Source: Lachnospiraceae bacterium G41 (GTDB lineage: Bacteria > Bacillota > Clostridia > Lachnospirales > Lachnospiraceae). Taken from it: 64,000 nt of DNA. The notes beneath the pieces are model-generated. The model saw nothing but the letters and a program-made list of their open reading frames with translations, ran no database searches and had not been told where the DNA came from. Positions 1-64,000 of this stretch are shown here, one piece after another. Every line of letters begins with the position of its first letter. Positions within the stretch are counted from its first letter, which is position 1. Location of the stretch: NCBI GenBank assembly GCA_900100245.1, contig FNEU01000001.1, forward strand, positions 372,001 to 436,000. The letters run 5' to 3'. A program made the position numbers and the translations under genes.

Positions 1-196
1 CTGTATTATTCTGACCGTTGTCATTTCCGTTGTCGGTATTGCTTGGAGTATCACTTCCGTGATTTGCGGTGGAAGTAATGTTTGCAACGGCATCATTCGA
101 ATCCTTGTCTCCTGCGTTGTTAACGCCTGTAGGAAGGCATGCTACCAAACTTAAAATCATGGTTCCGGCAACTAATCCGGCAACATATTTCTTCAT
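1..196 (-). CDS. N-terminal part of a lipoprotein (runs off left edge)
   Basis: Only the first 65 codons are inside the window. The start is the ATG at 194-196, preceded by a strong GGAGG ribosome site. The translation begins MKKYVAGLVAGTMILSLVAC, a lipoprotein signal peptide with a lipobox (LVAC) whose Cys would be lipidated. After the Cys comes a low-complexity Asn/Asp/Ser/Thr/Gly-rich linker, as in many clostridial surface lipoproteins (solute-binding proteins, for example). The functional domain lies outside the window, so no function is assigned. Confidence 0.8.
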   Translation of the reverse strand, partial: MKKYVAGLVAGTMILSLVACLPTGVNNAGDKDSNDAVANITSTANHGSDTPSNTDNGNDNGQNNT

Positions 197-256
197 ATCA
201 TCCTCCATAAAAACGCGGGTTTTTCAACTTTTTGACTTTTACCCACAGATATAGTT

Positions 257-285
257 ATTTTACTACAAAATAAAGATTTTCTCAA
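257..285 (-). promoter_or_regulatory. Promoter of the left-edge lipoprotein gene
   Basis: On the minus strand TTGAGA (280-285) and TAAAAT (257-262) are separated by 17 bp. This places the transcript start about 55 nt before the lipoprotein ATG. It fits a sigma-A promoter; prediction by eye. Confidence 0.6.
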
Positions 286-327
286 CAATAAATCACTTTT
301 CGCACAAGTCTTTATATCTAATATACG

Positions 328-360
328 TAAAAAGAAGAGAAGTTTTTGGCTTCTCTTCTT
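328..360 (-). terminator. Rho-independent terminator after htpG
   Basis: An 11-bp perfect stem (AAGAAGAGAAG / CTTCTCTTCTT) with an 8-nt loop is followed on the minus strand by a run of T. It begins 8 bp after the htpG stop. Confidence 0.85.
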
Positions 361-367
361 AATTAAT

Positions 368-2398
368 TTATTTTGCTAGTATCATCATTATTTTGTTAGA
401 TCTTTGAACGAACTTGGTCATCTCATCGGGTGATAAAGGTCCGTGCTGGATAAGTGCCAGGTCAAAGAGCTGTTCGCAGATAAGACTTACATTTTCTCCG
501 TCCTTTTCCTCGATTAAGAACTGAACCAGCTTGTTGTTTGCGTTAAGTACAAGTGTAAGGCCTTCCTTGCTGAATTCATCTATACCCATTCCGCTTGCAT
601 ACATACGCATCATTTCCTGCATCTTTCTGGTCTCGCCGGACATTGTCATCATAGCGGAAATGTCTTTGTTTTTAAGCTTTTCGAGTTTAACCTTGATGTT
701 GTCTTTCTTTACAATCTTCTTGAAGAGCTTTGCAAGTTCCTCTTCGTTTGCCTTAAGTTCCTCTTCTACCTTGGCGGAGTTTTTGGTCTTTAACGCATCG
801 GATAAATCTTCATCGATTCTCTTAAAGATTACGCCTTCATTCTTCATTTCAAGCTGATTGATGAAAGGCATATCAATGTTGTCCGTGAGCATTACAGCAT
901 CCATCTTGGCTTTCTTAAACATAGCCACATACTGGCTCTGCTCTACGGGATCTGTTACGAAGTAAATAATCTTTTCTTTCTTTTCATCTGCCTTATTCTC
1001 TTTGGCTTCGGGCTCGATTTTTTCTGCTTCAACAGGATTTCCATCCTCATCCACAGCTTCTTCGGTGTCTATTGGCTTTGTCTCAAGACACTCGGGCAAA
1101 GTCATATAGGTTCCTTCAAGGTTCTTAAAGAGAATATAATCATTCATCTTTTCACAGAACTTGTCGTCCTTTAAGCAGCCGTATTTGATAAAGGGAGATA
1201 TATCTTCCCAGTATTTCTCGTAATTTTCCTTGTCTGTCTTGCACATTCCGGAAAGCTTGTCAGCAACTTTCTTTGTGATATAATCGCTGATTTTATTTAC
1301 AAATCCGTCATTCTGAAGCGCTGAACGCGAAACGTTCAAAGGAAGGTCCGGACAATCAATCACACCCTTTAAAAGAAGTAAAAATTCGGGGATTACTTCT
1401 TTTATGTTGTCTGCAATAAACACCTGATTGTTGTAAAGTTTGATGGTACCTTCGATAGCGTCATATTCCATGTTAATCTTCGGGAAGTAAAGAATTCCCT
1501 TAAGATTGAACGGATAATCCATATTTAAATGAATCCAGAAAAGAGGCTCTTTGTAATCGTTAAATACCTTGCGGTAGAATTTAAGATAATCTTCTTTTTC
1601 GCACTCTGCGGGATTCTTCATCCAGAGAGGATTTGTATCGTTTAAAAGTTCGGGACGTTTTTTAATCTTAATCTTGGCTTCGTCCTCGCCCTCTTTCTTT
1701 TCAAGTTCTTCGATTACAACATCACTGTCAAGCTTTTCACTTTTCTTGATGGTCTGTGTTTCCTTGGTGTCTTCTTTTATGATGTAAATCTCGGTAGGCA
1801 TGAAGGAACAGTACTTTTTGATGATTTCTCTTGCGCGGTATTCATTGCAGAATTCAACGCAGTCTTCCATCAAGTAAAGTGTAATCTTGGTTCCGACTTC
1901 AGCCTTGTCGGAGTCTTCCATCGTAAATTCCGTGCCGCCGTCGCATTCCCAGTGAACAGCCTTTGCGCCTTCTTTGTATGAAAGTGTATCGATTGTAACC
2001 TTTTCGGAAACCATGAATGCCGAATAAAATCCGAGACCGAAATGTCCGATAATCTGATCGTCATTTGCTTTGTCTTTGTATTTTTCGATAAAGTCCGTAG
2101 CGCCGGAAAATGCAATCTGGTTTATGTATTCTTCAACTTCCTCGGCTGTCATGCCAAGTCCGTTATCTGTAAATGTGATAGTCTTCTTCTCGGGATTGAC
2201 AGTAATGTCTATTCTTTCCTTAAAGCCGTCGGGAAGTGTGTATTCTCCCATCATATCGAGTTTTTTAAGCTTTGTGATAGCGTCGCAGCCGTTTGAGATA
2301 AGCTCACGCATAAATATATCGTGGTCAGAATAAAGCCACTTTTTGATAATAGGGAAAATGTTTTCCGAATTAATTGATAATGAACCTTTTTTAGCCAT
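368..2398 (-). CDS. htpG: Molecular chaperone HtpG (Hsp90 family)
   Basis: HtpG is the cytosolic bacterial Hsp90, an ATP-dependent dimeric chaperone. The N-terminal GHKL ATPase domain shows ELISNGCDA (residues 32-40), DNGLGM (78-83) and GHFGLGFYS (118-126), all intact. The middle domain carries the NVSRSALQ motif with its catalytic-loop Arg. At about 676 residues it is longer than E. coli HtpG (624), because of acidic, Lys/Glu-rich insertions near residues 215-245 and 460-495. An upstream in-frame GTG at 2407 is rejected because it lies inside the GAGGTGAG ribosome site; the ATG at 2398 is the start. A perfect CIRCE operator and a consensus promoter lie just upstream, so HrcA heat-shock control is inferred. 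A terminator follows directly, so the gene is probably monocistronic. Confidence 0.97.
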   Translation of the reverse strand: MAKKGSLSINSENIFPIIKKWLYSDHDIFMRELISNGCDAITKLKKLDMMGEYTLPDGFKERIDITVNPEKKTITFTDNGLGMTAEEVEEYINQIAFSGATDFIEKYKDKANDDQIIGHFGLGFYSAFMVSEKVTIDTLSYKEGAKAVHWECDGGTEFTMEDSDKAEVGTKITLYLMEDCVEFCNEYRAREIIKKYCSFMPTEIYIIKEDTKETQTIKKSEKLDSDVVIEELEKKEGEDEAKIKIKKRPELLNDTNPLWMKNPAECEKEDYLKFYRKVFNDYKEPLFWIHLNMDYPFNLKGILYFPKINMEYDAIEGTIKLYNNQVFIADNIKEVIPEFLLLLKGVIDCPDLPLNVSRSALQNDGFVNKISDYITKKVADKLSGMCKTDKENYEKYWEDISPFIKYGCLKDDKFCEKMNDYILFKNLEGTYMTLPECLETKPIDTEEAVDEDGNPVEAEKIEPEAKENKADEKKEKIIYFVTDPVEQSQYVAMFKKAKMDAVMLTDNIDMPFINQLEMKNEGVIFKRIDEDLSDALKTKNSAKVEEELKANEEELAKLFKKIVKKDNIKVKLEKLKNKDISAMMTMSGETRKMQEMMRMYASGMGIDEFSKEGLTLVLNANNKLVQFLIEEKDGENVSLICEQLFDLALIQHGPLSPDEMTKFVQRSNKIMMILAK

Positions 2399-2461
2399 TT
2401 TACTCACCTCTTTAGAATATATTATGTGTTAAAAAACACTTATTTTTCTCGTACAGTGATA

Positions 2462-2490
2462 ATTATAAAACCGCGATTTTTAAAAGTCAA
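2462..2490 (-). promoter_or_regulatory. htpG promoter
   Basis: TTGACT (2485-2490) and a perfect TATAAT (2462-2467) lie 17 bp apart on the minus strand, about 65 bp before the htpG start. The CIRCE operator lies 7 bp upstream of the -35 box rather than over it. Confidence 0.85.
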
Positions 2491-2497
2491 CAAAAAA

Positions 2498-2524
2498 TTA
2501 GCACTCAATTTGCTTGAGTGCTAA
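2498..2524 (-). promoter_or_regulatory. CIRCE operator (HrcA site) upstream of htpG
   Basis: This is a perfect match to the CIRCE consensus: TTAGCACTC, a 9-nt spacer, GAGTGCTAA. CIRCE binds the heat-shock repressor HrcA. It begins 5 bp after the stop codon of the upstream foldase gene and lies directly upstream of the htpG -35 box. Confidence 0.95.
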
Positions 2525-2529
2525 TAAAA

Positions 2530-3582
2530 TCATTTTCCGTCAATCATTATGTCTGTATAGATATCGAAAAACGAGTCTGTTTTCATATCTGCGTTGTGGA
2601 TAATCTTAATGCTTCCCCACTCCTTTTCATTGATATTTGCAATGACATTGGGTAAGAATTCATTGTATTTTTCTTCGAAAGCCTTTCTCTTGGCTTCGTT
2701 TATGATTGCTTCCTTGTTTTCGTTGGTCGCTTTTCTCTCGTAGGTGCTGATGCACTTGACTATGTAATAGCCGTCATCCGTGGTAATAACGTAACTTATC
2801 TCGCCTTCCTCGAGCGCAAATGCCACATTTTCGTATGTCTCGGGCATTTCGCCTCTTCTGTAGGTGTGTGTGCTCTCGTCTTCTTCATTATAAAGAGCAC
2901 ATAAGCTTTCGAAGTCTGACTCGGTAACTGCCTTCTCTCTTATAGCCAGGGCTCTTTCTTTGGCCTCGGCCTTGGCAGCATCGGAATAGTCTGTCAGTCT
3001 GCCGTGTGTGTCCTCGTGATAAGTCTTAATAAATATCTGCTCCACTGTAATGCTTCTGGCATCATCGTCGCTGATTTCAAAATCTACTTCATCGACGATG
3101 GAATTGTAGACCTTTTCTGCCAAAGCATATTCGGAATACATCTGATATACCAAATCCTCATCGGCGCCAAGTTCGGTCTTTTCATTCTTGGAAAGAGTCT
3201 TCATATAGGCCTTGGCTGCTTTTTTAAGAGATTTCTTTTCATCGCCCGAAAGAGATATTTTCTCTTCTTTGGCCATAAGGTTTAAGACTTTAATTCTGGT
3301 AACCTTTGCAAGAACCGTTTCCTTAAAAGCATCCTCTATCGTGGTATTGCCTGCGGATGTACTCCAGATTTGCTCTCCGAATGTAGCTTCGTAAGCATTT
3401 GCCATATTGGTAAGGTAGATGTTCATCTCGCTTCTTGAACAGCTTAATGTATTTATCCTAAAAACCTCGCCCTCGGCAAAGCCTCCTGTTACAACAACCG
3501 TTTTATCGCACGCAGTCATTAAAACAACCGCAAGGAGAACCGATATTAAAATTTTAAATCTGTCAAAAAATCTTTTTCGCAT
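2530..3582 (-). CDS. PrsA/SurA-like parvulin-domain lipoprotein, probably catalytically degenerate
   Basis: A 350-residue exported lipoprotein. A hydrophobic signal segment (about residues 8-23) ends in the lipobox LMTAC, so Cys25 should be lipidated and the protein anchored outside the membrane. An N-terminal SurA/PrsA-like helical region is followed by a PpiC (parvulin) domain at about residues 175-290, recognisable from RRGEMPETYENVAFALEEGE and DDGYYIVKCIS. Proteins of this type help secreted proteins fold. The two histidines typical of active parvulins (in xSHIL and GYHIIK) appear here as Gln (VEQIF) and Tyr (GYYIVK), so isomerase activity is doubtful and a chaperone-only role is possible. 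It lies between glyA and the CIRCE site of htpG, on the same strand as both. Confidence 0.85.
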   Translation of the reverse strand: MRKRFFDRFKILISVLLAVVLMTACDKTVVVTGGFAEGEVFRINTLSCSRSEMNIYLTNMANAYEATFGEQIWSTSAGNTTIEDAFKETVLAKVTRIKVLNLMAKEEKISLSGDEKKSLKKAAKAYMKTLSKNEKTELGADEDLVYQMYSEYALAEKVYNSIVDEVDFEISDDDARSITVEQIFIKTYHEDTHGRLTDYSDAAKAEAKERALAIREKAVTESDFESLCALYNEEDESTHTYRRGEMPETYENVAFALEEGEISYVITTDDGYYIVKCISTYERKATNENKEAIINEAKRKAFEEKYNEFLPNVIANINEKEWGSIKIIHNADMKTDSFFDIYTDIMIDGK

Positions 3583-3613
3583 TTATTTCCCCCGAGAATC
3601 TAAATACGCAAAA

Positions 3614-3632
3614 GGGGAGGCTAAGCCTCCCC
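3614..3632 (-). terminator. Terminator hairpin after glyA
   Basis: A perfect 8-bp GC-rich stem (GGGGAGGC / GCCTCCCC) with a 3-nt loop lies 7 nt after the glyA stop. It is followed on the minus strand by TTTT, a short U-tract. Confidence 0.7.
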
Positions 3633-3638
3633 GTAATT

Positions 3639-4877
3639 TTAAATCAAAGGATATTTTGCGGTAAGTTCGTCTACGATTGCTCTTGCGTAAGGAATCTTCT
3701 CTTCGCCGCCCTTAACGATAGCTGCGATAGCATCTGCAATCTTGTCCATATCTTCGGTATTCATACCGCGGGATGTAACTGCGGGAGTACCAAGTCTTAC
3801 ACCGCTTGTAACGAAAGGCTTCTGAGGATCGTTGGGAACTGTGTTCTTGTTGGCTGTGATATGAGCTTCGTCAAGCATCTTCTCAACTTCCTTACCTGTG
3901 TACTTCTCTCCTCTTAAGTCGACGAGCATAAGATGGTTATCCGTACCGCCGGAAACAATCTTAACGCCTCTTGAAAGAAGTCCGTTGCAAAGAGCCTGTG
4001 CATTGTCGATGATGTTCTGTGCGTAAACCTTGAACTCAGGTGATAATGCTTCTTTAAAGCAAACTGCCTTACCTGCGATAACATGCATTAAAGGTCCGCC
4101 CTGGATGCCGGGGAAGATAGCCTTGTTGAAGTTGTACTTCTCTGCCGCTTCCTTGTTGGCAAGAATCATACCGCCTCTGGGTCCGCGTAATGTTTTATGA
4201 GTTGTTGTTGTAACAACATCTGCATAAGGGAAGGGTGAGGGATGAAGGCCTGCTACTACAAGACCTGCGATGTGAGCGATATCTACCATAAGAACTGCTC
4301 CAACTTCATCACACACTTCTCTGAATTTCTTGAAATCAATGGTTCTTGCATATGCAGAAGCGCCTGCAATAATCATTTTAGGCTTGCATTCAAGTGCAAG
4401 TTCTCTTAATCTATCGTAATCAATGAATCCGTCGTCATTTACGCCGTAAGGTACGACATTGAAGTATTTACCGGACATATTAACGGGTGAACCGTGTGTA
4501 AGATGTCCGCCGTGGTCGAGGTTCATACCCATGATGGTATCCCCGGGATTAAGAATGGCAAACTGTACTGCCATATTTGCCTGAGCGCCCGAATGAGGCT
4601 GAACGTTTGCATAATCACATCCGAAAAGTTCTTTTGCTCTTTCGATTGCAAGATTTTCAACAACGTCAACACATCCGCATCCGCCGTAGTATCTCTTAGC
4701 GGGATAACCTTCCGCATACTTGTTTGTAAGAATGCTGCCCATTGCAGCCATTACAGCTTTGGATACCCAGTTTTCTGATGCGATAAGCTCGATATGTGAA
4801 TTCTGTCTTGCTTCCTCATCGCAAATGGCTGAAGCTATCTCGGGATCGACCTTTTTTACTTCTTCCAACGAATACAT
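3639..4877 (-). CDS. glyA: Serine hydroxymethyltransferase
   Basis: GlyA interconverts serine and glycine with transfer of a one-carbon unit to tetrahydrofolate, and is PLP-dependent and cytosolic. The 412-residue length is normal. The PLP lysine is Lys228 in [14 protein letters not shown]. Other hallmarks are [10 protein letters not shown] (28-37), [13 protein letters not shown] (54-66) and VDIAHIAGL (198-206). The ATG start follows a clear AGGAGG-type site. Upstream is a small exported protein with a 48-bp gap; downstream is a terminator hairpin. Folate-dependent folC also lies in the window but about 20 kb away. Confidence 0.98.
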
Positions 4878-4925
4878 ATATTTGATTCCTCCTAATATTG
4901 CTTTAATTCAAACGTAGACATTATA

Positions 4926-5294
4926 TCAGAACGAAAACTCGGTTTCAAGACTTCCTTTAAGATATTCATCCGCCTTTTCATAAAAGCAGTTTTCCATATT
5001 GTGAATCTTTGAAGTCGATGCATATTCGAATGAATGATGATTTACCACAAGTCTGTAAGTAACGTTTCTGTCTTTGTCATATTCTTTTGTAAGATTAACG
5101 CCTGCGTTTTTGAATCCGTAATCGTTAAGATATTCTCTGATATCCTTTACATATTCTGCTTCGTTTCTTTCAATTGCCGCTCTGTACTCTTTTCCTTTTT
5201 TATCATTGGCATATGCTTTGACTGAAACGCTCAATATAACTGTTACAACGATTGCTGCTGATAAAATTATAAATAACTTAATTCTTCCGATCAT
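4926..5294 (-). CDS. Small exported or membrane-anchored protein of unknown function
   Basis: 122 residues. The first about 28 residues form a single hydrophobic segment after MIGRIK, consistent with a signal anchor or cleavable signal ending near AYAND. The rest is charged and mixed alpha/beta, with KDIREYLNDYGFKNAGVNLT and a C-terminal KADEYLKGSL. I do not recognise a family. It has a GGAGG ribosome site, and its 48-bp spacing to glyA suggests possible co-transcription. Confidence 0.7.
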   Translation of the reverse strand: MIGRIKLFIILSAAIVVTVILSVSVKAYANDKKGKEYRAAIERNEAEYVKDIREYLNDYGFKNAGVNLTKEYDKDRNVTYRLVVNHHSFEYASTSKIHNMENCFYEKADEYLKGSLETEFSF

Positions 5295-5351
5295 TTCTAT
5301 ATCCTCCCATAAAGGTTTCTTCTTTGTTTACGAGAGGAGTATAGCACAGGC

Positions 5352-5375
5352 ACCTGTCCAATTAACGGGACAGGT
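5352..5375. repeat. Palindrome between barstar gene and small exported protein gene
   Basis: Perfect 8-bp arms ACCTGTCC / GGACAGGT around an 8-nt centre, overlapped by a second small palindrome (ACAGG-TG-CCTGT). On the minus strand a TATACT -10 box with upstream TG lies just downstream. It could be an operator of the 122-residue protein gene, or a member of the short ACCTGTCC-type intergenic palindromes seen in clostridia. No U-tract follows on the minus strand. Confidence 0.5.
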
Positions 5376-5392
5376 AAAATTTGTTTTTATAC

Positions 5393-5629
5393 CTATTCCA
5401 TTACAGTTTCTATGCCAAGATCATTTATAACGTCAAGCACTGAATAAAAGTAGTTTTCTCCTTTTTCACTGTTTAGAATTGTTATTTTGTCTATTCTCAT
5501 TTCACCGAGGCAGTCAAAAAGCGCATCAAGATTTTTTCCGTAATATTCGGGAAAAGAAAAAACTTCAGCGAGATATTCATGCGCTTCTTTGCGTTCATTT
5601 ACTCTTAAAGCATCGATTGTGTATTCCAT
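5393..5629 (-). CDS. Barstar family protein (ribonuclease inhibitor-like)
   Basis: 78 residues. The signature FSFPEYYGKNLDALFDCLGEM (residues 24-44) is the barstar motif: the helix and loop that block the active site of barnase-type RNases. Barstars are normally about 90 residues, so this one is compact. The ribosome site is AAAGGA. I see no barnase/ribonuclease gene next to it, so it is an orphan inhibitor here; orphan barstars are common and may act as immunity proteins against foreign RNases. The identification rests on the motif. Confidence 0.85.
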   Translation of the reverse strand: MEYTIDALRVNERKEAHEYLAEVFSFPEYYGKNLDALFDCLGEMRIDKITILNSEKGENYFYSVLDVINDLGIETVME

Positions 5630-5801
5630 ATCCGATTCCTTTCGATTATTTCTTTTATGATTGGCATATATGTATTGACCAACCGTTTTTATTCTACCAT
5701 ATATCGTACCAATAGGGCAGATTTTATTGTGATTTTTTTAGTATGGTAAGGGTTATATAACTATTTTTTGTTATATTTATATAAATAATGAAAGAACTGA
5801 T

Positions 5802-5830
5802 TGACTGAAAAAACAAATTATAGTATTCTA
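5802..5830 (+). promoter_or_regulatory. Promoter of the LtaS-like gene
   Basis: TTGACT (5802-5807) and TATTCT (5825-5830) are 17 bp apart, about 30 bp before the gene start. The remaining stretch 5630-5801 holds no gene that I can see. Confidence 0.65.
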
Positions 5831-5865
5831 AATGCGTTTTTGAAATTGTTAAAGGAATATCAATT

Positions 5866-8211
5866 ATGAAGAGGGATATAAAAGTAAACGAAAATATAGA
5901 AGAGGTCAAAAAGGAAAAAGGCAGTACCGGCAAAAAGTACTTAAAAGGACTTGGCGCGCTCGGTATTTATTTCCTTATATTCGCGGCAGCCATTACTTTC
6001 TGCGAACTTTTCTTAAGATTTCAGATATCAGGCAAAATCATAAAAATGAACTTTGCTTTCCTGGCATTCGTACCGGCAGAAGCAATGTTCTTTACAGTTT
6101 TCGCAGGATTCTTTAAAAACATCGGAAACAAAATCACTCTTCCGATTCTTTTATTCATCATAAATATTTACTACTGTGTTCAGTTTGTATATTTTAGAAT
6201 ATTCGGCTCACTCTTCTCGGTATCAATGATGGGTATGGGCGGTCAGGCAGTCGGAAACTTTTTCTGGGCTATGGAAGGTGTACTTATCGCATCAATCATT
6301 TTCCTTACCATATTCCTCTCTCCGGCTTTAATCAGTATCTTTTTAGCCCTCGTAAAAAAGATTAAATATCCCGGATATCCCGTACTCTTACATATACTTC
6401 CGGTTTTCCTCGTTGCAGGACTCTGGTTTGCGGGCATCGGCGGATTAAAGTTAATCGGAACCGACAGACAGTCCGCATATTATGTTCTTACAAACAACTC
6501 TTCAGATACAGATACAACAGCCAATCATCTCGGAACACTTGCTACATTTATAGTTGAGTCCGGAGCATATTATCTTGGAATCGGTTCTTCAAATAATGAA
6601 AGCACCGAGCTTGTAAGCGTTACCAAAAATGATTTTGAACTCGTAGCCGATACTCCCGTACAGGAAACAGTTACACAGACCGTGGATGAAAACGCTTCTG
6701 AAAACGATGCGGAAGTTGAAGAAGTAATTGAAGAAATCGTATACGATCCCTGGATTGACGAAAGATTTGACTTTGCTGCTCTTGCCGAAAACACAAACGA
6801 TACCGCAGCAAAGAATATGTATACATTCCTTGCGGAAAGAGAACCCAGCTATAAAAACGAATATACAGGTCTTTTCGAAGGCTATAATCTCATATATATC
6901 TGCGGTGAAGCATTCTGGTCTTACGCTTGTAACGAGAAAGTAACACCCACTCTTTACAAGATGCAGAATAACGGTATCGTTCTTGATAATTATTACAACT
7001 CATTCTTGAATACAACGACTAACGGAGAATTCGCATTTGCTACTTCTCTCTGGCCCGATGTTTCAAGATGGGCTATGTCCGGAACCGATGTCGGTAGTTT
7101 CCCTCAGTCAGCCGGAAAATATATGCCTTACGGATTAGGTGATTTCTTCGTTGCAGACGGTGTACCGACTTACGGCTTCCACAACTATTACGGCACATAT
7201 TACAGAAGATATCTCTCCTGGCCCAATATCGGTTTTGAAAACTGCAAATTCATGGGCGATATGAGATTTTCATCAAACTGGCCCTCAAGTGACCTTGAAA
7301 TGATGGAACAGTCCATAGACGATTACATCGAAGATGACAGATTCATGGCTTATTACATGACCTTCTCAGGTCACGGTCCTTATACAAGTGCCAACTACAT
7401 TTCAAGGAAGAATCTTGAAACCGTAAAAGAACTTTTAGGCGATGAGGCTGAAAACTACAACTACGAAGCACTTAACTATCTTGCAAGTAATTACGAACTC
7501 GAGCTTGCAATGGAATATCTAATCCAAAGACTTGATGAAGCAGGAAAGCTTGATAATACGGTAATCGTTCTTACAGGCGACCATTATCCTTATTATCTTT
7601 CCGAAGCAGGCAGAACAAGCCTTTGCCAGAAGGAAGTAAACGAGCTTGATCAGTATCATTCAACCTGTACCATTTACTGTGCAGGTTTGGAAGAACCCAT
7701 CCACTGCGATGAATACTGCTGCAACGTAGATATCGTTCCCACAATACTTAATCTTTTCAATTTGCCTTTTGATTCAAGACTTTTGATGGGTACCGACGTA
7801 TTCTCTACGGAAAGCATGCATACGGCAATGCTTTACAACAAGAGCTTTTTAAACGACAAGGTCGAATACAATTCAACCAACCATGAAGCAGTATGGAAAA
7901 TCGATACTTCGGTGTACTGTGACGAAGCACTTGATTCGTATATTAAAAATTATCTTACATTAAACGATTCATATTATCTTGCAAGTATCAATATGATGAA
8001 ATACAACTTCTATTTCACCATCTGGAAACAGGCAGGGCTCTTAACGGATGAGGAAATAGCCGAGGAAAACCAGAGAGCCGCCAAAGCAATGGAAATCAAT
8101 GCAGAGCAGAATGCTATCGAGGCCGAGGCCGAGAGGCTTAAGAAAGAGGCCGAGGAAGCCGCTGCCGCAGAAGCAGCCGCACAGGCAGCCGAAGAAGGCG
8201 TTGTAGAATAA
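5866..8211 (+). CDS. LtaS-like membrane sulfatase-fold phosphoglycerol transferase
   Basis: 781 residues, of the alkaline-phosphatase/sulfatase superfamily that includes lipoteichoic acid synthase. About five hydrophobic segments occupy residues 25-220. An extracellular linker (about 225-320) leads to the catalytic domain (about 340-690). Visible active-site residues: metal Glu in YICGEAFWS, nucleophile Thr384 in TTNGEF, His in FSGHGPY, and Asp-His in LTGDHYPYY. The family transfers glycerol phosphate from phosphatidylglycerol to cell-wall polymers or glycolipids; the exact acceptor cannot be told. Residues 725-780 form an unusual Ala/Glu-rich, coiled-coil-like tail beyond the enzyme. AAAGGA ribosome site; a strong terminator follows. 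The gene is flanked by convergent nifJ. Confidence 0.85.
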   Translation: MKRDIKVNENIEEVKKEKGSTGKKYLKGLGALGIYFLIFAAAITFCELFLRFQISGKIIKMNFAFLAFVPAEAMFFTVFAGFFKNIGNKITLPILLFIINIYYCVQFVYFRIFGSLFSVSMMGMGGQAVGNFFWAMEGVLIASIIFLTIFLSPALISIFLALVKKIKYPGYPVLLHILPVFLVAGLWFAGIGGLKLIGTDRQSAYYVLTNNSSDTDTTANHLGTLATFIVESGAYYLGIGSSNNESTELVSVTKNDFELVADTPVQETVTQTVDENASENDAEVEEVIEEIVYDPWIDERFDFAALAENTNDTAAKNMYTFLAEREPSYKNEYTGLFEGYNLIYICGEAFWSYACNEKVTPTLYKMQNNGIVLDNYYNSFLNTTTNGEFAFATSLWPDVSRWAMSGTDVGSFPQSAGKYMPYGLGDFFVADGVPTYGFHNYYGTYYRRYLSWPNIGFENCKFMGDMRFSSNWPSSDLEMMEQSIDDYIEDDRFMAYYMTFSGHGPYTSANYISRKNLETVKELLGDEAENYNYEALNYLASNYELELAMEYLIQRLDEAGKLDNTVIVLTGDHYPYYLSEAGRTSLCQKEVNELDQYHSTCTIYCAGLEEPIHCDEYCCNVDIVPTILNLFNLPFDSRLLMGTDVFSTESMHTAMLYNKSFLNDKVEYNSTNHEAVWKIDTSVYCDEALDSYIKNYLTLNDSYYLASINMMKYNFYFTIWKQAGLLTDEEIAEENQRAAKAMEINAEQNAIEAEAERLKKEAEEAAAAEAAAQAAEEGVVE

Positions 8212-8237
8212 ATATCAATTAAAATATTATAAAAAAA

Positions 8238-8276
8238 CGAAATCCCCGTATCATTCGATACGGGGATTCGTTTTAT
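8238..8276. terminator. Bidirectional terminator between LtaS-like gene and nifJ
   Basis: A perfect 12-bp stem (AATCCCCGTATC / GATACGGGGATT) with a 4-nt loop. A-runs and T-runs flank it on both sides, so it can end transcripts in both directions. Confidence 0.9.
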
Positions 8277-8295
8277 ATAGTTTTTTTCAGATCCC

Positions 8296-8321
8296 GCCGG
8301 GAGTGTTTGTTCACTCCCGGC
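8296..8321 (-). terminator. GC-rich 3' hairpin after nifJ, no U-tract
   Basis: A perfect 10-bp stem (GCCGGGAGTG / CACTCCCGGC) with a 6-nt loop begins 14 nt after the nifJ stop. On the minus strand it is followed by GGGATCTG, not by T, so it looks like a transcript-end stabiliser upstream of the true terminator at 8238-8276. Confidence 0.6.
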
Positions 8322-8335
8322 AAATAATCTTACGA

Positions 8336-11300
8336 TTATTTATAGAGTTCTACGAGTTTCATTAAGTGCTGATATCTCTCGTTAGCAACCTTCTCTGATT
8401 CAGCGAAGAGTTTCTCTGCTCTTTCAGGGAAAGGTTTAACAAGACGAGTATATCTGGACTCGTTGTTAAGGAATTCCTGATATGTTCCGTCACCTTCCTT
8501 GGATGTAAGTGTGAACGGATTCTTTCCTTCTGCCTTAAGTGCAGGGTTGAAGGAGAAGAGGTTCCAATAACCGGCCTTAACAGCTTTCTTCATTTCATCC
8601 TGGCAGTGGTTCATACCGCCCTTAGCGATACCGTGAAGTTCGCAAGGAGCGTAACCGATGATGAGTGAAGGTCCGTTGTAAGCTTCTGCTTCAGCGATAG
8701 CCTTAACAGCCTGTGCAGGGTTGGCACCGAGAGCGATCTGTGCTACATAAACGTAACCATAGCTCATAGCGATTTCTGCAAGAGACTTCTTGGAGATTTC
8801 CTTACCTGCTGCAGCGAACTGACAAACTTCACCGATGTTGGAAGCCTTGGATGCCTGTCCACCTGTGTTGGAGTACATTTCTGTATCGAATACGAATACG
8901 TTAACGTTCTCACCGGAAGCAAGTACATGGTCTAAGCCGCCGAAACCGATATCGTATGCCCAGCCGTCACCACCGAAGATCCATACGGACTTCTTGGGAA
9001 GGTAATCTTTCTTAGCAAGAACTTCCTTAGCATCAGGACATCCTGCTGCAGCTGCTTTTTCAAGTTCTGCAACAAGTGCTGCAGCGTAATCGGAGTTGCA
9101 GTTTGTGCAATCCTTGGTTTCAATGAACTTCTCTGCTGCTGCCTTGAATTCAGCGCTAGCCTTTTCGGACTTCATCATCTCTTCAATCTTAGCGATAGCC
9201 TGGTTTCTAAGAACCTTCTGGCCTAAGTACATACCAAAGCCGTGCTCAGCGTTGTCTTCGAAGAGTGAGTTAGACCAAGCGGGACCCTTCTTGGAATCCT
9301 TGTTAACTGTGTAAGGTGATGTAGCTGCAGGACCACCCCAAATGGATGAACAACCTGTAGCATTTGAAATATACATATGCTCACCAAAGAGCTGTGTAAT
9401 AAGTCTTGCGTAAGATGTTTCTGCACAACCTGCACATGATCCTGAGAACTCAAGGAGAGGCTGATTGTACTGAGAATTGATAGGTGTTACGCCGTTTGCA
9501 AGAGCGGGCTTAAGCTCTTTCTTGCCAACGTTAGCAACAAGATAATCAAATACGGGCTGCTCAGCTGCCTGTGATTCCTGAGGAACCATCTTAAGAGCTT
9601 CGTTAGCCTTAGGACAAACTGTGATACATTCGCCGCATCCCATACAGTCAAGAGGAGATACAGTCATTGTATACTTCATTGTAGCATCAGCTGCATGCTT
9701 GGAATCAGCAAGCTTGATGTTTGCGGGAGCTGCTGCAACTTCGTTTGCATCAAGAATGAAAGGACGAATTGTAGCATGTGAACATACAAATGCACAGCTG
9801 TTACACTGAAGACATGCTTCTGCGTTCCATTCGGGAACCATAACAGCGGTACCTCTCTTCTCGTATGCGGAAGCACCTGTTTCGAACTGTCCGTCTGCTC
9901 TGTCTGCGAATGCAGATACAGGAAGTGAATAACCATCCATAAGTCCGATAGGATCAAGGAGTTCGTTAACCATCTTAACTGTAGCGGGACGACCTGATCT
10001 TTCAACAGCCTTCTTGTTATCTACTGCGTTAGCCCAGTCAGCAGGAACTGCAACTTCATGAATTGCATCTACACCTGCATCGATAGCCTTGTAGTTCATT
10101 TCTACAACAGCATCACCCTTCTTGGAGTATGACTTCTTAGCTGCTGCTTTCATGAAATCGATTGCTTCGTCGATAGGCATTACGTTAGCAAGTTTGAAGA
10201 ATGCGGACTGTAAGATTGTGTTAGTTCTCTTACCCATACCGATTTCAATAGCCTTATCGATAGCGTTGATTGTGTAAAGCTTAATGTTGTTCTTAGCAAT
10301 GTACTGCTTAGCTTCAGCAGGCATATGCTCATTTAATTCTTCGTCAGACCACTGGCAGTTGATCATGAAGATACCGCCGGGCTTAACGTCCTGAACCATC
10401 TTGTATCCCTTAACAACATATGAAGGGTTGTGACATGCAACGAAGTCAGCCTGGTTGATGTAGTAAGGGCTCTTGATAGGCTTGTCACCGAATCTCAAGT
10501 GAGAAATTGTGATACCACCTGTCTTCTTGGAGTCATACTGGAAGTATGCTTGGATGTACTTGTCTGTATGGTCACCGATAATCTTGGTAGAGTTCTTGTT
10601 AGCACCTACAGTACCGTCACCGCCAAGACCCCAGAACTTACATTCTACAGTACCTGCTGCAGAAGTAATGGGTGCGGGCTTAACTTCAGGTAATGAAAGG
10701 TTGGTAACGTCATCTACGATACCGATTGTAAATCTAGCCTTAGGAGCATCTTTTGCAAGTTCTGTGTATACTGCAAAGATTGAAGAAGGACATGTGTCCT
10801 TAGAACCAAGACCGTAACGTCCGCCTGTAAGAACGATGTCGTTAAGACCTGCTTCACGAAGTGTGGTAGCAACATCGAGGTATAAAGGCTCGCCGAGTGA
10901 ACCGGGCTCTTTTGTTCTGTCAAGAACTGCGATCTTTTTAACTGTCTTGGGAAGAACTTTAAGAAGTGCACTTGATACCCAAGGACGATATAAACGAACC
11001 TTGATAAGTCCGACTTTCTCACCCTTAGCTAATAAGTAATCGATAACTTCTTCTGTTACGTCACAAACGGAACCCATAGCAACGATTACTCTGTCAGCGT
11101 CAGCTGCACCATAGTAGTTGAATAAATCATAATCTGTTCCGAGCTTGTCGTTGATCTTCTTCATATACTTCTCAACTACAGCGGGAAGTGCTTCGTAAAC
11201 TGAGTTACAAGCTTCTCTGTGCTGGAAGAATACGTCATCGTTTTCATGAGAACCTCTCATTGAAGGATGCTCGGGGTTAAGTGCATGTGCACGGAAAGCT

Positions 11301-11902
11301 TCAACTGCTTCCATATTGCACATTTCTTTGAGATCTTCGTAATCCCATGTTTCAATCTTCTGGATTTCATGAGATGTACGGAAACCATCGAAGAAGTTAA
11401 GGAAAGGAACTTTGCCTTCGATTGCTGAAAGATGAGCAACGGGAGCAAGGTCCATAACTTCCTGAGGATCTGATTCTGCAAGCATTGCGAAACCTGTCTG
11501 ACGACAAGCGTAAACGTCACTGTGATCACCGAAGATGTTAAGAGACTGTGTTGCAACACAACGAGCAGATACATCGAATACACAAGGTAACTGCTCTGCA
11601 GCTATTTTGTACATATTGGGAATCATAAGTAAGAGACCCTGTGATGCGGTAAATGTTGTAGTGATGGCACCTGCTGCAAGTGAACCGTGAACCGTACCTG
11701 CGGCACCTGCTTCAGACTGCATTTCGGTAACTGTAACAGTATTGCCGAAAATGTTCTTTCTTCCCTCTGCCGACCACTGATCTACATAGTCAGCCATAGG
11801 TGAGGAAGGTGTGATGGGATAAATACCTGCAACTTCAGTAAACGCATAAGCTACATGAGCGGCAGCGGTATTACCATCCATTGACTGTTTTGTTCTAGCC
11901 AT
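8336..11902 (-). CDS. nifJ: Pyruvate:ferredoxin (flavodoxin) oxidoreductase
   Basis: A single-chain PFOR of 1188 residues, normal for the homodimeric enzyme. It converts pyruvate and CoA to acetyl-CoA, CO2 and reduced ferredoxin, the central step of anaerobic pyruvate metabolism. The gamma/alpha domains open the protein (TEVAGIYPITPSSPMADYVD). A ferredoxin domain carries two 4Fe-4S motifs near residues 690 and 745 (CLQCNSCAFVC and CMGCGECITVCPK). The beta domain has the proximal-cluster Cys (CAGCAETSYA) and the thiamine diphosphate motif GGDGWAYDIG...NTGGQ. AAGGAGG ribosome site. It has a consensus promoter, a 5' leader that can fold almost completely, and a GC-rich 3' hairpin, which suggests high and regulated expression. 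Confidence 0.98.
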   Translation of the reverse strand: MARTKQSMDGNTAAAHVAYAFTEVAGIYPITPSSPMADYVDQWSAEGRKNIFGNTVTVTEMQSEAGAAGTVHGSLAAGAITTTFTASQGLLLMIPNMYKIAAEQLPCVFDVSARCVATQSLNIFGDHSDVYACRQTGFAMLAESDPQEVMDLAPVAHLSAIEGKVPFLNFFDGFRTSHEIQKIETWDYEDLKEMCNMEAVEAFRAHALNPEHPSMRGSHENDDVFFQHREACNSVYEALPAVVEKYMKKINDKLGTDYDLFNYYGAADADRVIVAMGSVCDVTEEVIDYLLAKGEKVGLIKVRLYRPWVSSALLKVLPKTVKKIAVLDRTKEPGSLGEPLYLDVATTLREAGLNDIVLTGGRYGLGSKDTCPSSIFAVYTELAKDAPKARFTIGIVDDVTNLSLPEVKPAPITSAAGTVECKFWGLGGDGTVGANKNSTKIIGDHTDKYIQAYFQYDSKKTGGITISHLRFGDKPIKSPYYINQADFVACHNPSYVVKGYKMVQDVKPGGIFMINCQWSDEELNEHMPAEAKQYIAKNNIKLYTINAIDKAIEIGMGKRTNTILQSAFFKLANVMPIDEAIDFMKAAAKKSYSKKGDAVVEMNYKAIDAGVDAIHEVAVPADWANAVDNKKAVERSGRPATVKMVNELLDPIGLMDGYSLPVSAFADRADGQFETGASAYEKRGTAVMVPEWNAEACLQCNSCAFVCSHATIRPFILDANEVAAAPANIKLADSKHAADATMKYTMTVSPLDCMGCGECITVCPKANEALKMVPQESQAAEQPVFDYLVANVGKKELKPALANGVTPINSQYNQPLLEFSGSCAGCAETSYARLITQLFGEHMYISNATGCSSIWGGPAATSPYTVNKDSKKGPAWSNSLFEDNAEHGFGMYLGQKVLRNQAIAKIEEMMKSEKASAEFKAAAEKFIETKDCTNCNSDYAAALVAELEKAAAAGCPDAKEVLAKKDYLPKKSVWIFGGDGWAYDIGFGGLDHVLASGENVNVFVFDTEMYSNTGGQASKASNIGEVCQFAAAGKEISKKSLAEIAMSYGYVYVAQIALGANPAQAVKAIAEAEAYNGPSLIIGYAPCELHGIAKGGMNHCQDEMKKAVKAGYWNLFSFNPALKAEGKNPFTLTSKEGDGTYQEFLNNESRYTRLVKPFPERAEKLFAESEKVANERYQHLMKLVELYK

Positions 11903-11938
11903 TATATTTGCCTCCTTAAAAATATTTCGTAGGAAATC

Positions 11939-11994
11939 GATCTTAAAAGAACTTGATTTTTGACGTCACAAAATCAAGCAACCCTTTTAAGGTC
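11939..11994 (-). ncRNA. Structured 5' leader of nifJ
   Basis: The leader can fold into a two-tier hairpin. Outer arms GATCTTAAAAG (11939-11949) and CTTTTAAGGTC (11984-11994) match at 10 of 11 positions. Inner arms CTTGATTTT (11952-11960) and AAAATCAAG (11970-11978) match perfectly. The 9-nt loop contains the 8-bp palindrome TGACGTCA. The predicted transcript start (about 11999) is only some 5 nt before the structure. I do not recognise a known riboswitch. It could be an mRNA-stabilising 5' hairpin, a cis-regulatory RNA, or at the DNA level an operator. Confidence 0.55.
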
Positions 11995-12005
11995 GCACAG
12001 TAAAA

Positions 12006-12034
12006 ATTATAGAATAAAATCGCCTTTTTGTAAA
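12006..12034 (-). promoter_or_regulatory. nifJ promoter
   Basis: TTTACA (12029-12034) and perfect TATAAT (12006-12011) are 17 bp apart on the minus strand. It is back to back with the promoter of the divergent membrane protein gene, with only about 11 bp between the two -35 boxes. Confidence 0.8.
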
Positions 12035-12045
12035 CAAACAATTCG

Positions 12046-12074
12046 TTGATAATGAAAGGAAAATGCTTTATACT
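12046..12074 (+). promoter_or_regulatory. Promoter of the GtrII-like gene
   Basis: TTGATA (12046-12051) and TATACT (12069-12074) are 17 bp apart. The start would be near 12081, about 45 nt before the chosen ATG. This also argues against the upstream ATG at 12063, which lies upstream of the -10 box. Confidence 0.7.
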
Positions 12075-12125
12075 TTATTCGACAGAATCTTTACTTCTGT
12101 CCTTATTTATAAGAGGGGGCTACGG

Positions 12126-13724
12126 ATGAAATTTTTCGATTTTCTCAAAAAGAATATTCTTTTCACATTGCTTTTCGGTGCATTCGTCGCTCTCATTTAT
12201 TCACCCCTTGTTTTCACCACGTCCTACTGCGCCGATATTGAATATGTTCAGGGCGCAAAGGGTAAGATCTACAACTGGAACGAGCTCGGCCGTTACACTC
12301 TGATACTTCTTAAAAAAATCACGTTCACCCCTTACAACAGAATCCTTGAAGGCGTGCTTTTTATAATCACAGCAATCCTTACGGTATTTGCTCTCTCCTA
12401 TCTCTTTTATCTATTAAATAAGAAAGCAAAGTCCGTTACACTGTTCATTCTCTCGGCGATTACTCTTATTTTCCCGACCTTCTGCGAGCAGTATTACTTT
12501 AGATTTCAGTCGTTCGAAGTAATGTTTGGAATATTCCTTACAGTTGTATCGGGAATCCTTTTCATAAAATACATGGAAACCGATAAACTTATTTTTCTGC
12601 CGATACCGATAGTTCTTAATGTGCTTTCATTCGGTATTTATCAGAGCATGCTTAATATAATGCTTGTTATATATGCAGGCATTTTCCTGATGCTTTTCCT
12701 AAGCGATATTGAATACGACAAAATAAAGGCTTTCATTGTAATGGCTTTGCAGTTTGTGGCGGCATTTCTCTTAAACCGCCTGGTAATTTTCGTCTTCTGT
12801 GAAAAAAGCAGTTACTTTTCCGACAAGATCATGTGGAAGCAGTATCCCTTCGATACCTGCTATCACTTCGTGAAACATTACTTCAGAGTGGTTCTTCTCG
12901 CAGAAACGCCGATGTACACAATTTCCTTCGCGGTATCGATTGTTCTTTCAATCCTCGCTCTTATCGCACTTTTTATAATGGTATGGATTAAAAATGAAAA
13001 ATTCACCATCATTTTTTCACTGCTTGGATTTTTCGGTCTTATAATCGGACCTTTTGTCATTGCAATCATCCAGGGCTTTGAGCCTGATTCAAGAACTCAG
13101 CTTGCCCTTCCGTTTTCGATTGCATTTTTATGTTTCTTTACTTACGGCGTTACGGAAAAAACTGTTTTGTTCATAAAAGAAGTAAAATTCCACAAAGACG
13201 AAGAAGAAAAGGCTGATGATTCAAAAAAGAAGTCGCATTCTTTTATGATTTATATTCTTACAGGCGGACTTATCATTATTCTTTTGCTTAATCTGATTCC
13301 GACACTAAGACTTACATATACAAGAATGATGATTAATAATTCCGACAGAAAGCATCTTACGGCAATCGCCAAAGATCTGGAAAAATACCACTGTGATGCC
13401 GAATATCCCTTACATCCTGTCATCTTTATCGGAACGCTTCCTTATGAATGCGGTGGTTTTGGATATCAATATGACTCTGAGCAAAAAGAATATATATTAA
13501 TCAACGCTTTTACTCTTGATTCGGAAACTAATCCGGAATATTTCTTCTCTACAAACCGCGCTCTTTCCGCCATGGAATGTCTCGGATACGATTACAACAA
13601 GCCCGAGAAAAGCAATTATATGAAAAAAGCAAAGGAAACAGCTGCCAACCTTCCTTCGTATCCCAGCAAAGGTTATATAGAGGATACCGGGGATTTTGTT
13701 GCAGTTAATCTCGGAAATTATTAA
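12126..13724 (+). CDS. GtrII-like polytopic membrane protein (glucosyltransferase family)
   Basis: 532 residues with roughly ten hydrophobic helices between residues 10 and 400 and a soluble C-terminal domain (about 415-532). The pattern, including SYCADIEYVQGAKGKIYNWNELGRY after helix 1, resembles the GtrII / Glucos_trans_II family, whose characterised members transfer glucose from a lipid carrier to surface polysaccharide. The acceptor is unknown and the assignment is by overall resemblance. The start is the ATG at 12126 after AGAGGGGG; an upstream in-frame ATG (12063) precedes the likely transcript start. An AraC regulator follows 30 bp downstream on the same strand. Confidence 0.6.
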   Translation: MKFFDFLKKNILFTLLFGAFVALIYSPLVFTTSYCADIEYVQGAKGKIYNWNELGRYTLILLKKITFTPYNRILEGVLFIITAILTVFALSYLFYLLNKKAKSVTLFILSAITLIFPTFCEQYYFRFQSFEVMFGIFLTVVSGILFIKYMETDKLIFLPIPIVLNVLSFGIYQSMLNIMLVIYAGIFLMLFLSDIEYDKIKAFIVMALQFVAAFLLNRLVIFVFCEKSSYFSDKIMWKQYPFDTCYHFVKHYFRVVLLAETPMYTISFAVSIVLSILALIALFIMVWIKNEKFTIIFSLLGFFGLIIGPFVIAIIQGFEPDSRTQLALPFSIAFLCFFTYGVTEKTVLFIKEVKFHKDEEEKADDSKKKSHSFMIYILTGGLIIILLLNLIPTLRLTYTRMMINNSDRKHLTAIAKDLEKYHCDAEYPLHPVIFIGTLPYECGGFGYQYDSEQKEYILINAFTLDSETNPEYFFSTNRALSAMECLGYDYNKPEKSNYMKKAKETAANLPSYPSKGYIEDTGDFVAVNLGNY

Positions 13725-13754
13725 AGCTTTTATTTATATTTGGAGGAGTGAATA

Positions 13755-14666
13755 ATGAACCTTTTTACAAAATCCTATAATCCCGACTGGGGCAGAATAG
13801 TCGATATGACAGTCGGAAAAAACAGCAGTCTTTCGGAAAATATCAAAGACGAAACCGTATTTAAATATATTCTTCATGAAAAGGGGAAAATCGAACTCGG
13901 TAATAACGGTAAATCTTATATGATAAAAGAACCCTCTCTGATTCTTTTATCCGATAAAGACTGCCCGGATTTTAAAGCGCTTTCCAAGGCAAGTGATACC
14001 GTTCTTTATTTTAAGCCTTCGGTTTTAAGAGATGAATTCACTCTTTCGGCCCTGCACGGTGAAAAATATGAAACTGCTTTCGGAACAGCCGTTTATCAGG
14101 ATTATTATCTGATCAGATACTTTATCAAAACAGAAGAATTCAATGAAAGGATAATTCCTCTCTCGGCGTGGGAGCTTGGCAGAATCAAAGGACTCCTCGA
14201 TTCCATCAATACGGAACTGACAACCCAGTATGACGGTTTCTGGCCGTGCAGAAGCAGGTCATTTCTTATGGAACTGCTCTTTTTCACACAATTTCTTTGC
14301 CAGACATTTGAAGGAAACAACAAGGTTTTATATGAAGACGATACAAACTTCTCATTAATAACGGAATATCTCAACGAACATTACAACGATGAAATATCTC
14401 TCGAATCAATAACGAAGAAGTTTAATATAAACCGAAACAAATTAAACAATATTTTCTTAAACAAGACATCCAAAACCTGTCTTAATTACCTGATGAATTT
14501 AAGAATCGACATGGCTAAAATAATTCTTGCCAACACCGAACTTCCCGTTAGTGAAGTTGCCGGTCGCGTCGGTTACAGCGATTCGAATTATTTTACCAAG
14601 ATATTCAAAAAAATGACCGGTTCCACCCCTTCTGCATTCAGAAATTCCAATTCAACGTGCAGATAA
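13755..14666 (+). CDS. AraC-family transcriptional regulator
   Basis: 303 residues. An N-terminal cupin-like sensing half without recognisable ligand residues is followed by two C-terminal helix-turn-helix motifs (about residues 200-298). These are recognised by ISLESITKKFNINRNKLNNI and the conserved VSEVAGRVGYSDSNYFTKIF...GSTPSAFR. The ribosome site is TGGAGGAG. It is 30 bp after the GtrII-like gene and 77 bp before the lipoprotein gene. A 9-bp direct repeat with 21-bp period overlaps its stop codon and could be its own target site upstream of the lipoprotein gene. Confidence 0.9.
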   Translation: MNLFTKSYNPDWGRIVDMTVGKNSSLSENIKDETVFKYILHEKGKIELGNNGKSYMIKEPSLILLSDKDCPDFKALSKASDTVLYFKPSVLRDEFTLSALHGEKYETAFGTAVYQDYYLIRYFIKTEEFNERIIPLSAWELGRIKGLLDSINTELTTQYDGFWPCRSRSFLMELLFFTQFLCQTFEGNNKVLYEDDTNFSLITEYLNEHYNDEISLESITKKFNINRNKLNNIFLNKTSKTCLNYLMNLRIDMAKIILANTELPVSEVAGRVGYSDSNYFTKIFKKMTGSTPSAFRNSNSTCR

Positions 14667-14700
14667 TACTAAAATCAGTGCAGATATTTCTTCTTAAAAT
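14657..14700 (+). promoter_or_regulatory. Candidate AraC-type operator and -10 box of the PEBP lipoprotein gene
   Basis: Two identical 9-mers GTGCAGATA start at 14657 and 14678, exactly 21 bp apart (two helical turns), the usual geometry of AraC half-sites. A TAAAAT -10-like box lies at 14695-14700 with no good -35, as expected for an activator-dependent promoter. The first copy overlaps the last codons of the regulator gene, so coding constraint could explain part of it. Confidence 0.5.
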
Positions 14701-14703
14701 AAT

Positions 14704-14736
14704 CCTCCTTTTGTATGATGAAAGTACAAAAGGAGG
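14704..14736 (+). promoter_or_regulatory. Hairpin that encloses the ribosome site of the PEBP lipoprotein
   Basis: Perfect 12-bp arms CCTCCTTTTGTA (14704-14715) and TACAAAAGGAGG (14725-14736) with a 9-nt loop. The right arm is the Shine-Dalgarno sequence (AAAGGAGG) of the gene starting at 14744, so the folded RNA hides it. The stem is followed by TTTTATT, so it could also act as a terminator or attenuator for the araC transcript. Confidence 0.75.
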
Positions 14737-14743
14737 TTTTATT

Positions 14744-16129
14744 ATGAGAAAAAATTATATATTATGCTCTTCCCTGCTTGCCGTTATGCTTATGTTCTCC
14801 GGATGCGAAAGCACACAGGGCGTTGATACCGGCAGTACCGCAAACACAGAAACGGTTATTGCAGCCGATTCGGAAAACGAAGATGTTCTTTCATCGGATA
14901 ACGAAGGCACATCAGATAATTCAAATCCTGCAGAAAGCGAAAGTTCGGAAGCCGTAAAAAAAGAAATCATCATTGAACCCGACAATTCATATATATACGA
15001 AGGGCTGTGCAAGGTAAATGCGGAATACGACGAAACCGCAGGCGGTGCTCCTTTAGATACAATCGTAAAAGAATTAAGAAAAGATTCTTATGAAGGAATG
15101 GTTCTTTTATCGCATGAGGTAACAGAAAATACCGATACCGTCAAATACAAAGTCATTCCGACGGATATTTCAGACAAAGCCCGTCCGTATATCTTGTGCA
15201 ATGCGGTATTTACCAAAGAAGGTGACGAATGGAGTCTTTCTTCCAAAGAATGGTCCGAATGGGTTATAAAAAGAAACGAATTAAGCGGAAGCAGCTGGGT
15301 TACAGATTCCGAAGAAGCAAAAGATTTTGCCAAACTTTTTGAAAGCGGTTTTGAATTCAAAGAAGGCTCAAATGTTTATATACATATTAAGAGAAACCTG
15401 TATTTAATCTCCGTACTTAAAAATGATGACCCTTCCGTATTTGAAACAAAATTCGGAACATCCTTCGGCGGAAGCATATATTACATAAACGACGAGGAAA
15501 ATAAATCGGTCGACTTTACCTGTACGGAAGGTATTGTAAACGACGAAGGACTCCTTTCATTCAAACTTGTAACGGATAACGGAGAAGCAGATTTCGAACC
15601 CGGAAACGGAAACAGTTTTATATCCGATGGATTTTATAAACTGTGTATTTCCGGTGAAACCGATGACTTAAGCAAGGCTGATGTAATCGAAAATCTCGAT
15701 ACCTTTGAAGTCACGAGCAAAAGTATCTTTTACGGTGAATGGATAAAAGAAACAGGTGGCCAGAACGGAAACGTAAGTCCCGAGCTGTCGTGGGAAAAAG
15801 TAGACGGAGCCGGCGCATATGCAATAATGATAACAGACCTTGACACGGTTGATTATTTTCTTCACGGATACAGAACGAGTGACACAACCCATCTTGATTA
15901 CGGCGATCTTGGTGATGACGAATTCTTAGGCCCCATCCCTCCGAGCCCTCACAATTACAAGGTATATGTATTTGCACTCAAAGAAGCCGTGGATCCCGGC
16001 TTAAGAGTCGCCAAACAGAACTGCCATCCGGAACATCTTTTCGATCTGCTTAACAAAGACAATCCCGGAAACGTAATTGCATACGGAACGGTTACGGCAT
16101 CATATGAATATCTCGGCAGAGTATGGTAG
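14744..16129 (+). CDS. Lipoprotein with C-terminal PEBP (YbhB/YbcL-like) domain
   Basis: 461 residues. The signal peptide MRKNYILCSSLLAVMLMFSG is followed by the lipobox Cys (FSGC), then an acidic Ser/Glu/Asn-rich linker (about 25-65). Residues about 70-325 are an extracellular domain I do not recognise. The last about 125 residues resemble the phosphatidylethanolamine-binding protein family: NVSPELSWEKVDGAGAYAIM, ITDLD, and GPIPPSPHNYKVYVFALKE with the His-containing loop. Bacterial PEBPs bind anionic ligands but their roles are mostly unclear; fusion to a long lipoprotein is unusual. The upstream ATG at 14657 is rejected because the ATG at 14744 has the AAAGGAGG site and the signal peptide. 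Expression is probably controlled by the preceding AraC protein and by the ribosome-site hairpin. Confidence 0.8.
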   Translation: MRKNYILCSSLLAVMLMFSGCESTQGVDTGSTANTETVIAADSENEDVLSSDNEGTSDNSNPAESESSEAVKKEIIIEPDNSYIYEGLCKVNAEYDETAGGAPLDTIVKELRKDSYEGMVLLSHEVTENTDTVKYKVIPTDISDKARPYILCNAVFTKEGDEWSLSSKEWSEWVIKRNELSGSSWVTDSEEAKDFAKLFESGFEFKEGSNVYIHIKRNLYLISVLKNDDPSVFETKFGTSFGGSIYYINDEENKSVDFTCTEGIVNDEGLLSFKLVTDNGEADFEPGNGNSFISDGFYKLCISGETDDLSKADVIENLDTFEVTSKSIFYGEWIKETGGQNGNVSPELSWEKVDGAGAYAIMITDLDTVDYFLHGYRTSDTTHLDYGDLGDDEFLGPIPPSPHNYKVYVFALKEAVDPGLRVAKQNCHPEHLFDLLNKDNPGNVIAYGTVTASYEYLGRVW

Positions 16130-16144
16130 AATCATAAAAAATTA

Positions 16145-16176
16145 ACACCTCGGAAATTAATCCGAGGTGTTTTTTT
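16145..16176. terminator. Bidirectional terminator between PEBP lipoprotein gene and queT
   Basis: A perfect 10-bp stem (ACACCTCGGA / TCCGAGGTGT) is followed by a run of seven T on the plus strand, with T-rich sequence also on the minus side. It closes two convergent genes; its right end touches the queT stop. Confidence 0.9.
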
Positions 16177-16717
16177 ATTCACTGAAATGAACCGCCTTAT
16201 CGACTCTGTTAAGTGCAAGTACAAATAAAGGTCCGAAAACATAGCAGGAAATCACTTCGCCGATGAATACCGAAAGTGAAAGAAACAAAAGTACGGGCAG
16301 CATGCTGCTGGCATTTGCAAAACTTGTTACCCCAAAACCAAAGTAAAGTACAAATGGAATTATAATTGCATTGACCAATACGGTTGGAATAGGAATTAAA
16401 AGCGCGTGTTTCATTTTAAGAACGGGACCGTGTTTTTTTCTTATGGTTCTGACAATAGGATATGTAAGCAATGCTGCTATAAGAGTAGCTGCAGTACCAA
16501 AAATCATATCAAGCGGTGAACCGCCAATTATATTTGTAATAAAACATCCGATGACTACTCCGATGATTCCGGCCGGAGTGTAGAAGATTGTCATGCATAA
16601 AGCTTCAGCTATTCTGCACTGAATCTCAAGATACGAGAATGTGTATGTGATAAGTGAAAGCACCACATACAACGCTGCCACGATTGCGGCTGTGGTAATA
16701 AATTTTGCTGTTTTCAT
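16175..16717 (-). CDS. queT: QueT-family queuosine-precursor transporter (ECF S component)
   Basis: 180 residues and about six membrane segments. The motif YLEIQCRIAEALCMTIFYTPAGIIGVVIGCF and IGGSPLDMIFGTAATLIAALLTYP match the QueT family, S components of energy-coupling factor transporters that import queuosine precursors such as preQ1. The shared ECF module genes are not nearby. The leader contains a preQ1-I-like hairpin with an A-rich tail ending in the ribosome site, which independently supports the substrate. A GC-rich hairpin and pfp lie upstream. Confidence 0.85.
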   Translation of the reverse strand: MKTAKFITTAAIVAALYVVLSLITYTFSYLEIQCRIAEALCMTIFYTPAGIIGVVIGCFITNIIGGSPLDMIFGTAATLIAALLTYPIVRTIRKKHGPVLKMKHALLIPIPTVLVNAIIIPFVLYFGFGVTSFANASSMLPVLLFLSLSVFIGEVISCYVFGPLFVLALNRVDKAVHFSE

Positions 16718-16723
16718 TTTTAT

Positions 16724-16766
16724 CTCCTAGTTTTGTTTTAAGTGAGGATGGGTTTCGAACTCACTT
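16724..16766 (-). promoter_or_regulatory. Candidate preQ1-I riboswitch in the queT leader
   Basis: On the minus strand a 7-bp stem AAGTGAG / CTCACTT encloses a 13-nt loop that begins TTC and contains ACCC. It is followed by the A-rich tail AAAACAAAACTAGGAG, whose end is the ribosome site. This matches the compact hairpin-plus-A-rich-tail layout of preQ1 class I aptamers, and the gene is queT. The loop differs from the usual GGTTCNAGC core and I could not verify the pseudoknot pairing. Confidence 0.5.
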
Positions 16767-16771
16767 TTTAC

Positions 16772-16800
16772 GGCCGCAGGGCGCCACGCGCTCTGCGGCC
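16772..16800 (-). terminator. GC-rich 3' hairpin after pfp, no U-tract
   Basis: Two 13-nt arms (GGCCGCAGGGCGC / GCGCTCTGCGGCC) pair at 12 of 13 positions around a 3-nt loop, 7 nt after the pfp stop. The minus-strand continuation is GTAAAAAG, with no T-run. It looks like an RNA 3'-end stabiliser or a processing barrier between pfp and queT. Confidence 0.6.
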
Positions 16801-16807
16801 TTATAAA

Positions 16808-18475
16808 TTACTTCATTAAACCTTTTTCAAGAGCAAGTGTTCTTGTTGTAAGATCACATACTTCTGCAGGTCCGTAGTACTGGATAGCACCGGGGAATGT
16901 AAAGCATGTCTCTACAGCCCACTCGTCTCTGTGAGCTTCGAAGTATTTGAAAGGTGCACCGTCAAGTTCTACGAGTGCCTTTCTGATAACGGGCTTGTCT
17001 TCACCGTTTCTTCTTTCCATGTTCATCATCTTGGTGATAGGCATACCGCCTGCAACCCATTCTTCAGCGGGCTTTGCAATATTGGAAACCTTTGAAAGAT
17101 ATCCTGTGTAGCCGTACTGGATGAGCATGAATGCGTTGTAACCAAGTGAGTAGCAGTAATCTGCATCGAAGTTTGAAGGGAATGCACATCTTCCTTCGTA
17201 TCCGAAGAAGTGATGCTGCTGACCGAATTTACCCTTGTATGTACCTGCTGCTTTTCTCTTAGCAAGTTCGTTCTTAACCATTTCGGAGAAAAGCTTCTCA
17301 GATTCGATAAGAGAAACCTGTACGTTTCCGTGAGGGTCTCTTTCAAGGAAGAGCTGCTGCTGTACGAACTGAGGAAGGATATCAAATACCTTGAATGCGT
17401 CAGCTGAAAGGCCTGCCTTGATGAATTCGTATTTTGCATTCCAGTCGGGAAGTGCATTGAACTCTTCTGTCTTGCTGCCTGCAAGAAGTTCGTTGATTTC
17501 TTTTATGAGTGCTGAGAACTCGGGAACGAATTCTACAATACCTTCAGGGATAATAGCTACACCGAAGTTATTGCCGTTGTTTCCTCTCTTCTCAACTGCA
17601 TCTGCAATGTAGTTTGTAATTTCTGCAAGAGACATCTTCTTTGCAGCAACTTCCTCACCGATAAGGCAGATGTTGGGCTGTGTCTCAAGAGCACATTCAA
17701 GAGCTACGTGAGAAGCTGAACGACCCATAACCTTGATGAAATGCCAGTACTTCTTAGCGGAGTTAGCATCTCTTTCAATGTTACCGATGAGTTCGGAATA
17801 TGTCTTGGTAGCTGTATCGAAACCGAATGATGCTTCGATATCTTCGTTCTTTAAGTCACCGTCGATAGTCTTGGGACAACCGATAACCTGAACTCCTGTG
17901 TTGTTAGCTGCCATATACTCAGCAAGAGTTGCAGCGTTTGTATTGGAATCGTCACCACCGATGATAACGATAGCTGTAAGTCCGTTCTTCTTTGCATTTT
18001 CAGCAACGATTGCGAACTGCTCTTTTGTCTCGAGTTTTGTACGGCCTGAACCGATGATATCAAAACCGCCTGTGTTTCTGTATGCATCGATGAATGCATC
18101 ATCAAATGTTACATAGTCGTCTTTAAGAAGTCCGTCAGGGCCGCCCTTAAATCCTAAAAGAACGTTGTCCTTGTTGGTTGCCTTTAAAGCATCATAAAGA
18201 CCGCTGATTACGTTATGTCCTCCGGGTGCCTGTCCGCCGGAAAGAATAACACCTACAACCTGCTTCTTAGCTACTGATGTGTTGTTTCCCTTTTCAAAAG
18301 TAACTTCAGGCTTTCCGTATGTGTTGGGGAAAAGAGCTTTAATCTTGTCCTGATCTGCTACAGATGCTGTGGCAGCGCCTTCCTTAACGCAGATTTCTGC
18401 GATACCGTTTCTGAGCATTCCCGGAAGTTTGGGAGAATACTCATATCTTGCTTTCTGAAGTGGTGAAAGATTCAT
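16808..18475 (-). CDS. pfp: PPi-dependent 6-phosphofructokinase (long form)
   Basis: PFP reversibly phosphorylates fructose 6-phosphate with pyrophosphate instead of ATP, in glycolysis. The 555-residue length is that of the long (plant-beta-like) PFPs. Visible motifs: [16 protein letters not shown] (79-94) for the donor phosphate, GGDDSNTNA (173-181), whose second Asp marks PPi dependence, and [10 protein letters not shown] (about 202-211) with the catalytic Asp. KMGR-like [15 protein letters not shown] and [12 protein letters not shown] also fit. AAGGAG ribosome site. It follows a membrane protein gene by 34 bp. Together with nifJ it indicates an anaerobic energy-sparing glycolysis. Confidence 0.97.
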
Positions 18476-18509
18476 AATAAACTCCTTTATATATAAATAA
18501 AATTTTTAA

Positions 18510-19136
18510 TTAATTACCGCCTTTTTTAATAAAGAATAAGAATCCGAAGAGTGCACCAACTAATGTAAGTACAATACCGCCGACAAACATAAGAACATTT
18601 GCAAGCATTGTCTGGTTTCTCATCATTACATAAGGAACAACCATTTCTTCGATTTCACTCTCTGAATACCAGTCCTTAAGATAATCATGGATAAATTCTT
18701 TTTCCTTTTTATCCATCTTTCTTAAATAACCGTCAAACGAATCCGTACCTGCGGAACCTAATTCACCTTTTCCGTCCCACCAGTCCCATGATGCGTCAAC
18801 CATTCTGTTATACTTTGAAAAATCCTCGGAATTAACAAGAATACCCATGTAATGAGCAATGTAAATGTTGTCGTCTGAATCTACCTTCAAATCAGGAAAT
18901 GTATAAATTGCCGATACATCCTGTCCGCTATCGTTAGATGTGATTTCAAAAGGCTCAATTACAAAATCAACGTCGGCACATACTCTCTGACCGTTTCTTA
19001 ACTTTGTCCAGTCAACTTCAGGATCATAAAGATCCTTGGCAGGCATAATTGAAGTAACAAGGCCCTTGCCTCCTAAAAATGCAAGAACGAGACCAAGAAT
19101 CAAAAAAGCAAATGTAAGTCTAATTTTCATTTTCAT
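18510..19136 (-). CDS. Two-helix membrane protein of unknown function
   Basis: 208 residues. One hydrophobic helix lies at each end (about 5-27 and 177-202), with a roughly 150-residue domain between them that is probably extracytoplasmic. This domain contains NGQRVCADVDFVIEPFEIT, an acidic stretch and DASWDWWDGKGELG. I do not recognise a family. AAAGGGA ribosome site. It is 34 bp upstream of pfp in the same direction, so it may be co-transcribed. Confidence 0.75.
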   Translation of the reverse strand: MKMKIRLTFAFLILGLVLAFLGGKGLVTSIMPAKDLYDPEVDWTKLRNGQRVCADVDFVIEPFEITSNDSGQDVSAIYTFPDLKVDSDDNIYIAHYMGILVNSEDFSKYNRMVDASWDWWDGKGELGSAGTDSFDGYLRKMDKKEKEFIHDYLKDWYSESEIEEMVVPYVMMRNQTMLANVLMFVGGIVLTLVGALFGFLFFIKKGGN

Positions 19137-19220
19137 TCCCTTTCATAAATAAAACAAGTTGTTTACATGCATTTTTAACTTTAACACAGATTTCCATATA
19201 TTACAATTAAAAAAATGCCC

Positions 19221-19253
19221 AAAAAAATCCGCACCCGGCGGATACGGGTGCGG
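19221..19253 (-). terminator. Terminator after hsp20
   Basis: A perfect 9-bp stem (CCGCACCCG / CGGGTGCGG) with a 7-nt loop is followed on the minus strand by ATTTTTTT. It lies about 40 bp after the hsp20 stop. Confidence 0.88.
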
Positions 19254-19291
19254 AAAACGAGGGGATGAATTAATATGAAAAAGGAAGCTTA

Positions 19292-19723
19292 TTATCCTTC
19301 AATAGCAATATATTTCTTTTCCTCGGGAAGTTTTTCGACCTCTTTAGGAACATTTAAGGTAAGAACACCGTTGTCAAATTTGGCCTTGATGTCTTCCTCT
19401 TTGAGGTTTTTGCCTACGAAGAAGCTACGTGAGCAGGAACCGAAGTATCTTTCTTTTCTGATATAACCCTTTTCGTCCTTCTCTTCTTCGTTTTTCTCGT
19501 TGGTTGCGTTGATAATCAGATAACCGTCCTTAAGTTCGGCATTGACGTTCTCTTTTTTGTAGCCCGGAAGCTCGATTGTGAGCTCATATTCTTTGTCGTT
19601 CTCTTTTATGTCTGTTTTCATTACTCCGGGAAGAGGTCTTGCCATAGGTCTTCTCTTGTTATCTGTAATATCTGTAAATAAATCATCAAATAATGAATCA
19701 TTAAAAAGTGCTGGCATATACAT
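19292..19723 (-). CDS. Small heat-shock protein, Hsp20/alpha-crystallin family
   Basis: 143 residues. The alpha-crystallin domain (about residues 33-130) shows MKTDIKENDKEYELTIELPG, YKKENVNAELKDGYLIINA and the A-x-x-x-n-GVL motif AKFDNGVLTLNVPK. These are ATP-independent holdases that keep unfolding proteins soluble. The C-terminal tail is short and lacks a clear IxI motif (EEKKYIAIEG). The start at 19723 lies 8 nt after AAAGGAGG. A perfect CIRCE covers the -35 box, so HrcA control is strongly indicated. Confidence 0.95.
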   Translation of the reverse strand: MYMPALFNDSLFDDLFTDITDNKRRPMARPLPGVMKTDIKENDKEYELTIELPGYKKENVNAELKDGYLIINATNEKNEEEKDEKGYIRKERYFGSCSRSFFVGKNLKEEDIKAKFDNGVLTLNVPKEVEKLPEEKKYIAIEG

Positions 19724-19789
19724 AAATCATTCCTCCTTTATAAGCGGCCTCTCTTAATTGAGGGGCTTTTGTTTTCTTTTGATGATTAT

Positions 19790-19818
19790 GTTATACCACA
19801 CTTGTTAGCACTCGTCAA
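19790..19818 (-). promoter_or_regulatory. hsp20 promoter
   Basis: TTGACG (19813-19818) and TATAAC (19790-19795) are 17 bp apart on the minus strand. The -35 box is inside the CIRCE element. The leader also has a small imperfect hairpin around 19747-19766. Confidence 0.85.
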
Positions 19819-19831
19819 GTATGAGTGCTAA
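19805..19831 (-). promoter_or_regulatory. CIRCE operator (HrcA site) upstream of hsp20
   Basis: A perfect TTAGCACTC-N9-GAGTGCTAA overlapping the -35 box of hsp20. HrcA bound here would directly block RNA polymerase. It is the second perfect CIRCE in the window. Confidence 0.95.
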
Positions 19832-19912
19832 CAATTTCACAATTTTTTCACATTTTTTTATTTTTAACCCATCATAAAAGACGCGAAAGCCTTTATTTTA
19901 GGGCATTTATCA

Positions 19913-19949
19913 TAAAAAAGACCGCCTGAAAAATTTTTTCAGACGGTCT
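19913..19949 (-). terminator. Terminator after asnS
   Basis: A long stem (AGACCG-CCTGAAAAA with TTTTTCAG-ACGGTCT, one mismatch) is followed on the minus strand by TTTTTT. It is 17 bp from the asnS stop. Confidence 0.88.
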
Positions 19950-19965
19950 GATATTTTTTATAAAA

Positions 19966-21351
19966 TTAGAAATCACATGATCTCGGAGTTCTGGGATAAG
20001 GGATGACGTCTCTGATGTTTTCTACGCCTGTAAGGTACATAATAAGACGCTCAAAACCCATGCCGAAGCCTGAATGTACGCATCCGCCGTATCTTCTGGT
20101 GTCGAGATACCAGTCAATGCCTTCCTTGTCTACGCCCATCTCATCCATTCTTTCGATAAGCTTGTCAAGATTCTCTTCTCTCTGGCTTCCGCCCATGAGC
20201 TCGCCTGCCTGAGGTACGAGAAGGTCTACAGCGGCAACGGTCTTGTTGTCCGGATTAACCTTCATGTAGTAAGCCTTGATTTCCTTGGGCCAGTCTGTAA
20301 CGAATACAGGGCCGTGGAAATATTCAACGATATATTTCTCATGCTCTTTTGCGATGTCTTCGCCGTAATCGGGCTCAAACTCCCACTTAACGTCCGCTTT
20401 CTTTAATATATCGATTACATCGTGATGGGAAATTCTTGTGAACTTCGCATTGATAATATCATTAAGTTTTGCCTTAAGACCCTGTGAAACGAACTTGTCG
20501 CAAAAATCGATTTCTTCGGGACATTTCTCGCATACGTACTTAACTACATATTTAAGCATTTCCTCTTCGATATCCATGAGTCCTTCAAGATCACAGAATG
20601 CCATCTCGGGCTCAATCATCCAGAATTCGTTTGCATGTGTCTGTGTGTTAGAATTCTCTGTTCTGAATGTAGGACCGAATGTATAGATATCTCCGAAAGC
20701 CATGGCAAATGTTTCACCCTGAAGCTGACCTGAGCCTGTGATGAAAGCCTGCTTTCCGAAAAGGTCTTTGTTAAAATCAACTTTTCCGTCGTCTGTTAAA
20801 GGAAGGTTATTCATGTTTAAAGTTGTAATCTTAAACATCTGATCGGAACCTTCGCAGTCAGCGCATGTAATAAGAGGAGTATGTACGTAAAGATATCCTC
20901 TCTCCTGGAAATAAGAGTGAATAGCCATTGCAGCCACACTTCTTACTCTGAATACCGCAGAGAAAAGATTTGTTCTCGGACGAAGGTGTGCAACGCTTCT
21001 TAAATACTCTCTTGTATGTCTTTTAGGCTGAATCGGATAATCTTCGGGACAATCTCCCAAAAGTTCAACACTTGTTGCCTTAACTTCGAAGGGCTGCTTG
21101 TTCTCGGGTGTGAGTACAACTGTACCTACAACCTTTACGCTTGCGCCTACGCCTATTTTTGAAATGCTTTCAAAATTATCAAGATTCTGCTCGTAAACCA
21201 CCTGTAAATTATCGAAGAAAGATCCGTCATTTACATTTAAAAATCCAAACTGCGACTGTGCTCTGTTGGTACGAACCCAAGCACATATCGTAACTTCTTT
21301 TGAAGCATATTCGGATGTGTTTCTAAACAGCTGCTTGATTTTTGTTCTCAT
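19966..21351 (-). CDS. asnS: Asparaginyl-tRNA synthetase
   Basis: A class IIb synthetase of 461 residues that charges tRNA-Asn. An N-terminal OB-fold (about 15-110; VTICAWVRTNRAQSQFGFLNV) is followed by the class II catalytic core with FRTENSNTQTHANEFWMIEPE (motif 2 region) and GGCVHSGFGMGFERLIMYLTG (motif 3). The in-frame ATG at 21408 is rejected because it lies inside the tRNA-Leu gene; the ATG at 21351 follows AGGAGG. tRNA-Leu and a MATE gene lie directly upstream on the same strand. No T-box leader is visible. Confidence 0.97.
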   Translation of the reverse strand: MRTKIKQLFRNTSEYASKEVTICAWVRTNRAQSQFGFLNVNDGSFFDNLQVVYEQNLDNFESISKIGVGASVKVVGTVVLTPENKQPFEVKATSVELLGDCPEDYPIQPKRHTREYLRSVAHLRPRTNLFSAVFRVRSVAAMAIHSYFQERGYLYVHTPLITCADCEGSDQMFKITTLNMNNLPLTDDGKVDFNKDLFGKQAFITGSGQLQGETFAMAFGDIYTFGPTFRTENSNTQTHANEFWMIEPEMAFCDLEGLMDIEEEMLKYVVKYVCEKCPEEIDFCDKFVSQGLKAKLNDIINAKFTRISHHDVIDILKKADVKWEFEPDYGEDIAKEHEKYIVEYFHGPVFVTDWPKEIKAYYMKVNPDNKTVAAVDLLVPQAGELMGGSQREENLDKLIERMDEMGVDKEGIDWYLDTRRYGGCVHSGFGMGFERLIMYLTGVENIRDVIPYPRTPRSCDF

Positions 21352-21382
21352 TTCATTGCCTCCTGTATTTTTAAAATATACT

Positions 21383-21461
21383 GCGGATAACAGGACTTGA
21401 ACCTGCACGGTCTCCCACCAGAACCTAAATCTGGCGCGTCTGCCAATTCCGCCATATCCGC
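21383..21461 (-). tRNA. tRNA-Leu (UAG)
   Basis: Acceptor GCGGATA / TATCCGC, T-arm GTTCAAGTC, and anticodon stem CCAGA/TCTGG around the loop TTTAGGT give anticodon UAG (codon CUA). The variable arm is relatively short for a leucine tRNA. CCA is not encoded. It sits between a MATE gene and asnS, 32 bp before asnS. Confidence 0.95.
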
Positions 21462-21483
21462 CTGCTGCATATTATACTACAAT

Positions 21484-22851
21484 CTATTCATTATTTGGAA
21501 TATTTACTATCGTCTTTTTATAAACCTGTGCGAAGAAAATTAATGTCATTACCAGTGAAACCAGTTCCGCAATCGGGAATGCGAACCAAACCATGTTGAC
21601 ATTTCCGGTAAGTGATAAAAGAAATGCTGCGGGAAGTAATGCCAAAAGCTGTCTTGCAACTGAGATCCAGGTTGAATATACGCCATGGTTAAGCGCCTGG
21701 AATACGGTACCGACGATAATACATATACCTGCAATCGGGAAATGAATACCGATTATTCTAAATGCCGTTACACCGAGCGATAACATTTCTTCCGAAGGTT
21801 TAAATATCATAAGAAGAACGTTCGGGATAAATTCAAATGCAAGGAGTCCGAGCACCATAAACACCTCGGCATAAACAACTCCGAGCTTAACAGCGGAGAG
21901 GAGTCTTTTTCTCTTTCCTGCACCGAAGTTATATCCGATGATGGGTACTACAGAACCGTTAAGTCCGAATACGGGCATAAAGAAGAAACTTTGAATCTTA
22001 TAATATGCACCGAATACGGTATCCGCGGTATCGGAAAATCCTAAAAGAATGTGATTTAATGCAGCATTCATTACCGAACCGATAGCCATCATAATGATGG
22101 AAGGAAGTCCGATTGAATAGATATTTCCTATTAATCTTATATCAGGCTTGAGATTCTTTAATTTCAAAGTAATCTCTTTGTTCTTTATTAAATTAAATAT
22201 AATTCCGAGTATTGCTGCAAGGCACTGACCGAATACCGTTGCGATAGCGGCACCTCTTACACCAAGCTTGGGCATACCGAGAAGACCGAAAATAAGTATC
22301 GGGTCAAGAATGATATTGGTGATTGCACCTACGCCCTGGGTAATCATCGAATAGAATGTCTTGCCTGTGGACTGAAGGAGTCTTTCAAATATAATCTGTG
22401 AATATAAGCAGATGGAAAGAGTACAGTTAATTGTTAAGTACTGAATACCGAAATCCTTGATCTGCTGTGTATCCGTATTCTGAATTGCGAAATAAGGTTT
22501 TACGAGGAAAAGTCCGAATAAGAGAAATACAAGTGCACTCGCAAATGCAAGGAATACACCGTTCATTGCAGTCTTATCCGCTTTGTCCTTATTCTTCTCA
22601 CCCAATGCTCTTGATACAAGTGCGTTAACACCGATAGCCATACCGTTTCCGAAAGCCATTACAAGCATCTGAATGGGGAAACAGAGATTAAGGGCCGTAA
22701 GAGCATCCTGATGTATCTGAGACACGTAAATGGAATCCACGATATTGTACAAAGCCTGTACAAGCATGGATGCCATCATGGGAAGCGACATATTAATGAT
22801 AAGCTTGTTCATGGGCATGACGCCCATTTTGTTCTCTTTTACGTTTTCCAT
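21484..22851 (-). CDS. MATE family efflux transporter
   Basis: 455 residues and twelve predicted membrane segments. The opening MNKLIINMSLPMMASMLVQALYNIVDSIYV, and FGNGMAIGVNALVSRALGEKNKDKADK at the first cytoplasmic loop, are typical of the DinF/NorM multidrug and toxin extrusion family, which exports cationic compounds by Na+ or H+ antiport. The substrate cannot be predicted. The stop is 22 bp before tRNA-Leu. Its leader contains one copy of the palindromic repeat family (22867-22896). Confidence 0.93.
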   Translation of the reverse strand: MENVKENKMGVMPMNKLIINMSLPMMASMLVQALYNIVDSIYVSQIHQDALTALNLCFPIQMLVMAFGNGMAIGVNALVSRALGEKNKDKADKTAMNGVFLAFASALVFLLFGLFLVKPYFAIQNTDTQQIKDFGIQYLTINCTLSICLYSQIIFERLLQSTGKTFYSMITQGVGAITNIILDPILIFGLLGMPKLGVRGAAIATVFGQCLAAILGIIFNLIKNKEITLKLKNLKPDIRLIGNIYSIGLPSIIMMAIGSVMNAALNHILLGFSDTADTVFGAYYKIQSFFFMPVFGLNGSVVPIIGYNFGAGKRKRLLSAVKLGVVYAEVFMVLGLLAFEFIPNVLLMIFKPSEEMLSLGVTAFRIIGIHFPIAGICIIVGTVFQALNHGVYSTWISVARQLLALLPAAFLLSLTGNVNMVWFAFPIAELVSLVMTLIFFAQVYKKTIVNIPNNE

Positions 22852-22866
22852 ATTCTATCTCATCCA

Positions 22867-22896
22867 GAGCCGGGCACGCTACGCGAGCCAGGCACC
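22867..22896. repeat. Palindromic interspersed repeat, copy A
   Basis: GAGCCGGGCAC, a spacer with CTACG, then GAGCCAGGCACC. The unit is at once a near-palindrome and a near-direct repeat with 18-bp period. It sits between the MATE start and the tRNA terminator. Three more copies are at 47007, 47056 and 53429. Confidence 0.75.
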
Positions 22897-22909
22897 TATA
22901 CATTCACAT

Positions 22910-22946
22910 AAAAGAAAAATTCGTATCTGCATTCGTAGATACGAAT
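22910..22946 (-). terminator. Terminator of the Arg-His-Gln-Lys tRNA operon
   Basis: A perfect 10-bp stem (ATTCGTATCT / AGATACGAAT) with an 8-nt loop is followed on the minus strand by TTTTCTTTT. It lies 10 bp after tRNA-Lys. Confidence 0.9.
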
Positions 22947-22956
22947 CTTCCTTAAC

Positions 22957-23029
22957 TGAGCCATCGGGGACTCGAACCCCGGACAACTTGATTAAAAGTC
23001 AAGTGCTCTACCACCTGAGCTAATGGCCC
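22957..23029 (-). tRNA. tRNA-Lys (UUU)
   Basis: Acceptor GGGCCAT / ATGGCTC, D-arm TAGCTCAGGTGGTAGAGC, anticodon loop CTTTTAA (UUU) in stem TTGA/TCAA, and T-arm CGGGGTTCGAGTCCCCG. Last gene of a four-tRNA operon. Confidence 0.96.
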
Positions 23030-23048
23030 ATATTTAATTTTGTTAAAG

Positions 23049-23120
23049 CTGGACTAGCTGGATTCGAACCAGCGAATGCAGGAGTCAAAGTCCTGTGCCT
23101 TACCGCTTGGCGATAGCCCA
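23049..23120 (-). tRNA. tRNA-Gln (UUG)
   Basis: Acceptor TGGGCTA / TAGTCCA, anticodon loop CTTTGAC in stem AGGA/TCCT giving UUG, and T-arm GCTGGTTCGAATCCAGC. Third gene of the tRNA operon. Confidence 0.96.
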
Positions 23121-23126
23121 GTATAA

Positions 23127-23201
<75 letters not shown>

Positions 23202-23229
23202 ATGTTTTGACTCGTCCGCTTTGACGAAA

Positions 23230-23303
<74 letters not shown>

Positions 23304-23328
23304 TTGCATCTTTTCAGTGACGTTTGAT

Positions 23329-23358
23329 ATTATATACCAACTGTATGTATAAAGTCAA
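23329..23358 (-). promoter_or_regulatory. tRNA operon promoter
   Basis: TTGACT (23353-23358) and perfect TATAAT (23329-23334) are 18 bp apart on the minus strand, about 25 bp before tRNA-Arg. Confidence 0.85.
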
Positions 23359-23368
23359 CAAAGATTTT

Positions 23369-24769
23369 CTAGTTTGCATCAATTTCCGCGATATAATTGG
23401 AAGCCTTATTTCCAAGCTCTGTATCAGGGGCTAAATTCATTACTACATTGAAGTAATATTTGGCATTGTCGTAGTCCTTATTTGCAAGATAAGTACATGC
23501 TAAATAGTAATGTGCTTCAACATTTTCGGAGTTGTATTCAATGGCTTTCTTGAAGTTTTCAAGTGCCGTTACATAGTCTTCCTGTCTGAATGCGTTATAT
23601 CCGTTTTCGTAATAGGTATCCGCTACACTTTCGCCGATGAATTCTTTTAGGATGTTGTAGACTTCGAGGAACTCAGTTTCTTTTAACTTATCCGAACCGT
23701 TGTCGTCTACCTTTTCAAGATACTCTGCGATAACATTCTTGTCCGCAGCTTCACCCTTTGAATATTCCTTGACCGCCATCATCAGATACTTGTAACCCTC
23801 AAAAGCACCGTTAGCGCCTTCATATGCATTTACCTGATCCTTTAGGGATTCGTACTGCGACGTGAGGTTCTGGTTTAACTGATTTAACTCTTCTATCTTG
23901 GTATTCTTTAAGTTAATTTCCTCGTATGCACGGGAAAGTTCCTTGTTTTCGTCGGTCTTTTGAAGCTTAACCCTGATGGGGCCGAGCACAAACCAACCTA
24001 CTAAAAGACCTATTACGAGGCCTATGAAAACATTAAGGAATATATTAAAGAATGTATTTTCTTTTCTGGTATTGGGCTGAATGATAATATCGTTACCGCT
24101 TTGGATGGTAACGGCATTTTCTTTTTTGTTGGTCTTTTTCTTGGAATCAGTATTAAGATTCTCGTCGGCCATTCGCATATATAAGGCCGCAGTAATATTA
24201 CCCCTGTCAATTCGTCTGACAAGGATTAATTCCTTTTTGGCTGCTGCGTAATCTTCTTCGTTCATTAATACAAGCGCCAAAAGAAGGTGTGCGCTGATAA
24301 GTCTGGGGTTGATGGATACAACTCTTTTAAGAGTAATCTTAGCCACATCCAGATTCCCCTGTTTGCAGAGATTCAGTGCCTGATTGTATTTCTTAATGGA
24401 AGAATTGATGGTATCAAGAAGAACCACATTGGTCTTTAAGGTTTCGATATAATCGGTAGCGATGTTTTTATCCGGCTGGAAATGCTGTGAGAGAATCCAC
24501 TCTGCCATAGCATTGATGGTTTCACCCATCTCAAAATAGACCAGTCCGAGGAGGTTTCTGGCCTGAGTGTTTCTCTTATATAATTTTAAGCTTTGACGTA
24601 AATCTTCTGCCGCACCGGTCAGATCGCGAATCTGAGCCTTTGCAAGTCCGCGGTTATAGTAATTGTTGGACATATAAAGAATCTTCTTGTAACGTCCGAC
24701 AGACGCACCGCATGAAGTACAGTATGATTTTTCGGACAAAGCCATTCCGCAGTGGTAACAAAATAACAT
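23369..24769 (-). CDS. Zinc-ribbon, TPR-repeat membrane protein
   Basis: 466 residues. The N-terminal zinc ribbon has CYHC (4-7) and CTSC (17-20). TPR-like repeats cover about 33-205 (NYYNRGLAKAQIRDLTGAAE). A single membrane helix lies at about 245-265 (FFNIFLNVFIGLVIGLLVGW), then a coiled coil (about 275-320) and further TPRs (about 385-460, with YYENGYNAFRQEDYVTALEN). The zinc ribbon and first TPRs are likely cytoplasmic and the second TPR set outside, so the protein could couple the two sides, but the function is unknown. It starts 13 bp after a 45-residue gene and follows folC and valS in the same direction. Confidence 0.85.
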   Translation of the reverse strand: MLFCYHCGMALSEKSYCTSCGASVGRYKKILYMSNNYYNRGLAKAQIRDLTGAAEDLRQSLKLYKRNTQARNLLGLVYFEMGETINAMAEWILSQHFQPDKNIATDYIETLKTNVVLLDTINSSIKKYNQALNLCKQGNLDVAKITLKRVVSINPRLISAHLLLALVLMNEEDYAAAKKELILVRRIDRGNITAALYMRMADENLNTDSKKKTNKKENAVTIQSGNDIIIQPNTRKENTFFNIFLNVFIGLVIGLLVGWFVLGPIRVKLQKTDENKELSRAYEEINLKNTKIEELNQLNQNLTSQYESLKDQVNAYEGANGAFEGYKYLMMAVKEYSKGEAADKNVIAEYLEKVDDNGSDKLKETEFLEVYNILKEFIGESVADTYYENGYNAFRQEDYVTALENFKKAIEYNSENVEAHYYLACTYLANKDYDNAKYYFNVVMNLAPDTELGNKASNYIAEIDAN

Positions 24770-24782
24770 TTAAATTCTGCCT

Positions 24783-24920
24783 CTATTCTTCCGCATCCGA
24801 TACTGTTCTTACAATAAAATCAACCATGTCTGTCAAGTCGTGATTGTTTACCACGTCTTCAACATCACCTACTTCAGGTGAGGGATGAAATTTTTTAAGT
24901 TCGTTTTCAAAATCTATCAT
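24783..24920 (-). CDS. 45-residue acidic protein of unknown function
   Basis: The ATG at 24918-24920 follows AGGAG at 7-nt spacing and opens a 45-codon frame ending in TAG at 24783. The product starts MIDFENELKKFHPSPEVGDV and ends MVDFIVRTVSDAEE; it is acidic with no membrane segment. It fills the gap between folC and the zinc-ribbon/TPR gene (13 bp from the latter), which with the good ribosome site suggests a real gene, possibly a partner of the TPR protein. I recognise no family. Confidence 0.65.
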   Translation of the reverse strand: MIDFENELKKFHPSPEVGDVEDVVNNHDLTDMVDFIVRTVSDAEE

Positions 24921-24949
24921 ATCCGTTCTCCTAAAAAATACGAATACCT

Positions 24950-26248
24950 TTACTGTTTGTTTTTAAATATCGATACCGCTTCGCCGACCAAATAGAGCGA
25001 TCCTGCAATATAAACCGCCGAATCAAAGGTCTTTGAAATATCTATTGCTTCTCTCAGAGACTCAGTGGTAATCACTTCGGACTTAAAGTCTTTAGTGCAC
25101 TCTCTCATTGTTGATGAGTCCACAGCCCTCTCCGAATCTATATTCGTTAAGATAATTGTATCAAAGTTTCCCGACTCATCTATCAGGTGAAGCATTTTTT
25201 CGTAGTCTTTGTCTTTGCATGCGCCAAAGATAATTACCTTTTTTCCTTTGAGCGTTTTTACCGACTCAAGGAGTTTATGCATTGCATCCTCGTTATGCGC
25301 ACCGTCAACAAAAAAGCCTCTGGCAATTTCTTCAAACCTTCCGTGAAAATACCCTTCCGATAAGGCTTCAAGGGTTTTATTCCTGTCAAACTTATCTTTT
25401 AGGAACAAAGCTGCTGCCATTACTGCAAGCGATGCATTTATCCTCTGATAAAGCGCAGGTGTCGGAAGCGATACGGACAAATTGCGTACAAGCTTAAATT
25501 CATCATACCGACTATTTAAAGAAAAAGCAATGTGTTTTTCGTCGCAGACAAAATCACTTATGTCTTTTTCTTCAAGCATAAACAATTTTGCATGCTTTTC
25601 TTCGGCTTTTTCTTTTAATACCGAATTAACCGCATCAGAGTTGTCCCAAGTCACGAGGGGTACGTTTTCTTTTATGATGCCTGCTTTTTGCGTGGCAATG
25701 CTTTCAATGGTACTGCCAAGTTCTTTTGTATGGTCTAAACCTACGGATGTAATAACCGTAACCGAAGGATCATCAAAGATATTCGTTGCATCCAGCATTC
25801 CGCCAAGGCCAGTTTCAAGCACAAGCACATCGGCTTTCTTTGATTCCATCCATTCCATAAACATAAGGAATAAGAATTCAAAGAAGCTCGGATGCATGGT
25901 TATCTTTTCTTCATCGTCAAAGAGCTCGCACTGTGCTTTCACCTTTTCAAAAACAGCCACAAACTCTTCGTCCGTTATCATTTCCCCGCGATAAACAAAT
26001 CTTTCCTTCATCGACACGAGGTGTGGGGATGTAAAAAGTCCCGTCTTAAATCCGTGTGCCTCTAAAATCCTTGAAATGTAGTAGCAGGTACTGCCTTTAC
26101 CGTTTGTACCGGCCACATGGATTTTTTTGATATCCTTACCCGGGCTTCCGAGCAGCTCATAAAATTTTAACGTGTCCGATAAAAGGGTCTTCTTCTTGAA
26201 TTTAGGAATATTTAAAAGATATTCTTCGCAATCCTCAATATTGTACAT
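24950..26248 (-). CDS. folC: Folylpolyglutamate synthase / dihydrofolate synthase
   Basis: 432 residues, Mur-ligase fold. FolC adds glutamate to dihydropteroate and to folates, so that they are retained in the cell. The P-loop is HVAGTNGKGSTCYYIS (about residues 43-58). FTSPHLVSMKERF and ETGLGGMLDATN are further family motifs, and the C-terminal domain contains FVDGAHNEDA. It starts 8 bp after the valS stop, so the two are an operon. Confidence 0.95.
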   Translation of the reverse strand: MYNIEDCEEYLLNIPKFKKKTLLSDTLKFYELLGSPGKDIKKIHVAGTNGKGSTCYYISRILEAHGFKTGLFTSPHLVSMKERFVYRGEMITDEEFVAVFEKVKAQCELFDDEEKITMHPSFFEFLFLMFMEWMESKKADVLVLETGLGGMLDATNIFDDPSVTVITSVGLDHTKELGSTIESIATQKAGIIKENVPLVTWDNSDAVNSVLKEKAEEKHAKLFMLEEKDISDFVCDEKHIAFSLNSRYDEFKLVRNLSVSLPTPALYQRINASLAVMAAALFLKDKFDRNKTLEALSEGYFHGRFEEIARGFFVDGAHNEDAMHKLLESVKTLKGKKVIIFGACKDKDYEKMLHLIDESGNFDTIILTNIDSERAVDSSTMRECTKDFKSEVITTESLREAIDISKTFDSAVYIAGSLYLVGEAVSIFKNKQ

Positions 26249-26256
26249 AGCACTTT

Positions 26257-28914
26257 TTACAGGCTCTTGAGTCTTTCCTCAACCTGCTCCATCATCTGAG
26301 TATATTTTGCAAGTTTTTCTTTTTCTTCGTTTATCTTAGCTTCGGGAGCCTTTGAAATAAACTTCTCGTTAGAAAGCATACCGTTAACTCTCTTAAGTTC
26401 ACCTTCGAGTCTTTCCTTTTCTTTAAGAAGTCTTTCTCTTTCCTTGTCGATATCAACAAGTTCTGCAAAAGGAATATAGATATTTGCATTTGCAATAACT
26501 ACCGAAACCGCATCATCCGAGATACCGGTCTTGTCGTTTTGTACGATTACTTCCGAAGCGTAAGCCAAAGGCGCAAAGAATACCTTGCCCTCTTCAAAGA
26601 TCTTTCTCATGTTTTCGTTTTCCGATACAACGTAAACCTGAGCCTTTCTTGAAGGAGGAACATTCATTCCCGTACGAACGTTTCTGATACCTCTGACTGC
26701 TTCTTTTAGGATCTCTATGTCGTTTTCTTCTTTTGCAAATACTCTGTCTTCCTTAAATACAGGCCATGAAGAAACCATAATGGACTCTTCCTCGCTCTGA
26801 AGGTTGCAGAAGATTTCTTCCGTTACGAAAGGCATGTAAGGATGAAGAAGCTTAAGTGCATCGATAAGAACTGTCTTTAATGTCCATAAAGCTGCGGTTC
26901 TGCTTGCTTCGTTTTCCTTATTCCAGAGTCTGGGCTTAACCATCTCGATATACCAGTCGCAGAATTCATCCCAGATGAAATCGTATACCTTCTGTACTGC
27001 GATACCGAGTTCGTAGTTTTCCATATTATCGGTAACTTCCTTAACCACATCGTTAAGCTTGGAAATAATCCACTTGTCAACGGGTTCAAGGCTAGCCGCG
27101 TCGGGAGTCTTAACTTCTTCGTCTCCCATATTCATCATAATGAAACGGCTTGCGTTCCAGATTTTATTCGCAAAGTTTCTGTTAGCCTCAACTCTCTCAT
27201 AGTAGAAACGCATATCGTTTCCGGGTGCGTTACCTGTTATAAGTGTAAGTCTAAGCGCATCTGCACCGTACTGGTCGATAATCTCCAAAGGATCGATACC
27301 GTTTCCTAAGGACTTACTCATCTTACGTCCCTGAGAGTCTCTTACCAAACCGTGGAAAAGAACCGTCTTGAAAGGTCTCTCTCCCATCTGCTCGTAACCC
27401 GAGAAAATCATTCGGATTACCCAGAAGAAAATAATATCGTAACCTGTTACGAGTACATCGGTAGGATAGAAATATTCAAGGTCCTTGGTCTTTTCGGGCC
27501 AGCCGAGTGTCGAGAAAGGCCAGAGTGCCGATGAGAACCATGTATCAAGAGTGTCGGGATCCTGCGTGAGATGTGTACATCCGCACTTCGGACACTTTTC
27601 GGGAGCAGTTGCTGATACAACTATCTCGCCGCATTCGTCGCAGTAATATGCGGGAATTCTGTGGCCCCACCAGAGCTGTCTTGAAATACACCAGTCCTTA
27701 ATATTGTCGGTCCAGTTGAAATATGTCTTTTCCATACGTTCGGGAACAAGCTTAATATCGCCGGTCTTTACAGCCTTAACTGCGGGCTTGATAAGCTCAT
27801 CCATCTTAACGAACCACTGCTGTTTTACGAGGGGCTCTACCGTGGTATGGCATCTGTCGTGTGTACCTACGTTATGTGAGTAATCTTCAATTTTAACAAG
27901 AAGTCCGAGTGCATCAAGATCTTTTACGATGGCTTCTCTTGCTGCATATCTGTCCATGCCTGCATACTTGCCGCCGTTTTCGTTGATTGTTGCATCGTCA
28001 TTCATAATATTGATAACTTCAAGGTTGTGTCTTTGACCTACCATGAAGTCGTTAGGGTCGTGAGCGGGTGTAATCTTAACAACACCTGTACCGAATTCCA
28101 TATCAACGTAGGAATCTTCTACGATGGGAATGGGCTTGTCGATAAGAGGAAGCCATACGCTCTTTCCTCTTAAATGACGATATCTTTCATCATCGGGGTT
28201 TATAGCAACTGCGGTATCGCCTAACATTGTCTCGGGACGTGTTGTTGCAAACTCAAGAAATTCCGTAGTTGAAGGCTTGCCGTTCTCATCTACGATGGGA
28301 TATTTGATATGCCAGAAATGTCCGGCCTGTTCTTCGTATTCAACCTCAGCATCTGAAATGGATGTATTACAAACAGGACACCAGTTGATAATTCTGGCCC
28401 CCTTGTAAATCCAGCCTTTTTCATGCATCTTGCAGAAAACTTCGGTTACGGCTTTATTGCAGCCTTCGTCCATTGTGAAACGTTCTCTGTCCCAGTCACA
28501 TGATGAGCCGAGTTTTTTAAGCTGTGAAATAATTCTTCCGCCGTACTCTTTTTTCCACTCCCATGCTCTCTCAAGGAATTTTTCTCTTCCGAGATCATGT
28601 TTGTCGATGCCCTGTTCTTTTAGGGTATTTATAATTCTTACTTCGGTTGCGATTGATGCATGGTCGGTTCCGGGCTGCCAGAGTGCATTGTATCCCTGCA
28701 TTCTCTTAAATCTGATAAGAATGTCCTGCATTGTATTGTCAAGTGCATGCCCCATATGAAGCTGACCTGTGATATTGGGTGGCGGAATAACAATCGTAAA
28801 AGGTTTCTTAGTCTCGTCTACCTCGGCATGAAAATATTTCTTTTCAAGCCATTTCTCATAAAGTCTGTCTTCTATGCCCTTGGGGTCATATGTTTTGGCA
28901 AGTTCCCTGCTCAT
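26257..28914 (-). CDS. valS: Valyl-tRNA synthetase
   Basis: A class Ia synthetase of 885 residues. The HIGH motif appears as HMGHALDN (about 53-60) and the KMSKS motif is exact ([15 protein letters not shown], about 527). The editing domain and a Cys-rich segment ([19 protein letters not shown]) are present, as is the C-terminal tRNA-binding coiled coil (last 70 residues). Promoter TTGGAA/TATAAT lies just upstream and leaves a leader of roughly 37 nt, too short for a T-box. First gene of valS-folC-orf45-TPR. Confidence 0.98.
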
Positions 28915-28957
28915 TTATTTAGCTCCTTGTATAAATAGTTTTTGAAATTAAATGTGT

Positions 28958-28986
28958 ATTATATCAAATATTTTATGAATTTCCAA
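28958..28986 (-). promoter_or_regulatory. valS promoter
   Basis: TTGGAA (28981-28986) and perfect TATAAT (28958-28963), 17 bp apart, on the minus strand. The -35 box lies within the last codons of the Na/Pi transporter gene. Confidence 0.75.
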
Positions 28987-30619
28987 GTATCGAGAATGCG
29001 ATGTTCGTCGCATGGTCTCCGACTCTTTCAAGTCCCGAAAGAATGTCTGAATAAAGCATTCCGGCCTCTGCGGTACATTTGTTTTCCGTTAATCTCTGTA
29101 CATGAGTCTGCTGGAATTCTTTTTCCATATTGTCAATCTTATCCTCGGTTTCTTTGACCTGATCGATATGCTCCATCTTTCTCTGGGAGAACATTTCGAT
29201 AGCATACTGGAGATTTAAGTTGATCGCATCCATCATCTGAGCCATTTCGTTAAAGGCTTCCTTGGAGAATTCGATGTTCTTTTCTTTTCTCATCTGTGCA
29301 GTTTCCGCGATGTTCGTCGCATGGTCGCCGATACGCTCGATATCATTTACAACATGGAAGTATGCACCGATATTCTGAAGGTCTTCGATAGGGATTGTAC
29401 TCTGCGTAAGTTTTACGAGGTAGTCCGTAATCGTCTTGTTAAGGAAGTTTATGTTGTTTTCAACTTCGGCAACCTTTTCGATTTCTTCGGAATCAAGCGT
29501 TACCAAAGAGTTCATTGCTCTGTTTAAGTTATCAAGCGCAAGGTTGGCCATACGTTCGATTTCGTTTGTAACTTCGACTACTGCGGTAGCGGGGTTAAAT
29601 ACCACTTTGTTGCCGATGAACTGAAGCTTGTATTCGTCGTTGTAGCCGACCTTTTCTTCTTTGCCGGGTATGATAAGGTAAGTTGCTTTTACGAGGAGTC
29701 CGGACATCGGGAATAAAACAAGTACCTGGAATATCTTTATGATGGTATGGCAGTTAGCGACGTATCGGCCGTAATTGTATTTTGAGAATTTAAGCATAAA
29801 CTCGACGAGGGGATTCGCTTCAAATACTCCGTCAAAGATAATCATTATGATAAATACGATAACGGTACCCACGAGGTTAAATAAGAAGTGAATCATAGCG
29901 GCTCTCTTTGCGTCCTTCATACCTGATAAAGATGCTAAAAGAGCTGATACGCACGCACCCATGTTACAACCTAAAATAATAAAGATTACAATCGAGAAGT
30001 TGCTTAAGAGGCCCTGCTGTGCGAGCAAAAGTACGATTGAAACCGTAACCGACGAACTCTGTACGATACCTGTAATCAAAAGTCCTATAAGTACCGCAAG
30101 GAAAGGATTCGAAAGCGATGCAAAGAAATTGATTACTTCGGGCGATTCCTTAAGACCGTTCATAGACTGGCTCATAAGGGAAATACCAAGGAACAGCGTA
30201 CCGAACGAAACTATAATATAGCCTATACGGTTAATCGAAGGCTTCTTTACAAACATTATTAATATTGCACCGATCAAAAGGAAGATTGGTGCGTAATCAC
30301 TTAATTTGAATGAAACAAGTTGTGAAGTGATTGTAGTACCGATATTGGCACCCATGATAATTCCGGCAGCCTGATAAAGATTTATAAGGCCGGAGTTAAC
30401 AAAAGATACTACCATGACAGTACAGGCACTGGATGACTGCATTATCGCAGTAAATAACATACCGACACCGAGGCCGGCGAATTTATTGGTTGTAAAAATT
30501 TCAAGTATCTTTCTTAATTTGGCACCTGCAGCCTTTTCGATGGACTCACTCATCATCTTCATACCGAAGAGGAAAAGTCCCAATCCGCCCGCTAATGTAA
30601 GAATATTGCCAAAAGTCAT
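28973..30619 (-). CDS. Na/Pi cotransporter family protein with PhoU-like domain
   Basis: 548 residues. Eight or so membrane segments in residues 1-320 carry the duplicated NptA/PNaS motif with glutamine-serine repeats (AIMQSSSACTVMVVSFVNSGL and GIVQSSSVTVSIVLLLAQQGL), which binds Na+ and phosphate. A cytoplasmic PhoU-like helical domain follows (about 340-545; IERIGDHATNIAE and GLERVGDHATNIAF). It likely takes up phosphate by sodium symport or has a regulatory role. It starts 9 bp after ribF, at the tail of the nusA-infB operon. Confidence 0.93.
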   Translation of the reverse strand: MTFGNILTLAGGLGLFLFGMKMMSESIEKAAGAKLRKILEIFTTNKFAGLGVGMLFTAIMQSSSACTVMVVSFVNSGLINLYQAAGIIMGANIGTTITSQLVSFKLSDYAPIFLLIGAILIMFVKKPSINRIGYIIVSFGTLFLGISLMSQSMNGLKESPEVINFFASLSNPFLAVLIGLLITGIVQSSSVTVSIVLLLAQQGLLSNFSIVIFIILGCNMGACVSALLASLSGMKDAKRAAMIHFLFNLVGTVIVFIIMIIFDGVFEANPLVEFMLKFSKYNYGRYVANCHTIIKIFQVLVLFPMSGLLVKATYLIIPGKEEKVGYNDEYKLQFIGNKVVFNPATAVVEVTNEIERMANLALDNLNRAMNSLVTLDSEEIEKVAEVENNINFLNKTITDYLVKLTQSTIPIEDLQNIGAYFHVVNDIERIGDHATNIAETAQMRKEKNIEFSKEAFNEMAQMMDAINLNLQYAIEMFSQRKMEHIDQVKETEDKIDNMEKEFQQTHVQRLTENKCTAEAGMLYSDILSGLERVGDHATNIAFSILGNS

Positions 30620-30628
30620 AAGGTCCTC

Positions 30629-31555
30629 CTATGAAGTTTTGAAAAACTTTTCGGCTTCGCTTCTGTCAATGCCGATTTGTTTAAACAAAGACCCCTCTGA
30701 ATCAAATTTCTGTTCATCCCTGTGGAATTTTAAGAAATACACCCTTATTCTGCTGTCATAAAAATCTCTGCCCTTCGGACAGTCGATTAAGTGACTCTCA
30801 ATGTTTACAAGCCCTTCATCGGATACGGTGGGACGAACTCCCACATTTGTGACAGCTTTGAATTCTTCCCCATCCTCTGTTTCGACCATCGTAAAATAAA
30901 CGCCGTGCTTGGGAATTACTCTTCCCTTTACAGGCATTATATTTACGGTAGGAATATCATACTGATGCGCAAGGCCCGCTCCTTTTACGACCTTTCCGTA
31001 ATGATAATAGTCGTATCCGAGCATTTCAGTTGCATCTTCGATATTACCGTCTTCCAAAGCTTTGATGATTCTTGAAGAAGAAATGGTTTCGCCTTTATAT
31101 TCTATTTTTTCTATAATCTCGGTTTCAAAACCGTATTTTTCCGAAAGTTTTTCGAGTAATTCGGCATCTCCCGCTCCGCCTTTTCCAAAAGACACATCAC
31201 TTCCGCAAACAACGGTTTTAGCTTTAAGACGGCCGACTATAATATCTTTTATGAAATCTTCGGGACTCATATTCATGAGCTTGTCAAAAGGTGCTCTGAC
31301 AAGATTGTCGATGCCGATTTCTTCCATCTGTGATATTATCTCACCCTTGGTATTAAGATGTAAAAGATCGTTTCCGTTAAAATAATCTTCGGGATTGGGA
31401 TCGAATGTAAATACAACCGATTCACATTCGTTTAATTCGCTTGTCAGTGCGAGCTCTTCGAGGAGTGTTACATGTCCTAAATGAACTCCATCGAATTTGC
31501 CGATACTGACACATGTTTTCTTTTTAAATTGTGGAATTTCCTTAAATATTTCCAT
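30629..31555 (-). CDS. ribF: Bifunctional riboflavin kinase / FAD synthetase
   Basis: 308 residues. The N-terminal nucleotidyltransferase domain (about 15-170; VSIGKFDGVHLGHVTLLEEL, and SSSRIIKALEDGNIEDATEMLG) makes FAD from FMN. The C-terminal flavokinase domain (about 180-305; GKVVKGAGLAHQYDIPTVNI, KHGVYFT) makes FMN from riboflavin. The gene normally follows truB in this operon; here it follows nrnA by 50 bp and no truB is present. Confidence 0.96.
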   Translation of the reverse strand: MEIFKEIPQFKKKTCVSIGKFDGVHLGHVTLLEELALTSELNECESVVFTFDPNPEDYFNGNDLLHLNTKGEIISQMEEIGIDNLVRAPFDKLMNMSPEDFIKDIIVGRLKAKTVVCGSDVSFGKGGAGDAELLEKLSEKYGFETEIIEKIEYKGETISSSRIIKALEDGNIEDATEMLGYDYYHYGKVVKGAGLAHQYDIPTVNIMPVKGRVIPKHGVYFTMVETEDGEEFKAVTNVGVRPTVSDEGLVNIESHLIDCPKGRDFYDSRIRVYFLKFHRDEQKFDSEGSLFKQIGIDRSEAEKFFKTS

Positions 31556-31605
31556 TCCTAATGTCTTTCAGGTAATATTATATTCTTATTTTTAAATCCG
31601 GTAAA

Positions 31606-32550
31606 TCACAAATCTTCCATGGAAAGCAAATCCAAAAGCGAATTGGTGATTTCTTCTTCGCTGCCCTTATAATAAAAGCCTGCTGCCCTTATATGGCCTC
31701 CGCCGCCGAATAATCCGCAGATTTTTGACACATCCACTTTTTCCTTGGAACGTAGGGATACTTTTATGGTCGAATCGTTCATAGGATACATGAAGATTGC
31801 AACTTCCGTTCCGGTCGTGATCCTGAGCTGGTTGATGACACCTTCAAAATCATTTTTAACGATATTGTGCTCGGTCATTTCCTTCCTTGAAATGCTTCCG
31901 ACTATGACTTTTCCGCCTAAATAGATTTTCGAATTAAGCACTATTCTTGCACATGCTAGGTTCTGTGCATATGTCTTCTCATAAAATGTCGTATCCACGA
32001 GATACTGGCAGTTGATGTTTTCTTCCATGAGTCTTGCCGCAATTCTCATTGTCTCGGGAGAAGTTGCGGGGAATTTGAAAACTCCCGTATCATGAACGAT
32101 GCCAAGATAAATCCATGTTGCAATTGTTTTATCAAGATAAGAAACATCAATCAGTCTGTAAACAAGCTCTGCTGCCGATGATGCATTAACATCAATATAG
32201 TTAATGTCTCCCCTGCCGTTTGCATTGCTTAAATGATGATCTATGTTGATTGTTAAATCTGCTTTTTTGAAAAGCTTTTCGCCGGGGCCCATTCTCTCGG
32301 GCTCGGTATCAATTAAGATATATGTGTCGGGCTCCATACCTTCAAAAGTCGAATCAATTATCTCGGAACCCTCAATTAACTTAAAGCAGTCAGGGATTTC
32401 CTCAAGGAAAAGTCTTATATCTTTATCCGGAAATCTTTTACGCAAATAGAGAGTCATGGCAATGCATGAGCCAATAGAATCCCCATCGGGACTTATATGC
32501 CCCGATACGGCAATCTTTTTACTATTGGCTAATTCTTTAATAATGTCCAT
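31606..32550 (-). CDS. nrnA: DHH phosphoesterase NrnA (nanoRNase / pAp phosphatase)
   Basis: 314 residues. The DHH domain shows GHISPDGDSIGSC (18-30), the DTEP motif, and NIDHHLSNANGRG with the namesake Asp-His-His. The DHHA1 domain ends in CGLFGGGGHIRAAGF. NrnA degrades short oligoribonucleotides and dephosphorylates 3'-phosphoadenosine 5'-phosphate. It lies 24 bp after rbfA, its usual neighbour. Confidence 0.95.
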   Translation of the reverse strand: MDIIKELANSKKIAVSGHISPDGDSIGSCIAMTLYLRKRFPDKDIRLFLEEIPDCFKLIEGSEIIDSTFEGMEPDTYILIDTEPERMGPGEKLFKKADLTINIDHHLSNANGRGDINYIDVNASSAAELVYRLIDVSYLDKTIATWIYLGIVHDTGVFKFPATSPETMRIAARLMEENINCQYLVDTTFYEKTYAQNLACARIVLNSKIYLGGKVIVGSISRKEMTEHNIVKNDFEGVINQLRITTGTEVAIFMYPMNDSTIKVSLRSKEKVDVSKICGLFGGGGHIRAAGFYYKGSEEEITNSLLDLLSMEDL

Positions 32551-32574
32551 AACTCTCTTAGTATTTAAAATATT

Positions 32575-33000
32575 TTATTCTTCGGTGTCTTCACCGTCTT
32601 CGGTTTCTTCACCGTTTTCGGATGCTTCAAGTCTTTCTTTTTCGTGAAGAGGCGCATTTACCTCATCGATAAACTTCATCATCTCAATGCCCTTTTCGAT
32701 GGATTCATCAAGGATGAAAGTGATTTCGGGAGTATTGCGCATATTCATTCTTTTAGCAAGAAGAGACCTTATCATTCCTTTGGCACTGTTAAGGCCCGTC
32801 ATTGTGTTTTCTTTGTCTTCATCGCTTCCCATAACCGAAACGTAGACCTTACATGTCTTTAAATCGGGAGCAACATAAACATCCATGACGGAAGTGAAAG
32901 GATTGATTCTCGGATCCTTTACTTCGTAAGCGATAATCTGCGAAAGTTCTTTTAAAACTTCGGAATTAATCCTTACGTTTTTTATACTTCCTTTTCTCAT
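32575..33000 (-). CDS. rbfA: Ribosome-binding factor A
   Basis: 141 residues, KH-like fold. RbfA assists late maturation of the 30S subunit. The family motif includes [29 protein letters not shown]. An acidic tail of about 25 residues extends the usual 115-120. The ATG overlaps the infB stop by 4 nt (ATGA-type coupling). Confidence 0.96.
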
Positions 33001-35834
33001 CTCGGTACCTCAACCATTTCGTATGCTTCTACGATATCAAGCTCTTTGATGCCGTTAAATCCATCGAATACAAGACCGCATTCATAGCCTGCTTTAACTT
33101 CTTTTACGTCATCCTTGAATCTCTTAAGGGATGCAAGTTTGCCTTCGAAGATCTGCTCGCCTTCTCTGGTAATTCTTACAAGGCAGCCTCTCTTAACCAT
33201 ACCGTCAAGTACGTAAGAACCTGCGATATTACCGATTGCGTTGGCCTTAAAGATTACTCTGACTTCGCAGTGACCGATTACCTTCTCTTCGAAGATAGGC
33301 TCAAGAAGTCCCTTCATGGCAGCTTCTACATCTTCGATAGCATTGTAAATTACGCTGTAGAGACGAACGTCAACGCCTTCTCTGTCAGCTGTATCCTTAG
33401 CCTGATTATCGATTCTAACGTTGAAACCGATGATGATTGCTTCGGAAGCCGATGCAAGAGTAACGTCGGATTCATTGATAGCACCTACACCGCCGTGGAT
33501 AACCTTAACAACAACTTCGTCATTGGAAATCTTTTCAAGTGACTGCTTAACCGCTTCAACCGAACCCTGAACGTCGGCCTTAACGATAATGTTGAGGTTC
33601 TTTAAGTTATCCTCTTTAATCTTGGTGAATACATCGTCAAGAGTCATATGGCTCTTTGTATCTTCAATCTTCTGTTTCTTGTGTTCTGCAATATAAGTAT
33701 CGGCAAAGTGCTTGGCATCCTTGTCGTTCTCATGAGCGATAAATGCATCACCTGCGCTGGGAGCCTGATTAAGACCGAGAATTTCAACTGGTGTTGAAGG
33801 TGTTGCAACCTTAACATTTTCCTTCTTGTCGTTAATCATTGCTCTAACCTTACCGTGAGCCTCGCCTGCGGAAATGAAATCTCCGACTTTAAGAGTACCC
33901 TTCTGTACAAGTACTGTTGCAACAGGTCCTCTGCCTTTTTCAAGTTTGGCTTCGATAACAAGACCTCTGGCCTTTCTGTTTGGATTGGACTTAAGCTCAA
34001 GGATTTCTGCGGAAATAAGGATGTTTTCAAGCAGGTTGTCAATTCCAAGACCCTTCTTAGCCGAAACGGGAACAAAGATTGTATCGCCGCCCCATGCTTC
34101 AGGATTGAGCTGATGATCCGTAGCAAGTTCGGTCATAAGCTGTGCAATCTGAGGATAGGATGTCATATCCTTGGTGGGATCGTCAAAATCATATCCGATC
34201 TTATCAACTTTGTTTACAGCTACGATGATGGGAACGCCTGCTGCCTTTGCATGGCTTATAGCTTCTACTGTCTGAGGCATTACACCGTCGTCGGCTGCAA
34301 CTACAAGTACTGCAATATCGGTACTTGTCGCACCTCTCATACGCATGGCCGTAAATGCTTCATGGCCGGGTGTATCGAGGAATGTAATATTCTTGTCGTT
34401 AATCTTAACCTGGTAAGCACCGATATGCTGTGTGATACCGCCTGCTTCCTTGTCGATAACATGTGTATTTCTGATAGCATCGAGGAGTGAAGTTTTACCG
34501 TGATCGACGTGACCCATTACACAGATAACGGGAGGTCTCTCAACGAGCTTATCTTCGTTCTCGTCTTCTTCCTTAAGAAGCTCTTCGATAACGTCTACTT
34601 TTTCTTCCTTTTCGCAGAGGATATCGTATTCCATTGCAATTTCTTCAGCTTTTTCAAATGAAATCTCGGTATTAACCGTTACGATTTCACCTGCAAGGAA
34701 AAGTTTCTTTACGATGGTTGAAGGCTGAAGCTTCATCTTGTCTGCAAGGTCTCTTATTGTAAGAACTTCGGGAAGTACGAGAACCTTGATATCGTCTTCG
34801 ACTTTCTCAACCTTCTTTTCGGGTTTGATGAAAGCGCCGGGCTTTAAGGTCTTGCCCTTCTGGCCCATTCCGTCTTCATATCTGTCATCGTAACTGTTTT
34901 TCTTTCTGTCTTTTTCCTGAGAATTTCTTCTCTTGTCGTCTTTTCTCTTTCCGTCGCCGGCAGGAGCGGCAGGAGCCTGAGACTGATCAAACTTAGGGTT
35001 CTTCTGGAATCTCGGAGGCTTTTGAGCATCCTTGTCGCCCTGCTTGTTAAATGCGGGCTTATCCTGTCTCTTAAAGTTGTCGTCTTTTCTTACATCTCTT
35101 TGCTGATTTCTCTGATTTCTGTTATCAGCTGAAGGTGCTTCTGCAGATCTCTTTGTTTCTGCGGGCTGTGCAGCAACAGGTGCAGGCTTTACAGGTGCCT
35201 GTTCTGTCTTAACGTTTGTATTTTCAGTAACATTTTCTGTTACTTTTGTTTCCTTAACTGTTTCAACCGGTTTGGAGGGTTTTACGGGGTGATTGGGAAC
35301 TATATTAACGCTCGGTGTACCCGAAGGAGGTGTGGAGGGTTTAATGAGCCTGGTAGGTCCCTGGTTAATAGGTCTCTGAGGTGCTCTCTGAGGCTGGCCC
35401 TGATTCTGGGCAGGTCTCTTCTGACCCTGTGCCTGAGGATTACTCATAAACTGAGGGTTAATCTTAAAGTTAAATTTAGGCTTCTTTGCTTCAGGCTTCT
35501 GCTCTTCTGCTTTTCTTTGAGGAGCAGGCTCAGCTTTTACGGGTGCTGCTTTAGCTTCCGCTTTGGGCGCTGCTTTAGCTTCTGCTTTTTCTTCTTTTAC
35601 GCTCTCAGCTTTTGCAGGCTCTGCCTTGGCCTTTGTGCTTTCTTTCTTTTCAGCCTTAGCCGGTTTTTCTTCCTTTGCACCGGACTTTTTAAGAAATGCA
35701 TTCTTTACGGTCTGCATCTCTTCGTCAGACAAATTCTTGGTAGCGGCCTTGCACTCTATGCCTAAATCATTTGCAAGCGCGATAATATCCTTGCTTGTCG
35801 CTCCCAATTCTTTGCTTAATTCACTTATCTTCAT
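32997..35834 (-). CDS. infB: Translation initiation factor IF-2
   Basis: 945 residues. IF-2 is the GTPase that places initiator tRNA on the 30S subunit. An IF2_N domain (1-50) is followed by a long low-complexity region (about 50-345) rich in Ala, Lys, Pro, Gln and Arg. A second IF2_N domain (about 360-410) comes next, then the GTPase ([38 protein letters not shown]) and domains II-IV. The start follows GGAGGT by 7 nt. It lies between ylxQ and rbfA in the conserved operon. Confidence 0.98.
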
Positions 35835-35860
35835 TCAACCACCTCCGAATCCGATTGAAA

Positions 35861-36181
35861 TTAATTCTTTATGTCTTTCTGCGAAATCTGTTTGTTGACT
35901 GCGTTCGCAAAACCTTCGTCTGTAAGAACTACTGCCGCTCTTTCCTCGCAGCCGATGCATTTGCCGATTGTTTCCTTATTACCATAAAAGATAACAGGCA
36001 CCTTCTTAAAAGAACACATATCGGTATAACTTTTCTTTGTGTTATCCGACGCATCCTCTGCCACAATTACGAGCTTTGCTCTGCCTTTTTTTACTTCAGT
36101 TTCAACGCAGTATTCGCCACCCTTTAACTTGCCTGCTTTTTTTGCAAGACCAAGTAAAGAGAGCACTTTATCATTGTTCAC
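35861..36181 (-). CDS. ylxQ: L7Ae-family RNA-binding protein YlxQ
   Basis: 106 residues from a GTG start. The fold is that of ribosomal L7Ae proteins: KVLSLLGLAKKAGKLKGGEYCVE and KGRAKLVIVAEDASDN. YlxQ-like proteins recognise K-turn RNA. The GTG at 36181 is preferred over the ATG at 36217: it has AAGGAG at 7-nt spacing and gives the family's normal N-terminus, whereas the longer frame would overlap ylxR by 47 nt. The chosen start still overlaps the ylxR stop by 11 nt, implying translational coupling. Confidence 0.88.
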   Translation of the reverse strand: MNNDKVLSLLGLAKKAGKLKGGEYCVETEVKKGRAKLVIVAEDASDNTKKSYTDMCSFKKVPVIFYGNKETIGKCIGCEERAAVVLTDEGFANAVNKQISQKDIKN

Positions 36182-36443
36182 CGAACAACTCCTTAAAAGC
36201 TTCTTCAAAAAACTCACTGCCTACGGACATTTTAAAAGCCTTGTCAAGCGCGTGTGTTTTCTGTAATTTTTCAAAACATTCCTTATTTTTGCAAACATAT
36301 GCTCCCCTGCCGTTTAATTTCCCGGTAGGGTCGATTTTTACTTCGCCTTCGGGAGTTCTGACAATCCTGAGTAATTCTCTTTTGTCACCGCTTTCCCTGC
36401 AGGCCACACATGTTCTTTTAGGAACTCTTTTATTCTGCATCAT
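36171..36443 (-). CDS. ylxR: YlxR/RnpM family RNA-binding protein
   Basis: 90 residues of the DUF448 family. The conserved RTCVACRESGDKRELLRIVR, KLNGRGAYVC and C-terminal helices are present. The B. subtilis homologue has been described as a modulator of RNase P. Its start overlaps the end of nusA by 14 nt; it sits at its usual place between nusA and ylxQ. Confidence 0.93.
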   Translation of the reverse strand: MMQNKRVPKRTCVACRESGDKRELLRIVRTPEGEVKIDPTGKLNGRGAYVCKNKECFEKLQKTHALDKAFKMSVGSEFFEEAFKELFGEQ

Positions 36444-37653
36444 TATTTTCGATATCCTCAGCTACACCTTCAGCATTCTCATAGTACTCTTCGTCTGTAT
36501 ACTCAGGTGCGTATCCTTCGTTCTCGTATTCTTCATCATACTCAAACTCTTCTGCATCAGTAGAGAAACCGAATGCTTCTCTAGCCTGTGACTCGGACTT
36601 GATATCAATCTTAAATCCTGTAAGCTTAGCTGCAAGACGTGCGTTCTGCCCTTCCTTACCGATGGCAAGTGATAACTGTGTATCGGGAACGATTACCATA
36701 GCTTCTTTGCTCTTGGGATCTTCTTCATTAACCGCAACGGCGATAACCTGTGCGGGAGAAAGTGCATTCTGGATGAGTTCGTTTGCATCGGGACTCCAGT
36801 TGATGATATCAATCTTTTCACCGCCAAGTTCGTCAACGATTGCATTTACTCTGGTACCGTTAAGTCCAACGCATGCACCTACGGGATCGATGTTTTCATC
36901 CTTTGACCATACGGACATCTTTGTTCTGCTGCCCGGTTCTCTTGCGATACCCTTGATTTCAACGATACCGTCTTTGATTTCTGTAACTTCTGATTCGAAG
37001 AGTCTCTTAACAAATCCGGGATGTGTACGGGAAACAAGAATCTTGGGTCCCTTTGGTGTATTCTTAACTTCTGTTATATAAACTTTGATTCTGTCTGTAG
37101 GATGGAAATGCTCACCCTTAACCTGCTCGTTTTCGTTTAAGATGGCATCAGCCTTGCCAAGGTTAATAGAAATGCTCTTGCCGATGTATCTCTGAACTAC
37201 ACCGACAACTATATTGTTCTGCTTGGAATAATACTGGTCAAATACAACGTTTCTTTCTTCTTCACGAATCTTCTGTAAGATAACGCTCTTTGCATGCTGT
37301 GTTGCGATACGTCCGAATTCCTTTGACTGAAGTTCGAATCTTACTACATCACCTACTGCAGCTTTCTTTGCAACCTTCTTTGCGTCCTCAAGTGAAACCT
37401 CGGTAACGGGATCCGTAACGTCTTCTGCATTTTCGACAACGGTCTTTTCCTGATAGAGATGATATTCACCTGTCTCTCTGTCCATTTCAACCACGCAGTT
37501 TTCGTCGTTGCCGAAATGCTCTTTGGCTGCCTTCTTAAGAGAGTTCTCTATTGCCTCAAACAACGTTTCCTTGCTGATTTCTTTTTCTTTTTCAAGTTCG
37601 TTGATCGCTCTTAAGAGTTCTTCGCTGTCCTTAACCTTATTTTCCTTTGCCAT
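36430..37653 (-). CDS. nusA: Transcription termination/antitermination factor NusA
   Basis: 407 residues. NusA binds RNA polymerase and affects pausing and termination. An N-terminal polymerase-binding domain (about 1-125) is followed by the S1 domain (about 130-200; VGVVQRYIGKSISINLGKADAIL) and two KH domains (about 225-345; VGACVGLNGTRVNAIVDELGGEKIDII). The last about 50 residues are very acidic and Tyr-rich, as often in clostridia. Second gene of the operon, 17 bp after rimP. Confidence 0.97.
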   Translation of the reverse strand: MAKENKVKDSEELLRAINELEKEKEISKETLFEAIENSLKKAAKEHFGNDENCVVEMDRETGEYHLYQEKTVVENAEDVTDPVTEVSLEDAKKVAKKAAVGDVVRFELQSKEFGRIATQHAKSVILQKIREEERNVVFDQYYSKQNNIVVGVVQRYIGKSISINLGKADAILNENEQVKGEHFHPTDRIKVYITEVKNTPKGPKILVSRTHPGFVKRLFESEVTEIKDGIVEIKGIAREPGSRTKMSVWSKDENIDPVGACVGLNGTRVNAIVDELGGEKIDIINWSPDANELIQNALSPAQVIAVAVNEEDPKSKEAMVIVPDTQLSLAIGKEGQNARLAAKLTGFKIDIKSESQAREAFGFSTDAEEFEYDEEYENEGYAPEYTDEEYYENAEGVAEDIENNDAE

Positions 37654-37670
37654 TAGATTATTCCTCCTAT

Positions 37671-38135
37671 CTAAAAATCAAGTGACAATTTTATTATTGC
37701 AATATCTTTTCTGTTAAATACTGTTTCTTTATCTTCAACGGCGATTGTAACCGTATCCTGATCAAATGCTTTTAAAATTCCGGTGAATTCTTTCTGCTTG
37801 TCAATCGGCTTGAAAGTTTTGATATCAACCGATTCACCGATTGCTTTTTCAAAGTGAATGTCTTTTTTAAGCTTTCTGCCAAGTCCCGGAGAAGATACTT
37901 CGAAAATATATGTTTCCTCAATGTAATCTTCTTTATCAAGTATAGTATTGAATGCTCTCGACACTTTTTCACAGTCGTCGATTGTGACTCCGCCTTCTTT
38001 GTCGATATAGACTCTTAAGTACCAGTCGCTGCCTTCTTTTTCAAAATCGACATCGTAAAGTTCAACGCCTGCATCTTTTAGGATATCAGCAATCAGTTCC
38101 TTTGTTTTGTTTTCGTATTCTTCGTGTTTTGCCAT
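37671..38135 (-). CDS. rimP: Ribosome maturation factor RimP
   Basis: 154 residues. RimP acts in 30S subunit assembly. Motifs: GVELYDVDFEKEGSDWYLRVYID, VTIDDCEKVSRAFNTILD and FEVSSPGLGRKLK. The upstream ATG at 38147 lies within the Shine-Dalgarno (ATGAGG), so the start is the ATG at 38135. First gene of the nusA-infB operon, with a promoter and a possible attenuator hairpin upstream. Confidence 0.95.
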   Translation of the reverse strand: MAKHEEYENKTKELIADILKDAGVELYDVDFEKEGSDWYLRVYIDKEGGVTIDDCEKVSRAFNTILDKEDYIEETYIFEVSSPGLGRKLKKDIHFEKAIGESVDIKTFKPIDKQKEFTGILKAFDQDTVTIAVEDKETVFNRKDIAIIKLSLDF

Positions 38136-38166
38136 ATAATACCTCATCTATATTTGGCATAAAAGA

Positions 38167-38190
38167 AAGTGGGTTTTTGACGACCCACTT
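38167..38190 (-). terminator. Hairpin in the rimP leader (possible attenuator)
   Basis: A perfect 8-bp stem (AAGTGGGT / ACCCACTT) with an 8-nt loop is followed on the minus strand by TCTTTTATG. It lies between the promoter and rimP, so it may be an attenuator of the nusA operon. The T-run is short. Confidence 0.55.
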
Positions 38191-38215
38191 CAGTAATTTA
38201 CCTTATGCAACATTT

Positions 38216-38243
38216 ATGTTAACACAAAAATCATAAAAGTCAA
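38216..38243 (-). promoter_or_regulatory. Promoter of the rimP-nusA-infB operon
   Basis: TTGACT (38238-38243) and TAACAT (38216-38221) are 16 bp apart on the minus strand, about 80 bp before rimP. Confidence 0.65.
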
Positions 38244-38276
38244 GCATATTTCCTTATTTTATGGTATTATAACAGC

Positions 38277-39245
38277 ATGGACGAAAAGACAAAGCTTCAG
38301 GCTTATGACAATTTCAAAGAAATTTACGAACATGTAAACAGCGACTATCCTCTCGCGGTTTATTTTGTCAAGCCCGATGAATACTTTTTAAATAACGTTC
38401 CCTGGCACTGGCACGAGGAAATCGAAATTGATGTTGTGCGTGAAGGAAATGCCGTTTATACCATTGGTGACGACATCATAAAAGTTCCCGCAGGAAATGC
38501 CATTATCATAAAAAGCGACGTCTTCCATTCGATTAAATCCGAAGACGGAGAATGCACGATTATCTCGATTATTTTTTCAAGCAGCATTCTTTTCCCGGAA
38601 AGCACATCTCCGATGAGCGTTTCTTATATGACACCTTTTTCAAAGATGCCTGCCAAAGCAAAATTCATCAACCCTTCCGACAGAGTCGGCAAGGCTTTGT
38701 TTTCGTACATTGAGGATATCATCGATTATAACTTAGGCAGAGAGTACGGCTACGAACTGCTTACAAAGTCCGCACTTTACCAGTTCTGGTTTCTCCTCGT
38801 AAAAGATATGCCCCACAAGGAATTTGCCAAAAAGAATGTGGAGAATATTTCAAAGACGAGTCTTGATGAAGAGCGCATGAAAGATGCGATTATGTTCATC
38901 CAGAAAAACTATTCCGACAATATTACTCTGGAAGATATTGCAGACAGCATCCATATTTCAAAGAGCGAATGCTGCAGACTCTTTAAACGTACCATCTCTC
39001 TTACGCCTTTTGAATATCTGACAAGATTCAGAATTCTTCAGGCCTGTGATATTATGATTAAAAGCCAGAGAAACGATGAATCCATCTCCTATCTTGCGGG
39101 AGTTGTAGGCTTTAATTCTGCGAGCTATTTCAACAAACTCTTTAGGGAATACGTAGGCTGTACGCCCACTGAGTTTCGTAAGAAATCAAAAACCGAACGA
39201 AGAGATAAGCTCTCACCGTTCGGCATGTCTTTTTCACATATTTAA
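38277..39245 (+). CDS. AraC-family regulator with cupin sensing domain
   Basis: 322 residues. The N-terminal cupin (about 35-130) has the His motif WHWHEEIEIDVVREGNAVYTI and PAGNAIIIKSDVFHSI, typical of sugar-responsive AraC proteins. Two helix-turn-helix motifs occupy about 205-305 (ITLEDIADSIHISKSECCRLFK and ISYLAGVVGFNSASYFNKLF...GCTPTEFRK). The ATG at 38277 has no Shine-Dalgarno; a TATTAT/TATAAC -10-like box ends only 4-7 nt before it, so the mRNA may be leaderless. Divergent from rimP. A hairpin at the very end of the coding region (39193-39223) may terminate it. Target genes are not evident. Confidence 0.88.
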   Translation: MDEKTKLQAYDNFKEIYEHVNSDYPLAVYFVKPDEYFLNNVPWHWHEEIEIDVVREGNAVYTIGDDIIKVPAGNAIIIKSDVFHSIKSEDGECTIISIIFSSSILFPESTSPMSVSYMTPFSKMPAKAKFINPSDRVGKALFSYIEDIIDYNLGREYGYELLTKSALYQFWFLLVKDMPHKEFAKKNVENISKTSLDEERMKDAIMFIQKNYSDNITLEDIADSIHISKSECCRLFKRTISLTPFEYLTRFRILQACDIMIKSQRNDESISYLAGVVGFNSASYFNKLFREYVGCTPTEFRKKSKTERRDKLSPFGMSFSHI

Positions 39246-39262
39246 TTCTTTTGTTTCACACT

Positions 39263-40204
39263 TTAATTCCCGTATTCAACAAATCTGTCCTTACCTAAGG
39301 ACTTTGCTTTTTCGAGTGCTTCTTCGGCCTTTTTATAAAGTGTGGCGTAATCTTTGCCGTCTTCAGGGAAATAAGATACACCGATGGAGCAGGAAATCTT
39401 TAATTCCTCTCCGCCTTTAAGATAAGGCTTTCTGACGGTTTCGTTTAACTGCATCGAACGAAACTCAGTTGCTTCCTTCGTAGTATTTTTCATAAGAACC
39501 AGGAATTCGTCTCCGCCGATTCTTCCCTTAATATCGCTGTCACGATATGCTCTCTTTAATACCGAACCGAAGTATTTGATGAATTCGTCTACAGCATCGC
39601 CGTGGTCAAGTGAGAACTTCGTAAAATCATCGCAGTCAATCATTACAAATGCGTGAAGTTCGTTTTCCGCAGAACCGCTTATATATTCGGTAATGGATTC
39701 GTTAACCGCATCTTTGTTTAAAAGACCGGAAACCAAATCTCTTGCAGCCGGTTTGTTGGAATCCGCAGTTTTAACTTTGTTCTCTATAGTCTTCTTATAA
39801 AGCTCTTCATTTACGCGGTTGATTTCCTGCTGGGATACAACCATCTCTGTCATATCGAAAAGAACACCGTACACATTTTCTGAGCCGTCGTTTTCAACTA
39901 CGAGTCTTCCTTCGAATTCCATGAATCGCTCGGTTTCTTCCATAATGCTTTTTACTCTGAAGGAAGCACTGCAGAAGTCATCGAAACCAAACTGGCCTTC
40001 GATTAATTCTTTTACGTTTTTTCTGTCTTCCTTGTAAATAAACATTTCAAACGAATTGAAATATCTTTCAAGGAATGCTTTTTCGGAAAGTCCGAAAAGA
40101 TTTAAAAGACCGTCGGAAACGAATACAAACTTATACGTCTTTCTGTCAAAGACGAAAAACGCACCGGGTATTCTGTTCATTAAATCCATTGATTCACTAA
40201 TCAT
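39263..40204 (-). CDS. PAS-GGDEF protein (predicted diguanylate cyclase)
   Basis: 313 residues, no membrane segment. A PAS domain (about 10-120; GAFFVFDRKTYKFVFVSDGLLNLFG) is followed by a short coiled coil and a GGDEF domain (about 155-310). The active-site GGDEF is exact (GRIGGDEFLVLM), and an RxxD inhibitory site (RDSD) lies five residues before it. The guanine-binding region normally reading FKxINDxxGHxxGD is altered to FTKFSLDHGDAVDEF, with the usual Asn replaced by Ser, so activity is uncertain. It follows prfA by 31 bp on the same strand. Confidence 0.88.
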   Translation of the reverse strand: MISESMDLMNRIPGAFFVFDRKTYKFVFVSDGLLNLFGLSEKAFLERYFNSFEMFIYKEDRKNVKELIEGQFGFDDFCSASFRVKSIMEETERFMEFEGRLVVENDGSENVYGVLFDMTEMVVSQQEINRVNEELYKKTIENKVKTADSNKPAARDLVSGLLNKDAVNESITEYISGSAENELHAFVMIDCDDFTKFSLDHGDAVDEFIKYFGSVLKRAYRDSDIKGRIGGDEFLVLMKNTTKEATEFRSMQLNETVRKPYLKGGEELKISCSIGVSYFPEDGKDYATLYKKAEEALEKAKSLGKDRFVEYGN

Positions 40205-40235
40205 TGATAACCCCTCCGAAGAATAGTCAATTAAG

Positions 40236-41315
40236 TCAGCCTTCCTGCTCGTTTAACTTCACAAGCTTTGCAGCCTGGTCTGCAGCGATGCAGGCATCAA
40301 GTATTTCCCCTATATCCCCGTTCATAATCTTGTCGAGTTTGTAAAGTGTTAAATTGATTCTGTGGTCCGTTACTCTTCCCTGAGGGAAGTTGTAGGTTCT
40401 GATCTTTTCAGATCTGTCGCCTGTACCGATCTGGCTCTTTCTAAGTTCGGCTTCGGCATCATGAGCCTTCTGCTGTTCAAGGTCATAAAGTTTAGCACGA
40501 AGGAGTGCAAAAGCCTTGGCCTTATTCTGAATCTGAGACTTTTCAGTCTGTGAATAAATAACGATACCTGTCGGGAAGTGAGTAAGTCTTACCGCAGAGT
40601 CAGTTGTGTTGACGCACTGTCCGCCACAGCCCGACGCACGCATAACGTCGATTCTTATATCGGCTTCGTTTATTTCAACTTCAACTTCCTCGACCTCGGG
40701 CATTACCGCTACGGTAACCGTAGATGTATGAATTCTTCCGCCCGACTCGGTCTCGGGAACTCTTTGTACTCTGTGTACTCCCGACTCGTATTTAAGCTTT
40801 GAATATGCACCGTTTCCGGTGATCATGAATTCTACTTCCTTCATACCGCCGATACCGATTTCGTCCACGTTGACGGTTTCAACCTTCCATCCCTGGCTCT
40901 CGGCATAATGAACATATAATCTGTACATTTCGGCTGCAAAAAGTGCTGCTTCGTCTCCACCAGCACCTGCTCTTATTTCAACGATAACGTTCTTGTCATC
41001 GTTAGGGTCTTTGGGCAAAAGAAGAATTTTTAATTTCTGCTCGAGTTCTTCAACCTTTGCTTTGGCGTCGTTTAATTCTTCTTTTAACATTTCCCTCATT
41101 TCCTCGTCGCTTTCGGCATCGAGCAGTTCAAGGGAATCTTTAATTGTTTCTTTTGCTTTTTTATATTCTTTGTATGCTTCAACAATAGGTGTGAGGTCAC
41201 TCTGTTCCTTCATCAGCGCTCTGAAGCGTGTCTGATTGTCCGTTACTCCGGGAGACTGTAATTCTCCCATCAGTTCCTCAAACCTGATAAGCAAATCCTC
41301 AAGTCTGTCAAACAT
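40236..41315 (-). CDS. prfA: Peptide chain release factor 1
   Basis: 359 residues. RF1 reads UAA and UAG. The codon-recognition tripeptide region reads [16 protein letters not shown] and the peptidyl-hydrolysis loop is [16 protein letters not shown] with the GGQ motif. It follows prmC by 4 bp; PrmC methylates the GGQ glutamine. Confidence 0.97.
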
Positions 41316-41319
41316 TTTT

Positions 41320-42144
41320 CTATCCTTTCAACACGGCCGTAACAACTCTGTCAAGACCGTTTAAATCCTTAATAACATTAATTCTTTCGTAACCGTTTTC
41401 TCTTAAAAGATTGCTGACGCTTTCTCCCTGATCGAAACCGATTTCCATCATCAAAGAAGCATCGGCATTTAAGTATCCTTTTGCTTTATCGGCTATAATC
41501 CTGTAATAATTAAGACCATCTTCTCCTCCGCAAAGTGCGTTATATGGTTCAAATTTCTTTACCTTTTCATCCAATCCCTCAATAACCTCTTTAGGGATAT
41601 AAGGAGGATTGGATACAATTACGTCAAATTTTTCGTCGATGTTTTCAAACATATCGCTTTCGATAAATGTTACATCAAGCGAAAGATTCTCTTTATTTTT
41701 CTTCGCAGTTGCAAGCGCAGCTTTACTGATATCGCTTGCAAATACGCACAAATCATTTCTTTCATGTTTTACGGAAAGCGCTATGCATCCGCTGCCCGTG
41801 CAAAGGTCTAAAAGCTTTGCATCTTTGGGTGCATTTTTAATAATCTCTTCAACGAGCACTTCCGTATCAAAACGCGGTATTAAAACTGCGGGGTCACAGA
41901 AAAACTCAAGACCGTAAAAGAAAGTCTTTCCGGTAATGTACTGCACAGGCTCTCCCGAATTTCTCCGTTTAATTAAAGAAAAGAATTTCTCTTCCTCTTC
42001 TTTTATGAGCTCTCTCTCAGGATGTGCAAACAAATCGTTTCTATCCGTACCCATTACGTATTCAAGAATAATGGCGCATTCAATATCCGCTTCATCGGAT
42101 ATTATGCGTTTTCTTCCTTCATCGTAAGCTTCTCTATAAGTCAT
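41320..42144 (-). CDS. prmC: Release factor glutamine methyltransferase
   Basis: 274 residues. It methylates the GGQ glutamine of RF1/RF2 with S-adenosylmethionine. SAM motif [15 protein letters not shown] and the catalytic NPPY motif ([10 protein letters not shown]) are intact. The in-frame ATG at 42210 would add 22 residues not typical of the family; the ATG at 42144 ([10 protein letters not shown]) fits better and overlaps the end of the YqhQ-like gene by 11 nt, suggesting coupling since no strong ribosome site is seen. Confidence 0.93.
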
Positions 42145-44029
42145 CCGAATCAAGCCCCAGTCGTTTAAATATCTCATCGTATTCATCGTCGAGCATACGG
42201 TTAAATGCATCTGTATCTTTTAAGGTAAGATGACCGTTCTCATCGATGATGTTATCAAAATCGATATTCTCATCGTCTTCATCGAATTCGTTCTTTTCTT
42301 CTTCCTCTGTATTGATATATACTCTCGCCTTAACTCCGCCCTGAGGCATAACTTCTTTTATGTTGTCAAGGCTGTCAGGCATGGGAATGCTTTCGATTTC
42401 CTTGCTAAAGAGCGGAACATTTCCTTCTTCGTAGTCTTCTTCCTCTTTTTCGGCGATAATACTTTCATCCACGGGTTCGAACTGCATAGTATTCTCGTCT
42501 ACTTCTTCGTCTTCGGGATCGAATCCGTAATCATCGGTAAAATCAATACTTACGGGTTGTGTCTTTTCCATATCATTCACCTTTGTAACAACTTCTGAAA
42601 CTTCTTCCTCTTCAATATTATCATATATTTCTTCTTCGGCAAAATCGACGCCTTTTTCTTCGAGTTCTTCCTTATATTCTGCCGAAGGCTCTTCTTCGTA
42701 TCCTTTAACCGGCTCTTCGTATTCTGCCGGCTCTTCTTCATATTCTGCGTATTCTTCGTCAGAATAGTTTACATAATTTCCGTCTTCATCGACATAATAC
42801 TCTTCAAATTCCTGATTATCGTATACATACTCACCGTTTTGGTTGACATAATATTCTTCGTATTCCTCGTCGCCCGTTACGGTAATGTATTCACCGTTTT
42901 CATCAATGTAGTAATTTTCGCCTTCTTCACTGACATATTCGCTCTGAAGCAGTTCTTCATCGACTCTGGCGTATTCATCTTCAATTTCCTTTTCAAGCTG
43001 CTGCTCTGCCAAAAGGGCCTCCACGGCTTCCTTCGGATCTTTTTTATCAAGTCCGAAATCCGAGGATGAGAACTTATCCGGGAAATTGATTACAAGGAAT
43101 TCTCTCCAGTCAATTGCTGCATCGAGTGATGCCATAGCGGTTGTAATCATTTCATCATCGGGACGAAGTGTTGAAAATACTTGAAAAAGCATACTGGGTG
43201 CCGTAAATATTTTCAGGAAAATATTGTCCGGAAGGTGAGAGATTAAAACATAAAACTCATAAAAGAGTCCCGTTGCCAACGGAAGATATAAAAGTCTGAA
43301 CAGAAGTCTTAAGGGAACCGAATCAACTCTTACAAATATAAAAAGAATTATGGATAAAAATGCGCAAAATGCAATGTAATTGGTCGTACATCTCGTAAAA
43401 AACCTTGAGGATGATGCCACATTTTTATATGTAAGTTTTCTTCCTCTTTCGATGCAGTTGATACATTTATGCACTGCCCCGTGATATTTCATCATTCTTC
43501 TTACATCTTTGAATAAAAGGAATGAAATAAGATAAAGCACCAGTATTAATATTGATGCCGCAAATTCAATAATATGAATAACCGATTGATTGATGATGTA
43601 TCTTTCAAGATACCTTGCGATTAAGTACGGAACGAATGTTACAAAAAAGAAACAGATAACAAAGGAAACGCAAGCGGTTCCTGCGGTAACAATCATATTG
43701 ATATGCTTACCGAAGATTCTTCTTAAAATTCTGTCGATAAAAGTTTCTTTTGTCGTATCGTTTCCGAAAGCTTCTGCGGTAAACTCCAGGGATTCGAGTT
43801 CAAGATAGATAGTATTAACCAACACAAAAATACCTCTGACAAACGGAATCTTGTAAATCAGTCTGTCAGGGTTCGCCTGTGCATTTTTAACAACTGTCTG
43901 AAGCTCGCCGTCGCTCTTTCTGAATTCAAGCGCGTATTTGTTCTGATTCTTGGTCAGAACGCCTTCAAATAAAGGCTTTTCGGTCAGACCGCTGCTTTGT
44001 TTTTTTCTCCTTCTTTTCTTCTTAGCCAT
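42134..44029 (-). CDS. YqhQ-like (DUF1385) membrane protein with acidic repeat tail
   Basis: 631 residues. Residues about 15-320 form the DUF1385/YqhQ region, with about four to five membrane segments and the conserved block MKYHGAVHKCINCIERGRKL...SSRFFTRCTTNYI. In most relatives the first motif reads GAEHK; here the Glu is Val. Residues about 325-631 are an unusual, very acidic extension. It holds three roughly 20-residue repeats of the type YYVDENGEYV (about 375-445), then Glu/Tyr/Pro-rich sequence. The function of the family is unknown. Its place between rpmE and prmC-prfA is conserved in Firmicutes. Confidence 0.8.
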   Translation of the reverse strand: MAKKKRRRKKQSSGLTEKPLFEGVLTKNQNKYALEFRKSDGELQTVVKNAQANPDRLIYKIPFVRGIFVLVNTIYLELESLEFTAEAFGNDTTKETFIDRILRRIFGKHINMIVTAGTACVSFVICFFFVTFVPYLIARYLERYIINQSVIHIIEFAASILILVLYLISFLLFKDVRRMMKYHGAVHKCINCIERGRKLTYKNVASSSRFFTRCTTNYIAFCAFLSIILFIFVRVDSVPLRLLFRLLYLPLATGLFYEFYVLISHLPDNIFLKIFTAPSMLFQVFSTLRPDDEMITTAMASLDAAIDWREFLVINFPDKFSSSDFGLDKKDPKEAVEALLAEQQLEKEIEDEYARVDEELLQSEYVSEEGENYYIDENGEYITVTGDEEYEEYYVNQNGEYVYDNQEFEEYYVDEDGNYVNYSDEEYAEYEEEPAEYEEPVKGYEEEPSAEYKEELEEKGVDFAEEEIYDNIEEEEVSEVVTKVNDMEKTQPVSIDFTDDYGFDPEDEEVDENTMQFEPVDESIIAEKEEEDYEEGNVPLFSKEIESIPMPDSLDNIKEVMPQGGVKARVYINTEEEEKNEFDEDDENIDFDNIIDENGHLTLKDTDAFNRMLDDEYDEIFKRLGLDSDDL

Positions 44030-44071
44030 GGTATCTCCGCAATTAGTCGCATTATGTCTGCATAAATAATA

Positions 44072-44103
44072 GAAAAGGTTGAGATATCATATACCTCAAC
44101 CTC
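44072..44103 (-). terminator. Terminator after rpmE
   Basis: Arms AAGGTTGAG (44076-44084) and CTCAACC(TC) (44095-44103) form an eight-base-pair stem, followed on the minus strand by TTTTCTATT. It lies 10 bp after the rpmE stop. Confidence 0.8.
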
Positions 44104-44113
44104 TTTAACACAA

Positions 44114-44320
44114 CTATTTGCTTTCCACACCGTACTTCTTATTAAACTTATCGATACGGCCACGAGCCTGTGTGGCTTTCTGCTGTCCTGTGTAGAAAGA
44201 GTGGCACTTCGAACAAACTTCTACGTGAATGTCTTTCTTTGTGGAACCTGTTACAAATGTGTTTCCGCAGTTACAGGTCACTGTCGCCTGATAGTACTCA
44301 GGATGAATTCCTTCTCTCAT
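44114..44320 (-). CDS. rpmE: Ribosomal protein bL31 (zinc-binding form)
   Basis: 68 residues. Zinc ligands are visible as CNCGN (CxC) and [13 protein letters not shown] (CxxC), so this is the C+ zinc form. It has its own promoter (44373-44401), a GAGGTGAG ribosome site and a terminator. It sits directly after rho. Confidence 0.97.
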
Positions 44321-44372
44321 TTCAACTCACCTCTCTATATTGAATTCCATTAATTTCACAAAATGCTTGATA

Positions 44373-44401
44373 ATTATATCACGGTGATTTTCTTTATGCA
44401 A
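44373..44401 (-). promoter_or_regulatory. rpmE promoter
   Basis: TTGCAT (44396-44401) and perfect TATAAT (44373-44378) are 17 bp apart, with an upstream TG at the -10. Confidence 0.75.
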
Positions 44402-44409
44402 GACATTTT

Positions 44410-45819
44410 TTAAAACCATCTTGCTTTGTTCATCATGATGACAAATTCCTGATTATTCTTTGTTTTAGAGAACAAATCGATTACCTTATCTACTGCCTCT
44501 TCGGGTTTAAGTCCGTTGAAGCCTCTTCTCATGGCACTGATGGCCGTAAGTTCTTCGGGTGTTAATAAAAGATGCTCGTTTCTCGTACCGGACTTCGGAA
44601 TATCGATGGCAGGGAATACTCTCTTTTCGGAGAGCTTTCTGTCAAGAACAAGTTCCATGTTACCTGTTCCTTTGAATTCCTCGTATACTACATCATCCAT
44701 CTTCGAGCCTGTATCTACAAGCGCTGTTGCAAGAATTGTAAGGCTTCCGCCCTCTCTCATGTTTCTTGCGGCACCGAAGAATTTCTTGGGCATATGAAGC
44801 GCTGCGGGATCAAGACCGCCGGAGAGCGTTCTTCCCGAAGGAGGAATAACCTGGTTGTATGCTCTGGTAAGTCTTGTGATTGAGTCTAAAAGAATGATTA
44901 CATCCTGCTTGGATTCAACTAATCTTCTTGCTCTCTCAATTACCATTTCCGCAACTTTTTTATGATGTTCGGGTGTTTCGTCAAATGTTGAATAAATAAC
45001 TTCTACGTTTTCGCCTTTGATGGCTTCTTTTATGTCCGTAACTTCCTCAGGTCTTTCATCGATTAGAAGGATAATCATGTGCATCTTTCTGTTGTTGTAA
45101 AGCACACTCTTTGCAATATCCTTAAGAAGCGTTGTCTTACCTGCTTTTGGCTGGGATACAATCATACCTCTCTGACCCTTGCCTACGGGAGATACGAGAT
45201 CCACGATTCTCATTGATACCGGAGCTCCCGGAATATCAAGTCTTATCTTTTCGTCGGGGAAGACCGGAGTCATTTCCTCAAACTTGCATCTGTTTGCAAT
45301 CGATTCGGGCTTTCCTCCGTTAATCTTCGTTACGTATAAAAGAGCTGAGAATTTTTCTTTTTCGCTTTTTATCTTGGTGTTTCCCGTTACGATATCGCCG
45401 GTTCTTAAACCGAATTTCTTGATGATGCCATGCTGGATATAAACATCATTGTCACCCGACATATAGTTGTCGCTTCTGATAAAACCGAAGCCGTCCGGCA
45501 TTACTTCAACAATTCCGGTAACGGTATTGTTGCTGTCTAATCTCGCATCATACTCCTGCTCAAATCCCGGAGCACCGAAGACTACCATATTGTTTTCATT
45601 TACTTCTTTTTCTTCTGTTGCCTTGGGAGCGGGCTCTGAAGGTGCCGGCTCAGCTGCCTTCTTCTCTTCTTTTATGGTAACACCGTTATATTCTTTTTCT
45701 TTTTCAACAAGAATATCCACCAGTTCATCTTTGTTCATGGTGCTGGTGCCTTTAATACCCATTCCTTTGACAATACTTCTTAAATCGGCAATTTTTAAAG
45801 TATTATATTTTTCACGCAT
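44410..45819 (-). CDS. rho: Transcription termination factor Rho
   Basis: 469 residues. Rho is the hexameric RNA helicase that ends transcripts. An N-terminal Rho_N domain (1-45) is separated from the RNA-binding cold-shock-like domain (about 95-165; VTGIVEVMPDGFGFIRSDNYM) by a Glu/Ala/Pro insertion. The ATPase has Walker A (SQPKAGKTTLLK), Walker B (DVIILLDSITRLTRAYN) and the Q/R loops (LSGGLDPAALHMPKKFFGAARN). GGAGGG ribosome site. The promoter and a hairpin in a roughly 120-nt leader lie upstream, in line with the autoregulation usual for rho. Confidence 0.98.
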   Translation of the reverse strand: MREKYNTLKIADLRSIVKGMGIKGTSTMNKDELVDILVEKEKEYNGVTIKEEKKAAEPAPSEPAPKATEEKEVNENNMVVFGAPGFEQEYDARLDSNNTVTGIVEVMPDGFGFIRSDNYMSGDNDVYIQHGIIKKFGLRTGDIVTGNTKIKSEKEKFSALLYVTKINGGKPESIANRCKFEEMTPVFPDEKIRLDIPGAPVSMRIVDLVSPVGKGQRGMIVSQPKAGKTTLLKDIAKSVLYNNRKMHMIILLIDERPEEVTDIKEAIKGENVEVIYSTFDETPEHHKKVAEMVIERARRLVESKQDVIILLDSITRLTRAYNQVIPPSGRTLSGGLDPAALHMPKKFFGAARNMREGGSLTILATALVDTGSKMDDVVYEEFKGTGNMELVLDRKLSEKRVFPAIDIPKSGTRNEHLLLTPEELTAISAMRRGFNGLKPEEAVDKVIDLFSKTKNNQEFVIMMNKARWF

Positions 45820-45903
45820 TAATAACCCTCCTGCAAAAATAATATTCTTTGTTTAAATAAACCGGGAATATTTTTGAATAACCTCAATAGAATTAATGAA
45901 AAT

Positions 45904-45921
45904 GTTGCGTTACCCCGCAAC
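45904..45921 (-). promoter_or_regulatory. Hairpin in the rho leader
   Basis: A perfect 6-bp stem (GTTGCG / CGCAAC) with a 6-nt loop lies within the predicted rho 5' UTR, about 25 nt after the start. It may take part in rho autoregulation. Confidence 0.4.
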
Positions 45922-45947
45922 CTATTCAAGATTTATGAATTATCTGT

Positions 45948-45975
45948 ATTATACTACATTTCTGCCCTTTTGCAA
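45948..45975 (-). promoter_or_regulatory. rho promoter
   Basis: TTGCAA (45970-45975) and perfect TATAAT (45948-45953) are 16 bp apart on the minus strand. Confidence 0.7.
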
Positions 45976-45992
45976 GTATATTTATCAGGTTG

Positions 45993-46021
45993 TTGAAAAA
46001 ACGCCTTTTTTTATTTATAAT
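45993..46021 (+). promoter_or_regulatory. Promoter of the DHH phosphoesterase gene
   Basis: TTGAAA (45993-45998) and perfect TATAAT (46016-46021) are 17 bp apart, with the start about 40 nt before the ATG at 46069. Divergent from the rho promoter. Confidence 0.75.
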
Positions 46022-46068
46022 TTTCTTGTGTGGGAAACCATGGAATTTCATATGTAGAGGGGAAAAAT

Positions 46069-46986
46069 ATGAGACTAATTACACGTTCGGATTTTGACGG
46101 TCTTGCATGCGGTGCTCTCTTAAAAGAAGCAGGCATTATAGACAGTTGGAAATTTGCTCATCCGAAGGATCTTCAGGACGGGCTTGTTGAAGTAAATGAG
46201 AATGATGTTCTTGCAAATGTTCCATTCGTTGAAGGGTGCGGTTTGTGGTTCGATCATCATTCGAGTGAATTCGAAAGAAATCAGCTGGAAGGCAAATACA
46301 AAGGTGAAAGCCGTGTGACACCTTCCTGCGCCAGAATTATTTATGATTACTACGGCGGTCACGAAAGATTCGCTCATTTTGACGAAATGCTTGATGCCGT
46401 AGACAAAGTTGACTCGGCCAATCTTACGATTGACGATATTCAGAATCCCAAGGGCTGGATATTAATCGGATTTTTGATGGATCCCCGAACCGGCCTTGGC
46501 AGATGGAGAGATTTTACGATTTCCAATTATCAGCTGATGGAAAATCTGATGGAAGCATGTCGTACGATGAATACCGAAGAGATTCTTGCATTACCCGATG
46601 TAAAAGAGCGTATCGATGTTTATTTTGAGCAGGAAGCACTCTTTAAACAGATGGTAAAAGATCATACAAGAGTCGAAGGCGATTTAATCATTTCCGATAT
46701 GAGAAATGTGGATCCTATTTATTCGGGCAACCGTTTTATGATTTACTCAATGTATCCCGAGCAGAACATTTCAATGTGGATTGTAAACGGCAAGGGCGGC
46801 AAAGGCTGTTCATGCGCGGTAGGCTACAGCATTATAAACAGAACCTCCAAAGTTGATGTAGGTTCACTGATGCTAAAATACGGTGGCGGCGGACACAAGG
46901 CCGTTGGTACATGCCAGCTCTCGGATGAAGAAATGGATGCAAAGATTCCCGAGATTATCGATGCCATTATTAACTACAAAGAATAA
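46069..46986 (+). CDS. DHH-family phosphoesterase
   Basis: 305 residues. The DHH signature is present (RSDFDGLACGALLKE at 5-19, and WFDHHSSE at about 61-68), together with the C-terminal GGGGHKAVGTCQLSDEE. Such proteins cleave phosphodiester or phosphoanhydride bonds (oligoribonucleotides, pAp or polyphosphate); which applies here is not clear. It differs from the NrnA protein also in the window. The start at 46069 follows AGAGGGG; an upstream in-frame ATG at 46030 lacks a site. A copy of the palindromic repeat with a T-run follows and probably terminates it. Confidence 0.85.
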   Translation: MRLITRSDFDGLACGALLKEAGIIDSWKFAHPKDLQDGLVEVNENDVLANVPFVEGCGLWFDHHSSEFERNQLEGKYKGESRVTPSCARIIYDYYGGHERFAHFDEMLDAVDKVDSANLTIDDIQNPKGWILIGFLMDPRTGLGRWRDFTISNYQLMENLMEACRTMNTEEILALPDVKERIDVYFEQEALFKQMVKDHTRVEGDLIISDMRNVDPIYSGNRFMIYSMYPEQNISMWIVNGKGGKGCSCAVGYSIINRTSKVDVGSLMLKYGGGGHKAVGTCQLSDEEMDAKIPEIIDAIINYKE

Positions 46987-47006
46987 AATCATAATTTAAT
47001 TTTAAA

Positions 47007-47048
47007 AGGTGCCAGACACACTTTCGTGAGTCAGGCACCTATTTTTTT
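47007..47048. repeat. Palindromic interspersed repeat, copy B, acting as terminator
   Basis: AGGTGCCAGACACAC and GTGAGTCAGGCACCT form a 15-bp stem with two A-A mismatches around TTTC (47007-47040). It is followed by ATTTTTTT on the plus strand, so this copy also looks like a terminator of the DHH gene. Confidence 0.8.
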
Positions 47049-47055
47049 GCCTTAT

Positions 47056-47088
47056 CGGTGTCCGGCTCCCGCAGGGTGCCTGACTCCG
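47056..47088. repeat. Palindromic interspersed repeat, copy B2
   Basis: Read on the minus strand: GGAGTCAGGCACC, a CTGCG-like spacer, then GAGCCGGACACC. Same consensus as the other copies and only 16 bp from copy B, just after the stop of the AMP-ligase gene. Confidence 0.7.
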
Positions 47089-47089
47089 T

Positions 47090-48730
47090 CTACTGTTTGA
47101 TTTCGTTTTGTGCGGCTACAAGATTCTCTACGCAGTAAATTGCACGAAGTTTGGGCTTTTCAATCTTACCGGTCGGGTTTCTGGGAATATCCGCGAAGAT
47201 AATCTTCTTGGGTCTCTTGTATCTCGGAAGCTTGTGGCAGAACTCTTCCACTTCTTCTTCGGTAAGAGTAAATCCGTTCTTTACTTCAATTATGGCTGCG
47301 GTAACTTCACCGAGTCTCTTGTCGGGAATACCGATTACAGCCACGTCCTTAACGGCATTATGCTGTCTGATAAAGTCTTCAATCTGAACGGGATAAATAT
47401 TTTCACCGCCTGATATAACGACGTCTTTCTTTCTGTCAACAAGGAAGATGAAGCCGTCCTCGTCTTCCATCGCCATATCGCCTGTAAAGAGCCAGCCGTC
47501 TGCAAGTACTTCTGCGGTAGACTTGGGATCGTTGTAGTAGCATTCCATGACGCCGGGTCCCTTAACAGCGAGTTCTCCGACATCGCCTCTTTTAACGGTA
47601 TTTCTGTTTTCGTCAACAATCTTAACTTCCCATCCGTAGCCTGCCTTACCGATAGCGCCGACCTTGTTGATGTTTTCAACACCAAGATGTACGCAGCCCG
47701 GTCCGATGGATTCGCTAAGACCATAGTTTGTATCGTACTGATGATTCGGGAATACTTTTTTCCATCTTGCAATAAGTGAAGGCGGTACAGGCTGTGCGCC
47801 TATGTGCATCAGTCTCCAGTTGGACAAATCATAATCTTCGAGTTTGACTTCGCCCGAATCGATTGCATCAAGAATATCCTGAGCCCAGGGAACAAGGAGC
47901 CATACAATGGTACACTTCTCATTGCTTGCTGCCTCCAAAATTGTCTTGGGCTTTGTACCCTTAAGAAGCACTGCCTTTGATCCGGATAAAAGAGATCCGA
48001 ACCAGTGCATCTTTGCACCCGTATGATAAAGAGGAGGGATACAAAGGAATATATCGTCTCTTGTCTGACCGTGATGGTTCTGCTCTACCGCACATGAGTG
48101 CATGAGTGAACGATGTTTATGAAGAATAGCCTTGGGGAAGCCTGTGGTGCCTGATGAGAAATAAATGGCAGCATAGTCATTATCCGTAAGCTTGATGTCA
48201 GGTCTCTGGCTCGAGCAGTTTGCAACGAGTGAATTGTAATCCTCTGCAAAGCTCGGACAGTTATCGCCCACATAGAATAAGAGTCTGTTCTTGCTGATGG
48301 ATTCTGCGATTTCTTCCACACGGCCGATAAATTCGGGACCGAATACAAGAATATCAACCTCTGCAAGATTAAGACAGTATTCGATTTCATCGGGAGCATA
48401 TCTAAAGTTAAGTGGTACTGCAATAGCTCCTGTTTTTAAAATACCGAAGTAAATGGGAAGCCACTCAAGGCAGTTCATCAAAAGAATTGCAACCTTGTCT
48501 TCTTTCTTGACTCCTCTGGATATAAGCATATTTGCAAATCTGTTTGCTTTCTCCTCGAAAACACTCCAGGTAATTTCTCTTCTGTAATGTGTAACGGGAT
48601 TAGGTTCAATCAGTTCGTATTCCTTCCATGTCACACGTCTGACTTCTTTGATTTCAGGATTTATTTCAACGAGACATACGTCTGAACCGTACTGTTCGCT
48701 GTTTCTGTCCAATAATTCTGTAATAGGCAT
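47090..48730 (-). CDS. Acyl-CoA synthetase-like AMP-forming ligase
   Basis: 546 residues of the ANL superfamily. The P-loop motif YFSSGTTGFPKA (about 186-197), YGLSESIGPG, GWLFTGDMAMEDEDGFIFLVDRKKD and the C-terminal NPTGKIEKPKL with the catalytic Lys are intact. These enzymes activate a carboxylic acid with ATP and pass it to CoA. The substrate (fatty or aromatic acid) cannot be read from the sequence. The start at 48730 follows AAGGAG; the in-frame ATG at 48754 is upstream of it. No pathway partners are adjacent. Confidence 0.9.
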   Translation of the reverse strand: MPITELLDRNSEQYGSDVCLVEINPEIKEVRRVTWKEYELIEPNPVTHYRREITWSVFEEKANRFANMLISRGVKKEDKVAILLMNCLEWLPIYFGILKTGAIAVPLNFRYAPDEIEYCLNLAEVDILVFGPEFIGRVEEIAESISKNRLLFYVGDNCPSFAEDYNSLVANCSSQRPDIKLTDNDYAAIYFSSGTTGFPKAILHKHRSLMHSCAVEQNHHGQTRDDIFLCIPPLYHTGAKMHWFGSLLSGSKAVLLKGTKPKTILEAASNEKCTIVWLLVPWAQDILDAIDSGEVKLEDYDLSNWRLMHIGAQPVPPSLIARWKKVFPNHQYDTNYGLSESIGPGCVHLGVENINKVGAIGKAGYGWEVKIVDENRNTVKRGDVGELAVKGPGVMECYYNDPKSTAEVLADGWLFTGDMAMEDEDGFIFLVDRKKDVVISGGENIYPVQIEDFIRQHNAVKDVAVIGIPDKRLGEVTAAIIEVKNGFTLTEEEVEEFCHKLPRYKRPKKIIFADIPRNPTGKIEKPKLRAIYCVENLVAAQNEIKQ

Positions 48731-48810
48731 AAAAATTCTCCTTAATACTTTCATTTTTCGCGACAGTCTATATTATGCCACTTTAAAGCACGAAAGTAAA
48801 GACATAAAAT

Positions 48811-48845
48811 AAAAAAAGCCCTTCTATCCCTGAAAGACTTTTTTT
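48811..48845 (-). terminator. Terminator after the 69-residue gene
   Basis: An A-rich arm and a T-rich arm pair (AAAAAAAGTCTTTC with GAAGGGCTTTTTTT, with G-U pairs), ending in a T-run on the minus strand. It overlaps the stop of the small gene. Confidence 0.7.
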
Positions 48846-49053
48846 AGTAAACTTTGATTGTTTCGATTACAAGCATGGATTTGTAATCCACATTTGCCTT
48901 ATCAATTTTTCTTCTTAAATCCATCTCATCTTTACACTTCACCGCGGCTGTGATATCCGGTGTCATGTAGAATCTTCCCAAAAGTTTCTTCTCTGCCAGA
49001 TACTCGTCGGTCCGTGTATTGTGAGCAATGTAATATTCACTAGCAGCAGCCAT
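48844..49053 (-). CDS. 69-residue protein of unknown function
   Basis: 69 residues starting MAAASEYYIAHNTRTDEYLA, mixed charged, no membrane segment, with KCKDEMDLRRKIDKANVDYKS near the end. A GGAAGGGG ribosome site precedes the ATG. It follows the zinc-ribbon gene by 39 bp, is likely co-transcribed with it, and ends in a terminator. No family recognised. Confidence 0.75.
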   Translation of the reverse strand: MAAASEYYIAHNTRTDEYLAEKKLLGRFYMTPDITAAVKCKDEMDLRRKIDKANVDYKSMLVIETIKVY

Positions 49054-49092
49054 ATCGAAAATCCCCTTCCTGTAATTAATGATTAGACTTGC

Positions 49093-49437
49093 TTAGATGA
49101 TTACCAATTCCTCCGAAACAGGCTGTAATTTATATCCGCACTTGTTACAAAATGAACTGTCGTACGGTAATGTGTTTCCGCAGTTATCACACATTCTCAA
49201 TCCCTGTGTTTTTAACTTGCGGTTGTTCCAGACTTTAGCATTATATTCAAGTTTTTTGATGGTATCTACTTTTTCCTTGTAAATCTCATCGATACCTTCA
49301 TTGTCTTTATTTGATTCATAGAAAAGTTCTCCGAGCTGATAAACCATTCTTTTCTGGGTATCTTCCACCTGTTTTAATGAAGCTTCAATCGATTTAACTT
49401 CGGCGGAAGTATTATCCTTTTTAGCTCCAAATGCCAT
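49093..49437 (-). CDS. Zinc-ribbon coiled-coil protein
   Basis: 114 residues. A charged helical N-terminal part (about 10-80, probably coiled coil) is followed by a C-terminal zinc ribbon with CDNC (83-86) and CNKC (97-100). The function is unknown; such proteins are often adaptors. It has a consensus promoter upstream and a GGGGGA ribosome site, and forms a two-gene unit with the 69-residue gene. Confidence 0.8.
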   Translation of the reverse strand: MAFGAKKDNTSAEVKSIEASLKQVEDTQKRMVYQLGELFYESNKDNEGIDEIYKEKVDTIKKLEYNAKVWNNRKLKTQGLRMCDNCGNTLPYDSSFCNKCGYKLQPVSEELVII

Positions 49438-49469
49438 ATTTCATTCCCCCTGGTCACTTTCTTATAATA

Positions 49470-49497
49470 ATTATAACTCCTCATAAAAGAAAGTCAA
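49470..49497 (-). promoter_or_regulatory. Promoter of the zinc-ribbon/69-residue gene pair
   Basis: TTGACT (49492-49497) and perfect TATAAT (49470-49475) are 16 bp apart on the minus strand. Confidence 0.8.
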
Positions 49498-49532
49498 TTA
49501 TGACGTTGACATAAAATGTAAACAAATTGTAA

Positions 49533-49556
49533 CTTCCCTGTTAATTTACAGGGAAG
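49533..49556 (-). terminator. Terminator hairpin after nhaC
   Basis: A perfect 9-bp stem (CTTCCCTGT / ACAGGGAAG) with a 6-nt loop, 32 bp after the nhaC-like stop. Followed on the minus strand by TTACAATTTG, a weak U-tract. Confidence 0.65.
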
Positions 49557-49588
49557 CTACAATCCGTATCGGTTTTATTAGAAAAATA

Positions 49589-51160
49589 CTATGCTTCAGC
49601 CTTTGCTTCTTTCTTTTCTTTGCCAAAAATTGCCTTTAATACAAAGAGCATTCCGATGGTAAGCACAACGCCTATTAAGAGGCTTAATACTACATTAAGT
49701 ACGAAGTTTGTAACAAACAACTGAATCAGACCTGCAATTATGTATGTTACGAATGAAACAGCCGCTACAGAAAGTGCGTAAGGAAGCTGTGATGATACAT
49801 GGTTTACATGCTGAATCTGTGCGCCTGCCGAAGCCATAATTGTTGTATCCGAAATAGGTGAGCAGTGATCGCCGCATACAGCACCTGCAAGACAAGCAGA
49901 GATACCGATGATAAAGAGTGTACTTTCGGGCGGGAACAAAGCAGTTACAATCGGAATTAAGATACCGAATGTACCCCATGAAGTACCAGTTGCAAATGCA
50001 AGGAAGCATGCAACTATGAAGATAACTGCGGGAAGGAATACATAAAGTCCCCCTGCAGCACCTTCCATAAGGCCGCTTACAAATACATCTGCGCCGAGTG
50101 CACCGGTCATATTCTTAAGAGATACGGCAAGTGTAAGGATTAACATTGCGGGAACCATTGCCTTAAATCCCTTAGGAAGACATTCCATAGCATCCTTGAA
50201 TTTGATTACTCTTCTTAAAAGCAGATAAGCAACAATAATTACAAGGGCAATAACAGCACCCCAGGGAAGTCCGATGGTTGAGTCCGTATCTGCGAAAGCA
50301 TTGATAAAGTTAAATGCATTATCGGGAGCATCTTCACCTAAAAATGCAACAGGGCCCCAGAAACCGCCGATGTAAATCATACCGACTACGCAGGTAATAA
50401 TAAGAACTGATACGGGAAGAATAAGATCTATAACTTTACCCTTCGAATTGGATTTTTCTTCATCCTTCTTGTCAAGTCCTCCGATATTTCCTTTTAAGGC
50501 TTCTTCCTCATATTTTTTCATGGGACCGAAATCGAATTTAAGAAGTACAAGTCCGATGATGAAAATAAATGTAAGAAGTGAATAATAGTTAAAGAAAATA
50601 GCCTTGCAGAAAAGCTGAATACCGTTAATTCCCGTATTCATATCTTTAGCTACACTCGAAACTGCCGCAGCCCATGAAGAAATGGGTGCAATCATACAAA
50701 TAGGAGCCGCTGTGGCATCAATCAGATACGACAACTTGGCTCTTGAAATCTTCTTGGAATCGGTAATCGGTCTCATAACCGAGCCGACTGTAAGACAGTT
50801 AAAATAATCATCAACGAAAATCAAAACACCGAGTACAAAAGTTGCAATCTGTGCACCGACTCTTGTCTTAATATTCTTCTCTGCCCATCTTCCGAATGCT
50901 TCGGAACCGCCTGACATATTAATAAGTGCAACGATAATTCCCAAGAGAATAAGGAATAAGAAAATACCGGCATTATCCATTATGGCGGTGATAAGGCCGT
51001 CGTTAATAATGGTATCAATCGTTCCGATAGGATTAAATCCCGCTACGAACAAAGCACCGATAATAATGCCGACAAAAAGTGATGAATAAGCTTCTTTGGT
51101 GATAAGCGCCAAGACAATGGCTACCACGGGCGGAATAAGCGCCCAAAATTTACCGTACAT
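49589..51160 (-). CDS. NhaC-family Na+/H+ antiporter
   Basis: 523 residues and about eleven to twelve membrane segments. Conserved blocks include FVDDYFNCLTVGSVMRPITD (about 116-135), IDATAAPICMIAPISSWAA and GTSWGTFGILIPIV, typical of the NhaC superfamily. Members exchange Na+ for H+, or carry out malate/lactate or amino-acid exchange; the exact substrate is open. GGAGGT ribosome site. pepD lies upstream on the same strand. Confidence 0.9.
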   Translation of the reverse strand: MYGKFWALIPPVVAIVLALITKEAYSSLFVGIIIGALFVAGFNPIGTIDTIINDGLITAIMDNAGIFLFLILLGIIVALINMSGGSEAFGRWAEKNIKTRVGAQIATFVLGVLIFVDDYFNCLTVGSVMRPITDSKKISRAKLSYLIDATAAPICMIAPISSWAAAVSSVAKDMNTGINGIQLFCKAIFFNYYSLLTFIFIIGLVLLKFDFGPMKKYEEEALKGNIGGLDKKDEEKSNSKGKVIDLILPVSVLIITCVVGMIYIGGFWGPVAFLGEDAPDNAFNFINAFADTDSTIGLPWGAVIALVIIVAYLLLRRVIKFKDAMECLPKGFKAMVPAMLILTLAVSLKNMTGALGADVFVSGLMEGAAGGLYVFLPAVIFIVACFLAFATGTSWGTFGILIPIVTALFPPESTLFIIGISACLAGAVCGDHCSPISDTTIMASAGAQIQHVNHVSSQLPYALSVAAVSFVTYIIAGLIQLFVTNFVLNVVLSLLIGVVLTIGMLFVLKAIFGKEKKEAKAEA

Positions 51161-51201
51161 TTCATAACCTCCCTAAATATCCGATTTTTGTTTACCGGAA
51201 G

Positions 51202-51220
51202 AAGTGTCCCCTCGACACTT
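51202..51220. terminator. Hairpin between pepD and nhaC
   Basis: A 7-bp stem (AAGTGTC / GACACTT) with a T-run only on the plus strand. It lies between two minus-strand genes, so its role as a pepD terminator is doubtful. Confidence 0.3.
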
Positions 51221-51270
51221 TTTTGCTTGCCAATCTTTATTATATAATAAAATTATAAATATAAAAAGAA

Positions 51271-52698
51271 CTAATTCTCCTTAATTTGCATAACTTTTAT
51301 AACAAGTTCTCTCGTTCTTTCAACGCTTGCAAGATCAAGTTTTTCTCTCGTGGTATGAATATTTAATATATTGGGGCCGACAGATACGGCATCAAGTTCT
51401 TTTTTCTTTTCAATCAGTATTCCACACTCCAAACCTGCGTGAACGCCTGTAACTACGGGATTTTGACCGTATTGGTCATTATAACATTCAACAAATCTTT
51501 TAGTAAGTTTCGAGTCAGGATTAAACTCCCAGCCGGGATAATCTCCTGTTAATGCAAGCTTGCAGCCCTTCTTCGCTAATGTGGTTCCGAGTCTTTCTTT
51601 TAAATCTTCTTTTTCTTTGGCAACGGAACTTCTAAGGCAAAAATCAAGTTTAAAGCCCTCGTCATCAAGTCTCATAACACCAAGATTAAGACTGGTTTCG
51701 ACCATATCTATACCGGAACACATTTTGACGACTCCGTCGGGAATCTCAGTTAATATTTCCGCAATCACTTCTGTTTTGTCTATACATAAAGTATCATTAG
51801 AGGACTCTTCGGTCACCGGTGTTATGACGATTCTTATTTCATCCTCGATTCCTTTATACTCTTCGTTTATCTTTTTATCAAAATCGTTGATTATTCTTGC
51901 AAATTCATCGGTAGCAATGTCCGTATCGATTAACATCGAAGCATATGCGGGAATTGCATTGTCTTTTTCACCACCGTAAATACCGGCTAAGTCTGTTTTA
52001 CCGTTCGCGGTAAGTTCTTTTAGGAGTCTTCCGAGGACTATGCACGCATTTGCCCTGCCCTCATGGATGGAAGTGCCCGAATGACCGCCTTTAAGGCCCT
52101 TAAATTCAACGGAATACATTGCGCCGTGTCTTTTTACGTCTCTTTTACATTCAAGCAAAGAAAGCAGCCTTACGCCGCCTGCGCAGGATGTCGTAATCAC
52201 GCCCTCTTCTTCCGAATCAATGTTTATAAGATATTTGCCGTTTATATCCGATAAATTGATGCCCATTGCACCGTCCATTCCGACCTCTTCGTTGACCGTA
52301 AAAATACATTCAAGCGAAGGGTGCGATAATGAATCGTCTGTAAGAATATCAAGTGCCATGGCTACGGCTATTCCGTCATCTCCGCCAAGCGATGTGCCTT
52401 TTCCGAATAGGTATCCGTCTTTTTCTTCTAAGATAAGACCGTCTTTTTCAAGATCTAGTTCTACGCCCTCGTCTTTTACGGCCACCATATCCATATGGCC
52501 CTGAAGAATGATACCGGGCTCGTTTTCATAGCCTTCGGACGCACTTTTCCAGATGATGACGTTTTTAAGTTCGTCCTGCCTGTACTTAAGGCCGTTTTTA
52601 ATAGCGAAATCTACGAGATAATTACTTATTTTATCAATATTGTATGAACCATGCGGGATTGCACATATTTCTTTAAAATATTTAAGTGTATTGTTCAT
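51271..52698 (-). CDS. pepD: Aminoacyl-histidine dipeptidase (M20 family)
   Basis: 475 residues. PepD is a cytosolic zinc dipeptidase that cleaves Xaa-His and other dipeptides. Motifs of family M20: ILQGHMDMVAVKD (metal His/Asp), GTSLGGDDGIAVAMALDIL (bridging Asp), FTVNEEVGMDGAM (catalytic and metal Glu), and VHAGLECGIL near the C-terminus (metal Glu). It begins 12 bp after a membrane-anchored trypsin-like protein gene, so the two are probably an operon. Confidence 0.95.
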   Translation of the reverse strand: MNNTLKYFKEICAIPHGSYNIDKISNYLVDFAIKNGLKYRQDELKNVIIWKSASEGYENEPGIILQGHMDMVAVKDEGVELDLEKDGLILEEKDGYLFGKGTSLGGDDGIAVAMALDILTDDSLSHPSLECIFTVNEEVGMDGAMGINLSDINGKYLINIDSEEEGVITTSCAGGVRLLSLLECKRDVKRHGAMYSVEFKGLKGGHSGTSIHEGRANACIVLGRLLKELTANGKTDLAGIYGGEKDNAIPAYASMLIDTDIATDEFARIINDFDKKINEEYKGIEDEIRIVITPVTEESSNDTLCIDKTEVIAEILTEIPDGVVKMCSGIDMVETSLNLGVMRLDDEGFKLDFCLRSSVAKEKEDLKERLGTTLAKKGCKLALTGDYPGWEFNPDSKLTKRFVECYNDQYGQNPVVTGVHAGLECGILIEKKKELDAVSVGPNILNIHTTREKLDLASVERTRELVIKVMQIKEN

Positions 52699-52710
52699 TG
52701 TTTTTTCCTT

Positions 52711-53415
52711 TTACTTGGCAATCAGAAAAGTCATATATTCGTTTCTTAATTCGTATGCGGGAATTACCGCGCCCTCAGTTTCGTTTGCGGCAATTATCAT
52801 TCCGATTAATCTGTCATCTTCGTCAAAAACACCTTCGCCCGACATTCCTGGAAGCACTTCTCCCGAGAAAAGTCCGACATCTTCACTTAATTCATAGACG
52901 AATTCATCAGAGCTAATCCACAGTCCTTCAGCCACATCCAGAGAAACATCATAAATATTATTTGCGAAATAAACTTTACTGCTTAAAGAATATGATTCAT
53001 AATCGCTTTTTGACATAATCTCGGGTGCTTTTGCGCCTTTAATGTAAAAGTCCGAATCTTCTCTCATGACCCTTATTATTGCGGCATCCGTGTTTGAATA
53101 ATAATACACGACTTCGGCGTCGACTTTTCCCTTATTTCCAAACTCGATACTGACATTGTTCTCTTCGCTTACAAGGTGTTTTGATGTGACTATATCGATA
53201 TAATCATCGGTTGTATCTATAATGATTCCGCGGCCGTTTTTAATGCCCGCATAAACATTTACCTGGCAAAGGTTTCTGTAGCCTTTTTCCATGAGACCGA
53301 TCTCGTCTGCGGCATCTTTTATGAAAAGCATTCCGATTACAAAGATAATAATAATGCTCATAAAAGATACGATGCAAAGTATTAAGTTTTTAATAAAGTT
53401 TTTGTCTTTTTTCAT
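52711..53415 (-). CDS. Membrane-anchored trypsin-like serine protease
   Basis: 234 residues. One N-terminal membrane helix (about 10-32) is followed by an extracytoplasmic domain with the pattern of chymotrypsin/HtrA-type proteases: His80 in IVTSKHLV, Asp110 in NTDAAIIRV, and Ser192 in LPGMSGEGVFDEDDRLIG. All three triad residues are therefore present in order. There is no PDZ domain. The substrate is unknown. It lies 12 bp upstream of pepD. A repeat of the palindromic family lies just upstream of its start. Confidence 0.8.
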   Translation of the reverse strand: MKKDKNFIKNLILCIVSFMSIIIIFVIGMLFIKDAADEIGLMEKGYRNLCQVNVYAGIKNGRGIIIDTTDDYIDIVTSKHLVSEENNVSIEFGNKGKVDAEVVYYYSNTDAAIIRVMREDSDFYIKGAKAPEIMSKSDYESYSLSSKVYFANNIYDVSLDVAEGLWISSDEFVYELSEDVGLFSGEVLPGMSGEGVFDEDDRLIGMIIAANETEGAVIPAYELRNEYMTFLIAK

Positions 53416-53428
53416 TTGCTTTTACCTA

Positions 53429-53465
53429 ATCGGAGCCGGGCACACTTCGTGAGCCGGGCCCCGAT
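53429..53465. repeat. Palindromic interspersed repeat, copy C
   Basis: ATCGGAGCCGGGCACAC and GTGAGCCGGGCCCCGAT around TTC form an imperfect 17-bp stem. It lies between the protease gene and the Fe-S scaffold gene, directly next to the terminator of the latter. Confidence 0.75.
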
Positions 53466-53498
53466 AAAAACAAGTGCCGACGTCACACGCCGGCACTT
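53466..53498 (-). terminator. Terminator after the SufB/D-like gene
   Basis: 11-nt arms AAGTGCCGACG / CGCCGGCACTT (one mismatch) with a 5-nt loop, followed on the minus strand by GTTTTT. It is 8 bp after the stop. Confidence 0.85.
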
Positions 53499-53505
53499 TA
53501 TAAAC

Positions 53506-54423
53506 TTACTTTAAGAATCCTGCGACTATTTCTTTTTCAGCTTCTTCTTCGCTTAAGCCTAAAGTCATAAGCTTGATTAACTGTTCGCCTGCAATCTTAC
53601 CGATGGCTGCTTCGTGAATAAGGGAAGCTTCCACATTGTTGGCGGTAAGTGCGGGAAGTGCTTTAACGGATGCATTATCCATTATAATCGCATCACACTC
53701 ACTGTGTCCGTGGCATTCTGCATTTCCGTTTATCTCGGATCTGAAGAACTGTGTGGATTCATTCTTTGCTACAGATCTTGATACGAGGTCTGCGCTTGAA
53801 TTTACACCGTCGAGATCTACGCTAAAATCAGTCTCTGCAGTCTGTTTGTCGTGCGTCATGATTTTTTCTTTTATGACGAGTTTTGCATCATCCATAAGCT
53901 TCGCTCTGGTCTCACGCTTGGTAGAATCGATACCCTCTATCTGTACAGTATCCATTTCCATGTAAGAGCCCTCGCGAAGAAGGATGTTAGTCTGGGGATT
54001 CATGATTCTCTCGCCCGTGCCTTCGCCCTGTCCGTAGTGTTTCTCAACATATTTAACTTTTGAATTTTTGCCTACATCAAAGGAATGAATGCCCGAATGC
54101 TCGCTCGCATCCTTTCCTCCGTTGTGAATACCGCAACCTGCGATAATCGTAACGTCACAGTTTTCACCGATGAAAAAGTCGTTGTAAACAGCTTCTTTTA
54201 GGCCTGACTGTGCAATAATAACAGGAATGTGAACACTTTCGTTGACTGTGTTGTCTTTTACGATAATGTCAATTCCGGGCTTGTCTGTTTTGGTAACAAT
54301 ATTAATGTTTGCCGATACGTTTCTTCCGTAAAGCTCACCGTCTTTTCTTATGTTATATGCACCAACGGGGATTTCGTGAAGACCGGCAACCTGTTCGAGT
54401 AATTCTTTGGTAATTTTATCCAT
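53506..54423 (-). CDS. smsB: SufB/SufD-like Fe-S scaffold (SmsB type)
   Basis: 305 residues, beta-helix core of the SufB/D family but much shorter than E. coli SufB (495) or SufD (423). The C-terminal block is typical: SECDAIIMDNASVKALPAL with a conserved Cys, NNVEASLIHEAAIGKIAGEQ with the conserved Glu, then LGLSEEEAEKEIVAGFLK. Both cluster-related residues known for SufB (Cys and Glu) have counterparts. It is paired only with a SufC-like ATPase, 9 bp upstream, with no SufS, SufU or second scaffold. This two-gene layout matches the minimal SUF-like (SMS) system of anaerobes. Confidence 0.85.
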   Translation of the reverse strand: MDKITKELLEQVAGLHEIPVGAYNIRKDGELYGRNVSANINIVTKTDKPGIDIIVKDNTVNESVHIPVIIAQSGLKEAVYNDFFIGENCDVTIIAGCGIHNGGKDASEHSGIHSFDVGKNSKVKYVEKHYGQGEGTGERIMNPQTNILLREGSYMEMDTVQIEGIDSTKRETRAKLMDDAKLVIKEKIMTHDKQTAETDFSVDLDGVNSSADLVSRSVAKNESTQFFRSEINGNAECHGHSECDAIIMDNASVKALPALTANNVEASLIHEAAIGKIAGEQLIKLMTLGLSEEEAEKEIVAGFLK

Positions 54424-54432
54424 CTCGGCCTC

Positions 54433-55155
54433 CTACAATTTTTCTGTCAGTTTTTCACATGCCGGACCGTTCATTAAAAGTCCGGGTAAAACAGCGTCTC
54501 TCGTTCCCATATCTTTGATCTGTCCGTCCGCAAGAACGATAATCTTATCCGCGATATTAAGGATTCTCTCCTGATGCGAGATAATGATTATACTGCCGCC
54601 TGCCTTTTCGTGAAGATGTTCAAAGACTTTGATAAGACTCTGAAAACTCCAAAGGTCAATACCTGCTTCAGGCTCGTCAAAGATAGAAAGCGATGTTCCC
54701 CTTGCCATTGTCATCGCAATTTCGATTCTTTTGGCTTCGCCGCCTGAAAGTGATGCATTTAATTCTCTGTTGATATAATCCTTTGCGCAAAGACCGACTT
54801 CGGAAAGGTATGCACATGCTTCCGTAGTCGAAATATCATGGCCTACGGCGAATCTAATAAGATCTTTTACCGTAATACCCTTGAATCTTACGGGCTGCTG
54901 AAAAGCAAAACTGATACCGCTTTTTGCTCTGTCGGTAATGCTTAAATCCGTGATGTCTTCTCCGTCAAGGAAAATTCTGCCGGATGTGGGTTTTATGATT
55001 CCTGCCACTAACTTGGCAAGTGTCGATTTGCCGCCGCCGTTAGGTCCGGTGATTGCAACAAATCTCTCATCGATTGTGAAACTGATGTCTTTTAATATTT
55101 CTTTGTTGTCGTTTTCTTCCGACACTTCATAAGAAACATTTTTTAATTCAAGCAT
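54433..55155 (-). CDS. smsC: SufC-like ABC ATPase (SmsC type)
   Basis: 240 residues, a soluble ABC ATPase. Walker A GPNGGGKST (about 38-46), Q-loop FAFQQPVRFKGITV, signature LSGGEAKRIEIAM, Walker B SLSIFDEPEAGID and the switch His in IIISHQE are intact. SufC-type ATPases drive assembly on the SufB scaffold. It is first in the pair; the ribosome site is AAGGAG, and a TATAAA -10 with upstream TG lies about 45 bp before. Confidence 0.92.
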   Translation of the reverse strand: MLELKNVSYEVSEENDNKEILKDISFTIDERFVAITGPNGGGKSTLAKLVAGIIKPTSGRIFLDGEDITDLSITDRAKSGISFAFQQPVRFKGITVKDLIRFAVGHDISTTEACAYLSEVGLCAKDYINRELNASLSGGEAKRIEIAMTMARGTSLSIFDEPEAGIDLWSFQSLIKVFEHLHEKAGGSIIIISHQERILNIADKIIVLADGQIKDMGTRDAVLPGLLMNGPACEKLTEKL

Positions 55156-55300
55156 TTCAATGTATCTCCTTAAAGTTATTTGAATTTAGCCTGATTTTAT
55201 ACCATATACATTTCTTCGTTTATTACTATAAGGGCTTAAAAGCCACACCATATGTTAACACAAATTTTACATAATTGCTATACACTTTTAACAGTCTCTA

Positions 55301-55309
55301 TGATAAAAT
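55301..55309 (+). promoter_or_regulatory. Extended -10 promoter of the RelQ-like gene
   Basis: TG-A-TAAAAT at 55301-55309, about 28 bp before the ATG at 55337; no clear -35. Divergent from smsCB. Confidence 0.45.
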
Positions 55310-55336
55310 AAGTACAGTAATCAAGGGGGGTTTACG

Positions 55337-56035
55337 ATGCAAAGCGAAGAAAACATTATGCTGATCAACGAGCTCAAGGACCAGCTTTCAGGCGAAGAAC
55401 TTGTACAGGTTCTCGATCAGTATAAAGAACTCATGACCAAGTATTCCTGTGCGATTAAGGAGATTCGTACCAAATTCGAAGTACTAAACGAAGAACTTCA
55501 GATTAAAAATAAAAGAAATCCTATTCATGCGATTTACTCGAGAATCAAAACCATACAGAGCATACGGGATAAATTAAACAGAAAAAATTTAGAGTTTTCA
55601 TTTGATAACATTCAGGATGAAATACATGACGTGGCAGGTATCAGAGTTATATGTCCTTTCGTGGACGATATCTACGAAATCGCCGACATGATATTAAAGC
55701 AGGATGATATCAAACTTGTCAATTACAAGGATTACATCCGTGCACCCAAGCCCAACGGCTACAGAAGTTATCATATGATCGTGGAAATTCCCGTATTCTT
55801 CTCAGAGCACAAGGAATATCTTAAAGTCGAAGTCCAGCTTAGAACTATCGCCATGGACTTCTGGGCAAGTCTCGAACACGAGATGCGTTACAAAAAAGAC
55901 CTGACTGAAGAAATTTCTCAGTCAATCTACGCACAGCTTTTGGACTGTGCAACCACTATCACGGAAATGGATTCAAAAATGCAGGATATCAAAAATCAGA
56001 TTTATCCGAAATACCCCGAATCCATGCAGATGTAA
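55337..56035 (+). CDS. Small alarmone synthetase (RelA/SpoT domain, RelQ-like)
   Basis: 232 residues. A stand-alone RelA/SpoT synthetase domain with no HD hydrolase, TGS or ACT domain: RNPIHAIYSRIKTIQSIRDK, DVAGIRVICPFVDDIYEIAD, KDYIRAPKPNGYRSYHMIV and EVQLRTIAMDFWASLEHEM. Such enzymes transfer pyrophosphate from ATP to GDP or GTP, giving (p)ppGpp. AAGGGGGG ribosome site. It converges with a guanine-deaminase-like gene through a shared terminator. Confidence 0.93.
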   Translation: MQSEENIMLINELKDQLSGEELVQVLDQYKELMTKYSCAIKEIRTKFEVLNEELQIKNKRNPIHAIYSRIKTIQSIRDKLNRKNLEFSFDNIQDEIHDVAGIRVICPFVDDIYEIADMILKQDDIKLVNYKDYIRAPKPNGYRSYHMIVEIPVFFSEHKEYLKVEVQLRTIAMDFWASLEHEMRYKKDLTEEISQSIYAQLLDCATTITEMDSKMQDIKNQIYPKYPESMQM

Positions 56036-56062
56036 CCCAAATAACAAAAGAATACCAAAAAG

Positions 56063-56090
56063 AAAAACCGGTGTTTTTGCACCGGTTTTT
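56063..56090. terminator. Bidirectional terminator between relQ-like and deaminase genes
   Basis: A perfect 11-bp stem (AAAAACCGGTG / CACCGGTTTTT) with a 6-nt loop; flanking A and T runs serve both directions. Confidence 0.92.
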
Positions 56091-56097
56091 CGTATTC

Positions 56098-56553
56098 TTA
56101 ATATCTTTGAGCTTTCTTGTCTTTGATATATTCGTCAAAGAGTTTTTTGCACTCTTTTCTGTCGCTTTCCTCAAGCGTTAATATGTTTTTCTCACCATTG
56201 AAGAAATCATAAAACTTATCGTCTCTGAAACCGATTTTGTCGGTATCGTTTACATTGCAGCCATAATAAACTTTTGCAATGTTTGCCCAGAGGATTGCAC
56301 CCAAGCACATAGGGCAGGGTTCTGCCGTGGTATAAAGTTCACACCCTGAAAGGTCGTGGCTTCCTGTCTTTTCACAGGCATCTCTTATTGCTTCCATTTC
56401 ACCATGACAGGTCGGATCATGTTTTACGAGCACTCTGTTGTGACCCTGACCGATGATTTGACCGTCTTTTACGATGACGCATCCAAACGGTCCGCCGTGA
56501 CGGTTATTAATTCCTTCATATGCCTCTTTTAGGGCCTCACGCATAAAATCCAT
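56098..56553 (-). CDS. Guanine-deaminase-like nucleoside/base deaminase
   Basis: 151 residues, cytidine-deaminase fold. Zinc site: CHGEMEAI (His and catalytic Glu; HGE instead of the commoner HAE) and EPCPMCLGAI (two Cys). The length, and the C-terminal GFRDDKFYDFF resembling the domain-swapped tail of B. subtilis GuaD, favour guanine deaminase over tRNA adenosine deaminase. It would convert guanine to xanthine. It follows the CPBP protease by 14 bp. Confidence 0.85.
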   Translation of the reverse strand: MDFMREALKEAYEGINNRHGGPFGCVIVKDGQIIGQGHNRVLVKHDPTCHGEMEAIRDACEKTGSHDLSGCELYTTAEPCPMCLGAILWANIAKVYYGCNVNDTDKIGFRDDKFYDFFNGEKNILTLEESDRKECKKLFDEYIKDKKAQRY

Positions 56554-56567
56554 ACATCCCTCCGCTG

Positions 56568-57593
56568 CTATGCACTGACGAAAAATTCAATTATCGGCGG
56601 CAGATACTCGAGTATAAACATTACAGCCGTTGCAATATAAAAGATCCACATTAATGGAGATGCAACCAGGCTTAATGCCTGCTTTCCGAATGAATCATCT
56701 TCCTCGACACGGTTAATCTTTATCTTCTTCATGCATGCAATAACGATAAATGTAATAAGTCCTGCAAGCATAATAAATAAAAGCAAAAATACCCAGCCGA
56801 CTAAAACCAGGGAAGGTAATGCAAGCTTCTCGACACCCGGGAGATTATAATAACTCGTATTTGGGTTTGCTTGTGTCATATCAATTCCGATGCTTTCCGC
56901 AACTTTATAAATCCAACTTATAAGTCCGACCGTAATACCGCTTGTGACCGTATTTAAAAACATATGAAGAAGAATCGTATATATTACTCTTCCTGTTTTA
57001 AGATAAATATATGCAAAAAGGAAACCTAAGAAGCAAGCGAAGAAGCACTGCTGGAAGTTGCCGTGGAAAAGTCCGAACATAATTCCGGAGGCTAAGATTG
57101 CAACAAGTTCTCCTTTGGGTGCAACGTGGTCAATGAGTACTTTTCTAAAAATAAGTTCCTCGAATATCGGAGCCACTACGCCGACCATCAGGATTCTCAC
57201 GAAAGGATTGGAATTCATAAGAAGTTCCATGAGTTTCGAACTTTCGGTATTATTGAAGGGAACCGTCAGTATGCCATGGAAAACCAATCCAATTAATGCT
57301 CCTACCAAAACAAGTCCGTACATTATAAGTACACAGAGCAAGAATTTTCCGAAGCCCAGTCTCTTTTTTTCAATCTGGGCCTTAGGCATTTTAAGTGTGA
57401 GTAAAAAGATAAGTGGGAAACAAACCAAATCAACGGTAAATATTATCATCAGATATGTGATAAGAACCATGTGATTTTCCACAAAATTCGGAACAAGCAA
57501 TCTTAAAAGAATAGATATTCCATAATTAAGTGCGATATACATTATCGCCATAAGTCCGTATTTCCAGCCAATGGAATTCATTGTCTTATTCAT
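56568..57593 (-). CDS. CPBP-family intramembrane metalloprotease
   Basis: 341 residues and about eight membrane segments. The catalytic motif FEELIFRKVLI (EExxxR, about 144-154), MFGLFHGNFQQ (FxxxH) and TILLHMFLN mark the CPBP (CAAX protease/bacteriocin-processing) family. Roles include bacteriocin maturation or self-immunity and membrane proteolysis; the substrate is unknown and no bacteriocin gene is adjacent. AGGAGG ribosome site; it lies 35 bp downstream of uxuB. Confidence 0.9.
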   Translation of the reverse strand: MNKTMNSIGWKYGLMAIMYIALNYGISILLRLLVPNFVENHMVLITYLMIIFTVDLVCFPLIFLLTLKMPKAQIEKKRLGFGKFLLCVLIMYGLVLVGALIGLVFHGILTVPFNNTESSKLMELLMNSNPFVRILMVGVVAPIFEELIFRKVLIDHVAPKGELVAILASGIMFGLFHGNFQQCFFACFLGFLFAYIYLKTGRVIYTILLHMFLNTVTSGITVGLISWIYKVAESIGIDMTQANPNTSYYNLPGVEKLALPSLVLVGWVFLLLFIMLAGLITFIVIACMKKIKINRVEEDDSFGKQALSLVASPLMWIFYIATAVMFILEYLPPIIEFFVSA

Positions 57594-57628
57594 TTTTTAT
57601 CCTCCTGTCAGGCGGCCCTAATTAATCC

Positions 57629-59245
57629 TTAAAGCATTTCGACATATTTATGAAGAGTGCTTCTTACGGCGCCTTCTTTTAACATTTCCTTAAACATGTT
57701 TTCAATCTTTTCGGATAAGCCTGCTTCCACGAGATTTATCGCAAAAATGTTCTCGTTTGCAAGAATATCTTTTATCTGACCGTTATATGTGTTGACATCA
57801 TTATATCTTATTCCGGACAGTTTGTCCTGCAAATCTTCAAGCTGAGGATCAGAACTTACTTCCATAGCGTTTCCCTTATCGTCAACTCCTAAAAGATACC
57901 TAAGCCATGCTGCAATCGCAAGAGGAATAAAGGTTAAATCATTTACGTCTCTGTCAGGGGCGTTGTAATAGGACTTAATCGTTTCGCCGAATCTGATGGG
58001 TATTTTCATGCTGGTGTCGGTTGCGATTCTCTGAGGCATATCGGGTATAAACATGTTCGGAAGTCTCTCTTCCACCACCTCGTCTATAAATCTTTTAGGA
58101 TCTATGATTCCGGGATTTACAACTACCGGAAGTCCTTCCTTATAACCGATGTTCATTACAAGTTTTCTTATGTCTTCATCCTGCATTTCCTTTGCAATAT
58201 GGTCATATCCCAAAAGACATCCGAATACTGCCATTGCTGTATGAAGAGGATTAAGGCATGTTGTAACTTTCATCTTCTCCGTTTTATTTACGGTATCTCT
58301 GTCCGTAAAATAAACCCCCGCTTTTTCTAACTGCGGACGGCCGTTTGGAAATCTGTCTTCGATTACCAAATATTCGGGGATTTCAGCATTTACGAATGGT
58401 GCGATAAAAGTGTTTTTATCCGTTACAATTGCGGACATATTTTCAATGCCTTTATCTTCAAGCATTTCTTCGATTGATTTTGCAGGTCTCGGAGTGATTT
58501 TATCTATCATACTCCAGGGGAAAGATACTTTTTTTTCATCAGAAATATAATCTATAAATTCCTTTGAAACAAAGCCTTTCTTTGCCCATTCGTTAGCTAA
58601 GAAAAGTACCGATGATTTTAACTTCTCACCATTATGCGAACAGTTATCCATACTGCAAACTGCCAAAGGGAATGCTCCTGCATTAAATCTTTCGAGAAGA
58701 AGCGCTACAGTTATACTCATTGCATGTTTTGCATTCTTCGGACCGTCATTAATATCACTTACAACTACAGGAAGCAAATCGCCCTGCATGTTCTTAAGCG
58801 AATAACCCTTTTCCGTAATGGTGTAGCTAATCATCTGAAGTGAAGGATTTCTTACAGCCTTAAAAAGTTTTTCCTTTTGTGCATCATCTAAGAATTCAGC
58901 CTTAACAGCATCGGCAATTGATGCTATTACTCTCATATCCGTATTGCCGTCGGCTTTTAATCCAACGGATAATGCAAGATTATCAAAAGGCACATAGATT
59001 TTATCTATCATATCAAAATCAAATGTATCTGCCGCGATAATGCCTTTATCCGTAATTCCTTCGTCTAAAAGCTTCTGCTGCAAAACCGCAATAAATCCTC
59101 TGAAAATATTTCCCGCGCCAAAATGAATCCATACCGGGTTTTCTGCGGTATTTTTTCTCATATTTTCAATATCAAAAGCCGGCATTTTGATTCCGGCTTT
59201 TTCCCAATTTTCCTTGTTCTTAATTCCTTTTAATGTTAATTCCAT
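57629..59245 (-). CDS. uxuB: Fructuronate reductase
   Basis: 538 residues, long-chain mannitol-dehydrogenase family. UxuB reversibly reduces D-fructuronate to D-mannonate with NADH. IHFGAGNIFRGFIAVLQQKLL (about 40-60) is the nucleotide-binding region, TEKGYSL and CSMDNCSHNGEKLKSSVL are family motifs, and the catalytic Lys is in the DKITPRP segment. Its neighbours (eda-kdgK 4 bp upstream, then uxuA) leave little doubt about the hexuronate role rather than mannitol or tagaturonate. Confidence 0.93.
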   Translation of the reverse strand: MELTLKGIKNKENWEKAGIKMPAFDIENMRKNTAENPVWIHFGAGNIFRGFIAVLQQKLLDEGITDKGIIAADTFDFDMIDKIYVPFDNLALSVGLKADGNTDMRVIASIADAVKAEFLDDAQKEKLFKAVRNPSLQMISYTITEKGYSLKNMQGDLLPVVVSDINDGPKNAKHAMSITVALLLERFNAGAFPLAVCSMDNCSHNGEKLKSSVLFLANEWAKKGFVSKEFIDYISDEKKVSFPWSMIDKITPRPAKSIEEMLEDKGIENMSAIVTDKNTFIAPFVNAEIPEYLVIEDRFPNGRPQLEKAGVYFTDRDTVNKTEKMKVTTCLNPLHTAMAVFGCLLGYDHIAKEMQDEDIRKLVMNIGYKEGLPVVVNPGIIDPKRFIDEVVEERLPNMFIPDMPQRIATDTSMKIPIRFGETIKSYYNAPDRDVNDLTFIPLAIAAWLRYLLGVDDKGNAMEVSSDPQLEDLQDKLSGIRYNDVNTYNGQIKDILANENIFAINLVEAGLSEKIENMFKEMLKEGAVRSTLHKYVEML

Positions 59246-59249
59246 ACTT

Positions 59250-60989
59250 CTACCTCTGTACTCTGCCTGAAGCGTCGCCTTTAGCGAGTTTTTTAACTTC
59301 TTCTACCGTGACGAAATTGTAGTCGCCTTCGATTGAGTGCTTTAAGCAGCTGGCTGCTACGGCAAATTCAATTGCATCCGCGGGACTTTCATTCTGCATA
59401 AGCGAGTATATCAATCCTGCACCGAATGAATCTCCGCCGCCTACACGGTCAACTATATGAACATTGTATTTTTTGCTGAAGAAATATTCGTTTCCGTCAT
59501 AAAGCATAGCGCCCCATCTGTTGTCGCTCGCGGAAATCGATTCGCGAAGAGTGATTGCAACATATGAAAAACCGAATCTTTTCTTTAATTCATCGGCAAC
59601 ATATTTATAGCCTTCGGAATTAATCTCTCCGGCGGTAACGTCTGTGTTTGGTGCCTTGATACCAAATACATCGTTTGCATCTTCCTCGTTGGAAATGCAG
59701 ACATCAACATATTGACAAAGTTTGTTCATCACTTCGCCTGCTTTTTCCTTGGACCAGAGTTTGTTTCTGTAGTTAAGGTCGCAGCTTACGATGATGCCTT
59801 TTTCTTTTGCTTTTTTACATGCTAAAAGACATATACTTGCGAGCTCATCGGAAAGCGCCGGAGTAATGCCCGTAAAATGAAACCATCCGGCACCGTCAAA
59901 GATTTTATCCCAGTCAAAATCATCTTTAACTGCCTCGGCAATAGCTGAGCCTGCACGATCGTATATAACTTTGGAAGGTCTCTGCGATGCGCCTTTTTCG
60001 AGATAATAGATACCTACTCTCTTTCCGCCTCTTGTGATTAAAGATGTATCAACTCCGTATTTTCTCAAGGAATTGACAGCCATCTGACCTATCTCGTGCG
60101 AAGGCAACTTGGTAACAAAAGAAGTATTTGCGCCAAAGTTTGCAAGGGATATACTTACATTTGCTTCTCCGCCGCCGAATGTTGCTTCAAACGCATCCGC
60201 CTGAACAAATCTTAAATATCCTTCGGGTGCTAAGCGAAGCATCAGTTCGCCGAATGTTATAATCTTTTTGTCCGATAAACCGGACATGTTAATTTTCTTT
60301 TCGCTGTTTATATTACTCTGAATGCTCTCTTTTTTATCATCAGCCACACTATCATTTGAGTTGAGAGCATTCAGAGCAGATATCACATCTTTTGTAAGAT
60401 TTTTAATCTTCTCAAAATCGCCTTCCTTAATTGCCTTGGAATCTATCATAAAACTTCCGCCGCATGCGATAACACATTTAAGCGCATAGTAGGAAGCCAT
60501 ATTGCCGATACCTATACCGCCTGTGGGCATAAAACGCATCATATTGTAAGGCGCCGCAAGAGCCTTAAGCATCTTGACTCCGCCGGCAGCTTCCGCAGGG
60601 AAAAATTTAACCACATTAAGTCCGAGTGAATATGCTTTTGCAACATCGCTTGCGGTAGACACACCGGGTATTACGCATACATTCTTTTCAATACAAAGCT
60701 TGACAATTTCTTCATCAAGACCGGGACTTACAATAAATTCCGCTCCCGCTTCGAGTGCCTTTTCGACCTGTTCTTTTTTAAGCACGGTTCCAGCACCTAC
60801 GAGCATGTCGGGATATTCTTCTTTCATTGCCTTGATTACAAGTTCTGCTCCTTCTTTTCTGAAAGTCACTTCCGCACAGGGAAGACCGCCCTCATATAAA
60901 GCCTTTGCAAGAGGTTTCGCATCCGAAACATTCTCGAGAGCTATAACGGGTATCATTTTGCATTTTTCGATTTTTTCGTATGTATTCAT
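59250..60989 (-). CDS. Fused KDPG aldolase and 2-keto-3-deoxygluconate kinase
   Basis: 579 residues combining two enzymes. Residues 1-205 are Eda (KDPG aldolase): EVTFRKEGAE (Glu), VGAGTVLKKEQ and VVKFFPAEAAGG with the Schiff-base Lys. A hydrophilic linker of about 35 residues (NSNDSVADDKKESIQSNINS) follows. Residues about 240-575 are KdgK, a pfkB-family kinase: KIITFGELMLRLAPEG, FGGGEANVSISLANFG and VDRVGGGDSFGAGL with the catalytic Asp. The fused protein would phosphorylate KDG and cleave the product to pyruvate and glyceraldehyde 3-phosphate. The start at 60989 follows GAAGG; the ATG at 61040 is near the uxuA stop and has no site. Confidence 0.93.
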   Translation of the reverse strand: MNTYEKIEKCKMIPVIALENVSDAKPLAKALYEGGLPCAEVTFRKEGAELVIKAMKEEYPDMLVGAGTVLKKEQVEKALEAGAEFIVSPGLDEEIVKLCIEKNVCVIPGVSTASDVAKAYSLGLNVVKFFPAEAAGGVKMLKALAAPYNMMRFMPTGGIGIGNMASYYALKCVIACGGSFMIDSKAIKEGDFEKIKNLTKDVISALNALNSNDSVADDKKESIQSNINSEKKINMSGLSDKKIITFGELMLRLAPEGYLRFVQADAFEATFGGGEANVSISLANFGANTSFVTKLPSHEIGQMAVNSLRKYGVDTSLITRGGKRVGIYYLEKGASQRPSKVIYDRAGSAIAEAVKDDFDWDKIFDGAGWFHFTGITPALSDELASICLLACKKAKEKGIIVSCDLNYRNKLWSKEKAGEVMNKLCQYVDVCISNEEDANDVFGIKAPNTDVTAGEINSEGYKYVADELKKRFGFSYVAITLRESISASDNRWGAMLYDGNEYFFSKKYNVHIVDRVGGGDSFGAGLIYSLMQNESPADAIEFAVAASCLKHSIEGDYNFVTVEEVKKLAKGDASGRVQR

Positions 60990-61048
60990 AATGCCTTCTT
61001 TCGCAAGAAAAACCGGATGTTTAGTTCCGGTCTTTCTCATAAAGTACT

Positions 61049-62119
61049 TTATTGTTTTTTATTTTTATCAATTGCTTCCCAGAGCCCCTGAAGATACATG
61101 GCTCCGAGTGCCCTGTCGTAAAGCCCGTAGCCGGGCATTGCTTTTTCGCCCCAGATCATTCTGCCATGATCGGGTCTAATTATTCCTTCAAATCCGATAT
61201 CATACAACGCTTTCATTATAGCATACATATCAAAATCTCCGTCACTCGATAAATGCGCCGCTTCCTCGAAATTGGTGGGCGTGATAAACTTGAGATTTCT
61301 TACATGTGCGAAATGGATTCTTCCTTTCAAAGCATGTATGGTATCAACTATATCATTGTTCAAGCTTGTACCGTACGAACCGGTGCAAAATGTAATTCCG
61401 TTATGGACATTGTCAACCGCATTTAAAAGTTTTAATATCTGGTCCTTGTTGGTAACTATTCTCGAAAGACCGAATACACTCCATGCGGGATCGTCCGGAT
61501 GAATTGCCATTTTTATATCGTACTTGTCGCATACGGGCATGATGGCTTTTAAGAAATATACAAGATTGTCGAAAAGCTTGTCGGCATCGATATCTTTATA
61601 AATTTCAAACAGTTCTTTTACCTGAGCCATACGCTCGGGTTCCCAGCCGGGAAGAACAAAGCCGTTGCAGTCACTCTTAAGCGAATTAAACATTTCAGAG
61701 GGATTAATCTTATCAACTGCATCCTGTGTATATGCCATTACAGTCGAACCGTCTTCTCTCACTCTCGCAAGTTCCGTTCTGGTCCAGTCAAATACCGGCA
61801 TAAAATTGTAGCATACCGTATGTATGTCTTCTTCGCCAAGATATGTAAGCGTCTTGATATAATTGTCGATGTATTTATCTCTATCGCTCGCACCTACTTT
61901 GATAGCATCACAGACATTTACGGATTCGATACCGAGTATCTTCAGTCCGCTGTCTTCCACTTCTTTTTTCAGGGAGCGAATTTCTTCCTTATTCCATTCT
62001 TCGCCGGGCACTGTATCGTATAATGTGGTAATTACTCCTTTAACGCCCGGAATCTGTCTGATCTGGGACAAAGTTACACTGTCGAACTTTGAGCCAAACC
62101 ATCTTAATGTCATGTCCAT
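61049..62119 (-). CDS. uxuA: Mannonate dehydratase
   Basis: 356 residues. UxuA dehydrates D-mannonate to 2-keto-3-deoxygluconate, using Fe2+/Mn2+ in a TIM barrel. Motifs: MTLRWFGSKFDSVTLSQIRQIPGVKGVITTLYD at the start, KMAIHPDDPAW, GITFCTGSYG, and IRPDHGRMIWGEKAMPGYGLYDRALG at the end. First of the three catabolic genes. A promoter and an inverted repeat lie upstream, and a solute-binding protein gene precedes it. Confidence 0.96.
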   Translation of the reverse strand: MDMTLRWFGSKFDSVTLSQIRQIPGVKGVITTLYDTVPGEEWNKEEIRSLKKEVEDSGLKILGIESVNVCDAIKVGASDRDKYIDNYIKTLTYLGEEDIHTVCYNFMPVFDWTRTELARVREDGSTVMAYTQDAVDKINPSEMFNSLKSDCNGFVLPGWEPERMAQVKELFEIYKDIDADKLFDNLVYFLKAIMPVCDKYDIKMAIHPDDPAWSVFGLSRIVTNKDQILKLLNAVDNVHNGITFCTGSYGTSLNNDIVDTIHALKGRIHFAHVRNLKFITPTNFEEAAHLSSDGDFDMYAIMKALYDIGFEGIIRPDHGRMIWGEKAMPGYGLYDRALGAMYLQGLWEAIDKNKKQ

Positions 62120-62142
62120 TTTATATAATCTCTTTTCATACT

Positions 62143-62200
62143 TTTAGGGGCTGTCCGTAAAAAAACACTAAATTTAATCATATAACATTTGACCCTAAAA
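62143..62200. promoter_or_regulatory. Inverted repeat around the uxuA promoter
   Basis: TTTTAGGG (62143-62150) and CCCTAAAA (62193-62200) are perfect inverted 8-mers separated by 42 bp. One lies between the -35 and -10 boxes and one just downstream of the start. This could be a paired operator for a uronate-responsive repressor, or chance. Confidence 0.4.
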
Positions 62201-62205
62201 ATCAA
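62177..62205 (-). promoter_or_regulatory. uxuA promoter
   Basis: TTGATT (62200-62205) and TATGAT (62177-62182) are 17 bp apart on the minus strand, about 57 bp before the uxuA start. Suggests the catabolic genes can be transcribed apart from the transport gene. Confidence 0.6.
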
Positions 62206-62245
62206 TTTGCCAGAGAGCCTTTTGCCGTTTTTCAGATATAAATTC

Positions 62246-62281
62246 TGTGCAGGCAGAGGGGGCAAGCCCCCCTGCTGCACA
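62246..62281 (-). terminator. GC-rich 3' hairpin after the solute-binding protein gene, no U-tract
   Basis: A long GC-rich stem (TGTGCAG...GGGGGC with GCCCCCC...GCACA) with a tiny loop, 19 nt after the stop. On the minus strand it is followed by GAATTTATAT, not a T-run. It is of the kind that protects the 3' end of binding-protein transcripts. Confidence 0.6.
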
Positions 62282-62300
62282 AAGGTTCGGGTGATAATTA

Positions 62301-64000
62301 TTATCTCTTGTTAATCTCGTTGTAAAGATCTACAAGGTTCTTAGCGTTTGCATCGTCACAAGCCTTGAGATAGTTATCCCATTCTGCATCGATGTCTTTC
62401 TTACCTGTTACAAAGTTAAGTGTCCAGGTGTTGATTGTATCTACCAAAGGAGTCTTCCAAAGGTTGATCTGCTCGTTCTCATCAGGAGTAGAAGCAAGAG
62501 CGGGGTTAAGAGGTCTGATATCTCTGTACTGAGAAATTCTCTTGGAGAAGTCCTGAAGTGCGGGAGTTAAGTTATCATCTCTCTGGTCTACTCTGTGTGC
62601 ATACCAGAAGTTACCGCCTGCATAACCGTATTCAAGTCTCATATCCTTGTTGTCTGAATCATCATCGGGTGTAGGATCTGCATAGCCTAAGCCTGAGCAG
62701 TACCAGCCGTCTGCAAGAACTTTCTGACCGTCAACTACGTTGTATGTTTCGCCTTCAATGCCCCATTTAATGAGATCGTAAGCTTCATCTGAGTAGAATA
62801 ACCAGTCAACGAATCTTAACATCTTGATGAAATCTTCTTCGCCGAGTTCATCATATGCTTTCTTGGAGATCATAACACCGTTTTCAAGTCTGGAGTTCTC
62901 TGCCATGTAGTTGTTAAGTCCCTTAGGAGTTACCATGAGATATGTCTCATATGTCTTGCCTTCAGAACCCATACCTGTCTGAAGACCTGATTCGAATGCT
63001 GCAACCTGACCACGGTTAACAGAAATGATAGCTGTTTCGCCACGATAGAACTTGTTAGTAGCTACTGAGTCGTCCTGAGTAAATGTTTCGGGATCAAGGA
63101 TACCGCCCTTAACGAACTTGTTAGCTGTCTTAACGAATTCTTTGTAATCATCGGTTGTTGAGGAAAGGAACCATTCGCCCTTAGCCTGATCGTACTGGAT
63201 ACAATCAGCTACTGCCCAACCTGAAGCTACGTTGTATGAGAAGCCCATGATCTTAAGAAGGTTACCGCCGTTACCCTGTCCGGATTCCTGTCCGCACCAG
63301 AGGTCTGACCAGATGTAGTCAGATTCGGAGCACATTCCTTCTTCTACCATGTAAGCTTTAACTTTAACTAATGCATCATATAAATCATCGTATGTCATAT
63401 CTTTTTCAAGAGAAGCGATATCTATGCCTGCTCCGTCAAAGAGGTCTTTTCTTACCATGAAGAAGTAATCCTGGTTAGGTGATTCATGCATACCGGGAAG
63501 TCTGTAGAAGTTACCATCGTTACGTGTGATTGTATCGAGGTCGGGCTGCATGTTGTAATCTTCAACGAATTTTGTGAAGTTAGGCATAAACTGTGTCCAC
63601 TTTGAGACGGGAACGATAGCGCCACCGTCAACGTATCTGGACTCGTCGTATGTCTTGGGGATGATGTAAGGTGCATCACCGGCGTTGATCGAAAGAGCGA
63701 TCTTGTCGTTGTAGTCGCCTGAATCGATGCTTGTAAGATCAAGAGTAACGTTTGTTCTTAATCTGATCTGTTCAAACACACCGTCTGTCTTCCACTTATC
63801 TGTCATGGGATACCATGAAGCATCTGAGAAGGACATTGAATATGTCACAGGGTCATCTGAGTAGAAGTGCTCACCGAATGTGTAACCAAGTTCTTCAACA
63901 GGTTCTACTACGGTGCTTCCATCATCTGTAGTCGAAACTGTGTTGTTGTCAACTGCAGTTTGACTGGGTGCGGGTTCTTCGTTTGAACCACCTTTGCCAT
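62301..64000 (-). CDS. Extracellular sugar-binding lipoprotein of an ABC transporter (5' end off the window)
   Basis: An open frame of 566 codons runs to the right edge, so the true start and signal peptide are outside. The most N-terminal visible residues (GKGGSNEEPAPSQTAVDNNT) are the Gly/Ser/Pro/Thr linker that usually follows a lipobox Cys. The body (WKTDGVFEQIRLRTNVTLDLTS, NAGDAPYIIPKTYDES, VRKDLFDGAGIDIAS) matches family 1 solute-binding proteins of the LplA/YtcQ type, which feed oligosaccharides to CUT1 ABC transporters. The uxu genes next to it make a uronate or oligouronide ligand plausible (inference). A shorter frame from the GTG at 63848 is rejected because coding clearly continues upstream. 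Confidence 0.88.
   Translation of the reverse strand, partial: GKGGSNEEPAPSQTAVDNNTVSTTDDGSTVVEPVEELGYTFGEHFYSDDPVTYSMSFSDASWYPMTDKWKTDGVFEQIRLRTNVTLDLTSIDSGDYNDKIALSINAGDAPYIIPKTYDESRYVDGGAIVPVSKWTQFMPNFTKFVEDYNMQPDLDTITRNDGNFYRLPGMHESPNQDYFFMVRKDLFDGAGIDIASLEKDMTYDDLYDALVKVKAYMVEEGMCSESDYIWSDLWCGQESGQGNGGNLLKIMGFSYNVASGWAVADCIQYDQAKGEWFLSSTTDDYKEFVKTANKFVKGGILDPETFTQDDSVATNKFYRGETAIISVNRGQVAAFESGLQTGMGSEGKTYETYLMVTPKGLNNYMAENSRLENGVMISKKAYDELGEEDFIKMLRFVDWLFYSDEAYDLIKWGIEGETYNVVDGQKVLADGWYCSGLGYADPTPDDDSDNKDMRLEYGYAGGNFWYAHRVDQRDDNLTPALQDFSKRISQYRDIRPLNPALASTPDENEQINLWKTPLVDTINTWTLNFVTGKKDIDAEWDNYLKACDDANAKNLVDLYNEINKR

Follow-up and report, generated by a model that had tools for sequence, protein, structure and literature searches.

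A predicted AraC-activated promoter that probably lies inside a read-through lock on a lipoprotein gene in a rumen Lachnospiraceae genus

The window analysed here is a 64,000-nucleotide stretch (G000:C17:372001-436000) of the 2.59-Mb genome of Lachnospiraceae bacterium G41, which is assembled in 22 contigs. Three genes follow one another on the plus strand: a GtrII-like glucosyltransferase gene (gtrII-like, 12063-13724; Pfam PF14264, E 9.4e-28), an AraC-family regulator gene (araC, 13755-14666; PF12833, E 7.1e-19, and PF00165, E 6.2e-11) and a lipoprotein gene with a C-terminal PEBP domain (14744-16129; PF01161, E 1.9e-07). The lipoprotein gene is presumed to be the regulated gene, and the gtrII-like gene, as upstream neighbour, is a possible source of read-through RNA.

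Matches to the lipoprotein at E 1e-50 or better numbered 19 and were distributed over 11 of the 31 genomes of the genus. A regulatory module of repeats and hairpin, varied in form, is kept at 12 of these loci (L001, L004-L013 and L022), which are spread over all 11 of these genomes of the rumen Lachnospiraceae genus. The seven module-free matches comprise tandem further copies (L023, L024 and L030) and paralogues elsewhere (L002, L025, L026 and L027). Several module loci carry a second handle for the same place (L004=L048, L005=L049, L006=L050, L007=L051, L008=L052, L009=L054 and L010=L053). The named relatives are Lachnospiraceae MAGs, with water buffalo rumen or abomasum and yak rumen as stated sources, and the gtrII-like gene lies directly 5' of araC at 7/7 named loci (the L053 contig holds only the 3' part of gtrII). 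The araC gene is found immediately 5' of the lipoprotein gene at 11/12 module loci; at L022, a second lipoprotein copy is preceded by the first copy instead of araC and carries its own repeats, -10 and hairpin. Tandem duplication of the lipoprotein gene was seen in G003, G020 and G023, where the G003 copy retains the entire module and the G020 and G023 copies retain the ribosome site only. Just 5' of the paralogous genes L002, L025 and L026, which lack the hairpin, another AraC gene is encoded on the opposite strand; the AraC-lipoprotein pairing therefore recurs.

Two putative AraC half-sites, each with the sequence GTGCAGATA, lie head to tail on the plus strand at 14657-14665 and 14678-14686. 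The first overlaps the 3' end of araC, which ends at 14666, and the second, conserved among the 12 loci, is followed by a conserved TTTCTT. The start-to-start distance of 21 bp, which the sequence-only reading had observed for these identical 9-mers, was retained at 12/12 loci, and both copies were exactly GTGCAGATA at seven of the 12. When the 12 loci were aligned (alignment A2), 30 of 36 positions from 14657 to 14692 were invariant or nearly so, compared with one of 11 positions from 14693 to 14703. A search of 32 genomes for the pattern GTGCANATAN{9,13}GTGCANATA gave one match each in seven genomes, all seven at the araC-lipoprotein locus; G007 and G008, module genomes included in the same search, have diverged repeats and gave no exact match. 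Within the AraC DNA-binding domains, NRNKLN and NYF...FKK were identical in 11/11. Two features of AraC/XylS-family promoters were found: half-sites in direct repeat, spaced by about two turns of the helix and adjoining the -35, and a neighbouring gene whose product has an AraC-type DNA-binding domain (PF12833, PF00165). As a prediction, AraC-type activation through 21-bp direct repeats next to a poor -35 beside araC is well supported. The support for activation by the adjacent AraC protein, as proposed by the sequence-only reading, is comparative, and comes from the repeats at a 21-bp pitch and the poor -35, conserved beside araC.

The predicted -35, TTCTTA (14691-14696), is a poor hexamer that differs between loci, and stands 17 nt before a predicted -10, TATGAT (14714-14719), between the hairpin arms. 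A TAnnAT hexamer was present 27-28 nt after half-site 2 at 12/12 loci (TATGAT at eight, TATAAT at two, TATTAT and TACTAT at one each), a position that is partly imposed because TA[TC]NAT was sought within a fixed window of 24-31 nt. At all 12 loci the hexamer starts after the anti-SD stretch and ends before the SD arm. The predicted transcript start is the A at 14726, the seventh base past the -10, and a purine occupies this place at 12/12 loci. The -10 had previously been assigned to a TAAAAT box; this box does exist at 14695-14700, but a similar one was counted by eye at about 3/12 loci in alignment A2 and is therefore no conserved -10, so its proposed role is probably wrong, whereas the TATGAT inside the hairpin is conserved. 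The likely -10 is this TATGAT, which would give a start near 14726 and an RNA without the left arm. A generic scan of 13650-16300 returned six promoter-like sites compared with 6.4 in shuffles, which is no excess, and the TATGAT promoter was not among the sites that this sigma-70 scan listed.

The hairpin noted in the sequence-only reading, a perfect 12-bp stem whose right arm is the lipoprotein SD and which is followed by TTTTATT, is present. Its left, anti-SD arm CCTCCTTTTGTA (14704-14715) lies within the promoter spacer, and its right arm TACAAAAGGAGG (14725-14736) contains the SD AAAGGAGG; 12 Watson-Crick pairs and one T-G pair are formed. The TTTTATT at 14737-14743, spacer and possible U-tract, leads to the ATG at 14744-14746, and a T-rich stretch occurs here at 10/12 loci, being absent in L011 and L012. 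Folding of a 71-nt stretch gave -26.1 kcal/mol (z -7.05), and none of 200 shuffles was equally stable. The pattern CCTCCTTTN{4,34}AAAGGAGG (CCTCCTTT..AAAGGAGG) had a single match in the 2.59-Mb genome. When the loci were folded singly, the SD was paired with a stretch 5' of the -10 at 12/12, with z from -7.8 to -2.6 relative to shuffles (weakest for L011 and L012) and with loops that span 7 to 18 nt wherever they hold no inner hairpin. At position SD-3 the pair was G-C, U-A, U-G, G-U or A-U depending on the locus, and several pair types also occurred at stem positions flanking the SD. The computed unpaired fraction of the SD was 0.00-0.17 in read-through RNA at 12/12 loci and 0.24-0.78 in RNA from the predicted +1, with a value of only 0.26 for the locus in the window. 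A paired SD alone is not rare, as among the 26 genes in the window whose SD is clear, three others, araC included, also fold with it less than 0.1 unpaired; what is special here is the conservation, the co-evolution of the arms and the nested promoter.

A 122-aa gene without a Pfam match (4926-5294) lies elsewhere in the window on the minus strand; at 5294-5350 its SD pairs with CTATACTCCTCTC, and TATACT lies inside as a -10-like box. This hairpin, which is possibly a second nested case, has a z of only -2.10, and 8/200 shuffles were as stable.

Co-evolution of the arms was assessed by exchanging arms between 11 loci, the arms being cut by position, blind to structure, and L004 being excluded for having arms identical to those of L001. 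Own arms gave a mean of -16.5 kcal/mol and swapped arms -13.7, and none of 20000 permutations reached the own value. In reduced sets, the corresponding counts were 6/40320 for eight chosen loci, 2/5040 for seven and 1/120 for five, the last being the true assignment itself; the own partner was the single best for only 3/8 left arms. Two results from alignments speak against this: in the automatic structural alignment A6, 84.9% of cells were paired compared with 83.2% in shuffles, no measure being clearly above, and RNAalifold on alignment A4 returned an unfavourable covariation term of +0.65, with changes on both sides at 2/12 pairs. In our judgement these results arose because the arms of loci that differ in loop length stand out of register in A4 and A6, and for this reason the folds of single loci and the own-versus-swapped comparison were used. 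A covariance model (R1) run on 61 genomes found 11 places in 10 genomes, all 11 being the model's own loci, and no new family member.

Taken together, we consider it moderately probable that an AraC-activated promoter is nested inside a read-through lock on the lipoprotein gene. Comparison of the loci shows that the repeats and the -10 are conserved together with the distances between them, and so is the predicted pairing of the SD. The adjacent AraC protein would bind the half-sites at 14657 and 14678 and recruit RNA polymerase, which would use the promoter with its poor -35 and the -10 at 14714-14719. The resulting mRNA would begin near 14726; its leader, some 18 nt long, would lack the left arm and leave the SD usable. 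Read-through RNA from gtrII-araC, by contrast, would hold both arms, and in folding its SD is paired; such RNA would give no translation at the lipoprotein start codon, and part of it may end at TTTTATT. Production of the lipoprotein would then be confined to times when AraC is active.

The sequence-only reading had advised a comparison of orthologous intergenic regions and had named two findings that would speak against it: loss of the direct repeat and hairpin in other genomes, and an mRNA that starts downstream of the left arm. Both elements turned out to be conserved, and the downstream start is predicted to apply to the AraC-driven mRNA. Since an RNA starting near 14726 would lack the left arm, the hairpin probably has no control over this message, and the translational or attenuation control formerly suggested for it is unlikely; a lock that acts on read-through transcripts is the better reading of the hairpin. 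Temperature sensing was also set aside as unlikely, the left arm being predicted absent from the regulated mRNA. A frame that opens with GTG at 14657, crosses the hairpin and continues in phase with the lipoprotein was treated as chance, because the length before the ATG varies among orthologues. If the nested arrangement is real, about 90 bp would combine an activator site, a promoter, a read-through lock and a ribosome site, and whether a message is translated would depend on where it starts, as is known for T4 late genes.

Other explanations of the hairpin were weighed. Intrinsic termination of gtrII-araC as its main role, with the SD reused as 3' arm and the translation block a by-product, seems to us unlikely. 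Its long stem has five C-G pairs at the base, is followed by TTTTATT and was on the terminator-like list of the generic scan (three such sites in 13650-16300 compared with 2.8 in shuffles, no excess), and with a T-rich stretch following at 10/12 loci partial termination is possible. However, the SD is still paired in L011 and L012 (unpaired fractions 0.05 and 0.17), which have no U-tract, and L022, with no araC in front of it, has the hairpin too. The tandem copies L023 and L030, which are free of the hairpin, share GGAGGTTTTATTATG and the T-run between SD and ATG, which shows that this run belongs to the ribosome site in any case. Three points favour a translational lock over a terminator: arm co-evolution, a loop of variable length, and an SD that stays paired at two loci lacking a U-tract.

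A start upstream of the left arm, for example from the TAAAAT present at 14695, would make the hairpin a thermosensor, attenuator or ligand-sensing leader of the AraC-driven mRNA, and the SD of any such RNA would indeed be hidden. We regard this as improbable, given that the box is not conserved by eye whereas TAnnAT lies inside the hairpin at 12/12 loci, and that Rfam matches at the gathering threshold in the whole window were five tRNAs elsewhere, with none at the hairpin. It is more doubtful still that the inverted repeat acts as a DNA operator for a dimeric repressor and not as an RNA structure, an explanation to which we give very little weight. The repeat is palindromic in DNA and spans the -10 and +1, the usual place of an operator, but where no inner hairpin is present the loop can be as short as 7 and as long as 18 nt, some pairs are G-T, the paired SD persists in L011 and L012 with different sequences, and the motif was found at no other place in the genome or, by the covariance model, in the 61 genomes.

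Related Clostridia have further SD hairpins in which a -10-like box lies between the arms; these are a lead, not proof. The pattern CTCCTTN{8,38}AAGGAGN{4,12}ATG gave 117 matches in 32 genomes compared with 59 for the backwards pattern. Among the 116 analysed, which include both strands of some places, 22 had at least three further stem pairs; a -10-like box lay between the arms in 15/22 of these compared with 19/94 of the remainder (Fisher p 3e-5), the shuffle expectations being 5.4/22 and 14.8/94. With the present gene family excluded and relatives collapsed by hand, the counts were 8/14 and 16/91 (p 0.003). In 196 genomes, CTCCTTN{0,18}TATAATN{4,34}AAGGAGG gave 50 matches in 34 genomes, and the backwards pattern gave 10. 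Five of 32 hand-chosen representatives had at least three further Watson-Crick pairs, for which mismatched arms gave an expectation of 3.2% (p 0.003). The surroundings of 12 examples were read: in none did a gene on the opposite strand begin at the left arm, in nine a frame on the same strand ended within 300 nt, and four (L087, L090, L093 and L096) open only a frame of at most 21 residues at the matched ATG and may be no gene starts. It is conceivable, though we advance it only tentatively, that a promoter nested in an SD-hiding hairpin is a recurrent and independently evolved device of the Clostridia, possibly also of mobile elements, by which a gene would be deaf to read-through and obey only its own promoter; the AraC locus would then be a chromosomal case with comparative support. 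Were the nested arrangement real and widely used, RNA-seq coverage over such genes need not mean protein, and the order anti-SD, -10 box, SD offers a simple signature for other genomes.

Several individual cases were recorded in these searches. A hairpin of the form CTCCTTATTCGTG-TATAAT or TATACT-(loop)-CACGAATAAGGAG occurs in three species of the genus (L085, G000:C21:157589-157640; L086, G010:C171; and G013:C112), and the gene that follows it in G000:C21 and G010:C171 is membrane protein-like, with no Pfam match. Good-looking cases in G063 precede superoxide dismutase-like and MFS-like genes, named by eye. Stretches of the CTCCTT..TATAAT..AAGGAGG type are multi-copy in G136 (six places) and G152 (four places), and multi-copy or related stretches occur also in G076, G211, G072:C11, G106, G133 and G177; some hold a second inner repeat of GGTT..AACC type, and the multi-copy ones are perhaps mobile elements. 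A conserved SD hairpin was also seen 5' of a 61-aa gene, ribosomal protein L28-like by eye (G000:C17:12214-12254, minus strand; L070, L071, L074, L077 and L079). Its TATAAT is upstream of the left arm, which would place the hairpin within the mRNA, perhaps as an autoregulatory leader.

The locus can be compared with known systems from two sides. The araBAD I1-I2 and XylS sites consist of two half-sites in direct repeat at a pitch of about 21 bp, of which the second stands beside a poor -35. The SphR sites are a further AraC/XylS-family example of this arrangement (PMC3900636). The locus resembles these promoters in half-site pitch and in the second half-site next to a poor -35; it differs in that the promoter lies inside an SD-pairing hairpin and that the predicted site pair occurs, by pattern, once per genome. 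Inhibition of translation by fold-back is known from the IS10/Tn10 transposase, where a folded start region blocks translation of read-through RNA and the element's own promoter gives a shorter RNA. A literature search on IS10 returned only Hfq binding to the IS10 ribosome site, and fold-back inhibition was not found in it. The present gene is no transposase, and activator sites are present.

Phage T4 gene e, I-TevI and Aeh1 mobE have an SD hidden by a hairpin in long transcripts, and a late promoter within the 5'-strand stretch yields a short, translated RNA without that strand (PMC3014915, PMC2988022). As in these systems, the SD is paired by folding in the longer read-through RNA at 12/12 loci. 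That the gene's own RNA would lack the 5' arm is a prediction from sequence, with TAnnAT between the arms at 12/12 loci. The phage systems rely on a late promoter and temporal control, whereas here a predicted housekeeping-type promoter and AraC half-sites are found on a chromosome. The late promoter sequence TATAAATA was not found, the 12 loci having TATGAT, TATAAT, TATTAT or TACTAT, and by this criterion the locus is not a member, although by analogy it may work like the T4 gene e type. A narrow search of the open literature, covering titles and the beginnings of abstracts, returned no chromosomal AraC example of a nested promoter, which is weak evidence. The principle is not new, because T4 gene e, I-TevI and mobE use the same logic; what is new is a chromosomal version of AraC type, predicted here with comparative support.
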